DNA from: Roseibacillus sp.
GTDB taxonomy: Bacteria > Verrucomicrobiota > Verrucomicrobiia > Verrucomicrobiales > Akkermansiaceae
DNA: 47,733 nucleotides
Assembly: GCA_002709395.1 (NCBI GenBank)
Contig: PAQU01000075.1
Span: 6,743 to 54,475 of the forward strand
Direction: 5' to 3'
Shown: one piece after another, positions 1 through 47,733 of the stretch
Layout: the number at the start of each line of letters is the position of its first letter
How positions within the stretch are numbered: position 1 is the stretch's first letter
Notes under the pieces: model-generated
The model's database searches: none
What the model was told of the DNA's origin: nothing
Seen by the model: the letters and a program-made list of their open reading frames with translations, nothing else
Made by a program: the position numbers and the translations under genes

Positions 1-65
1 GAGGGGCGGCCGAGATTGCGGCTGGGGCGATTGTGGAACTACTGGAGCGAAAAGATGGCCACTGA
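1..65 (+). CDS. C-terminal fragment of an upstream gene (partial, runs off left edge)
   Basis: Frame 3 reads GAAEIAAGAIVELLERKDGH then TGA at 63-65; overlaps the ATG at 55 of the next gene, as in an operon junction. Confidence 0.4.
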   Translation, partial: GAAEIAAGAIVELLERKDGH

Positions 66-798
66 TTATGGAGACGGGCTTCCCGAGGAGCCCAAGAAGC
101 CGAACCCGGCATGGAAGATCGCGATGGTGGGAGCTCCTGCCTTCCTTCTCCTGTCGACCGGCTGGGCTCTCTGGATCTGGTGGAAGGAGTCTCAGGATGA
201 TTCGGTCGATCCACGCCTTGCGCTGGCCTCCGTAGCGGCGGAGGTAGTGGAGCTCGAGGACAGCCTGCACAAGCTTTCGAGTGTCCTGGGCCCCCGTGAC
301 TGGGAGTCAGCAGAGGGACGCATCAACATGCGCCGGGCCATTGCCCTGATCGATGGAACCCTCAGCCCGCGCAACTATGGGTTTGTTGTCCGAAGGGGTG
401 AGCGCTTGTCGTATGAGGGTGAGCCGTGGCCTACGGTCTGGGTCGACCTGGTGGGAGGTGGTGATCCAGAGCGGGTAGTATTGGTCAATGCCGCCTACGA
501 TGGTAGCGATGCGGAGATCGCCCTGGTTCTTGCGGTGGCACGGGATCTCAGGGATGAGCAATTTCACTGCACGGTCCGCTTCGTCTTCCACCCCTCAAGG
601 CTCTATTCTGGTCCGGGAGAGGAGAAGATCCTTTCAGATATCCTGGGCGATAAGGAGACCCTTGGCGCTACTTTGGCCCCCGAGTTGCCCGGTGGTGAGA
701 GCCAGTCCTCAGTCCGTGGAGCTTGGAATGGCGCGGAACTCAAGCCTCTGGCAGATGCCTTTGCCGAGCGGGTGCGGGACAGTGCCGAGGCCCTGTGA
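55..798 (+). CDS. Membrane-anchored hypothetical protein with a degenerate M28-peptidase-like segment
   Basis: ATG at 55 (MATDYGDGL) is preferred over the TTG at 16. One N-terminal TM (WKIAMVGAPAFLLLSTGWALWIWW), then VVLVNAAYDGSDAEIALVLAVARDLRDEQFHCTVRFVF. Confidence 0.6.
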   Translation: MATDYGDGLPEEPKKPNPAWKIAMVGAPAFLLLSTGWALWIWWKESQDDSVDPRLALASVAAEVVELEDSLHKLSSVLGPRDWESAEGRINMRRAIALIDGTLSPRNYGFVVRRGERLSYEGEPWPTVWVDLVGGGDPERVVLVNAAYDGSDAEIALVLAVARDLRDEQFHCTVRFVFHPSRLYSGPGEEKILSDILGDKETLGATLAPELPGGESQSSVRGAWNGAELKPLADAFAERVRDSAEAL

Positions 799-876
799 GA
801 CCCGGCTTTCTGACTGAGAATTGCCTTGATGCGGAGGAGGTCCCCGCGTATTTCTCCCGCCCCGAGGACTAAACAA

Positions 877-949
877 GGGGCATTAGCTCAGTTGGTAGAG
901 CGCTTCAATGGCATTGAAGAGGTCAACGGTTCGACTCCGTTATGCTCCA
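877..949 (+). tRNA. tRNA-Ala (anticodon GGC)
   Basis: GGGGCAT-TA-GCTC-AGTTGGTA-GAGC-G-CTTCA-ATGGCAT-TGAAG-AGGTC-AACGG-TTCGACT-CCGTT-ATGCTCC-A folds as a full cloverleaf. It has the G3:U70 alanine identity pair; CCA is not encoded. Confidence 0.97.
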
Positions 950-1102
950 GTCTTCGCCCGTTCGGGAGGAGGGGACGGGAAAGCAGCGAAAGGATCGATT
1001 TCGGCCGGCCGGGCTTACCCGCTCAACGGAAATCAGGGAAATCGCAACCTTGTCTTTTCTTTCTCGCCCAGTTTTTTGACACCACTCCTCAGATAATCAC
1101 CC

Positions 1103-1456
1103 ATGCCTGTTGAAGGACAAGATCTTGCCGTGGCCTGCGCCAGGGCTGCCGAGGAGATTCTCGCGGAAGATATCAAGATCCTCGATCTGCAGGGAATTTC
1201 CTCCCTGACAGATTTCATGGTGATTTGCTCCGGTAATTCCATGCCACACCTCAAGGCAATCCTGCGGGAGGTGGAAGCGAAGGTGCATGGGTTTACGGAA
1301 GCCAAGCCCCTCTACACCGAAGGGAGGGCTGACAGTCGCTGGGTGGTTCTCGATTATGTCGATGTCATGGTTCACATCATGCATGGAGAAATGCGGAAGC
1401 TTTACGCTCTGGAAGATCTCTGGGGAGATGCGAGCATGATTCAGTGGGAATCCTGA
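1103..1456 (+). CDS. rsfS: Ribosome silencing factor RsfS (YbeB/iojap family)
   Basis: ILDLQGISSLTDFMVICSGNSMPHLKAI...YTEGRADSRWVVLDYVDVMVHIMHGEMRKLYALEDLWGDA is diagnostic. Confidence 0.95.
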   Translation: MPVEGQDLAVACARAAEEILAEDIKILDLQGISSLTDFMVICSGNSMPHLKAILREVEAKVHGFTEAKPLYTEGRADSRWVVLDYVDVMVHIMHGEMRKLYALEDLWGDASMIQWES

Positions 1457-1525
1457 GGTCCGTCCGTCAGGTCGGAAATATGCCCTTCCCGGGATTTGAA
1501 TTTGAAATCTTTGAGGGGGAGCGGG

Positions 1526-2770
1526 ATGGTGCGTCCCGTGCGCATTGAACTGCTGACCACCGGAACAGAGCTTCTTCTCGGGACCACTCAGAATACCCAT
1601 GGGGCCTGGATCGGGCAGCGCCTCCTGCGAATGGGTCTGCGGATCTCCCGGCAGGTCACCGTGCCGGATGGACAGGCTGTAGGCGATGCCATGGGGGCAG
1701 GTCTAGCAGAGGGGGATGCTCTCATTGTGACGGGTGGGCTTGGCCCAACGAGTGACGATCTTACCCGGGAAAGCCTGGCGGAAGTGCTCGGACTTGAAAT
1801 GATTGAGGATGAGGCAGCCATGCGGACGATCGAGGAGTTCTTTGCGAGTCGCCAGAGAGAGATGGCTCCGGCCAACCGCAAGCAGGCCCGGGCCCCGGTG
1901 GGGGCGGACATACTCGCAAATCCGAATGGAACGGCCCCGGGGCTTTATCTTCCTCCGAGGTTGAGTGGTTCATTTAACTGTGCGGTGTTTCTTCTCCCCG
2001 GTCCCCCACGTGAGCTCTATCCGATGTTCGAGGCGGAGGTTGTGCCTCGGCTGCGGGCTCTCAGTGGAATTGAAGATGTGCCTGATTTCCTTGAGCTGAA
2101 GTTCGCGGGGGTTGGAGAGAGTGATTTTCACCAGGGAGTTGATGAGCAGCTGGAAGTCATCGACGGGTTGGAGCATGGCTATTGTGCCAGGCCCGGAGAA
2201 GTCGACCTGCGGTTGATGGGTTCTCCGTGTGCCGTACTGGAGGCCCGCAGGCTCGTGGAGAAATCGTTCGGGCAGGAACTAGTGAGTGATGATGGCTCAG
2301 TTCTTGAGGAAGTGGTGGTGCGTAAACTTATGGATCAGGGGAAGACTCTGGCGATTGCAGAGAGTTGCACGGGGGGGCTTATAGCCTCCCGGATTACTGA
2401 TGTCCCGGGCTCCTCGGAAGTGTTTCATTATGGATTTGTAACCTACGCCAATCAGGCCAAGCGGGATCTTATCGGGGTAATTGGTGAAGATATCTCGGAG
2501 CACGGGGCGGTTAGCGAACCGGTGGTGTGCCAGATGGCTGAGGGTGCCCTTCAGAGAGGAGATGCGGACCTTGCAGTTGCAGTGACCGGGATTGCGGGGC
2601 CTGCAGGAGGGAATAAGGAGAAGCCGGTGGGTACGGTTTTTCTCGGCATTGCAGAACGTGGCAGGGAGACCAGAGCGCTGAAGCAGTTTCATCCCTGGGG
2701 GCGTGATGTCTTCAAACGTCAGGTCAGCCAGTCTGCCTTGAACCTGGTCCGCTTGGCACTGGGAGGATAG
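1526..2770 (+). CDS. cinA: CinA family nicotinamide-nucleotide amidohydrolase / competence-damage inducible protein
   Basis: RIELLTTGTELLLGTTQNTHGAWIGQRL...GGLGPTSDDLTRE...AESCTGGLIASRITDVPGSSEVFHYGFVTYAN; ATG at 1526 chosen. Confidence 0.95.
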   Translation: MVRPVRIELLTTGTELLLGTTQNTHGAWIGQRLLRMGLRISRQVTVPDGQAVGDAMGAGLAEGDALIVTGGLGPTSDDLTRESLAEVLGLEMIEDEAAMRTIEEFFASRQREMAPANRKQARAPVGADILANPNGTAPGLYLPPRLSGSFNCAVFLLPGPPRELYPMFEAEVVPRLRALSGIEDVPDFLELKFAGVGESDFHQGVDEQLEVIDGLEHGYCARPGEVDLRLMGSPCAVLEARRLVEKSFGQELVSDDGSVLEEVVVRKLMDQGKTLAIAESCTGGLIASRITDVPGSSEVFHYGFVTYANQAKRDLIGVIGEDISEHGAVSEPVVCQMAEGALQRGDADLAVAVTGIAGPAGGNKEKPVGTVFLGIAERGRETRALKQFHPWGRDVFKRQVSQSALNLVRLALGG

Positions 2771-2775
2771 CCCTG

Positions 2776-3237
2776 TTACCTGCGATATCTGCGAACTTCG
2801 AATTCCGGATAACTTTCGACCAGTTCGTAGCCGCGGAACTGATCCTCGAATTCCGGAAAGAAGGTGTCGCCCTGGTGGCTGCCGTAGACCCACGAGACCA
2901 GGATTTCATCGAGGATCGGAAGAAAAAGAGAGTAGATTTCCGCTCCCCCCATGATGAACACGTTCGGCTCCTCAAGCTGAAGGGAGGCGAGTTCATCGGG
3001 ATCGTGGATAACCTCCACCCCCTCTGTTGACCATGAGTGGTCACGAGTGAGAACAATATTCTGCCGGGCGGGAAGGGGCTTGCCGATCGAATCGAAGGTC
3101 TTGCGGCCCATTACTACCGGATGACCACTGGTAGCACGTTTGAAAAACCTGAGATCCTCCGGCAAGTGCCAGGGCAGCCGGTTATCGCGACCGATGACCC
3201 GCTCCGGGGTCATGGCGACGATGGCGGTGAGAGTCAT
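2776..3237 (-). CDS. folA: Dihydrofolate reductase
   Basis: [61 protein letters not shown]; start overlaps the thyA stop (ATGA). Confidence 0.96.
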
Positions 3238-4043
3238 ACTGAGACCTCCGCCTTGATATGAGGATGAGGATCGTAGTTCTCGAGGGTGAAGTCCTCAAAG
3301 GAGAAGTCGTCGATCCCGCGCACCTCCGGATTGATTCGCATTCTCGGAAGGGGGCGTGGTTCCCGGGTCAGCTGCAATTCTGCCTGCTCGATGTGATTGG
3401 AGTAGAGGTGCAGGTCCCCGAAGGAGTGGATGAAGTCACGCGGTTCGTAGTCGAGCACCTGTGCGATCATCATCGTAAACAGGGAGTAGCTTGCGATATT
3501 GAAAGGGACTCCAAGAAAGAGATCCGCGCTGCGCTGGTAGAGCTGGCATGAGAGCCCGGGACGTCCGTCCCGGGCGGCGTGGACGTAGAACTGAAAGAGC
3601 AGATGACAGGGCGGAAGGGCCATCTGGTCGACCTTGCCGACATTCCATGCAGAGACGATGTGGCGGCGGGAGTGGGGCTTGTTACCCAGATCGTCAATGA
3701 GGCGTGCGATCTGGTCGATGCCTTTCCCCTCACCGGTTTCCCAAGCCCTCCATTGCTGTCCGTAGACCGGCCCAAGATCACCGTTTTCGTCAGCCCATTC
3801 GTCCCATATCCGTACCTTGTTCTCCTGCAGGTATCGAATATTGGTATCCCCCATCAGAAACCAGAGCAGTTCATGGATGATGGATCGGAGATGAAGTTTC
3901 TTGGTGGTAAGGCAGGGAAATCCCTCGCGCAGGTCATAGCGGACTTGTCTCCCGAAAACCGAGCGGGTTCCGGTGCCAGTGCGGTCAGCGCGCTCTTCGC
4001 CGTTTTCTAGAACATCGCGGAGCAGATCCAAGTATTGCCGCAC
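3234..4043 (-). CDS. thyA: Thymidylate synthase
   Basis: [51 protein letters not shown]...[12 protein letters not shown]...[29 protein letters not shown]. Confidence 0.98.
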
Positions 4044-4143
4044 GCTGTTCTTTAACCATGAATGGGACGAAAGACGCTAAAAAAATCAGGATGGGAATAA
4101 CTTTGGGAACCACCCCATGGGGGCAACCCTTGATCGGCTGAGG

Positions 4144-4551
4144 CTAATGGTCATCGCCGCGAGGTTTTCTTCGGAGCTCCTTTTTCTGCCCGTGTTGCCT
4201 CTTCAGGCCTACTTCACGCTGTCTCTGCCTCCGGGAACGACGGCGTTTCTGTCGACGGATTTTCTCAATGCGTTGCTGGCGCTCGGATTTGCGGCCCTGG
4301 GCAATCTCCTCGAGGCGTTCGCAAAGCTCCCGGCGGGCGATGAAGCGGTTCATCTCGCGTGAGCGCTGGGCCTGGCACTTGATTTCGATTCCGCTGGGCT
4401 GATGCTGGAGATAGACGCAGGAGCTTGTCTTGTTGATTTTCTGGCCCCCGTGCCCGGTTCCCCTGATGAAACGCTCGATTAGATCGTCCTCCAGAATGCC
4501 GAGATCCACCATGCGCCGTTTCAGGGCCGCACGCTTGTCCTGTCCGATCAT
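4144..4551 (-). CDS. RF-1 domain-only peptide chain release factor-like protein (putative ribosome rescue factor)
   Basis: GTGHGGQKINKTSSCVYLQHQPSGIEIKCQ has the GGQ motif; long K/R-rich C-terminal tail. 4-nt overlap (ATGA) with the panB stop. Confidence 0.85.
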   Translation of the reverse strand: MIGQDKRAALKRRMVDLGILEDDLIERFIRGTGHGGQKINKTSSCVYLQHQPSGIEIKCQAQRSREMNRFIARRELCERLEEIAQGRKSERQQRIEKIRRQKRRRSRRQRQREVGLKRQHGQKKELRRKPRGDDH

Positions 4552-5399
4552 GAAGCAGCCGGTGCAGGAATCGTGGTTCGTTCCGTAGCGTGGCAGTGCA
4601 AAATATAGTCGGAGACGGATTTCCTTATCTCGCCCGCAACGTCGGCACGTTGCGTTGCAAATGGGGGAACAAACCAGGGGTAGGATCCGATCACGTCGGA
4701 AGTTACCGCGATCTCCCCGTCACAGTTTCCGGTACCACATCCTATGCCAATGGTGGGAATTCCGGTATGACAGCGCACCTCTTTAGCAACAGTGGGAACG
4801 ACGCTTTCAAGGACGACCGCGAAGCAACCAGCTGTCTCAAGGGCGACCGCGCCTTGGAGAAGGCATGAGGCTTCTGCGCTGGACTTTCCCTTGGTTCTGT
4901 ATCCGCCCTCTTCCCTGACCTGTTGCGGGAGCATTCCCAGATGGCCAAGGACGGGGATACCCTCCCTTATTATAGCAGCGACGTTTTCAGCCTGTTCCGT
5001 TCCTCCCTCCAGTTTGACCGCTTCCGCACCAGCCTTGACCAGGGTATGGGCGTTCTGGACCGCCTCGGTTTCATTATCGTAAGAGTTGATGGGAAGATCG
5101 GCCACGAGAAGGGCTTTGCGGCAACCACGGGCTGCGGCGGACACATGATGGATCATGTGCTCCATGGTTACATGGGTGGTATCGGGAAATCCAAGCACCA
5201 CCATGCCAAGAGAGTCTCCGACAAGAATGAGGTCCGTGCCAGCTTCGTCAAGAAGGCGAGCGGTGGGGTAGTCCCAGGCAGTGAGCGCAGCAATTGGTGG
5301 CCCTTCCTCCTTTCGTGCCCGGATCGCGGAACACTTGTCGCTGACATTCACATACACGTGATAACAGCTCTTCGAGTGGATGCGAGTCCGGGAGGGCAA
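4548..5399 (-). CDS. panB: 3-methyl-2-oxobutanoate hydroxymethyltransferase
   Basis: ALTAWDYPTARLLDEAGTDLILVGDSLGMVVLGFPDTTHVTMEHMIHHVSAAARG...VKLEGG...VLGHLGMLPQ. The true start may be internal to the ORF. Confidence 0.95.
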   Translation of the reverse strand: MPSRTRIHSKSCYHVYVNVSDKCSAIRARKEEGPPIAALTAWDYPTARLLDEAGTDLILVGDSLGMVVLGFPDTTHVTMEHMIHHVSAAARGCRKALLVADLPINSYDNETEAVQNAHTLVKAGAEAVKLEGGTEQAENVAAIIREGIPVLGHLGMLPQQVREEGGYRTKGKSSAEASCLLQGAVALETAGCFAVVLESVVPTVAKEVRCHTGIPTIGIGCGTGNCDGEIAVTSDVIGSYPWFVPPFATQRADVAGEIRKSVSDYILHCHATERTTIPAPAAS

Positions 5400-5491
5400 A
5401 AAGATATCCGGATTCTGGTATTCTTCGTATCAGCCATCGGGCTTTCCCCTCAGAACAGCAGAAACAGATGAGCAGGGGTAGATCACCCCGG

Positions 5492-6001
5492 CTACCACAT
5501 GGCTTGAACGAGAACCGGTTCAGCTTCCCCGGAGTCAAGGTGACTGAGATGCTCGCTGATGGTGACGGTATCTCCCGGCAGGGTCAGAAGGGGACGGATA
5601 TCGGCAAGAGGTTGCAGGACGAATCGCCGATCGACCATTCGCGGATGGGGAATGACGAGAATGCCGGCATCGATGACGTATTCACCGTAGTAGAGGATAT
5701 CGATATCGATGATGCGGGGGGCATTGGGGGGACTGCCCGGCTGACGTCCGAGGTGGAGCTCGAAACCCTGCGTATTCTCGAGGAGTTCGGCAGGTGTTCC
5801 GATGTAGTCGATCTCGATCACGGTGTTGAAGAAATCCGGGGAGTCTTCCGGGCAGTTCACCGGTTCGCTCTGGTAGATGGGAGCCTGCTCGAAATGGGTT
5901 CCCTCGGGGGAAAGGTTCCGGATAAGTTCGCGGGCCGCACGCAGGTTGACAATACGGTCGCCGAGGTTCGACCCCAGCGCTATTCCTACCCGAGCTGCCA
6001 T
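5492..6001 (-). CDS. folK: 2-amino-4-hydroxy-6-hydroxymethyldihydropteridine diphosphokinase
   Basis: VGIALGSNLGDRIVNLRAARELI...FFNTVIEIDY...PNAPRIIDIDILYYGEYVID...IPHPRMVDRRFVLQPLADI. Confidence 0.95.
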   Translation of the reverse strand: MAARVGIALGSNLGDRIVNLRAARELIRNLSPEGTHFEQAPIYQSEPVNCPEDSPDFFNTVIEIDYIGTPAELLENTQGFELHLGRQPGSPPNAPRIIDIDILYYGEYVIDAGILVIPHPRMVDRRFVLQPLADIRPLLTLPGDTVTISEHLSHLDSGEAEPVLVQAMW

Positions 6002-6082
6002 TTCAAGATGCTACTGCTGCAGTTTTCATGCCGGGTTTGGCCAGACGTGGTAAAACAGGATTCTACGGTGAACTGGAGCTCC

Positions 6083-6817
6083 CTACCTGAGGCCCAGGAC
6101 GTCCTGCATGTCGTAAAGGCCGGGCTCCCTGTCCCGGAGCCAGAGGGCGGCCCGCAGGGCGCCTGAAGCAAAGGTCATCCGGCTTGAAGCCTTGTGAGTC
6201 AGCTCCACCCGTTCTCCGTCTGCAGCAAACATTACGGTGTGATCGCCCACGACATCCCCGCCTCGCAGGGAGTGCATGCCGATTTGCTGGGTTGGACGTT
6301 CGCCAGTGATCCCGACGCGTCCATGGACGACATCATCCTGATAGGAGGTCCCGGTTTCCTCGTTGAGAATCTCAAGGAGGCGGCGGGCAGTTCCCGAGGG
6401 AGCATCAATCTTATGGCGATGATGCATTTCGGTAACCTCAATGTCGAAGCGTTCGTTATCAAGGACCTGAGCCGCATGCCGGGTGAGCCAGAAGAGGGTA
6501 TTGACTCCAATGGAGAAGTTGGGAGCGAGGACAATGGGAATTTTTTCCGATGCTTTGCCGATGGCTGCTCGCTCGCTCTCGTTATGCCCGGTTGTGCCGA
6601 TGACAAGGGCTGTGTTGGTAGCGGTGGCGTCTTCGAGCAACTGGGAGGTGAAGGAGTGGATGGTAAAATCAATTACGGCTCCCGCTCCCTCCAGGAGGGG
6701 AGTCAGTTCCTCGCCCGTGTCATGCGTTCCATGAATGGTGGCATCCGGGTGGGCCTCCACGGCTTCAGCTACGGAGAGGCCCATGCGCCCTGAGCGTCCG
6801 GTGATAACGATGTTCAT
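6083..6817 (-). CDS. dapB: 4-hydroxy-tetrahydrodipicolinate reductase
   Basis: MNIVITGRSGRMGLSVAEAV...VIDFTIHSFT...VIGTTGHNE...APNFSIGVNTLF...EVTEMHHRHKIDAPSGTARRL. Confidence 0.97.
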   Translation of the reverse strand: MNIVITGRSGRMGLSVAEAVEAHPDATIHGTHDTGEELTPLLEGAGAVIDFTIHSFTSQLLEDATATNTALVIGTTGHNESERAAIGKASEKIPIVLAPNFSIGVNTLFWLTRHAAQVLDNERFDIEVTEMHHRHKIDAPSGTARRLLEILNEETGTSYQDDVVHGRVGITGERPTQQIGMHSLRGGDVVGDHTVMFAADGERVELTHKASSRMTFASGALRAALWLRDREPGLYDMQDVLGLR

Positions 6818-6836
6818 GATGATGGCGGGGAACCGG

Positions 6837-7715
6837 CTACAGGAGATCGAAATCGCTGAGCACTGCTTTCAGGGTTTCAGTTTTATCCTCGGTGAGACCG
6901 ACAAGAGGAAGGCGGAACTCGGAAGTGCACCGGCCGCAGAGGGCAAGGGCGCTCTTGATGGGGATTGGATTGGTGTCAAGAGTCATGAGCACACTGAGGA
7001 GCGGATAGTAGTGTTTCTGAATCTCAAGGGCCTCATCGAAGGACCCCTCGAGAGCGGCTTTGATCTGGCGGGAGATCACCCCGGGGATCAGGTTGGCGGC
7101 TACGGAAACAACCCCGGCAGCTCCCACCGACATGAAGGGTACGGTGAGGGGGTCATCCCCGGAAAGAACCGTAAAGTCTGCCGGGACCGCCTGGACGAGC
7201 TTGTTGACCCGGTCAGATGAACCTCCTGCTTCCTTGATGCTGACTACGGTTTCACAATCGCTGGCCAGGCGCGCCACTGTTTCCACGTCGATCTGGATGA
7301 CGCTGCGTCCGGGAACCGAGTAGAGCATGAGGGGAAGGGATGAAGCTTCCGCTATCGCCTTGAAGTGCTGATAGAGCCCTTCCTGGGAGGGCTTGTTGTA
7401 ATAGGGACAGACCTGGAGCGAGCCATCTACCCCGGCCTTCTCGGCTTCCCTGGTAAGATAAATGGCTTCGCTGGTGGAATTGGCGCCTGTCCCGGCCACT
7501 ACCTTGAGGCGTCCTGCGGAAAACTGCACCGCGTGTCTGATGATCTCGATATGTTCGCTGGCATCGACGGTGGGAGATTCGCCGGTGGTACCAACCGGAA
7601 CAATTCCATCAATACCCTCCTCTGCCTGATGATTGATCAGGGCCTCGAACGCCTCGTAATCCACCTGTCCTTCACGAAAAGGGGTTACCAGAGCGGTATA
7701 ACTGCCTGTGAACAT
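6837..7715 (-). CDS. dapA: 4-hydroxy-tetrahydrodipicolinate synthase
   Basis: MFTGSYTALVTPFREGQVDYEAFEALINHQAEEGIDGIVPVGTTGESPTV...YYNKPSQEGLYQHFKAIAE...LYSVPGRS. Confidence 0.98.
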   Translation of the reverse strand: MFTGSYTALVTPFREGQVDYEAFEALINHQAEEGIDGIVPVGTTGESPTVDASEHIEIIRHAVQFSAGRLKVVAGTGANSTSEAIYLTREAEKAGVDGSLQVCPYYNKPSQEGLYQHFKAIAEASSLPLMLYSVPGRSVIQIDVETVARLASDCETVVSIKEAGGSSDRVNKLVQAVPADFTVLSGDDPLTVPFMSVGAAGVVSVAANLIPGVISRQIKAALEGSFDEALEIQKHYYPLLSVLMTLDTNPIPIKSALALCGRCTSEFRLPLVGLTEDKTETLKAVLSDFDLL

Positions 7716-7772
7716 GGGAGGAGAGTAGTGGGGAGCGATGCGGTCACTAGCAAGGGCAAAAACACGTTGTGG

Positions 7773-8582
7773 TCACAGCGTGATCTCGCCTTCGAAGACA
7801 AACTCGGCTGGTCCCGTGAGGGTGACCTCCCGGAAGCCTGATTCGGCGTTCCCCTTAAATCCGACCTTCAGGGTTTCCCCACCCCGGACGTCCACTTTGA
7901 CCGGGGAGGGAACTCCATTGAGGAGGTGATACACAATGGCGCAGGCCACCATCCCCGTCCCGCAGGCGAGGGTTTCCCCTTCTACGCCCCGCTCGTAGGT
8001 TCGGATCGCGATATGTCCGGGTGCTGTCTCCTTTACAAAGTTGGCATTTGTTCCCTGGGGGAAATGGTCGTGGTAGCGGATGGCGGCCCCGATCCTCTTC
8101 ACATCGCAATTGACGAGGTCATCAACAAAGGCGAGGGCGTGGGGGACTCCGGTATTGAGAGCGTGAACGGGGTTTTCCAGCCCTTCGATCGCTATCCCGC
8201 AATCCAGTTCGAGGGCAAACGGGTCTGACATGGTGACCTCCACGTCCTCGCCTACAAGTCGGGAGGTAAGTTCGCCAGCGATGGTTTCGAAGCTGAGCTC
8301 TTCCTGGTTGCCGGCAAGTAATCGAGCGGTGTAGCGCCCGAAACAGCGAGCTCCGTTGCCACACATTTCAGCTTCACCCCCGTCGGAGTTATAGTAGCGG
8401 AACCTGAAATCAGCCTTACCCTCGGCAGGTTCTACGGCCAGCAGGCCATCTGCGCCCACTCCGCGGTGGCGATCGCAGATTCTCGCGATCTGCTCACTGC
8501 TGAGCTGGATAGACAGGTCACGATTGTCGATCATGACGAAGTCGTTTCCAGCTCCGTTCATCTTGGTGAAGGGAAGACGCAT
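7773..8582 (-). CDS. dapF: Diaminopimelate epimerase
   Basis: FTKMNGAGNDFVMIDNR...CDRHRGVGADGLL...YYNSDGGEAEMCGNGARCFGRY...TYERGVEGETLACGTGMVA. Confidence 0.98.
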   Translation of the reverse strand: MRLPFTKMNGAGNDFVMIDNRDLSIQLSSEQIARICDRHRGVGADGLLAVEPAEGKADFRFRYYNSDGGEAEMCGNGARCFGRYTARLLAGNQEELSFETIAGELTSRLVGEDVEVTMSDPFALELDCGIAIEGLENPVHALNTGVPHALAFVDDLVNCDVKRIGAAIRYHDHFPQGTNANFVKETAPGHIAIRTYERGVEGETLACGTGMVACAIVYHLLNGVPSPVKVDVRGGETLKVGFKGNAESGFREVTLTGPAEFVFEGEITL

Positions 8583-8630
8583 GGCGTGCCGGATTTGAGA
8601 TGAAGGCGATACTTTCGTTGTGCGTAAAGG

Positions 8631-9443
8631 TCAAGTTTGGGACTGGCCCTTGGCTGCCTTGATAAGGGGTCGGGTGAAAGCGCCTACCTTGTCCGCGACA
8701 TCCGGGTTTCCGGCATTGAGTTCGACCTGTTTGACGATGGCGGAGCCCACCACGATACCGTCCGAGACGGAGGCTACGAGAGCGGCTTGTTCCGGGGTGG
8801 AAATTCCGAATCCCACACAGACAGGAACATCAGTATGCTCTTTGATAAGCGCCACGTGCTCTCCAATCTGGGCGGAAGGACCGCCGTGGGCGCCGGTGAC
8901 CCCGGTACGGGAGAGCGCGTAAATGAACCCCCCGGCATTATTTGCAAGAAGGGCAATTCGTCCGGGAGGAGTAGTGGGGGCGATGAGGCGGATCTGCTTG
9001 AGACCTGCATCACTGGCCATCTCGCAATTCAGGGCCGCCTCATCGGGGGGAAGATCAAGGAGGAGAATACCGTCGGCACCAGCCTCGGCGGCATCGCGAT
9101 GGTATGAATCATAGCCGTAGGCATAGACAGGGTTGAGATAGGTAAAGAGGACGATCGGCACCTGGTGAGAACTCCGGAAGCGCCGGATAAGCTCAAACAC
9201 CTGTGCGGTATCACTTCCAGCTGAGAGGGCCCGGGCAGCAGCGGCCTGGTTCACGATGCCGTCGGCCAGGGGGTCGGAAAAGGGAACTCCCAGTTCGATG
9301 ATATCCGCTCCGGCCTCTGCAAGAGCGACCAGGATTTCAAGGGAGCGCTCCAGGTCGGGATCGCCAGCGCTCACATAAGCGACGAAGGCTTTTTCGCCCT
9401 GATTCCTGAGATTCTCGAAGGTGGCGTCGATGCGGTTGCTCAT
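8631..9443 (-). CDS. trpA: Tryptophan synthase alpha subunit
   Basis: FVAYVSAGDPDLERSLEILVALAEAGADIIELGVPFSDPLADG...YLNPVYAYG...GADGILLLDLPPDE...GVTGAHGG...VCVGFGIS. Confidence 0.97.
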   Translation of the reverse strand: MSNRIDATFENLRNQGEKAFVAYVSAGDPDLERSLEILVALAEAGADIIELGVPFSDPLADGIVNQAAAARALSAGSDTAQVFELIRRFRSSHQVPIVLFTYLNPVYAYGYDSYHRDAAEAGADGILLLDLPPDEAALNCEMASDAGLKQIRLIAPTTPPGRIALLANNAGGFIYALSRTGVTGAHGGPSAQIGEHVALIKEHTDVPVCVGFGISTPEQAALVASVSDGIVVGSAIVKQVELNAGNPDVADKVGAFTRPLIKAAKGQSQT

Positions 9444-9650
9444 GCCGACCGAGAAATAGGCGAGAGAGGGTCCGGAGGAAAGGACGATTGACGAACGAGG
9501 TGAGATCTTAGTGGCTCATTCCAGCGGCCATGAGCGTGGCCTACCCGGTGGATGGAGGTGAGGTTCTGGTGGTTAATGAATGAGAAACCGTGATCCTTGA
9601 GGCGAGTTTTGACTGGTTTTTGGGTGGGAAGAGGCTACCTAACACGTGAC

Positions 9651-9836
9651 ATGAAATGCCTTAGTCTGCTGGTTGCCATCCTAGCCTTTCTTCTGGGTGC
9701 CTGTGAACGCCATAACTGGGAAGATGTGGACGAGGATGGAGATGGCACCATTGACCAGAATGAAAAGGGGACCAAGCGCCTCTACAAGGAGCACGAGAAG
9801 CACAAGGGCGGGGACAAGGACGGAGAGAAGCACTAG
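9651..9836 (+). CDS. Small lipoprotein with a single EF-hand-like Ca2+-binding loop
   Basis: ATG at 9651: MKCLSLLVAILAFLLGAC lipobox, then ERHNWEDVDEDGDGTIDQNEKGTKRLYKEHEKHKGGDKDGEKH. The 12-residue loop DEDGDGTIDQNE fits the canonical EF-hand pattern. Confidence 0.7.
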   Translation: MKCLSLLVAILAFLLGACERHNWEDVDEDGDGTIDQNEKGTKRLYKEHEKHKGGDKDGEKH

Positions 9837-10492
9837 GCAGAAGTCTTCTTCCTCGTGTAGGAAAGAAAGCACTCGCCGTTATCGAGGGGCTCGAAGTGAG
9901 TCAGCTCGAATTCGAGGGAAGCTGGCAGATAATCCCCCAGAGGGCCGGTGATCGTCGGGGACTCTGCTCCTCCGAAAATGGTGTGCCCTGCCCAGGTAAG
10001 ATGAATTTCATCCAGGGCATCCAGCTCCACGAGAGCGCGGACCAGAGTTCCTCCGCCCTCGCAGAGCAGGGTTTCAACTTGGTGGTCGGCTGCAAGAAGT
10101 TCGAGAAATTCTGTAAGGGAGCATCGGTGCACGGCTGCTCCAACGGCCTCGTAGGAAGACGAGTCATAATTGTCAGGGGCGCTGGTGGCGAGGAGATGGA
10201 TGGCTCCGCCTGAGGTGTGGAAGACCCGGTGCCCGAGGTCGAAATCTCCCATGCGCGAGGCGATGCACCGTAGTGGTTGGTGGCTTGGCTTGAGCTCGGG
10301 GGGGATGGTCATGGACATGTTATCCGCTTCGAGGGTTCCCCGTCCGACCAGAAGAGCATCCGCCCGTTTGCGGATCTCCAGAAGGCGCTGGTGATCCTGC
10401 GCCGAGGTGAATTGCGAGGGATCCCGGTTGACGGTGGAAATCTTGCCATCGGCCGTGATGGCAAAGTTGATCAGGACGGTCGGACGTGTCAT
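9833..10492 (-). CDS. RibD C-terminal-domain / dihydrofolate-reductase-family protein (pyrimidine reductase-like)
   Basis: RPTVLINFAITADGKISTVNRDPSQFTSAQDHQRLLEIRKRADALLVGRGTLEADNMSMTI...LLCEGGGTLVRALVELDALDEIHLTWAG. Confidence 0.85.
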   Translation of the reverse strand: MTRPTVLINFAITADGKISTVNRDPSQFTSAQDHQRLLEIRKRADALLVGRGTLEADNMSMTIPPELKPSHQPLRCIASRMGDFDLGHRVFHTSGGAIHLLATSAPDNYDSSSYEAVGAAVHRCSLTEFLELLAADHQVETLLCEGGGTLVRALVELDALDEIHLTWAGHTIFGGAESPTITGPLGDYLPASLEFELTHFEPLDNGECFLSYTRKKTSA

Positions 10493-10606
10493 GCCGCTTT
10501 TTCTTTGGGGAGAATGCCGCAGATCGGATCAGGGTGAGAGAGGAAATTCAGGGAAAATGCGGTTTGAGACGAGACAAACTGAGGGTAGACTCGGCCTCGT
10601 AAAGCT

Positions 10607-10999
10607 ATGAGTGAATCAGAATCCACTTCTCCCAAAATCACCTGTTACCTGAAAACCTACTGTGGGTGGAGCGAGGGAGTTCGCGCCATCATGCGGAAGT
10701 ATGAACTGGATTACGAGGAGAAGGACATCATTGCCAACCCAGCTTTTCGTTGGGAAATGGAACAGAAGAGTGGGCAGCCGCTTTCTCCCTGCGTGGAAAT
10801 CAATGGTAACATGTTGCCTGACGTGAGCGGAGAGGAAGTAGAGGCCTGGATGGTTGAGAAGGGACTGGTTGCGGTTAGTGAAGCGGAACCGGATGCCCCG
10901 ATTGATTCATCGTGCTCTCCCGAGCAGCATGAGGCTCAGGCGCGGGCTGAAGCTGAAGGGCAGGAAGGGGCTTCCGGGAAGATTGTCTTCCTGGACTAG
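10607..10999 (+). CDS. Glutaredoxin-family protein with CGWS active-site motif and C-terminal extension
   Basis: ITCYLKTYCGWSEGVRAIMRKYELDYEEKDIIANPAFRWEMEQKSGQPLSPCVEINGNMLPDVSGEEVEAWM. Confidence 0.8.
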   Translation: MSESESTSPKITCYLKTYCGWSEGVRAIMRKYELDYEEKDIIANPAFRWEMEQKSGQPLSPCVEINGNMLPDVSGEEVEAWMVEKGLVAVSEAEPDAPIDSSCSPEQHEAQARAEAEGQEGASGKIVFLD

Positions 11000-11012
11000 G
11001 TTTCGCCTGCGG

Positions 11013-12116
11013 CTATCCGCGTCGCTTCCGGACGGCCTGGGCAAAGGCCTCCAGTACCTCCTCGGTGGTCTGCCACGAGATACACGCATCCGTCACGGAC
11101 TGGCCGTAGACCAGCGTCGCGGGGTCGTTTCCGAGTTTCTGGTTTCCCTCCACGAGGTTGGATTCAACCATGACGGCCGCCAGAGCCCGGCATCCTCCGG
11201 AGATTTGCTTACATAGATCGCGAGCGACCTCGGGCTGCCTTCGGTAATCCTTGCGGGAATTTCCATGAGAGCAATCGACCATGAGAAAGGGAGCGAGCCC
11301 GGCTTCCTCCAGTTGCGACTCCACCTGGGAGATGCTTGCAGGGTCGTAATTAGGGCCTTCTGTCCCACCTCTCAGGATCATGTGGCAGGCTTTGTTGCCG
11401 GCGGTGGTCACGATGGCGGAAACGCCCTGCTTGGTGACGGAGAGGAAATGGTGCGATTCGCGGGCTGCTCCAATGGCATCGAGAGCGATCTGGTTCGAGC
11501 CCCCGGTTCCATTCTTGAACCCCACCGGCATGGAAAGTCCCGAGGCGAGCTCACGATGGATCTGTGATTCGGTAGTACGGGCGCCAATGGCTCCCCAGGC
11601 GATCAGGTCTGCGATATACTGGGGCGAGATTGTATCGAGAAATTCCGTTCCGGCCGGAACACCCAGGGAGGCCAGTTCAAGAAGGAGTTCGCGGGCAATG
11701 CGCAAGCCGCGGTTGATATCAAAGGAGTTGTCGAGGTGAGGATCGTTGATAAGGCCTTTCCATCCCACGGTGGTCCGAGGTTTTTCAAAGTAGACCCGCA
11801 TGACGATCTGCAGATCTTCCGAGAAGCGGTCAATGAGTGGTTTCAGCCTGGATCCATATTCCAGAGCTGCGGAGGGATCGTGAATGGAACAGGGTCCGAT
11901 TACGACCAGAAGGCGATCATCCCTGCCTCCGAGGATTGCTTCCGCCTGTGTGCGGGCATCGTGAACGAGATTGGCGGCCTCGCTGGTGATGGGGAGGTAG
12001 TAAGAGAGGACCGCCGGGGAGATCAGCGGGTCAATTCCCCCAATGCGGAGATCGTCTGTTGCGTGGGTCGGCACGGGGGGGAAGGTGGTGGTACTGGTGT
12101 TGGGATGCAAGGGCAT
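11013..12116 (-). CDS. 3-deoxy-7-phosphoheptulonate synthase (class I DAHP synthase)
   Basis: RLLVVIGPCSIHDPSAALEYGSRL...IVMRVYFEKPRTTVGWKGLINDPHLDNSFDINRGLRIAR...GARTTESQIHRELASGLSMPVGFKNGT...VDCSHGNSRKDYRRQ. Confidence 0.97.
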   Translation of the reverse strand: MPLHPNTSTTTFPPVPTHATDDLRIGGIDPLISPAVLSYYLPITSEAANLVHDARTQAEAILGGRDDRLLVVIGPCSIHDPSAALEYGSRLKPLIDRFSEDLQIVMRVYFEKPRTTVGWKGLINDPHLDNSFDINRGLRIARELLLELASLGVPAGTEFLDTISPQYIADLIAWGAIGARTTESQIHRELASGLSMPVGFKNGTGGSNQIALDAIGAARESHHFLSVTKQGVSAIVTTAGNKACHMILRGGTEGPNYDPASISQVESQLEEAGLAPFLMVDCSHGNSRKDYRRQPEVARDLCKQISGGCRALAAVMVESNLVEGNQKLGNDPATLVYGQSVTDACISWQTTEEVLEAFAQAVRKRRG

Positions 12117-12200
12117 TTACATTCCGCTTGAAGTGAAGGGGGAGGAGACTGGAGTGGGATTTAAGTTTGGGAATCGGGCATTTGGATCTACCTTTCCACC

Positions 12201-13325
12201 ATGAGTCAGCATGTGCAACCAGGGAAAGCGTCCCAGGACCGGGATTTTACCGGGGGCATGATTCCTCCAACTTCTTCCTCCTATGTCGGGTCGACTGGAG
12301 AGAGTGACCTGGATGGCCGGATCAGGGAACTCGTAGAGAGCGTGTCCGAGGTGCCGAATTATTTTCTCCTGGAGGAGATGATGATTACGGCCGTGCGAAT
12401 TGCGCGTGGCGGAGCAGTGACGGAAGGTGACTTCAAGCTCATGAACCGTGCCCTCAAGGAGATGCGGGAGGCCAACGAGGTATTCCATCCTTATCGTAAT
12501 CATCGCAAGGTCACCGTTTTTGGATCGGCCCGGACGCGACCGGACGAACCGGCCTACGAGACTGCGGTGGAGTTCTCACGCCGGATGTGGGAGGAGGGGT
12601 TCATGACGATTACCGGGGCTGGTCCCGGTATCATGGCGGCAGGCAATGAGGGTGCGGGTCGGGAGAATAGCTTCGGCCTTGATATTGCCCTGCCCTTCGA
12701 GGCCTCTGCCAATGAGTTTATTTCCGGGGATCCCAAGTTGATCAGCTTCAACTACTTCTTCACCCGCAAGCTGTCCTTCGTGAAGGAGGCGGATGCTGCG
12801 GTAGGCCTTCCGGGCGGGTTTGGCACCATGGACGAGATCTTTGAGGCCCTCACCCTGATTCAGACCGGGAAGGCCTCCATCTATCCGATTGTCCTCCTTG
12901 ATGCGAAGGGGGGGACCTATTGGAAATTCTGGAAGCAGTTTGTCGACGAGCACCTGGCCCGGCTGGGTATGATTTCTGAGAGCGACTTCCACCTTTTCCG
13001 GGTCACCGATGACGTTGAGGAAGCAGTGGAAGAGATACTCAGGTTTTATCGAGTCTTCCATTCCTACCGGTATGTCGGTGACAAGATTGTGCTGCGCCTG
13101 AATGCTCCGCTTACCGACAATGCCCTGGCTGCGGTTGAGGAAGAGTTCTCGGATATTCTCAAGTCTGGCAGAATGATTCAGGGGGAAGCTCTGGAAGAAG
13201 AGGCTGACGAAAAGGAACTCTCGGGATTGGTCCGATTGGTGTTCCGTCATCGCCGGAGGGATTTTGGTCGCCTTCGGCAACTAATTGATGCGGTTAATGC
13301 CGCGGAGGTGATAGAGCAGAAGTGA
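12201..13325 (+). CDS. LOG / TIGR00730-type Rossmann-fold protein
   Basis: VTVFGSARTRPDEPAYETAVEFSRRMWEEGFMTITGAGPGIMAAGNEGA...GLPGGFGTMDEIFEALTLIQTGK. Confidence 0.88.
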   Translation: MSQHVQPGKASQDRDFTGGMIPPTSSSYVGSTGESDLDGRIRELVESVSEVPNYFLLEEMMITAVRIARGGAVTEGDFKLMNRALKEMREANEVFHPYRNHRKVTVFGSARTRPDEPAYETAVEFSRRMWEEGFMTITGAGPGIMAAGNEGAGRENSFGLDIALPFEASANEFISGDPKLISFNYFFTRKLSFVKEADAAVGLPGGFGTMDEIFEALTLIQTGKASIYPIVLLDAKGGTYWKFWKQFVDEHLARLGMISESDFHLFRVTDDVEEAVEEILRFYRVFHSYRYVGDKIVLRLNAPLTDNALAAVEEEFSDILKSGRMIQGEALEEEADEKELSGLVRLVFRHRRRDFGRLRQLIDAVNAAEVIEQK

Positions 13326-13332
13326 GGGGATC

Positions 13333-14100
13333 GTGATGGCAGCGGGGGAACGTGCTGATTTTCTTCTAGTCGCGCAGGGTCTTTGTGATTCGCGCGAACA
13401 GGCCAAGCGCCTCATCATGGCGGGGGAGGTCATGTGTGGAACGGAAAGGGTCGCGAAGCCCTCGACCGCGCTTCCTTCGGATGCCGTGCTCACTGTTCTG
13501 CAACGGCCCCGTTATGTCGGGCGGGGAGGGCTCAAGATGGAAGGAGCGTTGAAAAGTTTCGGAATCGTTCCTGCTGGATGGGTCTGCCTGGACATTGGGG
13601 CTTCGACCGGGGGCTTCACGGATTGCCTCCTGCAACATGGTGCGGAGCGGGTACACGCGGTGGATGTCGGAACGAATCAGCTGGCATGGAAATTGAGAAA
13701 GGATCCAAGGGTGGTGGTAAAGGAGAAGTTTAATGCTCGGCATCTGGTGGAATCAGACCTCGGGGAACAGGTTGACCTGGTGGTAATGGACCTTTCCTTT
13801 ATTTCCCTGACAAAGGTTCTTCCAGCAGCAGTCAAGTTAGTGAAGGAGGAAGGGAATCTGGTCTGCCTCATCAAGCCGCAGTTCGAGCTCTCAAGGGAAG
13901 AGGTGGGCAGGGGAGGAATCGTGCGGGATCCTTCATTGCATCAAAAAGCGGTCAAAAAAATTCACGATTTTGTCCTCGAGGAATTGGAGTGGAAGTGGGT
14001 GGACGTCATCGAGTCACCGATAACCGGCACGGATGGGAACGTCGAATTCCTCGCTCGGTTGCGACAGGAAGACTCCCGGGCAGGACTGGAAAATGGCTGA
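13333..14100 (+). CDS. tlyA: TlyA family RNA methyltransferase
   Basis: S4 domain (RADFLLVAQGLCDSREQAKRLIMAGEV) followed by FtsJ-like methyltransferase (YVGRGGLKMEGAL...CLDIGASTGGFTDCLLQHGAERVHAVDVGTNQL). Confidence 0.93.
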   Translation: MMAAGERADFLLVAQGLCDSREQAKRLIMAGEVMCGTERVAKPSTALPSDAVLTVLQRPRYVGRGGLKMEGALKSFGIVPAGWVCLDIGASTGGFTDCLLQHGAERVHAVDVGTNQLAWKLRKDPRVVVKEKFNARHLVESDLGEQVDLVVMDLSFISLTKVLPAAVKLVKEEGNLVCLIKPQFELSREEVGRGGIVRDPSLHQKAVKKIHDFVLEELEWKWVDVIESPITGTDGNVEFLARLRQEDSRAGLENG

Positions 14101-14124
14101 ACCGGTGAAGTGAGAGAGCTTCGC

Positions 14125-15393
14125 TTATTCAAGGCGACTCCTGGCGGCCCATAGTCCCATGGCAGGGTTCCCGATAAAGTAGAACCGTTCACCATCTGCG
14201 GTGGTATGCCATCCATCGCTGCGGCCCTCTGGCTCATACCGGGCCATCATTTCTGCGATATCAGCGTATTGGTAACCGACATCTTCTATCTGCTGGCGGG
14301 AGAGGTGACCGGGGCAGTAAGTCACCGTAAAGCGGCCTTCGGGAGACCCGTGAATAAGGTGGGCAGCAGCGCCGAGATTGCCACCCAGGTCCTCGTTTTC
14401 CTCCACGAAGCGAATGACCTCGGAGCTTGTACGGTAACCGTATTTCCGGATCATCCGGTCAATCTCCGGGTCCTCACCAAAGGTGCGAACCCCGGGGGCG
14501 AGGATAATGAGCTCGCCTCCGTCGGCGATGGCCATGCGGGTGCGGTAGATTCCCTTGTTGCCGATCCAGGTGCTGTGGAATTCATCGGGATCCATCATGA
14601 CAACAACCTTGTCGAGTTCCTCATCGAGATGATTGAAGTTGACCTTCACCGCGAGTTCAGCAGCACATTCGAAGGCTTCCCGGTCGCCAACGAAGAGACC
14701 GCGGGTGACAAGCTTTCCATTGTCGTCTGCCCCGATGACGGTCTGGGCGTAGAGGATGGGAAGATGTTCGCAGAAGGTGTCCTCGGCGTAATTAAGGATT
14801 TTTCGCAGGCAGGTGTTGATTCGCCCCATCATGCGTTCTGTTCCATAGACCGATCCAATATAGTGGCTTTCGTTGATTCCTGCTTCCCCGCCCGTCCCGA
14901 CGAAGAGGTTCTTGTTTCCGTTTGCAACCCCGATGACTTCGTGGGGCACGGCCTGGCCGATGGAAAGGATGAGGTCGTGGCCTCCTTTCCAGACAAGGTT
15001 ATTCAGCTGGGCTGGCCACGGACGTTTCCAGACTCCCTCGGTGGCCTCGGAAACGAATTCAGCGGGAACCTCCCCGATGGTGATCACATCTTCACGCCAG
15101 CGGTGGGGCCGGATAAGATCGCGTGGGATGGTCGGATACATCCGGTCGATCTGCTCGTCGCTCATCGGAAAGTGGGTTCCAAGGGCAGGAAGGACGTCAG
15201 CCAGTCGATCGCCGAAGTAGTCCGCCGCGGCACAGGCGAGCGGACCAGCCTTGCTGTAGAAACGTGAAAAGTCCGGAGGAACCAGCAGGACCCTGTTCCG
15301 GTTACCCAGTTTGGTGAGAGCGGAAGTGAGCCCCGCAGCCAGGTCCTCGTCACTGAGGATGGTGGTGGGAGACCCTTTGGAAAAAAGGAGCAC
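14125..15393 (-). CDS. LarA-like (DUF2088) lactate racemase-family protein
   Basis: Family-level match by eye: RVLLVPPDFSRFYSKAG...LPALGTHFPMSDEQI...GDVITIGEVP-like segment, GIYRTRMAIADGGELIILAPGV near the C-terminus. Confidence 0.75.
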   Translation of the reverse strand: MLLFSKGSPTTILSDEDLAAGLTSALTKLGNRNRVLLVPPDFSRFYSKAGPLACAAADYFGDRLADVLPALGTHFPMSDEQIDRMYPTIPRDLIRPHRWREDVITIGEVPAEFVSEATEGVWKRPWPAQLNNLVWKGGHDLILSIGQAVPHEVIGVANGNKNLFVGTGGEAGINESHYIGSVYGTERMMGRINTCLRKILNYAEDTFCEHLPILYAQTVIGADDNGKLVTRGLFVGDREAFECAAELAVKVNFNHLDEELDKVVVMMDPDEFHSTWIGNKGIYRTRMAIADGGELIILAPGVRTFGEDPEIDRMIRKYGYRTSSEVIRFVEENEDLGGNLGAAAHLIHGSPEGRFTVTYCPGHLSRQQIEDVGYQYADIAEMMARYEPEGRSDGWHTTADGERFYFIGNPAMGLWAARSRLE

Positions 15394-15454
15394 GCGGTCT
15401 TTTAACTGTGGAGGTTCCCAAAATCGAGCGCTTCCCGCAGTTCAGGAGGTGACT

Positions 15455-15472
15455 TTGTGAAAAATTTCACAA
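15455..15472. promoter_or_regulatory. Candidate Rex (redox-sensing repressor) operator
   Basis: TTGTGAAAAATTTCACAA, an 18-bp sequence with perfect inverted repeats, identical to the consensus TTGTGAA-W4-TTCACAA. Lies in the larA-like/nuoB divergent intergenic region. Confidence 0.75.
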
Positions 15473-15514
15473 GCTGGTCTTGAGTAGGCCGAAAGGGAGG
15501 GTATTCTCTCCGTA

Positions 15515-16057
15515 TTGAGCGCTGGAACTGCTGATACGACGCTGTCGCATGCTGCCTATGACTCCAAGGTCGAAGGCAACATCATCTTCACGCGTCTGGA
15601 TGCCGCAATCAACTGGATGCGGAAGAATTCCCTTTGGCCCATGCCGATGGGCCTCGCTTGCTGTGCGATCGAATTGATGGCTACCGGGGCAGCACGCTTC
15701 GACATTTCGCGATTTGGGGCGGAGGTCATGCGCTTCTCTCCCCGTCAGGCCGATGTGATGATCGTTTCCGGGACTGTGACTTACAAGATGGCGCTCGCAG
15801 TGCGCCGCATATGGGAACAGATGCCGGATCCCAAGTGGTGTATAGCGATGGGAGCCTGTGCCTCCAGTGGAGGAATGTATCGCAGCTATGCGGTCCTGCA
15901 GGGCATCGATAAGCTACTGCCTGTCGATGTCTATATCTCCGGGTGCCCGCCCAGACCTGAAGCCCTCCTTGAGGGGTTGATGAAGTTGCAGCGTATTATC
16001 GAAGGTGAGAAGCCGATTGAAGAGCAGATTGCCGGGATCCGGGAGGCTCAGGGATGA
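15515..16057 (+). CDS. nuoB: NADH-quinone oxidoreductase subunit B
   Basis: [62 protein letters not shown]...[17 protein letters not shown]...[21 protein letters not shown] start. Confidence 0.97.
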
Positions 16058-16659
16058 GTCGTGGCACTGAGAACGTTAGCGGCCAGGGAGCCGAGGCTGG
16101 TGCGGATGCGAGCAGGCTGCGCAAGGAGTTCGGGCGGACCAAGGTGCGGGAGATGCGTGAGTTCCGGGGTGAGCATACGGTGGTGGTAAAGCTTGGAGCC
16201 TTGCAGGAGGTTCTCTCGCATTGTCGTTTGGCTCTCAGGTATGACTTTCTTCTCGATATCAGCAGCGTGGACAACATGGGAGAGGACCCGCGCTTTGAGA
16301 TTGTTTATGAACTTGCTACCGTTGATGACCGGAAACATCTACGGATAAAGGCCCCGGTTGCAGAGGGAGAGGAAGTAGTGTCCGTGGTAGATCTCTGGAA
16401 GACGGCCAACTGGCATGAACGGGAAGTCTATGACATGATGGGTTTGCGTTTTACGGGACACCCCAACTTGAAGCGTATTCTGATGTGGGAGGGATATCCC
16501 TACCACCCCCTGCGTAAGGAGTTCCCCCTTGCCGGGAAACCCAGTGAGATGCCCGATGTCGCCTTCAGTGGGATAGCTCCTCTGGAGGGTGGCCCCTTCG
16601 TTACGAGTCCTGGTTCAGACCGGGTCAGTGGTGAGCCCCGGGCCAAGGGTGAAAGCTGA
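16054..16659 (+). CDS. nuoC: NADH-quinone oxidoreductase subunit C
   Basis: [23 protein letters not shown]...[51 protein letters not shown]; 4-nt overlap with nuoB. Confidence 0.96.
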
Positions 16660-16783
16660 GACGACGGCCGTCTTGGTAATCCGGCCCCGGAGGGATGCCA
16701 GGGAGCCCTACCTTTGATGAATACAGCATGGCACCTGCTGCGAGGATGAATCCAGAACCCTTCCGAGGAATCAATTTCTCGTC

Positions 16784-17551
16784 ATGAGCTCCTTCTCCCT
16801 TCTCCCGAGGGTCAGACTGCATCGGCCCGGTCCTGATATTCTGACCGCGCTTTCCACCTTTCTTCTGGTGGTTCATCTGGCGGTAGAGATGCGCGGGGGG
16901 GTAGTCGTCCTCGAAGCTGGTGGATTCTACCAGACTGCCGGTCTGAGCCGTCCAGGAGTGCTGGAGGGAAAAGGGTGGCAGTTCATTACCTATGCCCTCC
17001 TGCACGGGTCCTGGTCGCATTTCCTACTGAACGTCGCGCTGATTTATGCGATTGGGGGCCGGGTCCTGAATATCCTGGGTGCTCGTGCTTTTCTCAGGAT
17101 TTTCTTTCTGGGAGTCCTGGGAGGAGGAATCCTGCACGTTCTCCTGTTTCCTGCCTATCCGCTGGGAGACAACACCACCCCGGCGCATGTTCCTCTGGTG
17201 GGAGCTTCCGGAGGGATGATGGCCCTTCTCATGGCTTTCGTCCACCTGTCGCCTGATTCCCGGATGTGGCCCCTCATGATCTCGGGTAGAAACCTCGGGA
17301 AAGGGCTCATGCTTTCCACCCTTGCGCTGTTCCTGATCACTCCCGGGTTGGGAATTCCCGGGTTACGGTCCAGTGGTGAATGGTTGGCGGCCAATATCAT
17401 GGGAGCGGAACTCTTCCTCGTAAGCCACATCTGCCATTTCGGTGGAGGCCTCGCAGGCCTGCTCTATGTACGCCGCCTGCTACGTAGTCCGGTTAGTCTG
17501 AAAGACCTGCGGCAGGACCGGAAGCGGAGGGAAGAGAAGGAGGACCTGTAA
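16784..17551 (+). CDS. Rhomboid family intramembrane serine protease
   Basis: Multiple TM segments; HGSWSHFLLNVALIYAIGGRVLNILGARAFLRIFFLGVLGG, GASGGMMALLMA (GxSG nucleophile), HICHFGGGLAGLLYV (His). Confidence 0.9.
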   Translation: MSSFSLLPRVRLHRPGPDILTALSTFLLVVHLAVEMRGGVVVLEAGGFYQTAGLSRPGVLEGKGWQFITYALLHGSWSHFLLNVALIYAIGGRVLNILGARAFLRIFFLGVLGGGILHVLLFPAYPLGDNTTPAHVPLVGASGGMMALLMAFVHLSPDSRMWPLMISGRNLGKGLMLSTLALFLITPGLGIPGLRSSGEWLAANIMGAELFLVSHICHFGGGLAGLLYVRRLLRSPVSLKDLRQDRKRREEKEDL

Positions 17552-17570
17552 CCGGGATGGTAGTCCGGGT

Positions 17571-18215
17571 TCAGCGCTTTGATTTCGAAGGTGCAGTTTT
17601 TGAAGGTGCAGTTTTTGAAGGTGCACTCGAACTGCTTGGAGCCTCTTTTGTCGAGGAGGGTGGACTTGGCCGAGAGGGAGCGGCAGTCCTTGATGGCCTC
17701 TCCGCCCGTTCTCTCGAAGGACGGGATGGAGGAGGTGATGAGCGTGGCTTTTGCGGGGCTGCAGGATAAGACTTGGGTGGATTGCTGCGGGAACTGGAAC
17801 GGGAAGGGTAAGACCCAAGATCCGCGGAGGAACGAAAGCGGTCCCTGACGTATGGTTCCGGAACTTTCCCGGGCCGACTCCGCTCGCTACTGCTGGGTCG
17901 ATTTTCCTTATAAGATGAAGGGCGCCGGTCGCTCCCATGGAGAGGTTTCCGGTAATCGCGATAGTAGGTATGGTAATGGGTCTGGTGCCCTCCCCGGCAC
18001 GGATAGTGGGTGCAGTGCGAGCAGCGGGTGTGGCGGTAGCGGTAGTAGTTGTTGTGAATTCCGATGTAATAGTCGCTGAAGAACCCGTCGTGATATCCAC
18101 CGTGATAGTGGTCGTGGCTGCTGCCATGATAGGTCGAGGCATAGGGGTCATAAACGCAGGCACTGAAAAGCAAGGCACAGAGTGGCGCCAGGAGCGGGGG
18201 CAGGGAACACTTCAT
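17571..18215 (-). CDS. His/Tyr-rich lipoprotein with Ser/Pro/Arg-rich C-terminal region
   Basis: MKCSLPPLLAPLCALLFSAC lipobox, then YDPYASTYHGSSHDHYHGGYHDGFFSDYYIGIHNNYYRYRHTRCSHCTHYPC; C-terminus SKTAPSKTAPSKSKR. ATG at 18215 preferred. Confidence 0.6.
   Translation of the reverse strand: MKCSLPPLLAPLCALLFSACVYDPYASTYHGSSHDHYHGGYHDGFFSDYYIGIHNNYYRYRHTRCSHCTHYPCRGGHQTHYHTYYRDYRKPLHGSDRRPSSYKENRPSSSERSRPGKVPEPYVRDRFRSSADLGSYPSRSSSRSNPPKSYPAAPQKPRSSPPPSRPSRERAERPSRTAAPSRPSPPSSTKEAPSSSSAPSKTAPSKTAPSKSKR
17587..17625. repeat. 15-bp tandem repeat (gaaggtgcagttttt, 2.6 copies) at the 3' end of the His-rich lipoprotein gene
   Basis: Directly visible; encodes the SKTAP repeat on the minus strand. 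Confidence 0.9.
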
Positions 18216-18461
18216 GAACATGGGACGGTGAGAGCCCATACTCTATTCGGGGAAAGGGGGTGTTCGCAATACGGGATCGGGAGGTAGCACCATCATGCAA
18301 GGAGAGTCTGAAAAAGCCTTTGGTAAGCAGGAATCACGGTATTTCGGGGGAAATTGGGGTCATGCAACCCGTGGGGAGTGATTGCATCAAGAGGAGAATA
18401 CAATGTGCTTACAAATTCTTGCGTTGGCCGGGGAAACTCCTATGGTGGCCCAGAGAACCTT

Positions 18462-19208
18462 GTGAGGATCCACAGACCCGTGCGCGCGAACCCACTACCA
18501 CATTTTTCAGACCTGGCCTCTCCCCGGAAGAGGGCAGGCTTCACCTTGGTTGAGATCATGGCCGTGATGATGGTTATCGCCATCCTGCTTTCGGTGGCCG
18601 CGGTTGGGATCCAGAATATTGACCGGGGTCAGGCGACCACAACCGCGCTCGCTGTGACCGAGTCTCTCTTCGATGAGGCTCGTAGCGAGGCAGTGGGCAG
18701 GGGGACCCGGGCACGACTTCTCATTCACAAGGAGCTCAACGACAAGGAGCTTGAGGATCGCGAGCGCTATCTTTCCTACATGTGTGTGGCGGTAGAGAGT
18801 ACGGACCAGGAGGGAGATGCCCGGGGGGGAGGATGGGAGATAATCACTCGTGGAACTAAGCTTCCCTCAGGGGTCTATTTCAGCCCCGAAGAGAGTGAGC
18901 GAGTGGCTGAAAAGGTTGGGGTCGGGAAGCCGGGCGTCATGAGTATTGACCTTCCGGGTGAAGGCACCACCGGATCCGATGCCCTGAAGGAGTGCTATTA
19001 CTTCGAGTTCAACCCGGAGGGGGTGTGTGTCGACAGCGAGGATGCCGGATTGGCACCGGGAGCGGCGGTCGTGCTGATCAGTGGAACGCGGCCCCGTGAT
19101 GAGGAAGAGCCCAAGATCATGAAAAACAACAAGGTGGGCTTTGTCGTCTGGCGGAACGGTCGCACCTCCATTTTCCGTAGCCCTGAACAAATCGATCTTG
19201 CGCAATGA
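18462..19208 (+). CDS. Type II pseudopilin, Verru_Chthon cassette protein D-like
   Basis: RKRAGFTLVEIMAVMMVIAILLSVAAVGIQNIDRG prepilin motif; TESLFDEARSEAVGRGTRARLLIHKE. GTG at 18462 proposed; the ORF opens at 18354. Confidence 0.8.
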   Translation: MRIHRPVRANPLPHFSDLASPRKRAGFTLVEIMAVMMVIAILLSVAAVGIQNIDRGQATTTALAVTESLFDEARSEAVGRGTRARLLIHKELNDKELEDRERYLSYMCVAVESTDQEGDARGGGWEIITRGTKLPSGVYFSPEESERVAEKVGVGKPGVMSIDLPGEGTTGSDALKECYYFEFNPEGVCVDSEDAGLAPGAAVVLISGTRPRDEEEPKIMKNNKVGFVVWRNGRTSIFRSPEQIDLAQ

Positions 19209-19957
19209 ACAGGATATTCTTCCAGCCCCGGCCAATGGGTCGTCGTGGATTCACGCTCATGGAGACCGTGATCGCGATTGGAGTGGTTGCCGTTCTCCTC
19301 ACGACCTTCCTGGCGGTTTTCGGGCCAGCCCAATCCAGTATCCGGCGTGCGCTCAGTGCCCAGGAGGCCGGTCGCCTTACGACATCTTTGGAAAGAGAGT
19401 TGAGCAGCCTGCGGGAGGGTCCCGATGGAGCTTACGACAATTTCTTTCATAAGGCCTTTGAGTGGATCCGCGATTCCGGCAAGTCTGAAAAGGCTGTATT
19501 TCTCTACAATTACCGGGGCGACCCCAAGAAAATCAGAGAAGACGCGTCACTGGAACCGTTCACCTTGGACAACGGACAGTCCGGACGGGACTTCATTCTT
19601 CAGCCCGCTGTCCGCCGGAGGGGGGATGCCGATGGTGATTTCAAGGCGGACCTTGAGAAAGTTGACGGTCGCATCTACCTGGTGCGCATGACCCAGATGA
19701 TTTATGACGACGCCCAGGATCCGGTGCTTATCCCCGGAACTCACGGACAAATCAAGAATATGCACAGTCATGATCCGATTGAGAACGTGACCGCCTATCC
19801 CGGGGCCATCATTGCCTACACCGCCGATTTTTATCCTCTGAAGAGCAACAGCTTCGACTACATCGAGAACCTGGATCTTCGGGACGCCAACGACGATGGT
19901 AATCCCGACTCTCTTGGTAAGCCGCTCTTTTCCCGCAACCTTGGCGTACGTCGTTAA
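19205..19957 (+). CDS. Type II pseudopilin, Verru_Chthon cassette protein B-like
   Basis: GRRGFTLMETVIAIGVVAVLLTTFLAVFGPAQSSIRRALSAQEAGRLTTSLERELSSLREGP; 4-nt overlap with the preceding gene. Confidence 0.82.
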   Translation: MNRIFFQPRPMGRRGFTLMETVIAIGVVAVLLTTFLAVFGPAQSSIRRALSAQEAGRLTTSLERELSSLREGPDGAYDNFFHKAFEWIRDSGKSEKAVFLYNYRGDPKKIREDASLEPFTLDNGQSGRDFILQPAVRRRGDADGDFKADLEKVDGRIYLVRMTQMIYDDAQDPVLIPGTHGQIKNMHSHDPIENVTAYPGAIIAYTADFYPLKSNSFDYIENLDLRDANDDGNPDSLGKPLFSRNLGVRR

Positions 19958-19981
19958 GTCCAATCTCCTCTGTCCCGCTCC

Positions 19982-20923
19982 ATGACTATTTCTCTTTTTC
20001 CCAGACGCTGTGCGCGCGGATTCACGCTCGCCGAACTTATGGTGGCGATGGCGATTACCGTCATTCTTCTCACGCTTCTGGTGTCCGTGACGGCAGTGGC
20101 TCTCGATGGATGGAGGATCAGTCGGAATAAGGTCCGGGCTTCCCGGCAGGCGAAGGCTACTCTTGAGCAGATGAGCCGTGATTTTGAGGCCATGGTTGTG
20201 CGAACCGGGAGTAATTTTGAGTGGCTCCACACCGAGACGGATCCGGATAATCCGGGCCCAGAGGACAACGAAAGTCCGAACGCGGCTCGCATTCTCATGT
20301 TCTCCGCGGCTACGGATCGCTATGATGGTGATGTCGAGGGGAAGAGCGACAAGGGGGGAGATGTGACGGGCCTGAGCTACAAGCTCCTTTACAAGGACCC
20401 GATTACGGATGCCTATGAGGAGAAGTTCAATGTCTTCGCTCTCTACCGGAAACTCGTCAATCCGGACGAGACCTATGAGGCCCTGCTTGAGCATGATCCT
20501 GCTAATCCAAAGGACTTGGATACCAAGTTCCAGCCTTATGAGGCCAATCTCGGGGATTCGAGTAACTTCGTCTGTGAGAACATCTTTGAGCTTACGGTGG
20601 TCTTCACGGTGGAATACACTGAACTCGTTGGAGGGAAACTGGTCACCAAGATTGAACGCATTCCTGTGATCGAGACTGGAGGTGATGATGCAGCCGAGAT
20701 CTTCAGCTTCACTGGAAATGGCATCAAGGTAGATGGTGACGACGGTAAACCGTTCAACCGAGGCAGGATTTCGTCAGTAGACCTGAGTATCTCAGTACTT
20801 ACCGACAGTGGCATCGCCCAGCTCCGGAGGGGGGGGCGGAACTTCACCGGGTCTGACCTGGAAAGGTTCCTTGCGAAGAATTCCTTCCAGTATTCAAAGA
20901 CCATCCTGCTGCCTCAGCCCTAG
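19982..20923 (+). CDS. Type II pseudopilin, Verru_Chthon cassette protein C-like
   Basis: CARGFTLAELMVAMAITVILLTLLVSVTAVALDGWRISRNKVRASRQAKATLEQMSRDFEAMVVRTGSNFEWLH. Confidence 0.85.
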   Translation: MTISLFPRRCARGFTLAELMVAMAITVILLTLLVSVTAVALDGWRISRNKVRASRQAKATLEQMSRDFEAMVVRTGSNFEWLHTETDPDNPGPEDNESPNAARILMFSAATDRYDGDVEGKSDKGGDVTGLSYKLLYKDPITDAYEEKFNVFALYRKLVNPDETYEALLEHDPANPKDLDTKFQPYEANLGDSSNFVCENIFELTVVFTVEYTELVGGKLVTKIERIPVIETGGDDAAEIFSFTGNGIKVDGDDGKPFNRGRISSVDLSISVLTDSGIAQLRRGGRNFTGSDLERFLAKNSFQYSKTILLPQP

Positions 20924-20973
20924 GCCGGGTCAGATGAGCCGAAGGCGCATCGGCTACAAAAGGAAACACAAAG

Positions 20974-20998
20974 CGTCCGGAAATTCCGGGCGTTTTTT
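20974..20998 (+). terminator. Rho-independent terminator after the pseudopilin cassette
   Basis: CGTCCGG-AAATT-CCGGGCG stem-loop (one G-U pair) followed by TTTTTT. Confidence 0.8.
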
Positions 20999-21077
20999 GA
21001 TTTCAGGGAAAACCTGAACGCTCTGCGACTTTCCCTCTTGCGGGCGGGTAGGGTTTGCTCCCACCCTGCCGATCATC

Positions 21078-22562
21078 ATGGGACTTAACGCTCTTACTCT
21101 TCTTGCCGCGACTGGTGCCGGGACTGAACATGATACGTTTCGACTCGTTTCCGTCCTCGTCCTTTCCATCGTTCTGATCCTGGTCCTGATCCTGGCTTTC
21201 AGGGTGCAGGCATTTGTCAGTCTGCTTCTGGCCTCTATTTTCGTGGGGATCGCCTCTGGCACCATGCCGATTACGGAGGTGGCCGATACTATCATTGCGG
21301 GCATGGGAAGTTCACTGGGCTTCATAGCCACTATCATCGGGCTTGGTGCCATTCTTGGACAGATGATTGAGCACTCGGGGGGAGCCCAGAGCCTCGCCAA
21401 CGGGATGCTCAAGGCCTTCGGAGAAAAGCGGGCTAACTGGGCCATGCTCCTGACCGGCTTCGTGATTTCGATTCCCGTCTTTCTCGATGTGGGCGTGGTG
21501 ATCCTTGCTCCCATCATCTACGCCCTTGCGCGGCGTAGCGGAAAATCTGTCCTCGTATTCGCCCTGCCCCTGTTGGCTGGAATGGCCGTGACCCACGCCT
21601 TTGTTCCTCCCACGCCAGGACCTACCTTCGTGGCATATGCCCTTGGGGCTCCTCTTGGCAATGTCATCATGTGGGGGGTCGTGGTAGGACTTCCGACCGC
21701 CCTGGTGACGCTGCCTCTGTGTCGCAAACTGGGTGACGCCTTTCACATTGACCCTCCATCCCCCGAAGAAGAGAAGGCTGCAAGAGACGAGGATCTCGCG
21801 GTCCCGGCATCGACCCGGCCGCTTCCCTCTCTCGGGCTAATTCTCCTCATGCTCGGTGGTCCCATTGTTCTCATTGTAGTGGGTTCCATCATTGAGGCTA
21901 ACCTTGGGTCCTCACTTCCAGAGGGACTGAGCAAGGCGGAGTGGGGAGAGCAGCTTAAGCAGGCTAAGCTGGAAGCCAGCGGGTTTACGCAAGTGATCCT
22001 CTTCCTTGGCCATCCGATCGTCGCGCTCCTTTGTGGGACCTGTGTTGCAATGGTGGTGCTTGGAATGGCCAGAGGACTAAGGGGCAATGCTCTCATGGAA
22101 GTCGCCACCAAGGCTCTGGGGCCCGCTGGGATCATCATCCTCATCACCGGTGCAGGTGGCGTCTTCAAGCAGATGCTTGGCGCCACGAGCGTAGGTAAAG
22201 CCCTTGCCCTCGCCCTGGGAGGGTTCGAGATGGGCCCTCTTCTTCTGGCATGGATTCTCACTACCATCGTGCGCGTTGCACAGGGTTCAGCTACCGTAGC
22301 GATGGTCACCGGCGCGGCGCTCATCGCGCCTGTGCTGGAAGGTACTGGAATTGCGTACTCCCATGCCGAGTTGTCTCTCATCACTCTGGCCATTGCTGCT
22401 GGGGCCACAGGTTTCGGACACGTCAACGACAGCGGATTCTGGATCGTCAACCGTTACTTCGGCATGACCGAGCGGGAAACTCTTCTGACCTGGACCCCTA
22501 TTCTGACCGTAATTTCCCTGGTGGGGCTGGGCATGACCTCCCTGCTGTGGTTAGTCGTGTAG
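21078..22562 (+). CDS. GntP family permease (gluconate/organic acid:H+ symporter)
   Basis: LLLASIFVGIASG...GFIATIIGLGAILGQMIEHSGGAQSLANGML...PVFLDVGVVILAPIIYALAR...HAFVPPTPGPTFVA...VAQGSATVAMVTGAAL...GFGHVNDSGFWIVNRYFGM. Confidence 0.95.
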   Translation: MGLNALTLLAATGAGTEHDTFRLVSVLVLSIVLILVLILAFRVQAFVSLLLASIFVGIASGTMPITEVADTIIAGMGSSLGFIATIIGLGAILGQMIEHSGGAQSLANGMLKAFGEKRANWAMLLTGFVISIPVFLDVGVVILAPIIYALARRSGKSVLVFALPLLAGMAVTHAFVPPTPGPTFVAYALGAPLGNVIMWGVVVGLPTALVTLPLCRKLGDAFHIDPPSPEEEKAARDEDLAVPASTRPLPSLGLILLMLGGPIVLIVVGSIIEANLGSSLPEGLSKAEWGEQLKQAKLEASGFTQVILFLGHPIVALLCGTCVAMVVLGMARGLRGNALMEVATKALGPAGIIILITGAGGVFKQMLGATSVGKALALALGGFEMGPLLLAWILTTIVRVAQGSATVAMVTGAALIAPVLEGTGIAYSHAELSLITLAIAAGATGFGHVNDSGFWIVNRYFGMTERETLLTWTPILTVISLVGLGMTSLLWLVV

Positions 22563-22600
22563 AATAAGAGGAGCAGAGCGGGGTATCGGCGAAGGATCAG

Positions 22601-22629
22601 AAAACCCCGACCTGCGGAACAGATCGGGG
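22601..22629 (-). terminator. Rho-independent terminator downstream of the DUF1501 gene
   Basis: Minus strand reads CCCCGA-TCTGTTCCGCAGG-TCGGGG then TTTTC. Confidence 0.7.
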
Positions 22630-22661
22630 CAGAACTTGGCACGAAGCCACGCTCGCGGGGG

Positions 22662-23984
22662 CTATCCGAACAGCTTGGTGAGCGGGGTGCCGCTGCGGGC
22701 GCCGAGCTTGAAGGGGCGCCGGCTCGGGGACATGATGGTCAGGTCATGAGGAACTCCCATCGCGAACCCGATAGTGGCGTTGAAATCCGGACCGCCGACT
22801 GGATTCTGAATGACATTGGATCCGGTCTCGTCTGTTTTTCCGTAAACTTGGCCGCCCTTGACTCCGCCCCCGGCAAGGAGGTAGGAAAAAGCCTTGGGGA
22901 AGTGGTTCCGTCCCGAGCGTTCCTGTACGATCTTGGGAGTTCGTCCAAACTCAGTGGCCACCACTACCAGGGTGCTCTCGAGGAGACCCTTGGATTCAAG
23001 GTCCTGCAGGAGGGCTGACAGGGCCTTGTCGAGAATGGGGAGTTTCTGCTCGCACTGGTCGAAATTGTCGTTGTGCCAGTCAAATCCTCCCAGTTCGACA
23101 TCGATGAACCGGACGCCGCGCTCCACAAGGCGCCGGGCGAGAAGCACTCCCTTGGCAAAGCTGTGATCACCGTAGGCAGAGTGGACCTTGGTGCTCTCCT
23201 TTTTCAGGTCAAAGGCCTCGAGATCCTTGCTGTTCATGAGTTTGACCGCTTCCTCAAAAACCTGGTTGTAGGCCCGGACGTTCTTCTGGCCCTTATGGAA
23301 CTGTTCGTCGAACTGTTTGTCGAGCAACTGGCGGAGAGCCAGTTGCTTGTTGAACTGGGACTCACTGACCTGGCGGAGGCGTTTAATGTTCTGGAGGCCC
23401 GTAGTGGCATCACCGACCGGGAGAGGGGCATATTGGGGTTCGAAGAATCCGGCGGCTGGGTGACCGTTACCCGATCCAACGGTTACGAAGGATGGCAGGC
23501 TCTTGTTTGCCCGCTCCTTGAGCCGGGTGACCCAGGCTCCGTTCGAAGGGTGCACGATGGATGCGCGCTGCGTATAGCTTGTACGCATGAAGTAGCGTCC
23601 CGGTCCGTGGGCTCCCTGCGTGGAGGTCATTGAACGTACGAGCGTAACCTTGTCGGCCTGCCCGGCGAGGTTGGACATGTAGTGACCGAGCCGTACGCCG
23701 TCCGCCTTGGTCTTGATGGTTTTGGTTGGTCCCCTGAATTCATCAGGAGCATCCGGTTTGGGATCAAAGGTGTCGAGGTGGGTCATGCCCCCGGACATGA
23801 AGAGATAGATGACACTCTTGGCCTTGCCTCCTCCCTTGGCCACGGCTGCGGGGTCGGCGGCAAGTGCGCCCGGGGAAAAGAGTTCAGCCGCGCTACCGGC
23901 GATGGTGACGCCGAGACAGCCCCGGGCTGCAGAGGCCATGAATGAACGGCGGTCCAGTTCGTCGAGTTTGTTCAAGTTTGACAT
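22662..23984 (-). CDS. DUF1501 domain-containing protein (Tat-type signal)
   Basis: DRRSFMASAARGCLGVT Tat-like signal; SVIYLFMSGGMTHLDTFDPKPDAPDEFRGP...MTSTQGAHGPGRYFMRTSYTQ...VVATEFGRTPKIVQERSGRNHFPKAFSYLLAGGGVKGGQVYGKTDETG. Confidence 0.95.
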   Translation of the reverse strand: MSNLNKLDELDRRSFMASAARGCLGVTIAGSAAELFSPGALAADPAAVAKGGGKAKSVIYLFMSGGMTHLDTFDPKPDAPDEFRGPTKTIKTKADGVRLGHYMSNLAGQADKVTLVRSMTSTQGAHGPGRYFMRTSYTQRASIVHPSNGAWVTRLKERANKSLPSFVTVGSGNGHPAAGFFEPQYAPLPVGDATTGLQNIKRLRQVSESQFNKQLALRQLLDKQFDEQFHKGQKNVRAYNQVFEEAVKLMNSKDLEAFDLKKESTKVHSAYGDHSFAKGVLLARRLVERGVRFIDVELGGFDWHNDNFDQCEQKLPILDKALSALLQDLESKGLLESTLVVVATEFGRTPKIVQERSGRNHFPKAFSYLLAGGGVKGGQVYGKTDETGSNVIQNPVGGPDFNATIGFAMGVPHDLTIMSPSRRPFKLGARSGTPLTKLFG

Positions 23985-24038
23985 GATGGGTAAGAGGGTT
24001 GGTGATGTCAGGCGTCGCAGAGGAAGAGGTTCTTACGG

Positions 24039-26069
24039 CTATTGTACGAAAAGATAACGCTTGGAGGTGAGCATGGCCCGCGCGAGGGTGAAGATGTCTT
24101 CCCGGTCCCCGGCAAGGGGAAGGAGATCCTTCTTCTCGGCGTCCGAGGGCCGGCTGGAATAAAAGGCGAGGAAGAGGTATTCGAGTCGCTGCTCCGGATT
24201 GGTGATTTCACCGAGGGCTTCAAAGACCTTTGAGCGCCGGTTCTCCGTGCTGGCCGCAACCTGCCCGTTCAGAAGGGTGAGGGCCTGCGGAATGGTGGCA
24301 TCGGTGTGGGCGGCCTCGGGAGTGTTACGGTCCGATCCGCCAAACTGCCGAACCACGTGACCAGCCTTGAATGGGCTTGGGTGCTCGGAGGCCCGCATGT
24401 TGATGGAAGCCCTGGCTCCGCCACTGGAACGGCTCATGACGCCCATGCTCATGCTCATGCCGTCCTGCTTTTTCTTACCGTCCCGTCGAAGGGCCTGCTG
24501 GCGTCTCTTGAGGCGTTCCACTTCCTTGAGGTTGCCTGTAGTTTTCGCCTTGTTCATGGCGATCTGGATTTCCCGGTATTTCGCCTGGTTCTCCCGTCGT
24601 TGCTCTTCGATCTCATTTGCCTGCCTTCCAGCTTCGATGAGCTTGTCCGCGGAGAGGTTCAGAAGGGTATGGGTATCACTCTGGTAGTTTTTCCACTTGT
24701 ACTCCAGGGAGGTGTTGATGTTGTCATCCGTGTTCCCGAAGGACAGCACGGTGAAGGAATCGTAGAGCTCCTCGGCCGACATGCGACGGAGTTGGGGCCC
24801 CACAAAAAAGTAGTCTACTCCGGGGGTTGCCTCGACTGGTGATACCTGACGTTGGAAGAGTCTTGTATGGTAGAGAATGCGTTCGAAGTCACGAGTGCGG
24901 TAGTTCACGCCTTTCATCACTTTCTCGATGTAGTTGAGGACCTCGGGATGGGACCCCTTCAACTTGTCATTCCAGTCGTCGACCGGATCAACAAGGCCAT
25001 GACCGAAGGTGCGTCGCCAGAGACGGTTGGCAATAACCTTGGTAAAATAGGGGTTGTCGGTGGAAGTCACCCAGTCCGCAAAAACCTTGCGGCGTTCTTC
25101 CGGTTTGACCTCGCTCACCTTGGCACCGAATAGGGTGGCAGGTTCGACGACCTCCCCCGGGTCGGCGTCTTCATACTGGTAGTCGTCCGGCAGCTTGAGT
25201 TCCTGCTTGGAGGATTCTGCTATCTCGTTCCGGCTGAAGTAGCGGAGGAGATAACGCATCTCGCTATTAATCCGCCTGAACAGGCCCCTCTGGGCCTTGG
25301 CTTTTTCCGCCTTGTTCTTGCCCTTGAGCCTCTTTGTCATCTGAGGATGGGTCTTCTTGGCCTGCTCGGAGATCTTGTGGATGACTTTTCTGGCTTCCTC
25401 ACTTCGATAGGCGATGCCTCCGCTGAAGGCTGCCATCTCGTAGTATTCCATCTGGGTCCACTTGTCGAAAGGGTGGTCGTGGCACTGGGCACAACCAATC
25501 TGGTGCCCAAGGAAGACCTGCACGGTGTTACTTACGTTATCCAGCAGCATGCCACGGTCCCTCAGGTAGTATCCTACTGCCGGGTTCTTTGAAGCATGCC
25601 CTTCCGCGGAGAGCATCTCCCGGACGATCTGATCCCATGGTTTATCGGATGCGAGGGAGTTGCGTAGCCAGACATGCCAACCGAGGCCATACTGTTCGTC
25701 AGTGGTCTGGAGCCGGAGGAGATCGGCGAAGTAGTTGAAGGCTGAACTGTCATAGCCTGGTGAGGAAACGAGTTGTTCAACGAGTTGGGTGCGCTTGTCC
25801 GGGGTCTTGTCATCCAGAAACCGGGAGGCCTCCATGGCAGTGGGGATTCGGCCCACGATGTTGAGATAGGCCCGCCTGACGAAGACATCCTCCGGGACAA
25901 TGGGAAGCGGCTGCAGCTTGCGCGCCTTGAGGTCTTTTTCCAGTAATTGATCAATGGCTTCCGCCACCCGGAGTACCTCGCTGAGCTCAAGAGGCTTGAT
26001 GCGGGGAGCGGCTGCGGCCATCAGGGAAAGAGAGCCGAGTGCAAGAATGATTCCTGTGACGCACTTCAT
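24039..26069 (-). CDS. DUF1549/DUF1553 (PSD1-like) secreted protein
   Basis: MKCVTGIILALGSLSLMAAAAP signal; FVRRAYLNIVGRIPTAMEASRFLDDKTPDKR...GCAQCHDHPFDKWTQMEYYEMAAFSGG...YFTKVIANRLWRRTFGHGLVDPVDD...IPQALTLLNGQ. ATG at 26069 chosen. Confidence 0.93.
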   Translation of the reverse strand: MKCVTGIILALGSLSLMAAAAPRIKPLELSEVLRVAEAIDQLLEKDLKARKLQPLPIVPEDVFVRRAYLNIVGRIPTAMEASRFLDDKTPDKRTQLVEQLVSSPGYDSSAFNYFADLLRLQTTDEQYGLGWHVWLRNSLASDKPWDQIVREMLSAEGHASKNPAVGYYLRDRGMLLDNVSNTVQVFLGHQIGCAQCHDHPFDKWTQMEYYEMAAFSGGIAYRSEEARKVIHKISEQAKKTHPQMTKRLKGKNKAEKAKAQRGLFRRINSEMRYLLRYFSRNEIAESSKQELKLPDDYQYEDADPGEVVEPATLFGAKVSEVKPEERRKVFADWVTSTDNPYFTKVIANRLWRRTFGHGLVDPVDDWNDKLKGSHPEVLNYIEKVMKGVNYRTRDFERILYHTRLFQRQVSPVEATPGVDYFFVGPQLRRMSAEELYDSFTVLSFGNTDDNINTSLEYKWKNYQSDTHTLLNLSADKLIEAGRQANEIEEQRRENQAKYREIQIAMNKAKTTGNLKEVERLKRRQQALRRDGKKKQDGMSMSMGVMSRSSGGARASINMRASEHPSPFKAGHVVRQFGGSDRNTPEAAHTDATIPQALTLLNGQVAASTENRRSKVFEALGEITNPEQRLEYLFLAFYSSRPSDAEKKDLLPLAGDREDIFTLARAMLTSKRYLFVQ

Positions 26070-26334
26070 GGGGGTGTAATACAGTTTTTGGGAGGAGGAA
26101 AACAGTGGGATTATCGGGTCTTGGTCCGAGTAACGGATCAAACCCCCCGGGAGTAACGGAGTTGCGGCTCTGGTACTTTCATCACCGGATTAACCGGTAA
26201 GGGCTATTGAGGCAGGTGCCAGGAGACCCCTTGGTTATCGTCCCGGGTTGGTCGACCCTTTCAGGGAGGCCCTCCAGGCGGCATTTCTCCGTGTCATTCT
26301 TATCCAGGAAAAGTTTCCAATTTTCCGTGACTAA

Positions 26335-26348
26335 TGTTCTTTTGAACA
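26335..26348. promoter_or_regulatory. Candidate LexA box (Verrucomicrobia type) upstream of comM
   Basis: TGTTC-TTTT-GAACA, exact match to the motif TGTTC-N4-GAACA reported for Verrucomicrobia; ends 15 bp before the ATG at 26364. Confidence 0.75.
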
Positions 26349-26363
26349 ATATCTTAGGCAGCT

Positions 26364-27908
26364 ATGATTACGAAACTGAGCAGTGCTGCCTTGCGAGGAC
26401 TAGAGGCGGTTGAAGTGGAGGTGGAAGTCAACTCACCCGGCACCGGTGTGCCCCGAATGATCATCGTGGGCTTGCCCGATGCGGCGGTCCGGGAGTCGGC
26501 TGAGCGCGTGAGCTCGGCGGTTGATGCGTCTGCACTTTCCAGGGGTGACGGGGCGATTACGATCAATCTGGCTCCTGCCGATCTGCGCAAGGAGGGGCCT
26601 TCCTTTGATTTACCAATAGCATTGGGGGTGGTGGCATGTGCGGAGAAGAGTCAGCTTGGGAGAGCTGCTGACTGCCAGATTCACGGAGAACTCGCGTTGG
26701 ATGGCTCGGTGCGACCGGTTAAGGGAATACTTTCCGCGGCGATTGAGGCAAAGGCGCGAGGAAAAAGACGTTTACTGGTGCCGGAGCAGAATGCGCAGGA
26801 GGCCGCAATGGTGCCAGGGATTGAGGTTTTCGGAGTCAGGGGTCTGCGGCAGGCCTGGGCCTTCCTGAACGGGGATGAGGAACTGGCCCCTGTGGTGCCG
26901 GAGGTGATGCTACTTAATAAGGCAGAGGCGTGCTCTCAGGATTCGCTGGATCTGGATGAGGTGAAGGGACAGCAGAGTGTGAAACGTGCTCTGGAGGTTG
27001 CAGCCGCGGGATCCCACAACTTGCTCATGGTGGGGCCTCCGGGGACTGGTAAATCAATGCTCGCGAGACGCCTGCCAACAATCCTGCCAGACATGACTGA
27101 GGAAGAGGCGATTGAGACCACCCGGATTCATTCGATTGCGGGAACCCTTGGGCCGGGTGAGGGGCTGGTACGTGCGCGGCCCTTTCGCAGCCCGCACCAT
27201 ACCATCTCAAATGCGGGACTTCTGGGGGGAGGAAGCAACCCGGGTCCGGGAGAGATTTCCCTGGCAAACAACGGGGTTCTTTTCCTGGACGAATTGCCAG
27301 AGTTTCGGCGGCAAACCCTTGAAGTCCTGAGGCAACCCCTGGAGGACGGTCAAGTGACAATCTCCCGTGCGGCTGGATCGCTGACTTTTCCCAGTAAGGT
27401 GCTTCTGGTAGGGTCGCTCAACCCCTGCCCTTGCGGCTATTTTGCAGATCCAACTCGTGCATGTTCCTGCACAAGAGGGCAGGTGGAGAAATACCGTCAG
27501 AAGATTTCCGGACCTCTGCTCGATCGCATCGATCTTCATGTAGAAGTTCCGCTCGTTGATTTCAGGGAACTATCCTCAAGGACTTCTCCCGAGAACTCGG
27601 AGACCGTTCGCGAAAGGGTGAGAACATGCCGGGTCCGGCAGGCAGAACGCTTCAGGAAGGCAGCTGGAGTGCGGGTCAATGCAGACATGAGGCCCGGACA
27701 GGTGAGCCGTTTCTGTGAACTGGACCGGAAGTCTTCATGCCTGCTGGAACAGGCGATGGAGCAGCTGAGTTTTTCGGCCCGGGCCTATGATCGAATTCTG
27801 AAAGTAGCTCGCACCGTTGCGGACCTGGAGGGAGCGGATGCGGTTGAGGAGGCACACGTGATGGAGGCAATCCATTACCGGAGCCTCGATCGCAGGTTGA
27901 TGGGATAG
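26364..27908 (+). CDS. comM: YifB family Mg chelatase-like AAA ATPase / ComM branch-migration helicase
   Basis: VNSPGTGVPRMIIVGLPDAAVRESAERV...VKGQQSVKRALEVAAAGSHNLLMVGPPGTGKSMLARRLPTILP...RPFRSPHHTISNAGLLGGG...LLVGSLNPCPCGYF. Confidence 0.96.
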   Translation: MITKLSSAALRGLEAVEVEVEVNSPGTGVPRMIIVGLPDAAVRESAERVSSAVDASALSRGDGAITINLAPADLRKEGPSFDLPIALGVVACAEKSQLGRAADCQIHGELALDGSVRPVKGILSAAIEAKARGKRRLLVPEQNAQEAAMVPGIEVFGVRGLRQAWAFLNGDEELAPVVPEVMLLNKAEACSQDSLDLDEVKGQQSVKRALEVAAAGSHNLLMVGPPGTGKSMLARRLPTILPDMTEEEAIETTRIHSIAGTLGPGEGLVRARPFRSPHHTISNAGLLGGGSNPGPGEISLANNGVLFLDELPEFRRQTLEVLRQPLEDGQVTISRAAGSLTFPSKVLLVGSLNPCPCGYFADPTRACSCTRGQVEKYRQKISGPLLDRIDLHVEVPLVDFRELSSRTSPENSETVRERVRTCRVRQAERFRKAAGVRVNADMRPGQVSRFCELDRKSSCLLEQAMEQLSFSARAYDRILKVARTVADLEGADAVEEAHVMEAIHYRSLDRRLMG

Positions 27909-28128
27909 AGCTATATCCGGTTATCTCGGATGAAATGAGGCCACTGGGTGAGCAGCTGCGGAGCATCAGGATGTGACCATTCCGTCCTGAAACCCCGTAT
28001 TTTCAGGGGGTGTTGCAGGCTGCCCGCCCCATCATGGGCAGGATCCGGAGGCGGTCGCCCTACGATGGTTAGGGTCCCCCGGTGTCGATGCCGATAGTGC
28101 CTTTGTCGCAAGCCATGAAGCGGAGCCT

Positions 28129-28605
28129 TTACTCGCCCGCTTTCATCTGCTGGGCAAGGTACTGCTCGAGGCCGACCAGTTTGATGAGGTCAAATTGAGA
28201 CTCGGCCCAGTCGATGCTTTCCTCCGACTCCACCACCATGCGCTCCATCAGGTCCCTGCTCCCCGCGTCCTTCTTGTCGATGGCAAGTGCCACTGCCTCG
28301 TTGTAGGTGGCGACGCCCTGCTTTTCGAGTTCGTAGCTGTTCTCGATGTGTTCGCGCGGTGTAGCCCCTACCTTGATCTCATGATAGCGGGCAATCTCAG
28401 GAATTCCTCCGAGATAGAGGATGCGATCGATTACCTCCTCTGCATGCTTCATTTCCTCGATGGACTCGTCATAGAAATGCTTGGCCAGTCCATCCAGTCC
28501 CCAGTCCTTGCACATCTTGGAACTGATGAAATAGAGATTGATTGCGGTCAGTTCGATTGTGAGTCCCGCATTAAGCGCTTCGATTACCTGTTCGTCTCCT
28601 TGCAT
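28129..28605 (-). CDS. bfr: Bacterioferritin
   Basis: MQGDEQVIEALNAGLTIELTAINLYFISSKMCKDWGLDGLAKHFYDESIEEMKHAEEVIDRILYLGG; ferroxidase Glu/His residues and the EMKHAE haem-ligand Met are present. Confidence 0.95.
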   Translation of the reverse strand: MQGDEQVIEALNAGLTIELTAINLYFISSKMCKDWGLDGLAKHFYDESIEEMKHAEEVIDRILYLGGIPEIARYHEIKVGATPREHIENSYELEKQGVATYNEAVALAIDKKDAGSRDLMERMVVESEESIDWAESQFDLIKLVGLEQYLAQQMKAGE

Positions 28606-28686
28606 ATGTCTTAAGTCTTACGAGTTCGACCATAGGACGATCCATCGCGACTCCAAGGGATAATTTGTATTTCCCCTTGTTGTGAT

Positions 28687-28701
28687 TGAGACCGCGTCTC
28701 A
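28687..28701. promoter_or_regulatory. Inverted repeat TGAGAC-CGC-GTCTCA upstream of bfr
   Basis: 6-bp perfect arms, 3-bp spacer, ~82 bp upstream of the bfr start codon in the bfr/SGNH intergenic region. Confidence 0.3.
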
Positions 28702-28806
28702 TCTGCTCCACCGGGGGAGCACTTCGAAGTAAGGCAGGGATGAAATGTGAACCGAAGAAAGCTGTGAGTTTCCCGGCACCCTCTCTACCGGTGGTCGAGC
28801 GGGAGC

Positions 28807-29532
28807 TTACCAGGCAGCCTGTGCTTTCCTGACCTGTTCGGCTGTGAGGCCGAATGCCTTTAATACGCCCACAGCCATCATCTTGTTGCCATCGGGGTTC
28901 ATGTGTACGCCATCGGAGGTGAGCAGTTTGCCCCCCTTCTTGTCCTCACTGGCAGCGATCCGCGCCCGCATGTCGGCATTAAGATCTGCCAGCAGGCATT
29001 TCTTTTCCCGGGCGAGCTCTCTGAGGAAGTCGTTGTAGGTCGACAGTTTCTTGTTGTTGGCATTGTCCTTGTCCTCCCCGATCATGGTGGAGGTGAGGAT
29101 CATGACTTTAACCCCGGCGCTCTGGCAGTGATCCACGATCCTGGTGATGTTGACCTTGTAGTCCTCGAGGGAAACCCCCCGCTTGCCATGCCAGACATCG
29201 TTGACGCCACAGCTCAGGGTCATCCAGTTGGGTTTCTTGCTGAGCACATCGCGCTCAAGGCGGGCGAGCATCTGATTTGACTTGTGGCCACTGATACCAG
29301 CTGGAATTGCGGTAGTTTTCACTCCTGCGGATTCCAGCCCGCGGATTGCAAGACGGACGTAGCCATTGGGGCGGGCTCCTGCCTGGGTGATAGAGTCGCC
29401 CAGAAAGGCAATTTTCTCGCCATCCTTCACGGCGATATCGGCCAGGGAAGACATTGGAATAGCCATGAGTGCGGAGGTTATGAGAGCGAAGCTGAAGGTT
29501 TTCCTTCTTACAGATTCTTTGCTGATTTTCAT
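28807..29532 (-). CDS. SGNH/GDSL hydrolase family secreted protein
   Basis: MKISKESVRRKTFSFALITSALMAIPMSSLADIA signal; KIAFLGDSITQAGARPNGYVRLAI...LSCGVNDVWHG...LLTSDGVHMNPDGNKMMA. ATG at 29532 preferred. Confidence 0.9.
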   Translation of the reverse strand: MKISKESVRRKTFSFALITSALMAIPMSSLADIAVKDGEKIAFLGDSITQAGARPNGYVRLAIRGLESAGVKTTAIPAGISGHKSNQMLARLERDVLSKKPNWMTLSCGVNDVWHGKRGVSLEDYKVNITRIVDHCQSAGVKVMILTSTMIGEDKDNANNKKLSTYNDFLRELAREKKCLLADLNADMRARIAASEDKKGGKLLTSDGVHMNPDGNKMMAVGVLKAFGLTAEQVRKAQAAW

Positions 29533-29680
29533 ATAAAGGGATGTTGGCTGGGCTGAAAGTCCGCCAGATAGCGGGTTCTTCCGGAGGATCTGTCGGTATC
29601 GAGCGGGAGGAGTCAATGGGAATCGACCGCGAGGCCCTTACGGATTGACGCAATGGAGCAAGTTGATCAGGTATATGGGT

Positions 29681-31045
29681 ATGAAGCAGAAATGCTCCCT
29701 AAGTCTTCTGTTGCTCGTGACGTTTTTCTTGGTGGCGCTGCGTCCCTGTCTGCTTGCAGAGGATAAGTCCCAGAACTGGTCGCAGTTCCGGGGTCCCGGA
29801 GCTCGTGGGGTGGGGACTGACAGAAGTCTCCCCGACAAGTGGTCCGCTACCGAGAATGTGGAGTGGAAACGTAGCCTGCCTGGTCGTGGGTGGTCTTGTC
29901 CGGTAGTCTGGGGCAAGCGTGTCTTTCTCACTACTGTGGTAAACGAAGGGGTCTCGGAGAAACCCAAGAAGGGACTCTATTTTGGAGGAGAGCGCCCCAA
30001 GTTCCCGGAAACGGTTCATCACTGGAAGGTCTATTGCCTGAGCCTTGAGAGTGGCAGGGTCCTCTGGGAGCGCGAGGTGCACAAGGGCAGGCCCCAGTCG
30101 GCCATCCATGTAAAGAACAGCTATGCCTCTGAGACGCCGGTGACCGACGGGGAGAGGGTCTACTGTTACTTTGGCAACCTCGGCATCTTCGTCTTTGACA
30201 TGGACGGCAAGCCGCAGTGGGCGAGGAAGTTCACTCCCCGCAAGACTCGCTACAGCTGGGGAACGGCATCCTCTCCGGTTCTTCACAAGGATCGCCTCTA
30301 CATCGTCAATGACAACGAAGTTGATTCCTGGTTGCTGGCGCTCGACAAGAAGACCGGAAAGGAAGCCTGGAAGGTCACACGGGAGGAAAAGAGCAACTGG
30401 TCGGTTCCCTATGTGTGGGAGAACAGGGAGCGTACAGAAATCGTGGTGCCGGGAAGTGGACGGACAGTTTCCTATGACCTCGATGGGAAGGAGCTCTGGT
30501 GGTGGCGTCGTGGGATGTCCAGTATCACGATCGCCACTCCCTATTCCTCCGACGAGCTCCTCTACATCAGTTCTGGTTATGTTGGGGACAAGAAGAAGCC
30601 AATCTATGCCATCAGGCCCGGAGCGCGGGGGGACATCTCGATCAAGCCGTTCAGAAAGAGCGACAATGAGTTCGTGGCCTGGTGCAACTGGGAGGCCGCT
30701 CCTTACAATCCCTCGACACTGCTTTACAATGGCCAGCTGTATTCGCTTCTCGATCGAGGGTGGTTACGGGCCCTGGACCCCGCGAGCGGAGAATTCATAT
30801 ACGAGCGCAAGCGCCTCCCGCCCGGGGCAGGGTATACCGTTTCTCCGTGGGCATATAATGGAAAAATCTTCTGTCTGAACGAGGATGGGGAAACCCGGGT
30901 CATCCAAGCCGGGAAGGAGTTCAAGTATCTTCATACCAACAAGCTTGCGGAAGATGATATGGCAATGGCATGTCCGGCCATTGCGGGTGATCGACTTCTC
31001 ATCAGGACTGCGGCTCGGGTCTACTGTATCAGGGCGGAACAGTAG
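29681..31045 (+). CDS. PQQ-binding-like beta-propeller repeat protein (secreted)
   Basis: MKQKCSLSLLLLVTFFLVALRPCLLAE signal; WSQFRGPGARGVGTDRSLPDKWSATENVEWKRSLPGRGWSCPVVWGKRVFLTT...LYIVNDNEVDSWLLALDKKTGKEAWK. ATG at 29681 preferred. Confidence 0.92.
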   Translation: MKQKCSLSLLLLVTFFLVALRPCLLAEDKSQNWSQFRGPGARGVGTDRSLPDKWSATENVEWKRSLPGRGWSCPVVWGKRVFLTTVVNEGVSEKPKKGLYFGGERPKFPETVHHWKVYCLSLESGRVLWEREVHKGRPQSAIHVKNSYASETPVTDGERVYCYFGNLGIFVFDMDGKPQWARKFTPRKTRYSWGTASSPVLHKDRLYIVNDNEVDSWLLALDKKTGKEAWKVTREEKSNWSVPYVWENRERTEIVVPGSGRTVSYDLDGKELWWWRRGMSSITIATPYSSDELLYISSGYVGDKKKPIYAIRPGARGDISIKPFRKSDNEFVAWCNWEAAPYNPSTLLYNGQLYSLLDRGWLRALDPASGEFIYERKRLPPGAGYTVSPWAYNGKIFCLNEDGETRVIQAGKEFKYLHTNKLAEDDMAMACPAIAGDRLLIRTAARVYCIRAEQ

Positions 31046-31176
31046 GGCCTTGTTCAGGAGAGCTCTCCCTCGAATCAGCCGCAGGCAACTTTACATTTTT
31101 GTGGCGCGAAGATGACGTCCGGCAGGACCGGGTTGCAAATCCACGGCAGGATGTCAGGGTTCGGCCCCCGTCTCTG

Positions 31177-34100
31177 ATGTTTCGTTCTTACTCTGGATTG
31201 CTTCTGGTTGCATGCGCTGCGGTCCTGTCCTCCTGCGAGAGGCCGGAGAGCGGGAGCCGGCATCATGAAAGAGAGGTTCGTCCCGCAGGCTCTCCGTGGC
31301 GAGCGGCGTCATCCCTGCCGGCAAACTCAATTGAAGAGGTCTCTCTGACCCCTCGTAGTGGGACCGGGGAAGGGTCGCTCTTCCGTCGTCTCGCACCAGC
31401 TGAAAGTGGAGTGGAATTTCTCAATCCGATTGATGTCACTCATTCCTTGAAGCGGCTCTACTACTCGGGCTTTGGATGTGGAGGCGTGGCCGTTGGTGAC
31501 CTCGATGGCGATGATCGACCAGATTTGTTTTTCGCGAGTGGACCAAGGGGTAACCGGGTGTACATGCAGGCGGAATCTTCCCTTGTCTTCGAGGACAGGA
31601 CGAGCAAGGCGGGGATTCAGAATCGGAGTTCGTGGGGAACAGGTGTGGCTCTTGCAGACGTGGATAATGACGGGGATCTCGATGTGTATGTATGCAACTA
31701 CGATTCGCCTAACGAGTTGTATATCAATAATGGAGCTGGAGTTTTTGAGGAGTGTGCAGAGAAGTTCGGTCTTGCTCTTGTGGATGCCTGCCTTCTCCCG
31801 ACCTTCTGCGACTACGACCAGGATGGGGACCTTGATGTTTTCGTGTTAACCAACCGGTATTTCCGGGAAGGAGGTCGCCCCAGGGAACCACCTTTTGAGA
31901 CCTCAGGAGATGGATCGGTACGGGTTAAGGAAGAATTCTCGAGATACTATGGACTGGTGGAGACGGAGCCCGGAGTCTACAACATGGATGAGCTGGGGCG
32001 CCCGGATCTTCTGCTGCGGAATGATGGCGGGGTCTTTACCGACGTCAGTGTTGAGTCGGGAATTCAGGCAGAAGGGCAGGGGTTGTCGGCAACTTGGTGG
32101 GACTATGATCAGGACGGCCTGATGGATATCTATGTGTGTAATGACTTTGCAGAACCCGATAACCTTTTCCGGAACAACGGAGATGGGACGTTCACGGACA
32201 CCGCTGCTCTGGCCTTGAATTATACCCCATGGTTCTCGATGGGGGCTGATGCAGGAGATATAAACAATGATGGGCAACTGGATTTTGTCGCCCTCGATAT
32301 GGCCGCCACCACTCATTACAAATCCAAGATGGCCATGGGGGAGATGGGAACGCTTCAGCATGTCATTGAACGGTTCCGCCCTCGCCAGGTGATGCGGAAC
32401 TGCCTCTATCTTAATACGGGAACAGGCCGCTTGATGGAGTGTGCTGGTCTGGTGGGGGTGTCCAACTCGGACTGGTCGTGGGCCGCCAAGCTCGCAGACT
32501 TCGACAATGACGGGAAGGTGGACCTTTATATCACGAACGGAATGTCCCGCGATTTCAATAACTCCGACATCTCATTTACACCTGCGGACCAGATTGGGAA
32601 AAGTGAGTGGGATCACTACGAAAACTCCCCTACAAAACCTGAACAGAATCTTTCTTTTCGAAACCTGGGAAATCTATCGTTTGAGGAGTCTTCTGAGGGC
32701 TGGGGCCTTGATCATGTCGGGATGAGCTATGCCAGTGCCTGTGGGGACCTTGATGGGGATGGGGATCTTGACCTCGTGACCGTAAACCTGAATGAACCGG
32801 TCAGTATCTATCGGAATGACTCGCAGGAGGGAAATCGGGTTACTCTTGGCCTTCGAGGCCGTAACTCCAACAGATACGGATTGGGGGCCTTGGTGACCGT
32901 CGAAGCCGGGGGAGCCAAGCATGTGCGGCAAATGGTTCCTGTGACAGGCTATCTGTCGAGTAATGAGCCTTCCATCCATATCGGGCTCGGAGCTGCCGAG
33001 GAGATCGACAATTTACAGATTCGCTGGCCTGATGGAAAGCTGCAGGAGTTTCGAGGGCTCTCGGTAAACACGGGATATCGTATCACCGAAAGTGAGGCGG
33101 GTCTCACTCAGGAGGAGAAGGAGCTACCAGTGCCTCTGTATGCCGAAGAGAAAAAGCTTCGGGGGATCATCCACCGGGAGACCATCTTTGAGGATTTCAC
33201 CCGGCAGCCTCTTCTGCCCAACAAACTCTCACAACTGGGTCCGGGAATCGCGGTGTCTGATGTGGATGGTGACGGCAGTGAAGATTTTTACCTCGCCACG
33301 CCCCGCGGGCAGTCAGGTGTGGTTTTTCTGAATGATGGAACGGGCAGGTACAGGGCGGGGAGTGCAGCCTCCTTCAAGGATGATGAGGATTTTGAGGGGC
33401 TTGGGGTTCTGTTTTTTGACGCAGACGGGGATGGAGATCAGGACCTTTATGTGGCGAGTGGGGGTTACGAGTATGATCCCGGGAGCGCTCTTGTCCGGGA
33501 CCGATTGTATCTAAACCGAGGCGATGGAAGCTTCATGAGGGCTCCTTCCAACGCCTTGCCGGATTTCCGGGATAACAGCAGTTGCGCAGTGGTTGCTGAT
33601 TTTGATCGGGATGGAGACCTTGATCTCTTTGTCGGCGGCAGGGTGGTCACCGGAGAATATCCGATGCCGGCCCGGAGCCGTCTGCTTCTCAATGAGTCGG
33701 TGAACGGAACGGTCCGGTTCGTGAGTGCTCCAGACAGTCTTGCGCCGGGACTGAGTGAGACTGGACTGGTGACGGGTGCCCTGTGGTCTGATGTTGATGG
33801 CGACGGATGGACGGATCTACTGGTCACGCATGAATGGGGGCCCGTAAAGCTATTCAAGAACCGAGGGGGGCGTCTGGCGGAAGAGACGAACGAGAGGGGG
33901 CTGGGTGCGCACCTGGGCTGGTGGAACAGTATTGCCGGGGGAGACCCCGATCGTGATGGAGATATCGACTACGCCGTGGGTAATGTTGGGCTGAATACGA
34001 AATACCATACGAAGGACGGAAAGCCCGTGATGCTGTATTACGGCGAATATGGCGGCGAGGGAGTAAGGCGTCTGGTAGAGGCGAAATATGAAAACCAGAT

Positions 34101-34905
34101 CGTCGTGCCGGGTCGCGGGAAGAGTTGCTCGACCAGAGCGATGCCCCACCTGAGGGCGAAGTTTGATACCTTTCACGAGTTCGCCAGTGCTACTCTTCCC
34201 CAGATTTATACCAAGGAATGCCTGACGGCCTCGGAGAAGTTTGAAGTGAATACTCTTGAGTCAGGTATCTTCGTGAATGACGGGACAGGGTCCTTCACCT
34301 TCAAGCCCCTGCCACGGATCGCCCAGGCCTCGACAATCTTCGGCCTCGCATTCCTTGATGGGAATGGAGATGGGAAGCTGGATCTCTACGCGGTACAGAA
34401 CTTTGGCAATCCGCAATTTGAGACGCCTCCTTTTCAGGGTGGCCTGAGCGTGCTGCTGGCCGGGGATGGTGAGGGTGGCTTTGCCCATATTCCTCACCAG
34501 CAGAGTGGATTGATAGTAGCCTCGGATGCGCGTGGTCTTGCGGTCACTGATTTTAACCTGGATGGTCGGCCTGATCTTCTCGTCGGGGTCAATAATGGAG
34601 AACTGCGGGCGTTCACGAATCGCAGGATCCCGAAGCACAGGATTCTTCGACTGAAAGGGCCGGCAGGAAACCCGCTGGCGGCCGGGGCCCGAGTTTTTCT
34701 CAAGGGAGAGAAGACCACTCAAGTTACGGAAGTGTACCATGGTGGAGGGTATCTCTCGCAGTCCAGCAGTCTGGTTTTCGTCGACCCTGACGTCAGGGAA
34801 ATCGAGGTCGCCTGGCCTGGCCGTGGAGAAAATCGCACGAGTCTTAGATTAACCGCGTCCGAGGGGGATCTTCTCATGCTTGGACCGGGAGTGGCCCCTG
34901 ACTGA
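31177..34905 (+). CDS. CRTAC1-like FG-GAP/VCBS repeat protein with ASPIC/UnbV domain
   Basis: MFRSYSGLLLVACAAVLSSC lipobox; many DxDxDGxxD FG-GAP repeats (VADVDNDGDLDVYVCNYDSPNELYINNG); RVTLGLRGRNSNRYGLGALVTVEAGGAKHVRQMVPVTGYLSSNEPSIHIGLG = ASPIC_UnbV. Confidence 0.93.
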   Translation: MFRSYSGLLLVACAAVLSSCERPESGSRHHEREVRPAGSPWRAASSLPANSIEEVSLTPRSGTGEGSLFRRLAPAESGVEFLNPIDVTHSLKRLYYSGFGCGGVAVGDLDGDDRPDLFFASGPRGNRVYMQAESSLVFEDRTSKAGIQNRSSWGTGVALADVDNDGDLDVYVCNYDSPNELYINNGAGVFEECAEKFGLALVDACLLPTFCDYDQDGDLDVFVLTNRYFREGGRPREPPFETSGDGSVRVKEEFSRYYGLVETEPGVYNMDELGRPDLLLRNDGGVFTDVSVESGIQAEGQGLSATWWDYDQDGLMDIYVCNDFAEPDNLFRNNGDGTFTDTAALALNYTPWFSMGADAGDINNDGQLDFVALDMAATTHYKSKMAMGEMGTLQHVIERFRPRQVMRNCLYLNTGTGRLMECAGLVGVSNSDWSWAAKLADFDNDGKVDLYITNGMSRDFNNSDISFTPADQIGKSEWDHYENSPTKPEQNLSFRNLGNLSFEESSEGWGLDHVGMSYASACGDLDGDGDLDLVTVNLNEPVSIYRNDSQEGNRVTLGLRGRNSNRYGLGALVTVEAGGAKHVRQMVPVTGYLSSNEPSIHIGLGAAEEIDNLQIRWPDGKLQEFRGLSVNTGYRITESEAGLTQEEKELPVPLYAEEKKLRGIIHRETIFEDFTRQPLLPNKLSQLGPGIAVSDVDGDGSEDFYLATPRGQSGVVFLNDGTGRYRAGSAASFKDDEDFEGLGVLFFDADGDGDQDLYVASGGYEYDPGSALVRDRLYLNRGDGSFMRAPSNALPDFRDNSSCAVVADFDRDGDLDLFVGGRVVTGEYPMPARSRLLLNESVNGTVRFVSAPDSLAPGLSETGLVTGALWSDVDGDGWTDLLVTHEWGPVKLFKNRGGRLAEETNERGLGAHLGWWNSIAGGDPDRDGDIDYAVGNVGLNTKYHTKDGKPVMLYYGEYGGEGVRRLVEAKYENQIVVPGRGKSCSTRAMPHLRAKFDTFHEFASATLPQIYTKECLTASEKFEVNTLESGIFVNDGTGSFTFKPLPRIAQASTIFGLAFLDGNGDGKLDLYAVQNFGNPQFETPPFQGGLSVLLAGDGEGGFAHIPHQQSGLIVASDARGLAVTDFNLDGRPDLLVGVNNGELRAFTNRRIPKHRILRLKGPAGNPLAAGARVFLKGEKTTQVTEVYHGGGYLSQSSSLVFVDPDVREIEVAWPGRGENRTSLRLTASEGDLLMLGPGVAPD

Positions 34906-35067
34906 TAATCGGCTTGCTCGGCATCCTCTCAGGGGAATTGATCATCTGATGTAGCGGCGTGTTGATACTAGACAGGTGCTGAATGCTCAAAAGAGCTTAT
35001 ATAATTCCGGCGATAACATCTTGTGGGGAGATCACGGTTGGCCAAGATCGGGGAAACTCACAAACCC

Positions 35068-38000
35068 ATGAAAACCCCGATCCTGCCTGCTTTCTTGGTA
35101 TTGCTCACTTGCTCCGCGTGGGTACAGGGCCAGTCGATTGGAATCAATTTTAATAGCGACCGCGATCTTGGAGCCGAGTTGGGTCCCGACGAGTCAGCGG
35201 GCCATCCGGATGTCGCTCAAACCAACTGGAACAGCACAAACGGAGTGCCGAGTGGCGACCGGGGAAGTCTGCTCGGTGGGAATCCGGGAACTTTGATCGA
35301 CAGCAATGGAGTGGTCACCGGGGTCACGGTGACCTGGGCCTCGAACGGCACCTGGAATACCAACAACGGGACCGCAAGCGGAGACAACAAGCTGATGAAC
35401 GGCTACATCGATCATACGGGAGGGTTTTCGAATTTTGAAATCTCCAACATCAGTTATCCTAACTACGACGTTTATGTCTACTTCGGGAGCGATGGTAACG
35501 GTCGAACGGGGGCGATTGAGAGTGTGACCGCGGGGCAGACTTTTTCTTATACGACAAACTCACAGCAGGGAGGGGGTTTCCCCGGAACCTATGTCCTCAC
35601 TGAGGATGAACTGGGAACGAATCCATCGGCGAACTACTGTGTCTTCCGTAACCAGTCCTCGCCCAGCTTCGTGGCACAGATCAATCGAGGATCCTCCAAC
35701 TCGGGCTTTCACGGAGTGCAGGTTGTCGCTACTGCCCCGCCGGCAGACGTTGATAACGATGGACTTCTGGATAGCTGGGAAACGGCCAATGGGTTGGATC
35801 CTTCCGATGATGGCTCGGTCGACACCAATAATGGAGCGGCCGGGGATCCTGATAACGATGGATCGGCGAACCTGGAGGAGTTTGAACGGGGAACTGATCC
35901 GCAGGACGCTGACAGCGATGGGGATGGCCTGTCAGACGGGGTGGAAACTGCCACGGGAATCTTCGTGAGCGAGAGCGATTCCGGATCGAATCCACTTGAA
36001 CCCGACAGTGACGGGGATGGCCTTAGTGATGGTGCCGAGATAAATGGTGATCCCTTCGTGACCGATCCTAATAACCCGGATACGGATTCTGATGGTTTCA
36101 GCGACTCTCTGGAGCTGGAGTTTGACGCTGACCCCACCGATGCGAACAGCCGGCCAGTGGGGGGAGATTCCAGTATCGGGATCAACTTCCTGAGCAATCG
36201 TGACCTGGCAGCTGAACTCCTGCCTGATGAGTTGGCGGGACATCCGGATGTTGCACAGGCGAACTGGAATAATACCAGTGGGGCTCCGAGTGGTAACGAA
36301 TCCAGTCTGCTCGGGGGGAATGGAACAATCGTTGATAGTGAAGGGAATCCGAGTGCAGTTACGGTTACGTGGGCGTCAAACGGTACTTGGAATACCAACA
36401 ATGGCAGTGGGACCGGGGACAATAAGCTGATGAACGGCTACCTTGATCATACCGGTGGTTTTGCCAACGTGGAGATCTCGAATATCACCTACGCAAACTA
36501 CGATGTGTATGTCTACTTCGGGAGCGATGGGAACGGCCGGACTGGCGCAATCGAGAGTACAACGGCGGGACAGACCTTTTCCTACACAACCAGCTCCCAG
36601 CAGACAGGTGGTTTTCCTGGTGCTTATGTTCTGACTGAGGATGAGGAAGGGGGGAATCCTGCGGCAAACTACTGCGTCTTTCGGAATCAGTCCTCCGGGA
36701 CCTTTTCAGCTCAAGTGAACCGGGGTTCCAGCAATTCAGGGTTCCATGGTATTCAGGTCGTTGCGACAGAACCTCCCCAGGATGCTGATAATGACGGCCT
36801 GACCGACAGCTGGGAGCAGGAGAACGGCCTGGCCTCTGATGACGATGGGTCTGTTGATCCGGACAATGGCCCAGAGGGTGATCCAGATGGAGACGGTTCG
36901 CCGAACCTCGAGGAGTTTACGCGGGGAACTGATCCACAGGAAGCCGACAGTGATGGAGATGGACTATTGGATGGGGCTGAGAGTGGAAGCGGGGTCTTTG
37001 TGGGGGAAACCGACACCGGCAGCGATCCGCTGGATCCCGACAGTGACGGGGATGGACTGGTGGATGGTGAAGAGGTGGCGACTCATCAGACCGATCCCAA
37101 TGATGATGACTCTGATGATGACAGGATCGACGATGGTGACGAGCTTCAGGCGGGGACCAATCCAAACGATGCAGATTCCAAGCCGCCGCTGCCGCTGCCA
37201 ATCGGGTATTGGTCTTTCGACGACCAGGGGGCCGGTGGAACGACTGCGGATTTGTCCAACGAGGGTAATGATGGAACCCTCAATGGCGGTCCCGAGGTGG
37301 TCGACGGTCCCTGTGGCCCCGGCGATTTTGCCTTCAAGTTCGACGGATTTGATGACTTCATCGGCACTGGTGCTTCGCTGCTCACCGGGTTGGGCGAGTA
37401 CACCATGTCTGGATGGGTGAAGTTCGAGACTGCACAGACCGGCAACCGAATCGGCTTGTTCGGTCAGAATGATGCGGTGGAATTCGGCCTCATCAATCCA
37501 TCCCAGTTGCAGCACTGGACCAGTGTGGGAGGGGCTCTTGATATCACAGTTCCGGATACGGCTCCCTGGACACATGTTCTTGTCACTGGTGATGCCACGG
37601 GGCGCACGGTCTATCTTGGTGGTGTGCAGGCGGGCACAGGCCCCTCGTCTCTCGGATCTGGATCGACTTTTCCCTTCAATATTGGTGGGGGCGGTATCTA
37701 TGACGCCACAGGCAACTTCTTTTCTGGATGTATCGACGAGGTCGCAGTCTGGGACAAAGTCCTCACTGAGGATGAGATCATGCAATTGGCCACTTGCGAA
37801 ATCACGCCGCTCGGGCGTCCACGTTCCCAGGTGGGGGTTGAGATAACCGAGTTTCGCCGTACGGAGACAGGGGAGATTCAGATCAGCTGGAAAAGCAGCC
37901 AGGAGCGACAGTACGACATCCTGAGTAATGCTGGTCTGGATACGCCACGAGCTGAATGGGCCGAGGTGGCAGGTGCTCAGGATATTCAGGGGGACGCCTC

Positions 38001-38574
38001 GGGTATCACTACTGCAGTGGTGGCGCCTCCCTTCCCGGAAACTGGATACCTGATCGTACGTGAGGAAGGGCTTCCGGCCCTTTTTGAAGATGACTTTGAG
38101 ACCGACACGGGATGGACTCCGGTCGTCAATGATGCCAATGGCAATACCAACTGGGAACGGGGTGCGCCCAATGGCAGCACAGGTCCTCTCACTGGTGCCG
38201 ATGGCTCCGCCAACGCGTGGTGCACCAATCTTGGGGACTTCGGGACGGATTCCGATATCTCGCTCCGGTCCCCGGTCATTGACCTGACGAGTGTAGCCGC
38301 GGCGGAATTGAGCTTCGATGCTTACCGTGATGGGGATGGGTTTGGCGATGTTGCCTCGGTCCGTTTCCTGCGTGCTTCCGATCAGGTGCAACTGGGCGAG
38401 GAGGTATCGATTGACATGACTTTGTTTGATGCCGATTGGACGTCCCAGACGATTCCCGTGGCCCTGGAGGCTGTTGGAGAGAGTATCGTCATTGAGTTTA
38501 ATTTCGTCAGTGACAGCAGCCCGGATGCCTTCAGCGGGCTCTCGATCGACAATGTCGTTGTAGCTGCGCCCTGA
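35068..38574 (+). CDS. Secreted surface protein: two copies of a beta-rich module plus TSP3-like Ca2+-binding repeats, LamG-like domain and C-terminal jelly-roll-like region
   Basis: MKTPILPAFLVLLTCSAWVQGQ signal; SIGINF...VDNDGLLDSWE...DADSDGDGLSDGVE repeats; IGYWSFDDQGAGGTTADLSNEGNDGTLNGG...FKFDGFDDFIGTG (LamG); FEDDFETDTGWTPVVND. Confidence 0.85.
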   Translation: MKTPILPAFLVLLTCSAWVQGQSIGINFNSDRDLGAELGPDESAGHPDVAQTNWNSTNGVPSGDRGSLLGGNPGTLIDSNGVVTGVTVTWASNGTWNTNNGTASGDNKLMNGYIDHTGGFSNFEISNISYPNYDVYVYFGSDGNGRTGAIESVTAGQTFSYTTNSQQGGGFPGTYVLTEDELGTNPSANYCVFRNQSSPSFVAQINRGSSNSGFHGVQVVATAPPADVDNDGLLDSWETANGLDPSDDGSVDTNNGAAGDPDNDGSANLEEFERGTDPQDADSDGDGLSDGVETATGIFVSESDSGSNPLEPDSDGDGLSDGAEINGDPFVTDPNNPDTDSDGFSDSLELEFDADPTDANSRPVGGDSSIGINFLSNRDLAAELLPDELAGHPDVAQANWNNTSGAPSGNESSLLGGNGTIVDSEGNPSAVTVTWASNGTWNTNNGSGTGDNKLMNGYLDHTGGFANVEISNITYANYDVYVYFGSDGNGRTGAIESTTAGQTFSYTTSSQQTGGFPGAYVLTEDEEGGNPAANYCVFRNQSSGTFSAQVNRGSSNSGFHGIQVVATEPPQDADNDGLTDSWEQENGLASDDDGSVDPDNGPEGDPDGDGSPNLEEFTRGTDPQEADSDGDGLLDGAESGSGVFVGETDTGSDPLDPDSDGDGLVDGEEVATHQTDPNDDDSDDDRIDDGDELQAGTNPNDADSKPPLPLPIGYWSFDDQGAGGTTADLSNEGNDGTLNGGPEVVDGPCGPGDFAFKFDGFDDFIGTGASLLTGLGEYTMSGWVKFETAQTGNRIGLFGQNDAVEFGLINPSQLQHWTSVGGALDITVPDTAPWTHVLVTGDATGRTVYLGGVQAGTGPSSLGSGSTFPFNIGGGGIYDATGNFFSGCIDEVAVWDKVLTEDEIMQLATCEITPLGRPRSQVGVEITEFRRTETGEIQISWKSSQERQYDILSNAGLDTPRAEWAEVAGAQDIQGDASGITTAVVAPPFPETGYLIVREEGLPALFEDDFETDTGWTPVVNDANGNTNWERGAPNGSTGPLTGADGSANAWCTNLGDFGTDSDISLRSPVIDLTSVAAAELSFDAYRDGDGFGDVASVRFLRASDQVQLGEEVSIDMTLFDADWTSQTIPVALEAVGESIVIEFNFVSDSSPDAFSGLSIDNVVVAAP
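35134..36171 (+). repeat. Internal tandem duplication, unit 1 (~346 aa)
   Basis: SIGINFNSDRDLGAELGPDESAGHPDVAQTNWN... through TSP3-like repeats to VGGDS; aligns to unit 2. Confidence 0.9.
36172..37185 (+). repeat. Internal tandem duplication, unit 2
   Basis: SIGINFLSNRDLAAELLPDELAGHPDVAQANWN...NYDVYVYFGSDGNGRTGAIES...SSNSGFHGIQVVATEPPQDADNDGLTDSWE; end approximate. Confidence 0.9.
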
Positions 38575-38730
38575 GTCCGGTCTGGATCGGACAAAATACT
38601 GGAATGATGGGTTCCCAGGCTGTGGCGCGTCTGGTTCTCCCGTGTCCTCCCGGGGCGTGACACTCGTCTGTTGGAGCGATAAAGTGAGGGCTGGCAGAGG
38701 TCTGCATTTATGGTAGTGCTGTAGCTGGCG

Positions 38731-41400
38731 ATGATCCAACCGAAGATATTTTCCCTGCTTGCTCTCTGGCTCCTCGTGAGCCCGATGAGTTCGGGAGATC
38801 CGGGGGATGAAGAATGGTGGTCTCGAAAGCCGCTGGTTGGACCAGAGGTCCCGGAAGACAAGGAGTGGGCCCGCAATGAAGTCGACCGCTTCATTCTGGA
38901 GAGGCTGCAAGCCAACGGCCTGAAACCCTCAGAAGAGGCTACTCCACTTGCACTCCTTCGTCGGTTGACCCATGACCTGATCGGCCTGCCGCCAGCCCCG
39001 GAGGAAACGGAAGAGTTTCTGGAAGCCTGCCGGAAAGATCCTGACAAGGCCTATGAAGCGTTGGTTGACCGGTTGCTTGCCTCTCCTCGCTACGGGGAGC
39101 GTTTCGCCCGCCACTGGCTGGACGTGGCGAAGTATGCTGACACTTGTGGCTACGACAAAGACAAGTTGCGGCCGAACGCATGGCCCTACCGGGATTATGT
39201 TATTCGCTCCTTTAATGAGGATAAGCCCTATGCCCGTTTTATCGAAGAGCAGGTGGCCGGCGATAAGCTGTATCCGGATACTCCGGATGGGATTCTGGGC
39301 CTCGGGTTTCTGGCCGCGGGGCCCTGGGACTTTATCGGGCATGCCGAGGTGCCTGAATCGAAGATCGACGGCAAGGTTGCGCGTAATCTGGACCGTGATG
39401 ACATGGTCACCAACGTCTTCAATACCTTCTGTGCGGTTACCATACAGTGTGCCCGTTGTCATGCCCACAAGGGGGACCCCTTCACCCAGGAGCACTATTA
39501 CAGCCTGCAGTCGGTGTTTGCGGCAGTTGACAAGGCTGATCGAAATTACGGGAGTGATCCCCGGACAGAAAAACGTCGCTCCCAGCTAACACGGGAGCTG
39601 ACTTCCCTGCGTGCTGAAAAAAGTGGAATCGAGGAAGCAATAAGGAAAGAGGGAGGAGAGGAACTGAGCAGGATTGAATCCGCGATTGGAACCTTGAAGA
39701 AAAAAGCAGGCCCTTCCAGTAAACGTCCTGAGTTTGGTTACCACAGCAAGGTGGAAGCATCCCCCGACCTTGAAAAGTGGGTGCAGATCGACCTTGGTGA
39801 GCGGGTCGATATCAGGAAAATCGTTCTGCATGCCTGTCATGACAGTTTCAATAATATTGGTGCAGGATTTGGTTTCCCCGTTCGCTTCAAGCTGATCGCT
39901 TCCAACCGTCAGGATTTTTCCCGCTCCCAGGTCCTTGTGGACAAGTCCGGTAGTGATTTTCCCAACCCCGGGCTCATGCCCCTTGACTATCAAACGGAAT
40001 CCTCAGCGCGGTTCCTGCGGGTCTATGCCACGAAGCTGGCGAGACGGGCAGCCAAGGACTACAATTTTGCCCTGGCAGAGGTTGAAGTACTGGACAGTAC
40101 TGGTGCCAACCGTGCCCTCAATGCGGGGGTATCTTCCCTGGACTCCATTGAGGCTCCAGTGCGCTGGAGAAAATCCAACCTGACCGATGGCATCTGGGCA
40201 AGGGGAGAGGACAAGGAGGCTGTGGCCAGCCTTGCGAAGCTCGAGAAGAGGAAAGAAGACCTGCTGGCCGGACTCCATACGGTGGAACGAAAGCAGCGAC
40301 TGGAGAAGATCGACGGGGAAATCACGGAGAAGAGTGCTGCCATGAAAAGGCTGCCCAGCGGCAGCATGGTTTATGCGGCCTCCACCCGGTTCAAACCACA
40401 GGGGCAGTTCAAGCCAACCAATGGCAAGCCACGCGTTATCCGGTTTCTCCACCGGGGCGAGGTGACCCAGCCTCGTGATGAAGTCGGGCCCGGAGCCCTC
40501 CCGATTTTCAAGGGAGAGTCGTGGCGATTCAACCTGCCGGAGGGTCATGGTGAGGCCGAGCGCCGGGCTGTTCTCGCGAAGTGGCTGGTCCGGAAGGATC
40601 ACCCGCTCACCTGGCGGGTGATCGCCAACCGTGTCTGGCAGTGGCATTTTGGAGAAGGCCTTGTTGCCACCCCTAATGATTTTGGAGAACTCGGGCAGCT
40701 TCCCAGCCATCCCGAACTGCTCGACTGGCTGGCCCTGTATTTCCGGGACCAGGGAGGATCGTTCAAGAAAATGCATAAGCTGCTGGTGATGAGCTCCACC
40801 TATCGTCAGTCCTCGGCAGGGAACGAAAGGTTTGCGCGCCTGGACTCGGGTAACCGTCTGCTATGGCGGATGAATCGCAGAAAACTCTCCGCGGAGGAAA
40901 TCCGGGATGCCGTTCTTTCGGTCAGCGGAAAGCTTAGTCTCGAGATGGGTGGGCCGGGCTACTATCTCTTTTCGCTCGAAAAGACCGCTCACTCTCCCCA
41001 CTACGAGTATCATAAGTTCAACCCAGAGGATAAAAAGAGCCACCGCCGCTCGATCTATCGCTTTATCGTGCGTTCGCAACCCAACCCCTTCATGACCACC
41101 TTGGATTGCGCAGATTCCTCCCAGAGCACTCCCAAACGCAACGAGACCCTCACTGCCCTGCAGGCCCTCAGCCTGATGAACAATAAGTTCAGCGTTGCGA
41201 TGGCTCGCCACTTCGCTGCCCGGCTCGAAAAGGAAGCGGGGGACCTGGCCGGACAGGTAAGGCGGGGGCACTTCCTCGTGACTGGCAGGGAGCCGGCAAG
41301 AGAAGAGACTGATTTAATGCTGTCCTACGCCCGGAACCACGGTTTGCAGAACCTCTGTCGCGCCTTGTTCAACCTTTCTGAGTTTACCTACCTTGATTGA
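38731..41400 (+). CDS. DUF1549/DUF1553 (PSD1-like) protein with an inserted F5/8 type C (discoidin)-like domain
   Basis: MIQPKIFSLLALWLLVSPMSSG signal; LRRLTHDLIGLPPAPEETEEFLEACRKDPDKAYEALVDRLLASPRYGERFARHWLDVAKYADT...CARCHAHKGDPFTQEHYYSLQSVFA; WVQIDLGERVDIRKIVLH; LTWRVIANRVWQWHFGEGLVATPNDFG. Confidence 0.92.
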   Translation: MIQPKIFSLLALWLLVSPMSSGDPGDEEWWSRKPLVGPEVPEDKEWARNEVDRFILERLQANGLKPSEEATPLALLRRLTHDLIGLPPAPEETEEFLEACRKDPDKAYEALVDRLLASPRYGERFARHWLDVAKYADTCGYDKDKLRPNAWPYRDYVIRSFNEDKPYARFIEEQVAGDKLYPDTPDGILGLGFLAAGPWDFIGHAEVPESKIDGKVARNLDRDDMVTNVFNTFCAVTIQCARCHAHKGDPFTQEHYYSLQSVFAAVDKADRNYGSDPRTEKRRSQLTRELTSLRAEKSGIEEAIRKEGGEELSRIESAIGTLKKKAGPSSKRPEFGYHSKVEASPDLEKWVQIDLGERVDIRKIVLHACHDSFNNIGAGFGFPVRFKLIASNRQDFSRSQVLVDKSGSDFPNPGLMPLDYQTESSARFLRVYATKLARRAAKDYNFALAEVEVLDSTGANRALNAGVSSLDSIEAPVRWRKSNLTDGIWARGEDKEAVASLAKLEKRKEDLLAGLHTVERKQRLEKIDGEITEKSAAMKRLPSGSMVYAASTRFKPQGQFKPTNGKPRVIRFLHRGEVTQPRDEVGPGALPIFKGESWRFNLPEGHGEAERRAVLAKWLVRKDHPLTWRVIANRVWQWHFGEGLVATPNDFGELGQLPSHPELLDWLALYFRDQGGSFKKMHKLLVMSSTYRQSSAGNERFARLDSGNRLLWRMNRRKLSAEEIRDAVLSVSGKLSLEMGGPGYYLFSLEKTAHSPHYEYHKFNPEDKKSHRRSIYRFIVRSQPNPFMTTLDCADSSQSTPKRNETLTALQALSLMNNKFSVAMARHFAARLEKEAGDLAGQVRRGHFLVTGREPAREETDLMLSYARNHGLQNLCRALFNLSEFTYLD

Positions 41401-42844
41401 CATGACTCCCGGAGAATCCCGCAGAGATTTTCTCAAGCAGTCCAGCTTCGGTGGGCTGGCCCTTGCTTCCATGCTGGCCAGAGATCCCTTGTCCGCCGCG
41501 ACCCCGTCAGCACTGCATCACCCCCCGAGAGCTAAGCGGGTCATCCAGCTATTCATGGCCGGGGCCGCGAGCCATCTCGATATGTATGACTTCAAGCCTG
41601 AGTTGGTAAAAAGACATGGGGAGAAGTCGGATTTTGGCGAGCACGTGGAAGCCTTCCAAAACGGACTCGGCCCCTGGATGAAGTCGCCCTTTGAGTTCAA
41701 GCCCTACGGAGCATCCGGAAAGCTGATGAGTGATATTGTGGCGCCGCTTGGTGAAGTGGCCGATGACATCGCTTTCGTTCATAACCTCGTGGGAAAGACA
41801 GGGGTTCATAGTCAGGCCACCTACCTGCAGGCTACCGGGTTTCAGTTGCCCGGTTTTCCCGGGGCCGGCTCATGGGTCAGCTATGGGCTGGGTTCCGAAA
41901 ATGAGAATCTTCCCACCTTCGTGGTATTACCCGATCACCGGGGCTTTGCTTCCAATGGGCCAAAGAACTGGGGGTCGGCCTTCCTGCCCACTCATACCCA
42001 GGGCACCACCATCTTTCCTCAACGTGAAAACCCCATCGAGGATCTTCACCCCCATGCCGACTACGTTTCCGAGGCCAGCCACCGGGAAGGTATTGATCTC
42101 GTCAATGAACTGAACAGGCGTCACAGCAAAATCCGCCCGGGAGATCCGCGTCTGGATGCGCGCATACGCAGTTATGAATTGGCTGCCCGCCTTCAGTTGT
42201 CAGCCACGAGGGCGCGGGATATTTCGAAGGAACCGAAACACATCCTGAAGATGTACGGGCTGGATAACCCAAAGACGAAGTACCCGAAGGAGATCAACCC
42301 CGAGGAAGAAACCGAGTATTTCGGTCGCAAGTGCCTGATCGCCCGCAGGCTCATTGAAAGGGGCGTGCGCTTTGTCCAGATCTGGAGTGGTAACGATAAC
42401 AGTTTTCCGCGACGCAACTGGGACAGCCATGAGGACATGACCCGGGACCATCCTTCCCTGTCCCTTGGTATGGCCCGCGGCACGGCAGGCCTGATCCAGG
42501 ACCTGAAGCAGCGCGGCCTGCTAGAGGATACCATCATCCACTGGACGACCGAGTTTGGACGAATGCCGAGCACGCAGGGAGAGAAAGGTCGTGACCACAA
42601 CCCGTACGTGTTTACGAACTGGTTTGCCGGGGGGGGCATCAAGGGAGGTGTTACTCACGGAGAAAGCGACCAGTGGGGTTACAAGCCGCTGGACCGGGAC
42701 AATCCCACGCAGGTATACGACATTTACGCAACCATGCTGCACCTGCTTGGAATCAATCACGAGCGCCTGAACGTGCGACACAACAGCATTGATCGCAGGC
42801 TCACGGATGTCCACGGGCATGTGATCCCGGAGATCCTGGCTTGA
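41393..42844 (+). CDS. DUF1501 domain-containing protein (Tat signal)
   Basis: SRRDFLKQSSFGGLALASML Tat signal; KRVIQLFMAGAASHLDMYDFKPELVKRHGEKSDFGEHVEAFQNGLGPWMKSPFEF...HWTTEFGRMPSTQGEKGRDHNPYVFTNWFAGGGIKGG; 8-nt overlap with PSD1. Confidence 0.95.
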   Translation: MIDMTPGESRRDFLKQSSFGGLALASMLARDPLSAATPSALHHPPRAKRVIQLFMAGAASHLDMYDFKPELVKRHGEKSDFGEHVEAFQNGLGPWMKSPFEFKPYGASGKLMSDIVAPLGEVADDIAFVHNLVGKTGVHSQATYLQATGFQLPGFPGAGSWVSYGLGSENENLPTFVVLPDHRGFASNGPKNWGSAFLPTHTQGTTIFPQRENPIEDLHPHADYVSEASHREGIDLVNELNRRHSKIRPGDPRLDARIRSYELAARLQLSATRARDISKEPKHILKMYGLDNPKTKYPKEINPEEETEYFGRKCLIARRLIERGVRFVQIWSGNDNSFPRRNWDSHEDMTRDHPSLSLGMARGTAGLIQDLKQRGLLEDTIIHWTTEFGRMPSTQGEKGRDHNPYVFTNWFAGGGIKGGVTHGESDQWGYKPLDRDNPTQVYDIYATMLHLLGINHERLNVRHNSIDRRLTDVHGHVIPEILA

Positions 42845-42901
42845 GGGTTGCCTTTTCTCCCCGGACAGAATCCCTTCGCCAGAAAGATCCCTGCCTGGGG
42901 A

Positions 42902-44068
42902 TCAGTCATCTGCCAGCCACTGTGAGATAATTTCCTCGAGGGCAGACCAACCGGTATAAATGAGGAATTGATCTCCGTCGGCAAGATAGTGCGACTCCAC
43001 CTCCATCTTGATCTTCTTCATGGAAGTTTCTGCTCTGCGGACGTGATCAGCAGTTGCGCGTTTGTCCCGCTCCCCGGTGATGATAAGCGCCCTGCGCTCG
43101 GACCACCCTCTGGCAAAGGTGTCGGACTCAAGGGTGTGTTGCTCAATTACAGGAGACAGAAGCAGAAGTCTCTGCCATTTCCCGGGGTGGGCCCCGGCTT
43201 CCCGGAGCACGCCCGCTCCTCCGTCCGATAGACCTGCGAGAATCAGTTTGTCAGGGTCAATCTGTGGGTTGTTCACGCAGAATTCCCGGGCCTGTGCGAT
43301 GGCGCCCGGGCCGCCCTCCTGACTCCAGCTTCCGGCTCCGAAGGTAGGGGCAACAATGGCTGTCCCGGTGGTATCAGCAATTCGCTTCCAGAGAGCCCAG
43401 CAGGCCTGAAGATTTCCGAGTTGGCCATGGAGAAAGACTATGGCGGGCTTTTTCTGGAGAGGACCCGGTCCTGATCCTGGTTCCTGCGGGATGTAGATAA
43501 AGAGGCCTCCTGCCCTTGGTTTAAATCCAAGCATGTCCCGGTAGGACGAACCCAGGGTAGAGGGCAGGGAGGCAAGATCAGGGTCGCCCCGGAGTCCATC
43601 GTAGATCTCCCTGATACTTCTGCGGACTACTGCGCTCCGGCTCCAGTTCAGGTTGGGGTCGATAGCCCCGAGAATATAGGAACCGAGAATAGATTGGTCG
43701 ACTTCGGGAATGAGGTTGGCCAAGGAGTAGCGGGAATGCCCGGATTTATTCTCATAGGTTACCCGGGCGGAGGCTTCCGGGTTGTCGTTGTGGCCCGGTG
43801 CCTGCCGCGCGCAGAGCAGGAAGGCCCCCAGGGCGACCAGAAAGAGCAGGCCGGTGGTAATTTTCCGGCTGAGCTTGTGCCAGTGGAGGAAATTCAGAGG
43901 CAGGGGGAGAAGACAAATCAGGGCGATGGCGAAAAACCTGGATGCTGACGTGGTGGAAACCGCGAGCAGTCCAGCCGCGCCGAGCCAGAAGGGAAGAGAG
44001 AGCAGGGTCCAGGTTCCGGACAGGATACAGCCAAGAGAACTGGATTCAGCTTCCGGTTCCTTCTCCAT
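42902..44068 (-). CDS. Membrane-anchored alpha/beta hydrolase-like protein
   Basis: N-terminal TM segments; KPAIVFLHGQLGNLQACWALWKRIA...ILAGLSDGGAGVLREA (GxSxG); C-terminal SHYLADGDQFLI. ATG at 44068 preferred over TTG at 44074. Confidence 0.78.
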   Translation of the reverse strand: MEKEPEAESSSLGCILSGTWTLLSLPFWLGAAGLLAVSTTSASRFFAIALICLLPLPLNFLHWHKLSRKITTGLLFLVALGAFLLCARQAPGHNDNPEASARVTYENKSGHSRYSLANLIPEVDQSILGSYILGAIDPNLNWSRSAVVRRSIREIYDGLRGDPDLASLPSTLGSSYRDMLGFKPRAGGLFIYIPQEPGSGPGPLQKKPAIVFLHGQLGNLQACWALWKRIADTTGTAIVAPTFGAGSWSQEGGPGAIAQAREFCVNNPQIDPDKLILAGLSDGGAGVLREAGAHPGKWQRLLLLSPVIEQHTLESDTFARGWSERRALIITGERDKRATADHVRRAETSMKKIKMEVESHYLADGDQFLIYTGWSALEEIISQWLADD

Positions 44069-44074
44069 GCACAA

Positions 44075-45364
44075 TTATTGTGAAGGTTTGAGGGTGAGGA
44101 GGTGCATGGTAGCGGTATAAGCGTTTGCGGCACTCATACGCTTGAACTCGTGGCCGGGCCCCCAGGAATCGGTGTAGATAATCTCATCAGTTTTCTGGTT
44201 GTAGCCAAGGACGATCCTCATGTGTCCTCCGCCCTGCTGGGGGATTCCCGGTTCCGGGAAAACACCGACCTGAAGGGCCCACAGGAGGGGAGTCCCGGTA
44301 TCGATGTTGTCCCTGATCTGCTTTCGGAAACGGTCGAAGGCCGTGCCCTTGGCGCGGACTTCCCGCAGGGTAGGGGCGTGGCAACTGGAGAGAAAATACT
44401 GGTAAGGAATAATTGCATCATCCCGGAATTCCCTGCCTTTCTTGTTCTTTTTTATCAGCCGGTTGTAGGCCTTGATCTCCGACTTGATCTTGCGATTTTC
44501 CAGTTCGTAGTGAACGAGGAGGCGGGTTTTCGTGCGTCCGGCCACCTTTTTCAGCGCGTCAATCATGGTTGCCGGGTTGGTCCCTCCCTGGGCGCTGCTC
44601 TCCGCGATCTGCGCCATTGCGTGCTGATCGACTGGCAGGCCATAGTAACGAAAGACCCTCTCGGCACTTGCTACTGCGCAGTAGCCCTTGCGCCCCTGAT
44701 CGACCATTGGAATACCTTGTACGAAGATGTCCCCATTGGGACGAGTCACGCGGTTCGCAACGAGGTCCCGCCGCCGGGTCATGACGCGGGTGAGCCCTGA
44801 ACGCTGTTCATAGATCTCCTCTCCATATTTGACGGAGACCAGGCTGAGCTTCAGGAACTCAGGAGTATGTCCCCTGGAGGCCCGGGACTTGCTGGAAGTA
44901 AGCACCAGAAAGGCCCCCGGACACTTCCAGACCCAGCGATCGGCGGAGACCACACTGCCTTTCTGGGTTCGGTTCATCTTTTCGCCTTCCAAGCCGGTTT
45001 TCTCGACAAGGAGGGAGTGCCACGTCCCGGTGAGGGCCTTGAAGCGGTCCTCGGTCATTTCCCCATTGTCGCCCCGATTGTAGATGGAAATATCGAAGGA
45101 ATGCAGTTTGTCGTTGCGACTCCGGAGAATTGTTTCACCGACCGGGAGATCCCAGAGTTTCAGATCACGGCGGGTGCTGCGTGCGTCCTTGCGTTCCGTT
45201 GAGAGCCAGCGAAAGCCGAGGGGCCTGCGGTCCTGAAGGACTTCTCCAACCGGCTTTTCCCACATCCGGGCATCAAGGAAGAGAACCTCGAGGTCGGGAA
45301 CCGGGGCGGCCAGCGCGGGTCCGGGGATGACGAGGATAAGGGCTAGAAAATGCAATCGATGCAC
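44075..45364 (-). CDS. Secreted C39-like papain-fold peptidase
   Basis: Signal MHRLHFLALILVIPGPALA; QGIPMVDQGRKGYCAVASAERVFRYYG (Cys), GGGHMRIVLGYNQKTDEIIYTDSWG (His/Asp). Confidence 0.85.
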   Translation of the reverse strand: MHRLHFLALILVIPGPALAAPVPDLEVLFLDARMWEKPVGEVLQDRRPLGFRWLSTERKDARSTRRDLKLWDLPVGETILRSRNDKLHSFDISIYNRGDNGEMTEDRFKALTGTWHSLLVEKTGLEGEKMNRTQKGSVVSADRWVWKCPGAFLVLTSSKSRASRGHTPEFLKLSLVSVKYGEEIYEQRSGLTRVMTRRRDLVANRVTRPNGDIFVQGIPMVDQGRKGYCAVASAERVFRYYGLPVDQHAMAQIAESSAQGGTNPATMIDALKKVAGRTKTRLLVHYELENRKIKSEIKAYNRLIKKNKKGREFRDDAIIPYQYFLSSCHAPTLREVRAKGTAFDRFRKQIRDNIDTGTPLLWALQVGVFPEPGIPQQGGGHMRIVLGYNQKTDEIIYTDSWGPGHEFKRMSAANAYTATMHLLTLKPSQ

Positions 45365-45400
45365 GGAACCAATCTAGGCAATCGAGAGGAGACTGCAAGG

Positions 45401-45835
45401 TCAGTGCTGGTGTTCCTGTCGACAGCCTTCGCACCCCACCCAGTCGCTGGAACCGTCAGGATAGAATTCCTTCTTCCAGATGGGCAGGCGGTGCTTGACT
45501 GCGTCGATGATGAACCGGCAGGCGTCAAAAGCCTCAGCCCGATGGGGAGAGGAAACGACCACCATCACGGCGCATTCACCAATTTCCAGAGAGCCGGTCC
45601 GGTGTGTCGCCCGGGCATGATCCAGGCCAAAGCGCTCCATGGCTTCCCGGACGATGCGTTGTCCCTCCTTCTCTGCGACCGCCCTGTGTGCTTCATACTC
45701 CAACCGGAGTACCTCCCGGCCCTTGTGATGATTACGGACCGTGCCCTCGAAGATGGCGATAGCCCCGGCATGCGGGTCACTTGCAGCTTCGCGAAGGCCA
45801 GCCGAGTCGATGGGATCAGCGGTAAGAAGGAACAT
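45401..45835 (-). CDS. moaE: Molybdopterin synthase catalytic subunit MoaE
   Basis: AGAIAIFEGTVRNHHKGREVLRLEYEAHRAVAEKEGQRIVREAMERFGLDHARATHRTGSLEIGECAVMVVVSSPHRAEAFDACRFIIDAVKHRLPIWKKEFYPDGSSDWV. ATG at 45835 chosen. Confidence 0.96.
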   Translation of the reverse strand: MFLLTADPIDSAGLREAASDPHAGAIAIFEGTVRNHHKGREVLRLEYEAHRAVAEKEGQRIVREAMERFGLDHARATHRTGSLEIGECAVMVVVSSPHRAEAFDACRFIIDAVKHRLPIWKKEFYPDGSSDWVGCEGCRQEHQH

Positions 45836-45842
45836 GCCGTTA

Positions 45843-46673
45843 CTAGCCTCCTGCGAAGGGTGGGAAGAGGGTAAGTTTGTCCTGGTTGGCCAGAGGATGG
45901 TTCCAAGGTTGGAATTCATCATTGATGGCGATTTTTACGGCTTCCAGCTCGAGGGAGAGTCCGCGGGACATGCGCAGTTCCTCCCAGAGGCCCGCGGCAG
46001 TTGCCGATTCAGTGCGGACTTCCTCTTCTGATATTCCTGCATCTTCACGGAGAATCCCGCAGTATTCCACTACGATAGTCTTGGCGCATCGGCCGTTCTT
46101 AAGGGCAGCCCGGGCTTCCTGAAGATCCTCGGGGCGGTTACAGTTGTCCAAGGCGGATTTTTCCGGCAGATCCACCTCTTTACGATCGAGCGAGGAAAGG
46201 AATCTGCGGGCACAATATACTTTTTCGGAGAGGCAGTGAGCGAGGGCCTTGGCTGATACTGGTTCGTAGATCGTGCAGAGTGGTTCGGGCTTACCATCGA
46301 AGCGGCTGATGAAGCAGGTGGCTTCACGATCAGGGTCCCGGGCTTCCCGGAGATATTGCAAGACGGAAGAGGTCAGGAAGGGCAGGTCGCAGGCTGTAAC
46401 CAGCCAGGCAGATTCAGGAGCCCTGGCAAAGGCCGCTTCCAGACCGGCCAGAGGCCCGGCATCACGCCGCAGGTCCGGGATGGTAGCGCAATGGTAGGTT
46501 CGCAGGTCATCTCCTGCGGTGGAAAGGTAGGTCTTCTCAGTGACCAGCTTGAGAAGTTCGAGCCCCTGGTCGCGAAGGGAGAGACCATCGGTCAGAACGA
46601 GGTCTGCCTTGTCGGAACCCATGCGCCGGCTTTTACCGCCCGCGAGGAGCAGTCCGTTAAGAGGTGCATTCAT
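45843..46673 (-). CDS. MobA-MoaD fusion: molybdenum cofactor guanylyltransferase fused to molybdopterin synthase sulfur carrier
   Basis: N-terminus LLLAGGKSRRMGSDKADL...DAGPLAGLEAAFA...VTACDLPFLTSSVL (MobA). C-terminus KTIVVEYCGILREDAGISEEEVRTESATAAGLWEEL...VKIAINDEFQPWNHPLANQDKLTLFPPFAGG (MoaD with terminal GG). Confidence 0.9.
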   Translation of the reverse strand: MNAPLNGLLLAGGKSRRMGSDKADLVLTDGLSLRDQGLELLKLVTEKTYLSTAGDDLRTYHCATIPDLRRDAGPLAGLEAAFARAPESAWLVTACDLPFLTSSVLQYLREARDPDREATCFISRFDGKPEPLCTIYEPVSAKALAHCLSEKVYCARRFLSSLDRKEVDLPEKSALDNCNRPEDLQEARAALKNGRCAKTIVVEYCGILREDAGISEEEVRTESATAAGLWEELRMSRGLSLELEAVKIAINDEFQPWNHPLANQDKLTLFPPFAGG

Positions 46674-46678
46674 GCGTA

Positions 46679-47155
46679 TTACACGGCATTGAAGTCACTC
46701 TTGCCACCCCGCTTCTCTACAAGATGAAGCCGGGTAATTTCGATGGAAGGGTTGGAGGCCTTACACATGTCATATATCGTGAGGGCGGCCACCGAGGCCC
46801 CGGTGAGGGCCTCCATTTCAACCCCGGTCCTGCTGCTGGTGGAGCACTCGCATAAAACACGGAGGGAGGAGTCGTTCTCGGGCTCAATTTTGACATCGCA
46901 CTTGTCAAGTGGCAGAGGATGGCAGAGAGGAATCAGGGAAGCGGTCTGCTTGGCAGCCATGATGCCGGCAAGAATCGCGGTGTTCAGGACGGACCCCTTC
47001 CTCGTCTGGAATCCCTCCTCCTGCAGCCGCCCCATGAGCTCAGAGCCAAGAATGACCACGCATGCGGCTCTTGCAATCCGGCTGGTTACGGCCTTGGAGC
47101 CAACATCGACCATGCGCGGCTGGCCAGCCTCGTCAAGATGGGAGAGTTTGCTCAC
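46679..47155 (-). CDS. moaC: Cyclic pyranopterin monophosphate synthase MoaC
   Basis: LSHLDEAGQPRMVDVGSKAVTSRIARA...KGSVLNTAILAGIMAAKQTASLIPLCHPLPLDKCDV...SSRTGVEMEALTGASVAALTIYDMCK. Confidence 0.98.
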   Translation of the reverse strand: MSKLSHLDEAGQPRMVDVGSKAVTSRIARAACVVILGSELMGRLQEEGFQTRKGSVLNTAILAGIMAAKQTASLIPLCHPLPLDKCDVKIEPENDSSLRVLCECSTSSRTGVEMEALTGASVAALTIYDMCKASNPSIEITRLHLVEKRGGKSDFNAV

Positions 47156-47207
47156 CGCCGGAAGGCTAGGACATCAGCAGGAAAGAGCGAGAGGATTTGC
47201 TGCCGGG

Positions 47208-47733
47208 TCAGAGCCAGGACCGGAAGGGAAGAAGGCTGCCCCGGGGAAAGTCTTTCTGGTCTGCAGGGAGTTCGATAAACCCATCGGACTCTATCGCCGA
47301 GGCGAAGTCCCCGGAATTTGAGAGGGGGGTGGGTTTGGCGATGAGGGAGGCTTTTTCCTGCTGGAGGCTCACCGGAATGCTCCAGGCAAAGGGGGGGTCG
47401 AACCTGATTTCCGAGGCAAGTGAGACTGTGCGCACCACGGATTGCTGGTTCTGGGTAGCCTCTAAAAAGGGACGAACGTAGCGATGAAAGGTCACCTGGA
47501 CCGACATGGGGTTGCCCGGCAGGGCAAAGACGGGAGGAGGACCGGACCAGAAGGCAAGGGGTTTTCCGGGACGCTGTGCCACGCCGTGAAAGGAAGGGGC
47601 TCCGAGAAGAGATTCGATGACCGGGCGAACGAAATCGTATTTTCCCTTTGAGATGCCGCCACAGAGGAGAATCAGGTCGGAGCCAAGATGCTCCCGCACC
47701 GCGGTAGCGGTTGCGTCGGGATCGTCGGGGAGG
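47208..47733 (-). CDS. moeA: Molybdopterin molybdenumtransferase MoeA (partial; N-terminus beyond window)
   Basis: DLILLCGGISKGKYDFVRPVIESL...GVAQRPGKPLAFW...PVFALPGNPMSVQVTFHRYVRPFL; frame stays open to the window edge (LPDDPDATATAVREHLG). Confidence 0.95.
   Translation of the reverse strand, partial: LPDDPDATATAVREHLGSDLILLCGGISKGKYDFVRPVIESLLGAPSFHGVAQRPGKPLAFWSGPPPVFALPGNPMSVQVTFHRYVRPFLEATQNQQSVVRTVSLASEIRFDPPFAWSIPVSLQQEKASLIAKPTPLSNSGDFASAIESDGFIELPADQKDFPRGSLLPFRSWL

What the first reader, a model, noticed from the sequence alone, without database searches (positions are those of the whole stretch)
45843..46673. MobA-MoaD fusion that keeps the free C-terminal diglycine
One ORF joins a MobA-like guanylyltransferase (LLAGGKSRRMGSDK) to a MoaD-like ubiquitin-fold sulfur carrier ending ...PPFAGG at the stop codon. 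MoaD must be adenylated and thiocarboxylated on that Gly-Gly, so the domain order preserves function. The fusion physically couples the sulfur carrier (an early step) to nucleotide attachment (the last step), and sits directly upstream of moaE.
Basis: partly seen in the sequence, partly recalled or inferred. Interest (0 to 1): 0.65.

Follow-up and report, generated by a model that had tools for sequence, protein, structure and literature searches.

The report
MobA–MoaD fusion protein in Akkermansiaceae
One gene joins two ordinary molybdenum-cofactor enzymes, the sulfur carrier MoaD and the nucleotide-adding enzyme MobA, and this joined form is the normal one in a large family of Verrucomicrobia; it looks like a recurrent merger of two neighbouring genes rather than a new pathway.

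Summary
On the minus strand, 45843-46673 encodes one 276-residue protein: a MobA-type domain (1-193) followed by a MoaD domain (198-276) ending in a free Gly-Gly. It sits between moaC and moaE. It is not a sequencing error: the same fusion occurs in over 50 related loci, including single-contig genomes, across Akkermansiaceae, with independent fusions in two other families of the phylum. Relatives outside the family, and some genomes inside it, carry mobA and moaD as adjacent, often overlapping, separate genes. The fused MoaD is under purifying selection. In one lineage, five genomes carry a second moaD-moaE pair; there the fused MoaD has decayed (four lost the Gly-Gly) while MobA stayed conserved and no moaE was seen beside it. 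This natural experiment supports the fused MoaD as the working sulfur carrier, and shows MobA does not need it. That argues against obligate coupling of early and late steps. The likeliest account is a bifunctional protein from repeated fusion of neighbouring genes, its tail left free, unlike MoaD-MoaE fusions, which need cleavage. Caveats: no MoeB and no MGD-dependent enzyme were found in this 86%-complete genome. New variant of a known kind.

The parts
45843..46673 (-). mobA::moaD fusion gene, 276 aa, ATG start at 46673, TAG stop 45845-45843
   Evidence: homologous fusions
46095..46673 (-). MobA domain, about residues 1-193: LLAGGKSRRMGSDK nucleotide loop, ACDLP (Asp96), NCNRPED (Asn177, Asn179)
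   Evidence: Pfam NTP_transf_3 3.5e-29; invariant G12, G13, R17, M18, G19, K22, D96, N177, N179 in 18 diverse fusions; best solved-structure fold matches are MobA 3ngw, 1h4d, 1e5k
45846..46082 (-). MoaD domain, about residues 198-276, beta-grasp fold with free C-terminal Gly275-Gly276
   Evidence: Pfam ThiS 1e-11; profile match to E. coli MoaD 1fm0_D residues 2-81; ubiquitin-type strand/helix order in the model
46083..46094 (-). short linker after the last MobA helix; no conserved internal start codon at the junction
   Evidence: gap between MobA and MoaD profile hits is mostly 24-30 bases across the family
45401..45835 (-). moaE, catalytic subunit of MPT synthase, the partner expected for the fused MoaD
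   Evidence: Pfam MoaE 2.5e-39; aligns through the VKHRLPIWKKE segment with solved MoaE proteins
45847..45852 (-). AGGAGG formed by the Ala-Gly-Gly codons of the fusion, 11 bases before the moaE ATG; possible ribosome-binding site of moaE
   Evidence: sequence; inference
46679..47155 (-). moaC
   Evidence: Pfam MoaC 2.1e-49, NCBIfam TIGR00581 over its cut-off
47208..47733 (-). moeA, 3' part; continues past the window end, 409 aa in the contig

Best explanation
The gene makes a two-domain protein of the molybdenum-cofactor pathway. Its C-terminal MoaD domain is the sulfur carrier of MPT synthase: a MoeB-type E1 adenylates the free Gly-Gly, a sulfur donor turns it into a thiocarboxylate, and the tail inserts into MoaE, encoded next door, to put sulfur on cPMP. 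Its N-terminal MobA domain separately links GMP to Mo-MPT to give MGD. The fusion most likely arose by loss of the stop codon between two adjacent, overlapping genes (gene order mobA-moaD-moaE), which is tolerated because it leaves the MoaD tail free. Any benefit (equal dosage, stability) is secondary, and there is no need for handover between the domains. Shown here: architecture, conservation, purifying selection on both domains, independent origins, decay of the fused MoaD where a second moaD-moaE pair exists. Inferred: the catalytic activities, use by MoaE, lack of proteolytic release.
For: Both domains pass Pfam cut-offs and match E. coli MobA and MoaD by profile; AlphaFold model with confident domains and MobA as top fold match. 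Gene order moeA-moaC-mobA::moaD-moaE, moaA divergent. The fusion is the only ThiS/MoaD-family match in its own genome. Gly275-Gly276 invariant in 18 diverse fusions. Close pairs of intact fusions mostly show dN/dS of 0.04-0.23 in the MoaD part (one pair 0.32), usually at or below the MobA part. Natural replacement: genomes G006, G019, G079, G124, G128 each hold a separate moaD (ending PPVSGG) directly beside the only full-length moaE hit. Their fused MoaD ends ...GELSGSP...SGDSTG...AASSTR...SRRSAP (no Gly-Gly) or IPHPAGG, and no moaE motif was seen downstream of the fusion, unlike intact relatives. In the decayed pair L154/L155 MobA dN/dS is 0.07 and MoaD 0.65. Split relatives have mobA followed at once by moaD, often overlapping; the MobA tree needs three fused/split changes, with separate fusions in f31 and f11.
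Against: No MoeB-type E1 was found in the window's genome; its one ThiF-family hit scores best as TcdA. No MGD-binding enzyme was found there either: no PF01568, PF00174 or PF02738 match, and the PF00384 match is NuoG within a nuo operon. The assembly is 86% complete, so absence is weak evidence. Genus relatives carry another MoaD/SAMP1-like carrier next to a MoeB-like E1, which might also serve MoaE. G132 has a decayed MoaD without a detected second moaD (72% complete). The five decayed genomes belong to one lineage, so they are few independent events. Neither domain reaches the NCBIfam equivalog cut-offs.
Confidence: 0.8

Rival explanations
1. The fusion exists for functional coupling: the tethered domains concentrate late and early enzymes in one complex (MPT synthase, MoeA, MobA) and channel the unstable pterin.
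For: The fused form is the rule in most genera of the family, with nearly constant linker length, and it arose at least three times. Within Akkermansiaceae the split genes seen in g14 fall outside the family's fused clade on the MobA tree, so no simple re-splitting was seen.
Against: MobA stays conserved after the tethered MoaD decays. Split adjacent genes are normal in other families and in part of g14. The two domains are not consecutive in the pathway. Other Moco genes fuse in many combinations (PMC11237513).
Confidence: 0.15
2. The translated fusion is cut, or MoaD is also made alone from an internal start, so that free MoaD is the active species.
For: MoaD-MoaE fusions (MoaX; D. radiodurans MoaD-MoaE) are cleaved to work (PMC4326299, PMC11237513). 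Some fusions have an in-frame ATG or GTG near the junction.
Against: Here the Gly-Gly is already at the C terminus, so no cleavage is needed. Only 12 of 59 fusions have an ATG near the junction, only 3 have a start with a good Shine-Dalgarno match, many of the loci listed have no start codon there at all, and positions are not conserved.
Confidence: 0.1
3. The MoaD domain serves another sulfur transfer (for example thiamine), or is only a structural appendage of MobA.
For: No ThiS was found in the window's genome. Decayed MoaD remnants remain attached and in frame in g7 genomes.
Against: Several relatives have a separate ThiS-like protein ending IAAGG, and moaE sits next to intact fusions. Intact tails are under strong purifying selection and the domain matches MoaD models better than other carrier models.
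Confidence: 0.05

Closest known systems
Separate mobA, moaD, moaE genes in the same order (other Verrucomicrobiota families; Komagataeibacter plasmid NZ_CP041350)
   Same: Same proteins, same order, often overlapping ends
   Different: Stop codon between mobA and moaD; two polypeptides
MoaD-MoaE fusions (MoaX of Mycobacterium tuberculosis; Deinococcus MoaD-MoaE)
   Same: MoaD fused to another Moco biosynthesis enzyme
   Different: There MoaD is N-terminal, its Gly-Gly is internal and must be freed by proteolysis (PMC4326299, PMC11237513); here it is already the C terminus
Named MobA fusions in NCBIfam: MobA/MobB (PRK14489, PRK14490), MoaC/MobA (PRK14500)
   Same: MobA domain fused to another Moco gene product
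   Different: None of the bifunctional models hit pairs MobA with MoaD
C-terminal carrier fusions: MoaD on aldehyde ferredoxin oxidoreductase (Azoarcus), ThiS on sulfite reductase (Genome Biol 2006, PMC1779556)
   Same: Beta-grasp carrier placed last in the chain, keeping its tail free
   Different: Different N-terminal partner; MobA is not mentioned in that paper's text
MoaD-MoeB fusions of Thaumarchaeota and Rokubacteria (PMC11237513)
   Same: Fusion involving MoaD
   Different: Partner is the activating E1, not MobA

Membership tests
MobA (Mo-cofactor guanylyltransferase) | NTP_transf_3 domain with LAGGxSxRMGxDK loop and metal-binding Asp | tested here: met
   key residues invariant in 18 diverse fusions
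MobA (Mo-cofactor guanylyltransferase) | Passes NCBIfam MobA equivalog cut-off (TIGR02665, 151.85 bits) | tested here: not met
   86.2 bits, though far better than the MocA model at 24.8 bits
MobA (Mo-cofactor guanylyltransferase) | GTP:Mo-MPT guanylyltransferase activity | not testable with these tools
   needs enzyme assay
MobA (Mo-cofactor guanylyltransferase) | An MGD-dependent enzyme in the same genome | tested here: inconclusive
   none in the 86%-complete genome; other members of the genus have strong full-length PF00384 matches
MoaD (sulfur carrier of MPT synthase) | Beta-grasp ThiS/MoaD domain ending in Gly-Gly at the C terminus | tested here: met
MoaD (sulfur carrier of MPT synthase) | Passes NCBIfam moaD equivalog cut-off (TIGR01682, 66.15 bits) | tested here: not met
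   39 bits
MoaD (sulfur carrier of MPT synthase) | MoaE partner encoded in the genome | tested here: met
   next gene
MoaD (sulfur carrier of MPT synthase) | MoeB-type E1 in the genome | tested here: inconclusive
   only a TcdA-like protein in this incomplete genome; three genus relatives have a MoeB-like E1
MoaD-MoaE (MoaX-type) fusion | MoaD N-terminal to MoaE with an internal Gly-Gly | tested here: not met
   partner is MobA and Gly-Gly is terminal

The most novel reading that the evidence does not exclude
MobA-MoaD is a real assembly platform: the tether holds MPT synthase (through MoaE) and MobA in one complex with MoeA, so that MPT is made, metallated and guanylylated without release. 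The lineage that switched to a second moaD-moaE pair would then have lost this channel.
Probability: 0.1. Interest if true: 0.65.

Novelty: new variant of a known kind. Interest (0 to 1): 0.38.

Why it matters
Full-text searches of an open-access library found no description of a MobA-MoaD fusion, and none of the named NCBIfam bifunctional models hit here covers it, so genomes of this family may be annotated as lacking moaD. It gives a clean contrast to MoaD-MoaE fusions: placing the carrier last avoids the need for cleavage. The genomes with a second moaD-moaE pair are a natural gene-replacement experiment linking the Gly-Gly tail to MPT synthase partnership.

Tried and rejected
Sequencing error or missed stop: rejected, since the fusion recurs in dozens of independent assemblies, several of them single-contig. 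Internal translation start giving free MoaD: not conserved. Own-genome ThiF hit as MoeB: scores best as TcdA. Own-genome PF00384 hit as an MGD enzyme: it is NuoG in a nuo operon. A scan of plasmid records found no clear fusion outside the phylum, only adjacent separate genes; other phyla were not surveyed systematically because the scans were capped. The papers read and searched do not describe this fusion; subscription journals were not searchable.

Full report
OBSERVATION. The ORF at 45843-46673 is on the minus strand. It encodes 276 residues, with Pfam NTP_transf_3 at 7-162 (3.5e-29) and ThiS at 202-276 (1e-11), both above gathering cut-offs. NCBIfam ranks MobA models well above MocA (86 against 25 bits) and moaD first among carrier models, though no equivalog cut-off is reached. 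A profile of the family matches E. coli MobA (1e5k) and E. coli MoaD (1fm0_D). AlphaFold2 gives mean pLDDT 92.3 and pTM 0.87, with an alpha/beta MobA domain to about residue 193 and a beta-grasp domain from 198; the last residues are among the least certain. The best fold matches are solved MobA structures.

CONTEXT. The order on the minus strand is moeA, moaC, mobA::moaD, moaE. Beyond the window lie a divergent moaA and a MOSC-domain gene. The stop codon of moaC and the start of the fusion are 5 bases apart, and moaE starts 7 bases after the fusion's stop codon. The window lies in a 3.6 Mb, 86%-complete genome whose closest named relatives are Roseibacillus and Akkermansiaceae assemblies.

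DISTRIBUTION. One protein-based scan of a collection with one genome per GTDB species returned 15 full-length fusions, 51-76% identical. Within the family, 153 of 195 genomes have a ThiS-family match. Of the loci read, most genera carry the fusion, including single-contig genomes G048, G082 and G130. In part of genus-group g14, mobA and moaD are separate, overlapping ORFs. A phylum survey of 388 genomes found fusions in two further families (G259 and G434 in f31; G305 in f11), and otherwise split genes, many with moaD starting at or before the mobA stop. In a MobA-domain tree of 82 sequences the fused/split label needs three changes: the Akkermansiaceae fusions fall on one side of a starred branch, and f31 and f11 fuse separately inside the split group. 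Linker lengths agree with this: 24-30 bases between profile hits in most of the family, 57-87 in f31, 12 in f11. The split genes of g14 group with other families, which suggests replacement by a foreign split locus (inference).

SELECTION AND A NATURAL EXPERIMENT. In close pairs of intact fusions, MoaD dN/dS is mostly 0.04-0.23 (one pair at 0.32) and usually no higher than that of MobA. In g7, five near-complete genomes (G006, G019, G079, G124, G128) each have a second, separate moaD ending in PPVSGG directly followed by moaE, the only full-length moaE hit found there (G079 has one further weak partial match). In four of them the fused MoaD no longer ends in Gly-Gly, and in the fifth the tail reads IPHPAGG instead of IPPVAGG. 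No moaE motif was seen downstream of these fusions, whereas intact relatives show it. Between two decayed copies (L154, L155) MobA is 93% identical with dN/dS 0.07 while MoaD is 51% identical with dN/dS 0.65. L155 comes from G132, a 72%-complete genome with no second moaD detected. These genomes form one lineage, so they are few independent events. The checked intact g7 genome G064 has only the fusion and a ThiS-like protein, with moaE beside the fusion.

MECHANISM. From pathway knowledge, MoaD must be adenylated by an E1 and thiocarboxylated at its terminal glycine before it serves MoaE. The fusion leaves that end free, unlike MoaX, in which the Gly-Gly is internal and cleavage is required (PMC4326299). 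No conserved internal start would give free MoaD. MobA acts after MoeA, downstream of MPT synthase, so there is no direct handover. The decay of MoaD without decay of MobA shows that MobA does not depend on its attached carrier. I therefore favour a simple merger of neighbouring genes with both activities kept (0.8), over functional channelling (0.15).

GAPS. In the window's own genome I found no MoeB-type E1, no ThiS and no MGD-dependent enzyme; its PF00384 hit is NuoG. Genus relatives do have strong PF00384 enzymes, several with an in-frame TGA, and three inspected relatives have a MoeB-like E1 next to a SAMP1/MoaD-like carrier. Incompleteness of the assembly is the simplest reading.

KNOWN OR NOT. 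Searches of an open-access full-text library for MobA-MoaD found nothing. Papers on MoaD fusions list MoaE, MoeB, AOR and others but not MobA in the passages read. None of the NCBIfam bifunctional models matched is MobA/MoaD. It is a new variant of the well-known habit of Moco genes to fuse.

Noticed in passing
L084, L086, L153, L154, L156 (fusions) with L108, L117, L118, L119, L122 (second moaD) and L134-L138 (moaE): Genomes with a second moaD-moaE pair have a decayed or decaying MoaD domain on the fusion while MobA is conserved; a natural gene replacement.
   Followed up: yes
L162:2571-3696, L163:368-1425, L164:2760-3828: Genus relatives carry a 91-114 aa SAMP1/MoaD-like carrier ending LPPM(S/A)GG directly beside a MoeB-like E1 of about 256 aa, away from the Moco operon; its pathway is unknown.
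   Followed up: partly
window 45847-45852 (-) and relatives: The codons of the C-terminal Ala-Gly-Gly form AGGAGG or GGAGG just before moaE in nearly all Roseibacillus fusions; the penultimate Gly codon is GGA in 25 of 55 fusions against 22% GGA among other Gly codons. It may double as the moaE ribosome-binding site.
   Followed up: partly
L158 (G061): A MobA domain in one open frame with what looks like a MOSC-type domain in a g14 genome; the window's own contig has a separate MOSC gene near moaA.
   Followed up: no
L160 (G027): A same-genus genome has a second standalone moaD ending LFPPFSGG, on the same contig as a PF00384 enzyme.
   Followed up: no
L061-L065: PF00384 enzymes of genus relatives carry one in-frame TGA, which may encode selenocysteine in a formate dehydrogenase.
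   Followed up: no
L081, L082 (f31) and L083 (f11): Independent MobA-MoaD fusions in other families of the phylum, with longer or shorter linkers.
   Followed up: partly
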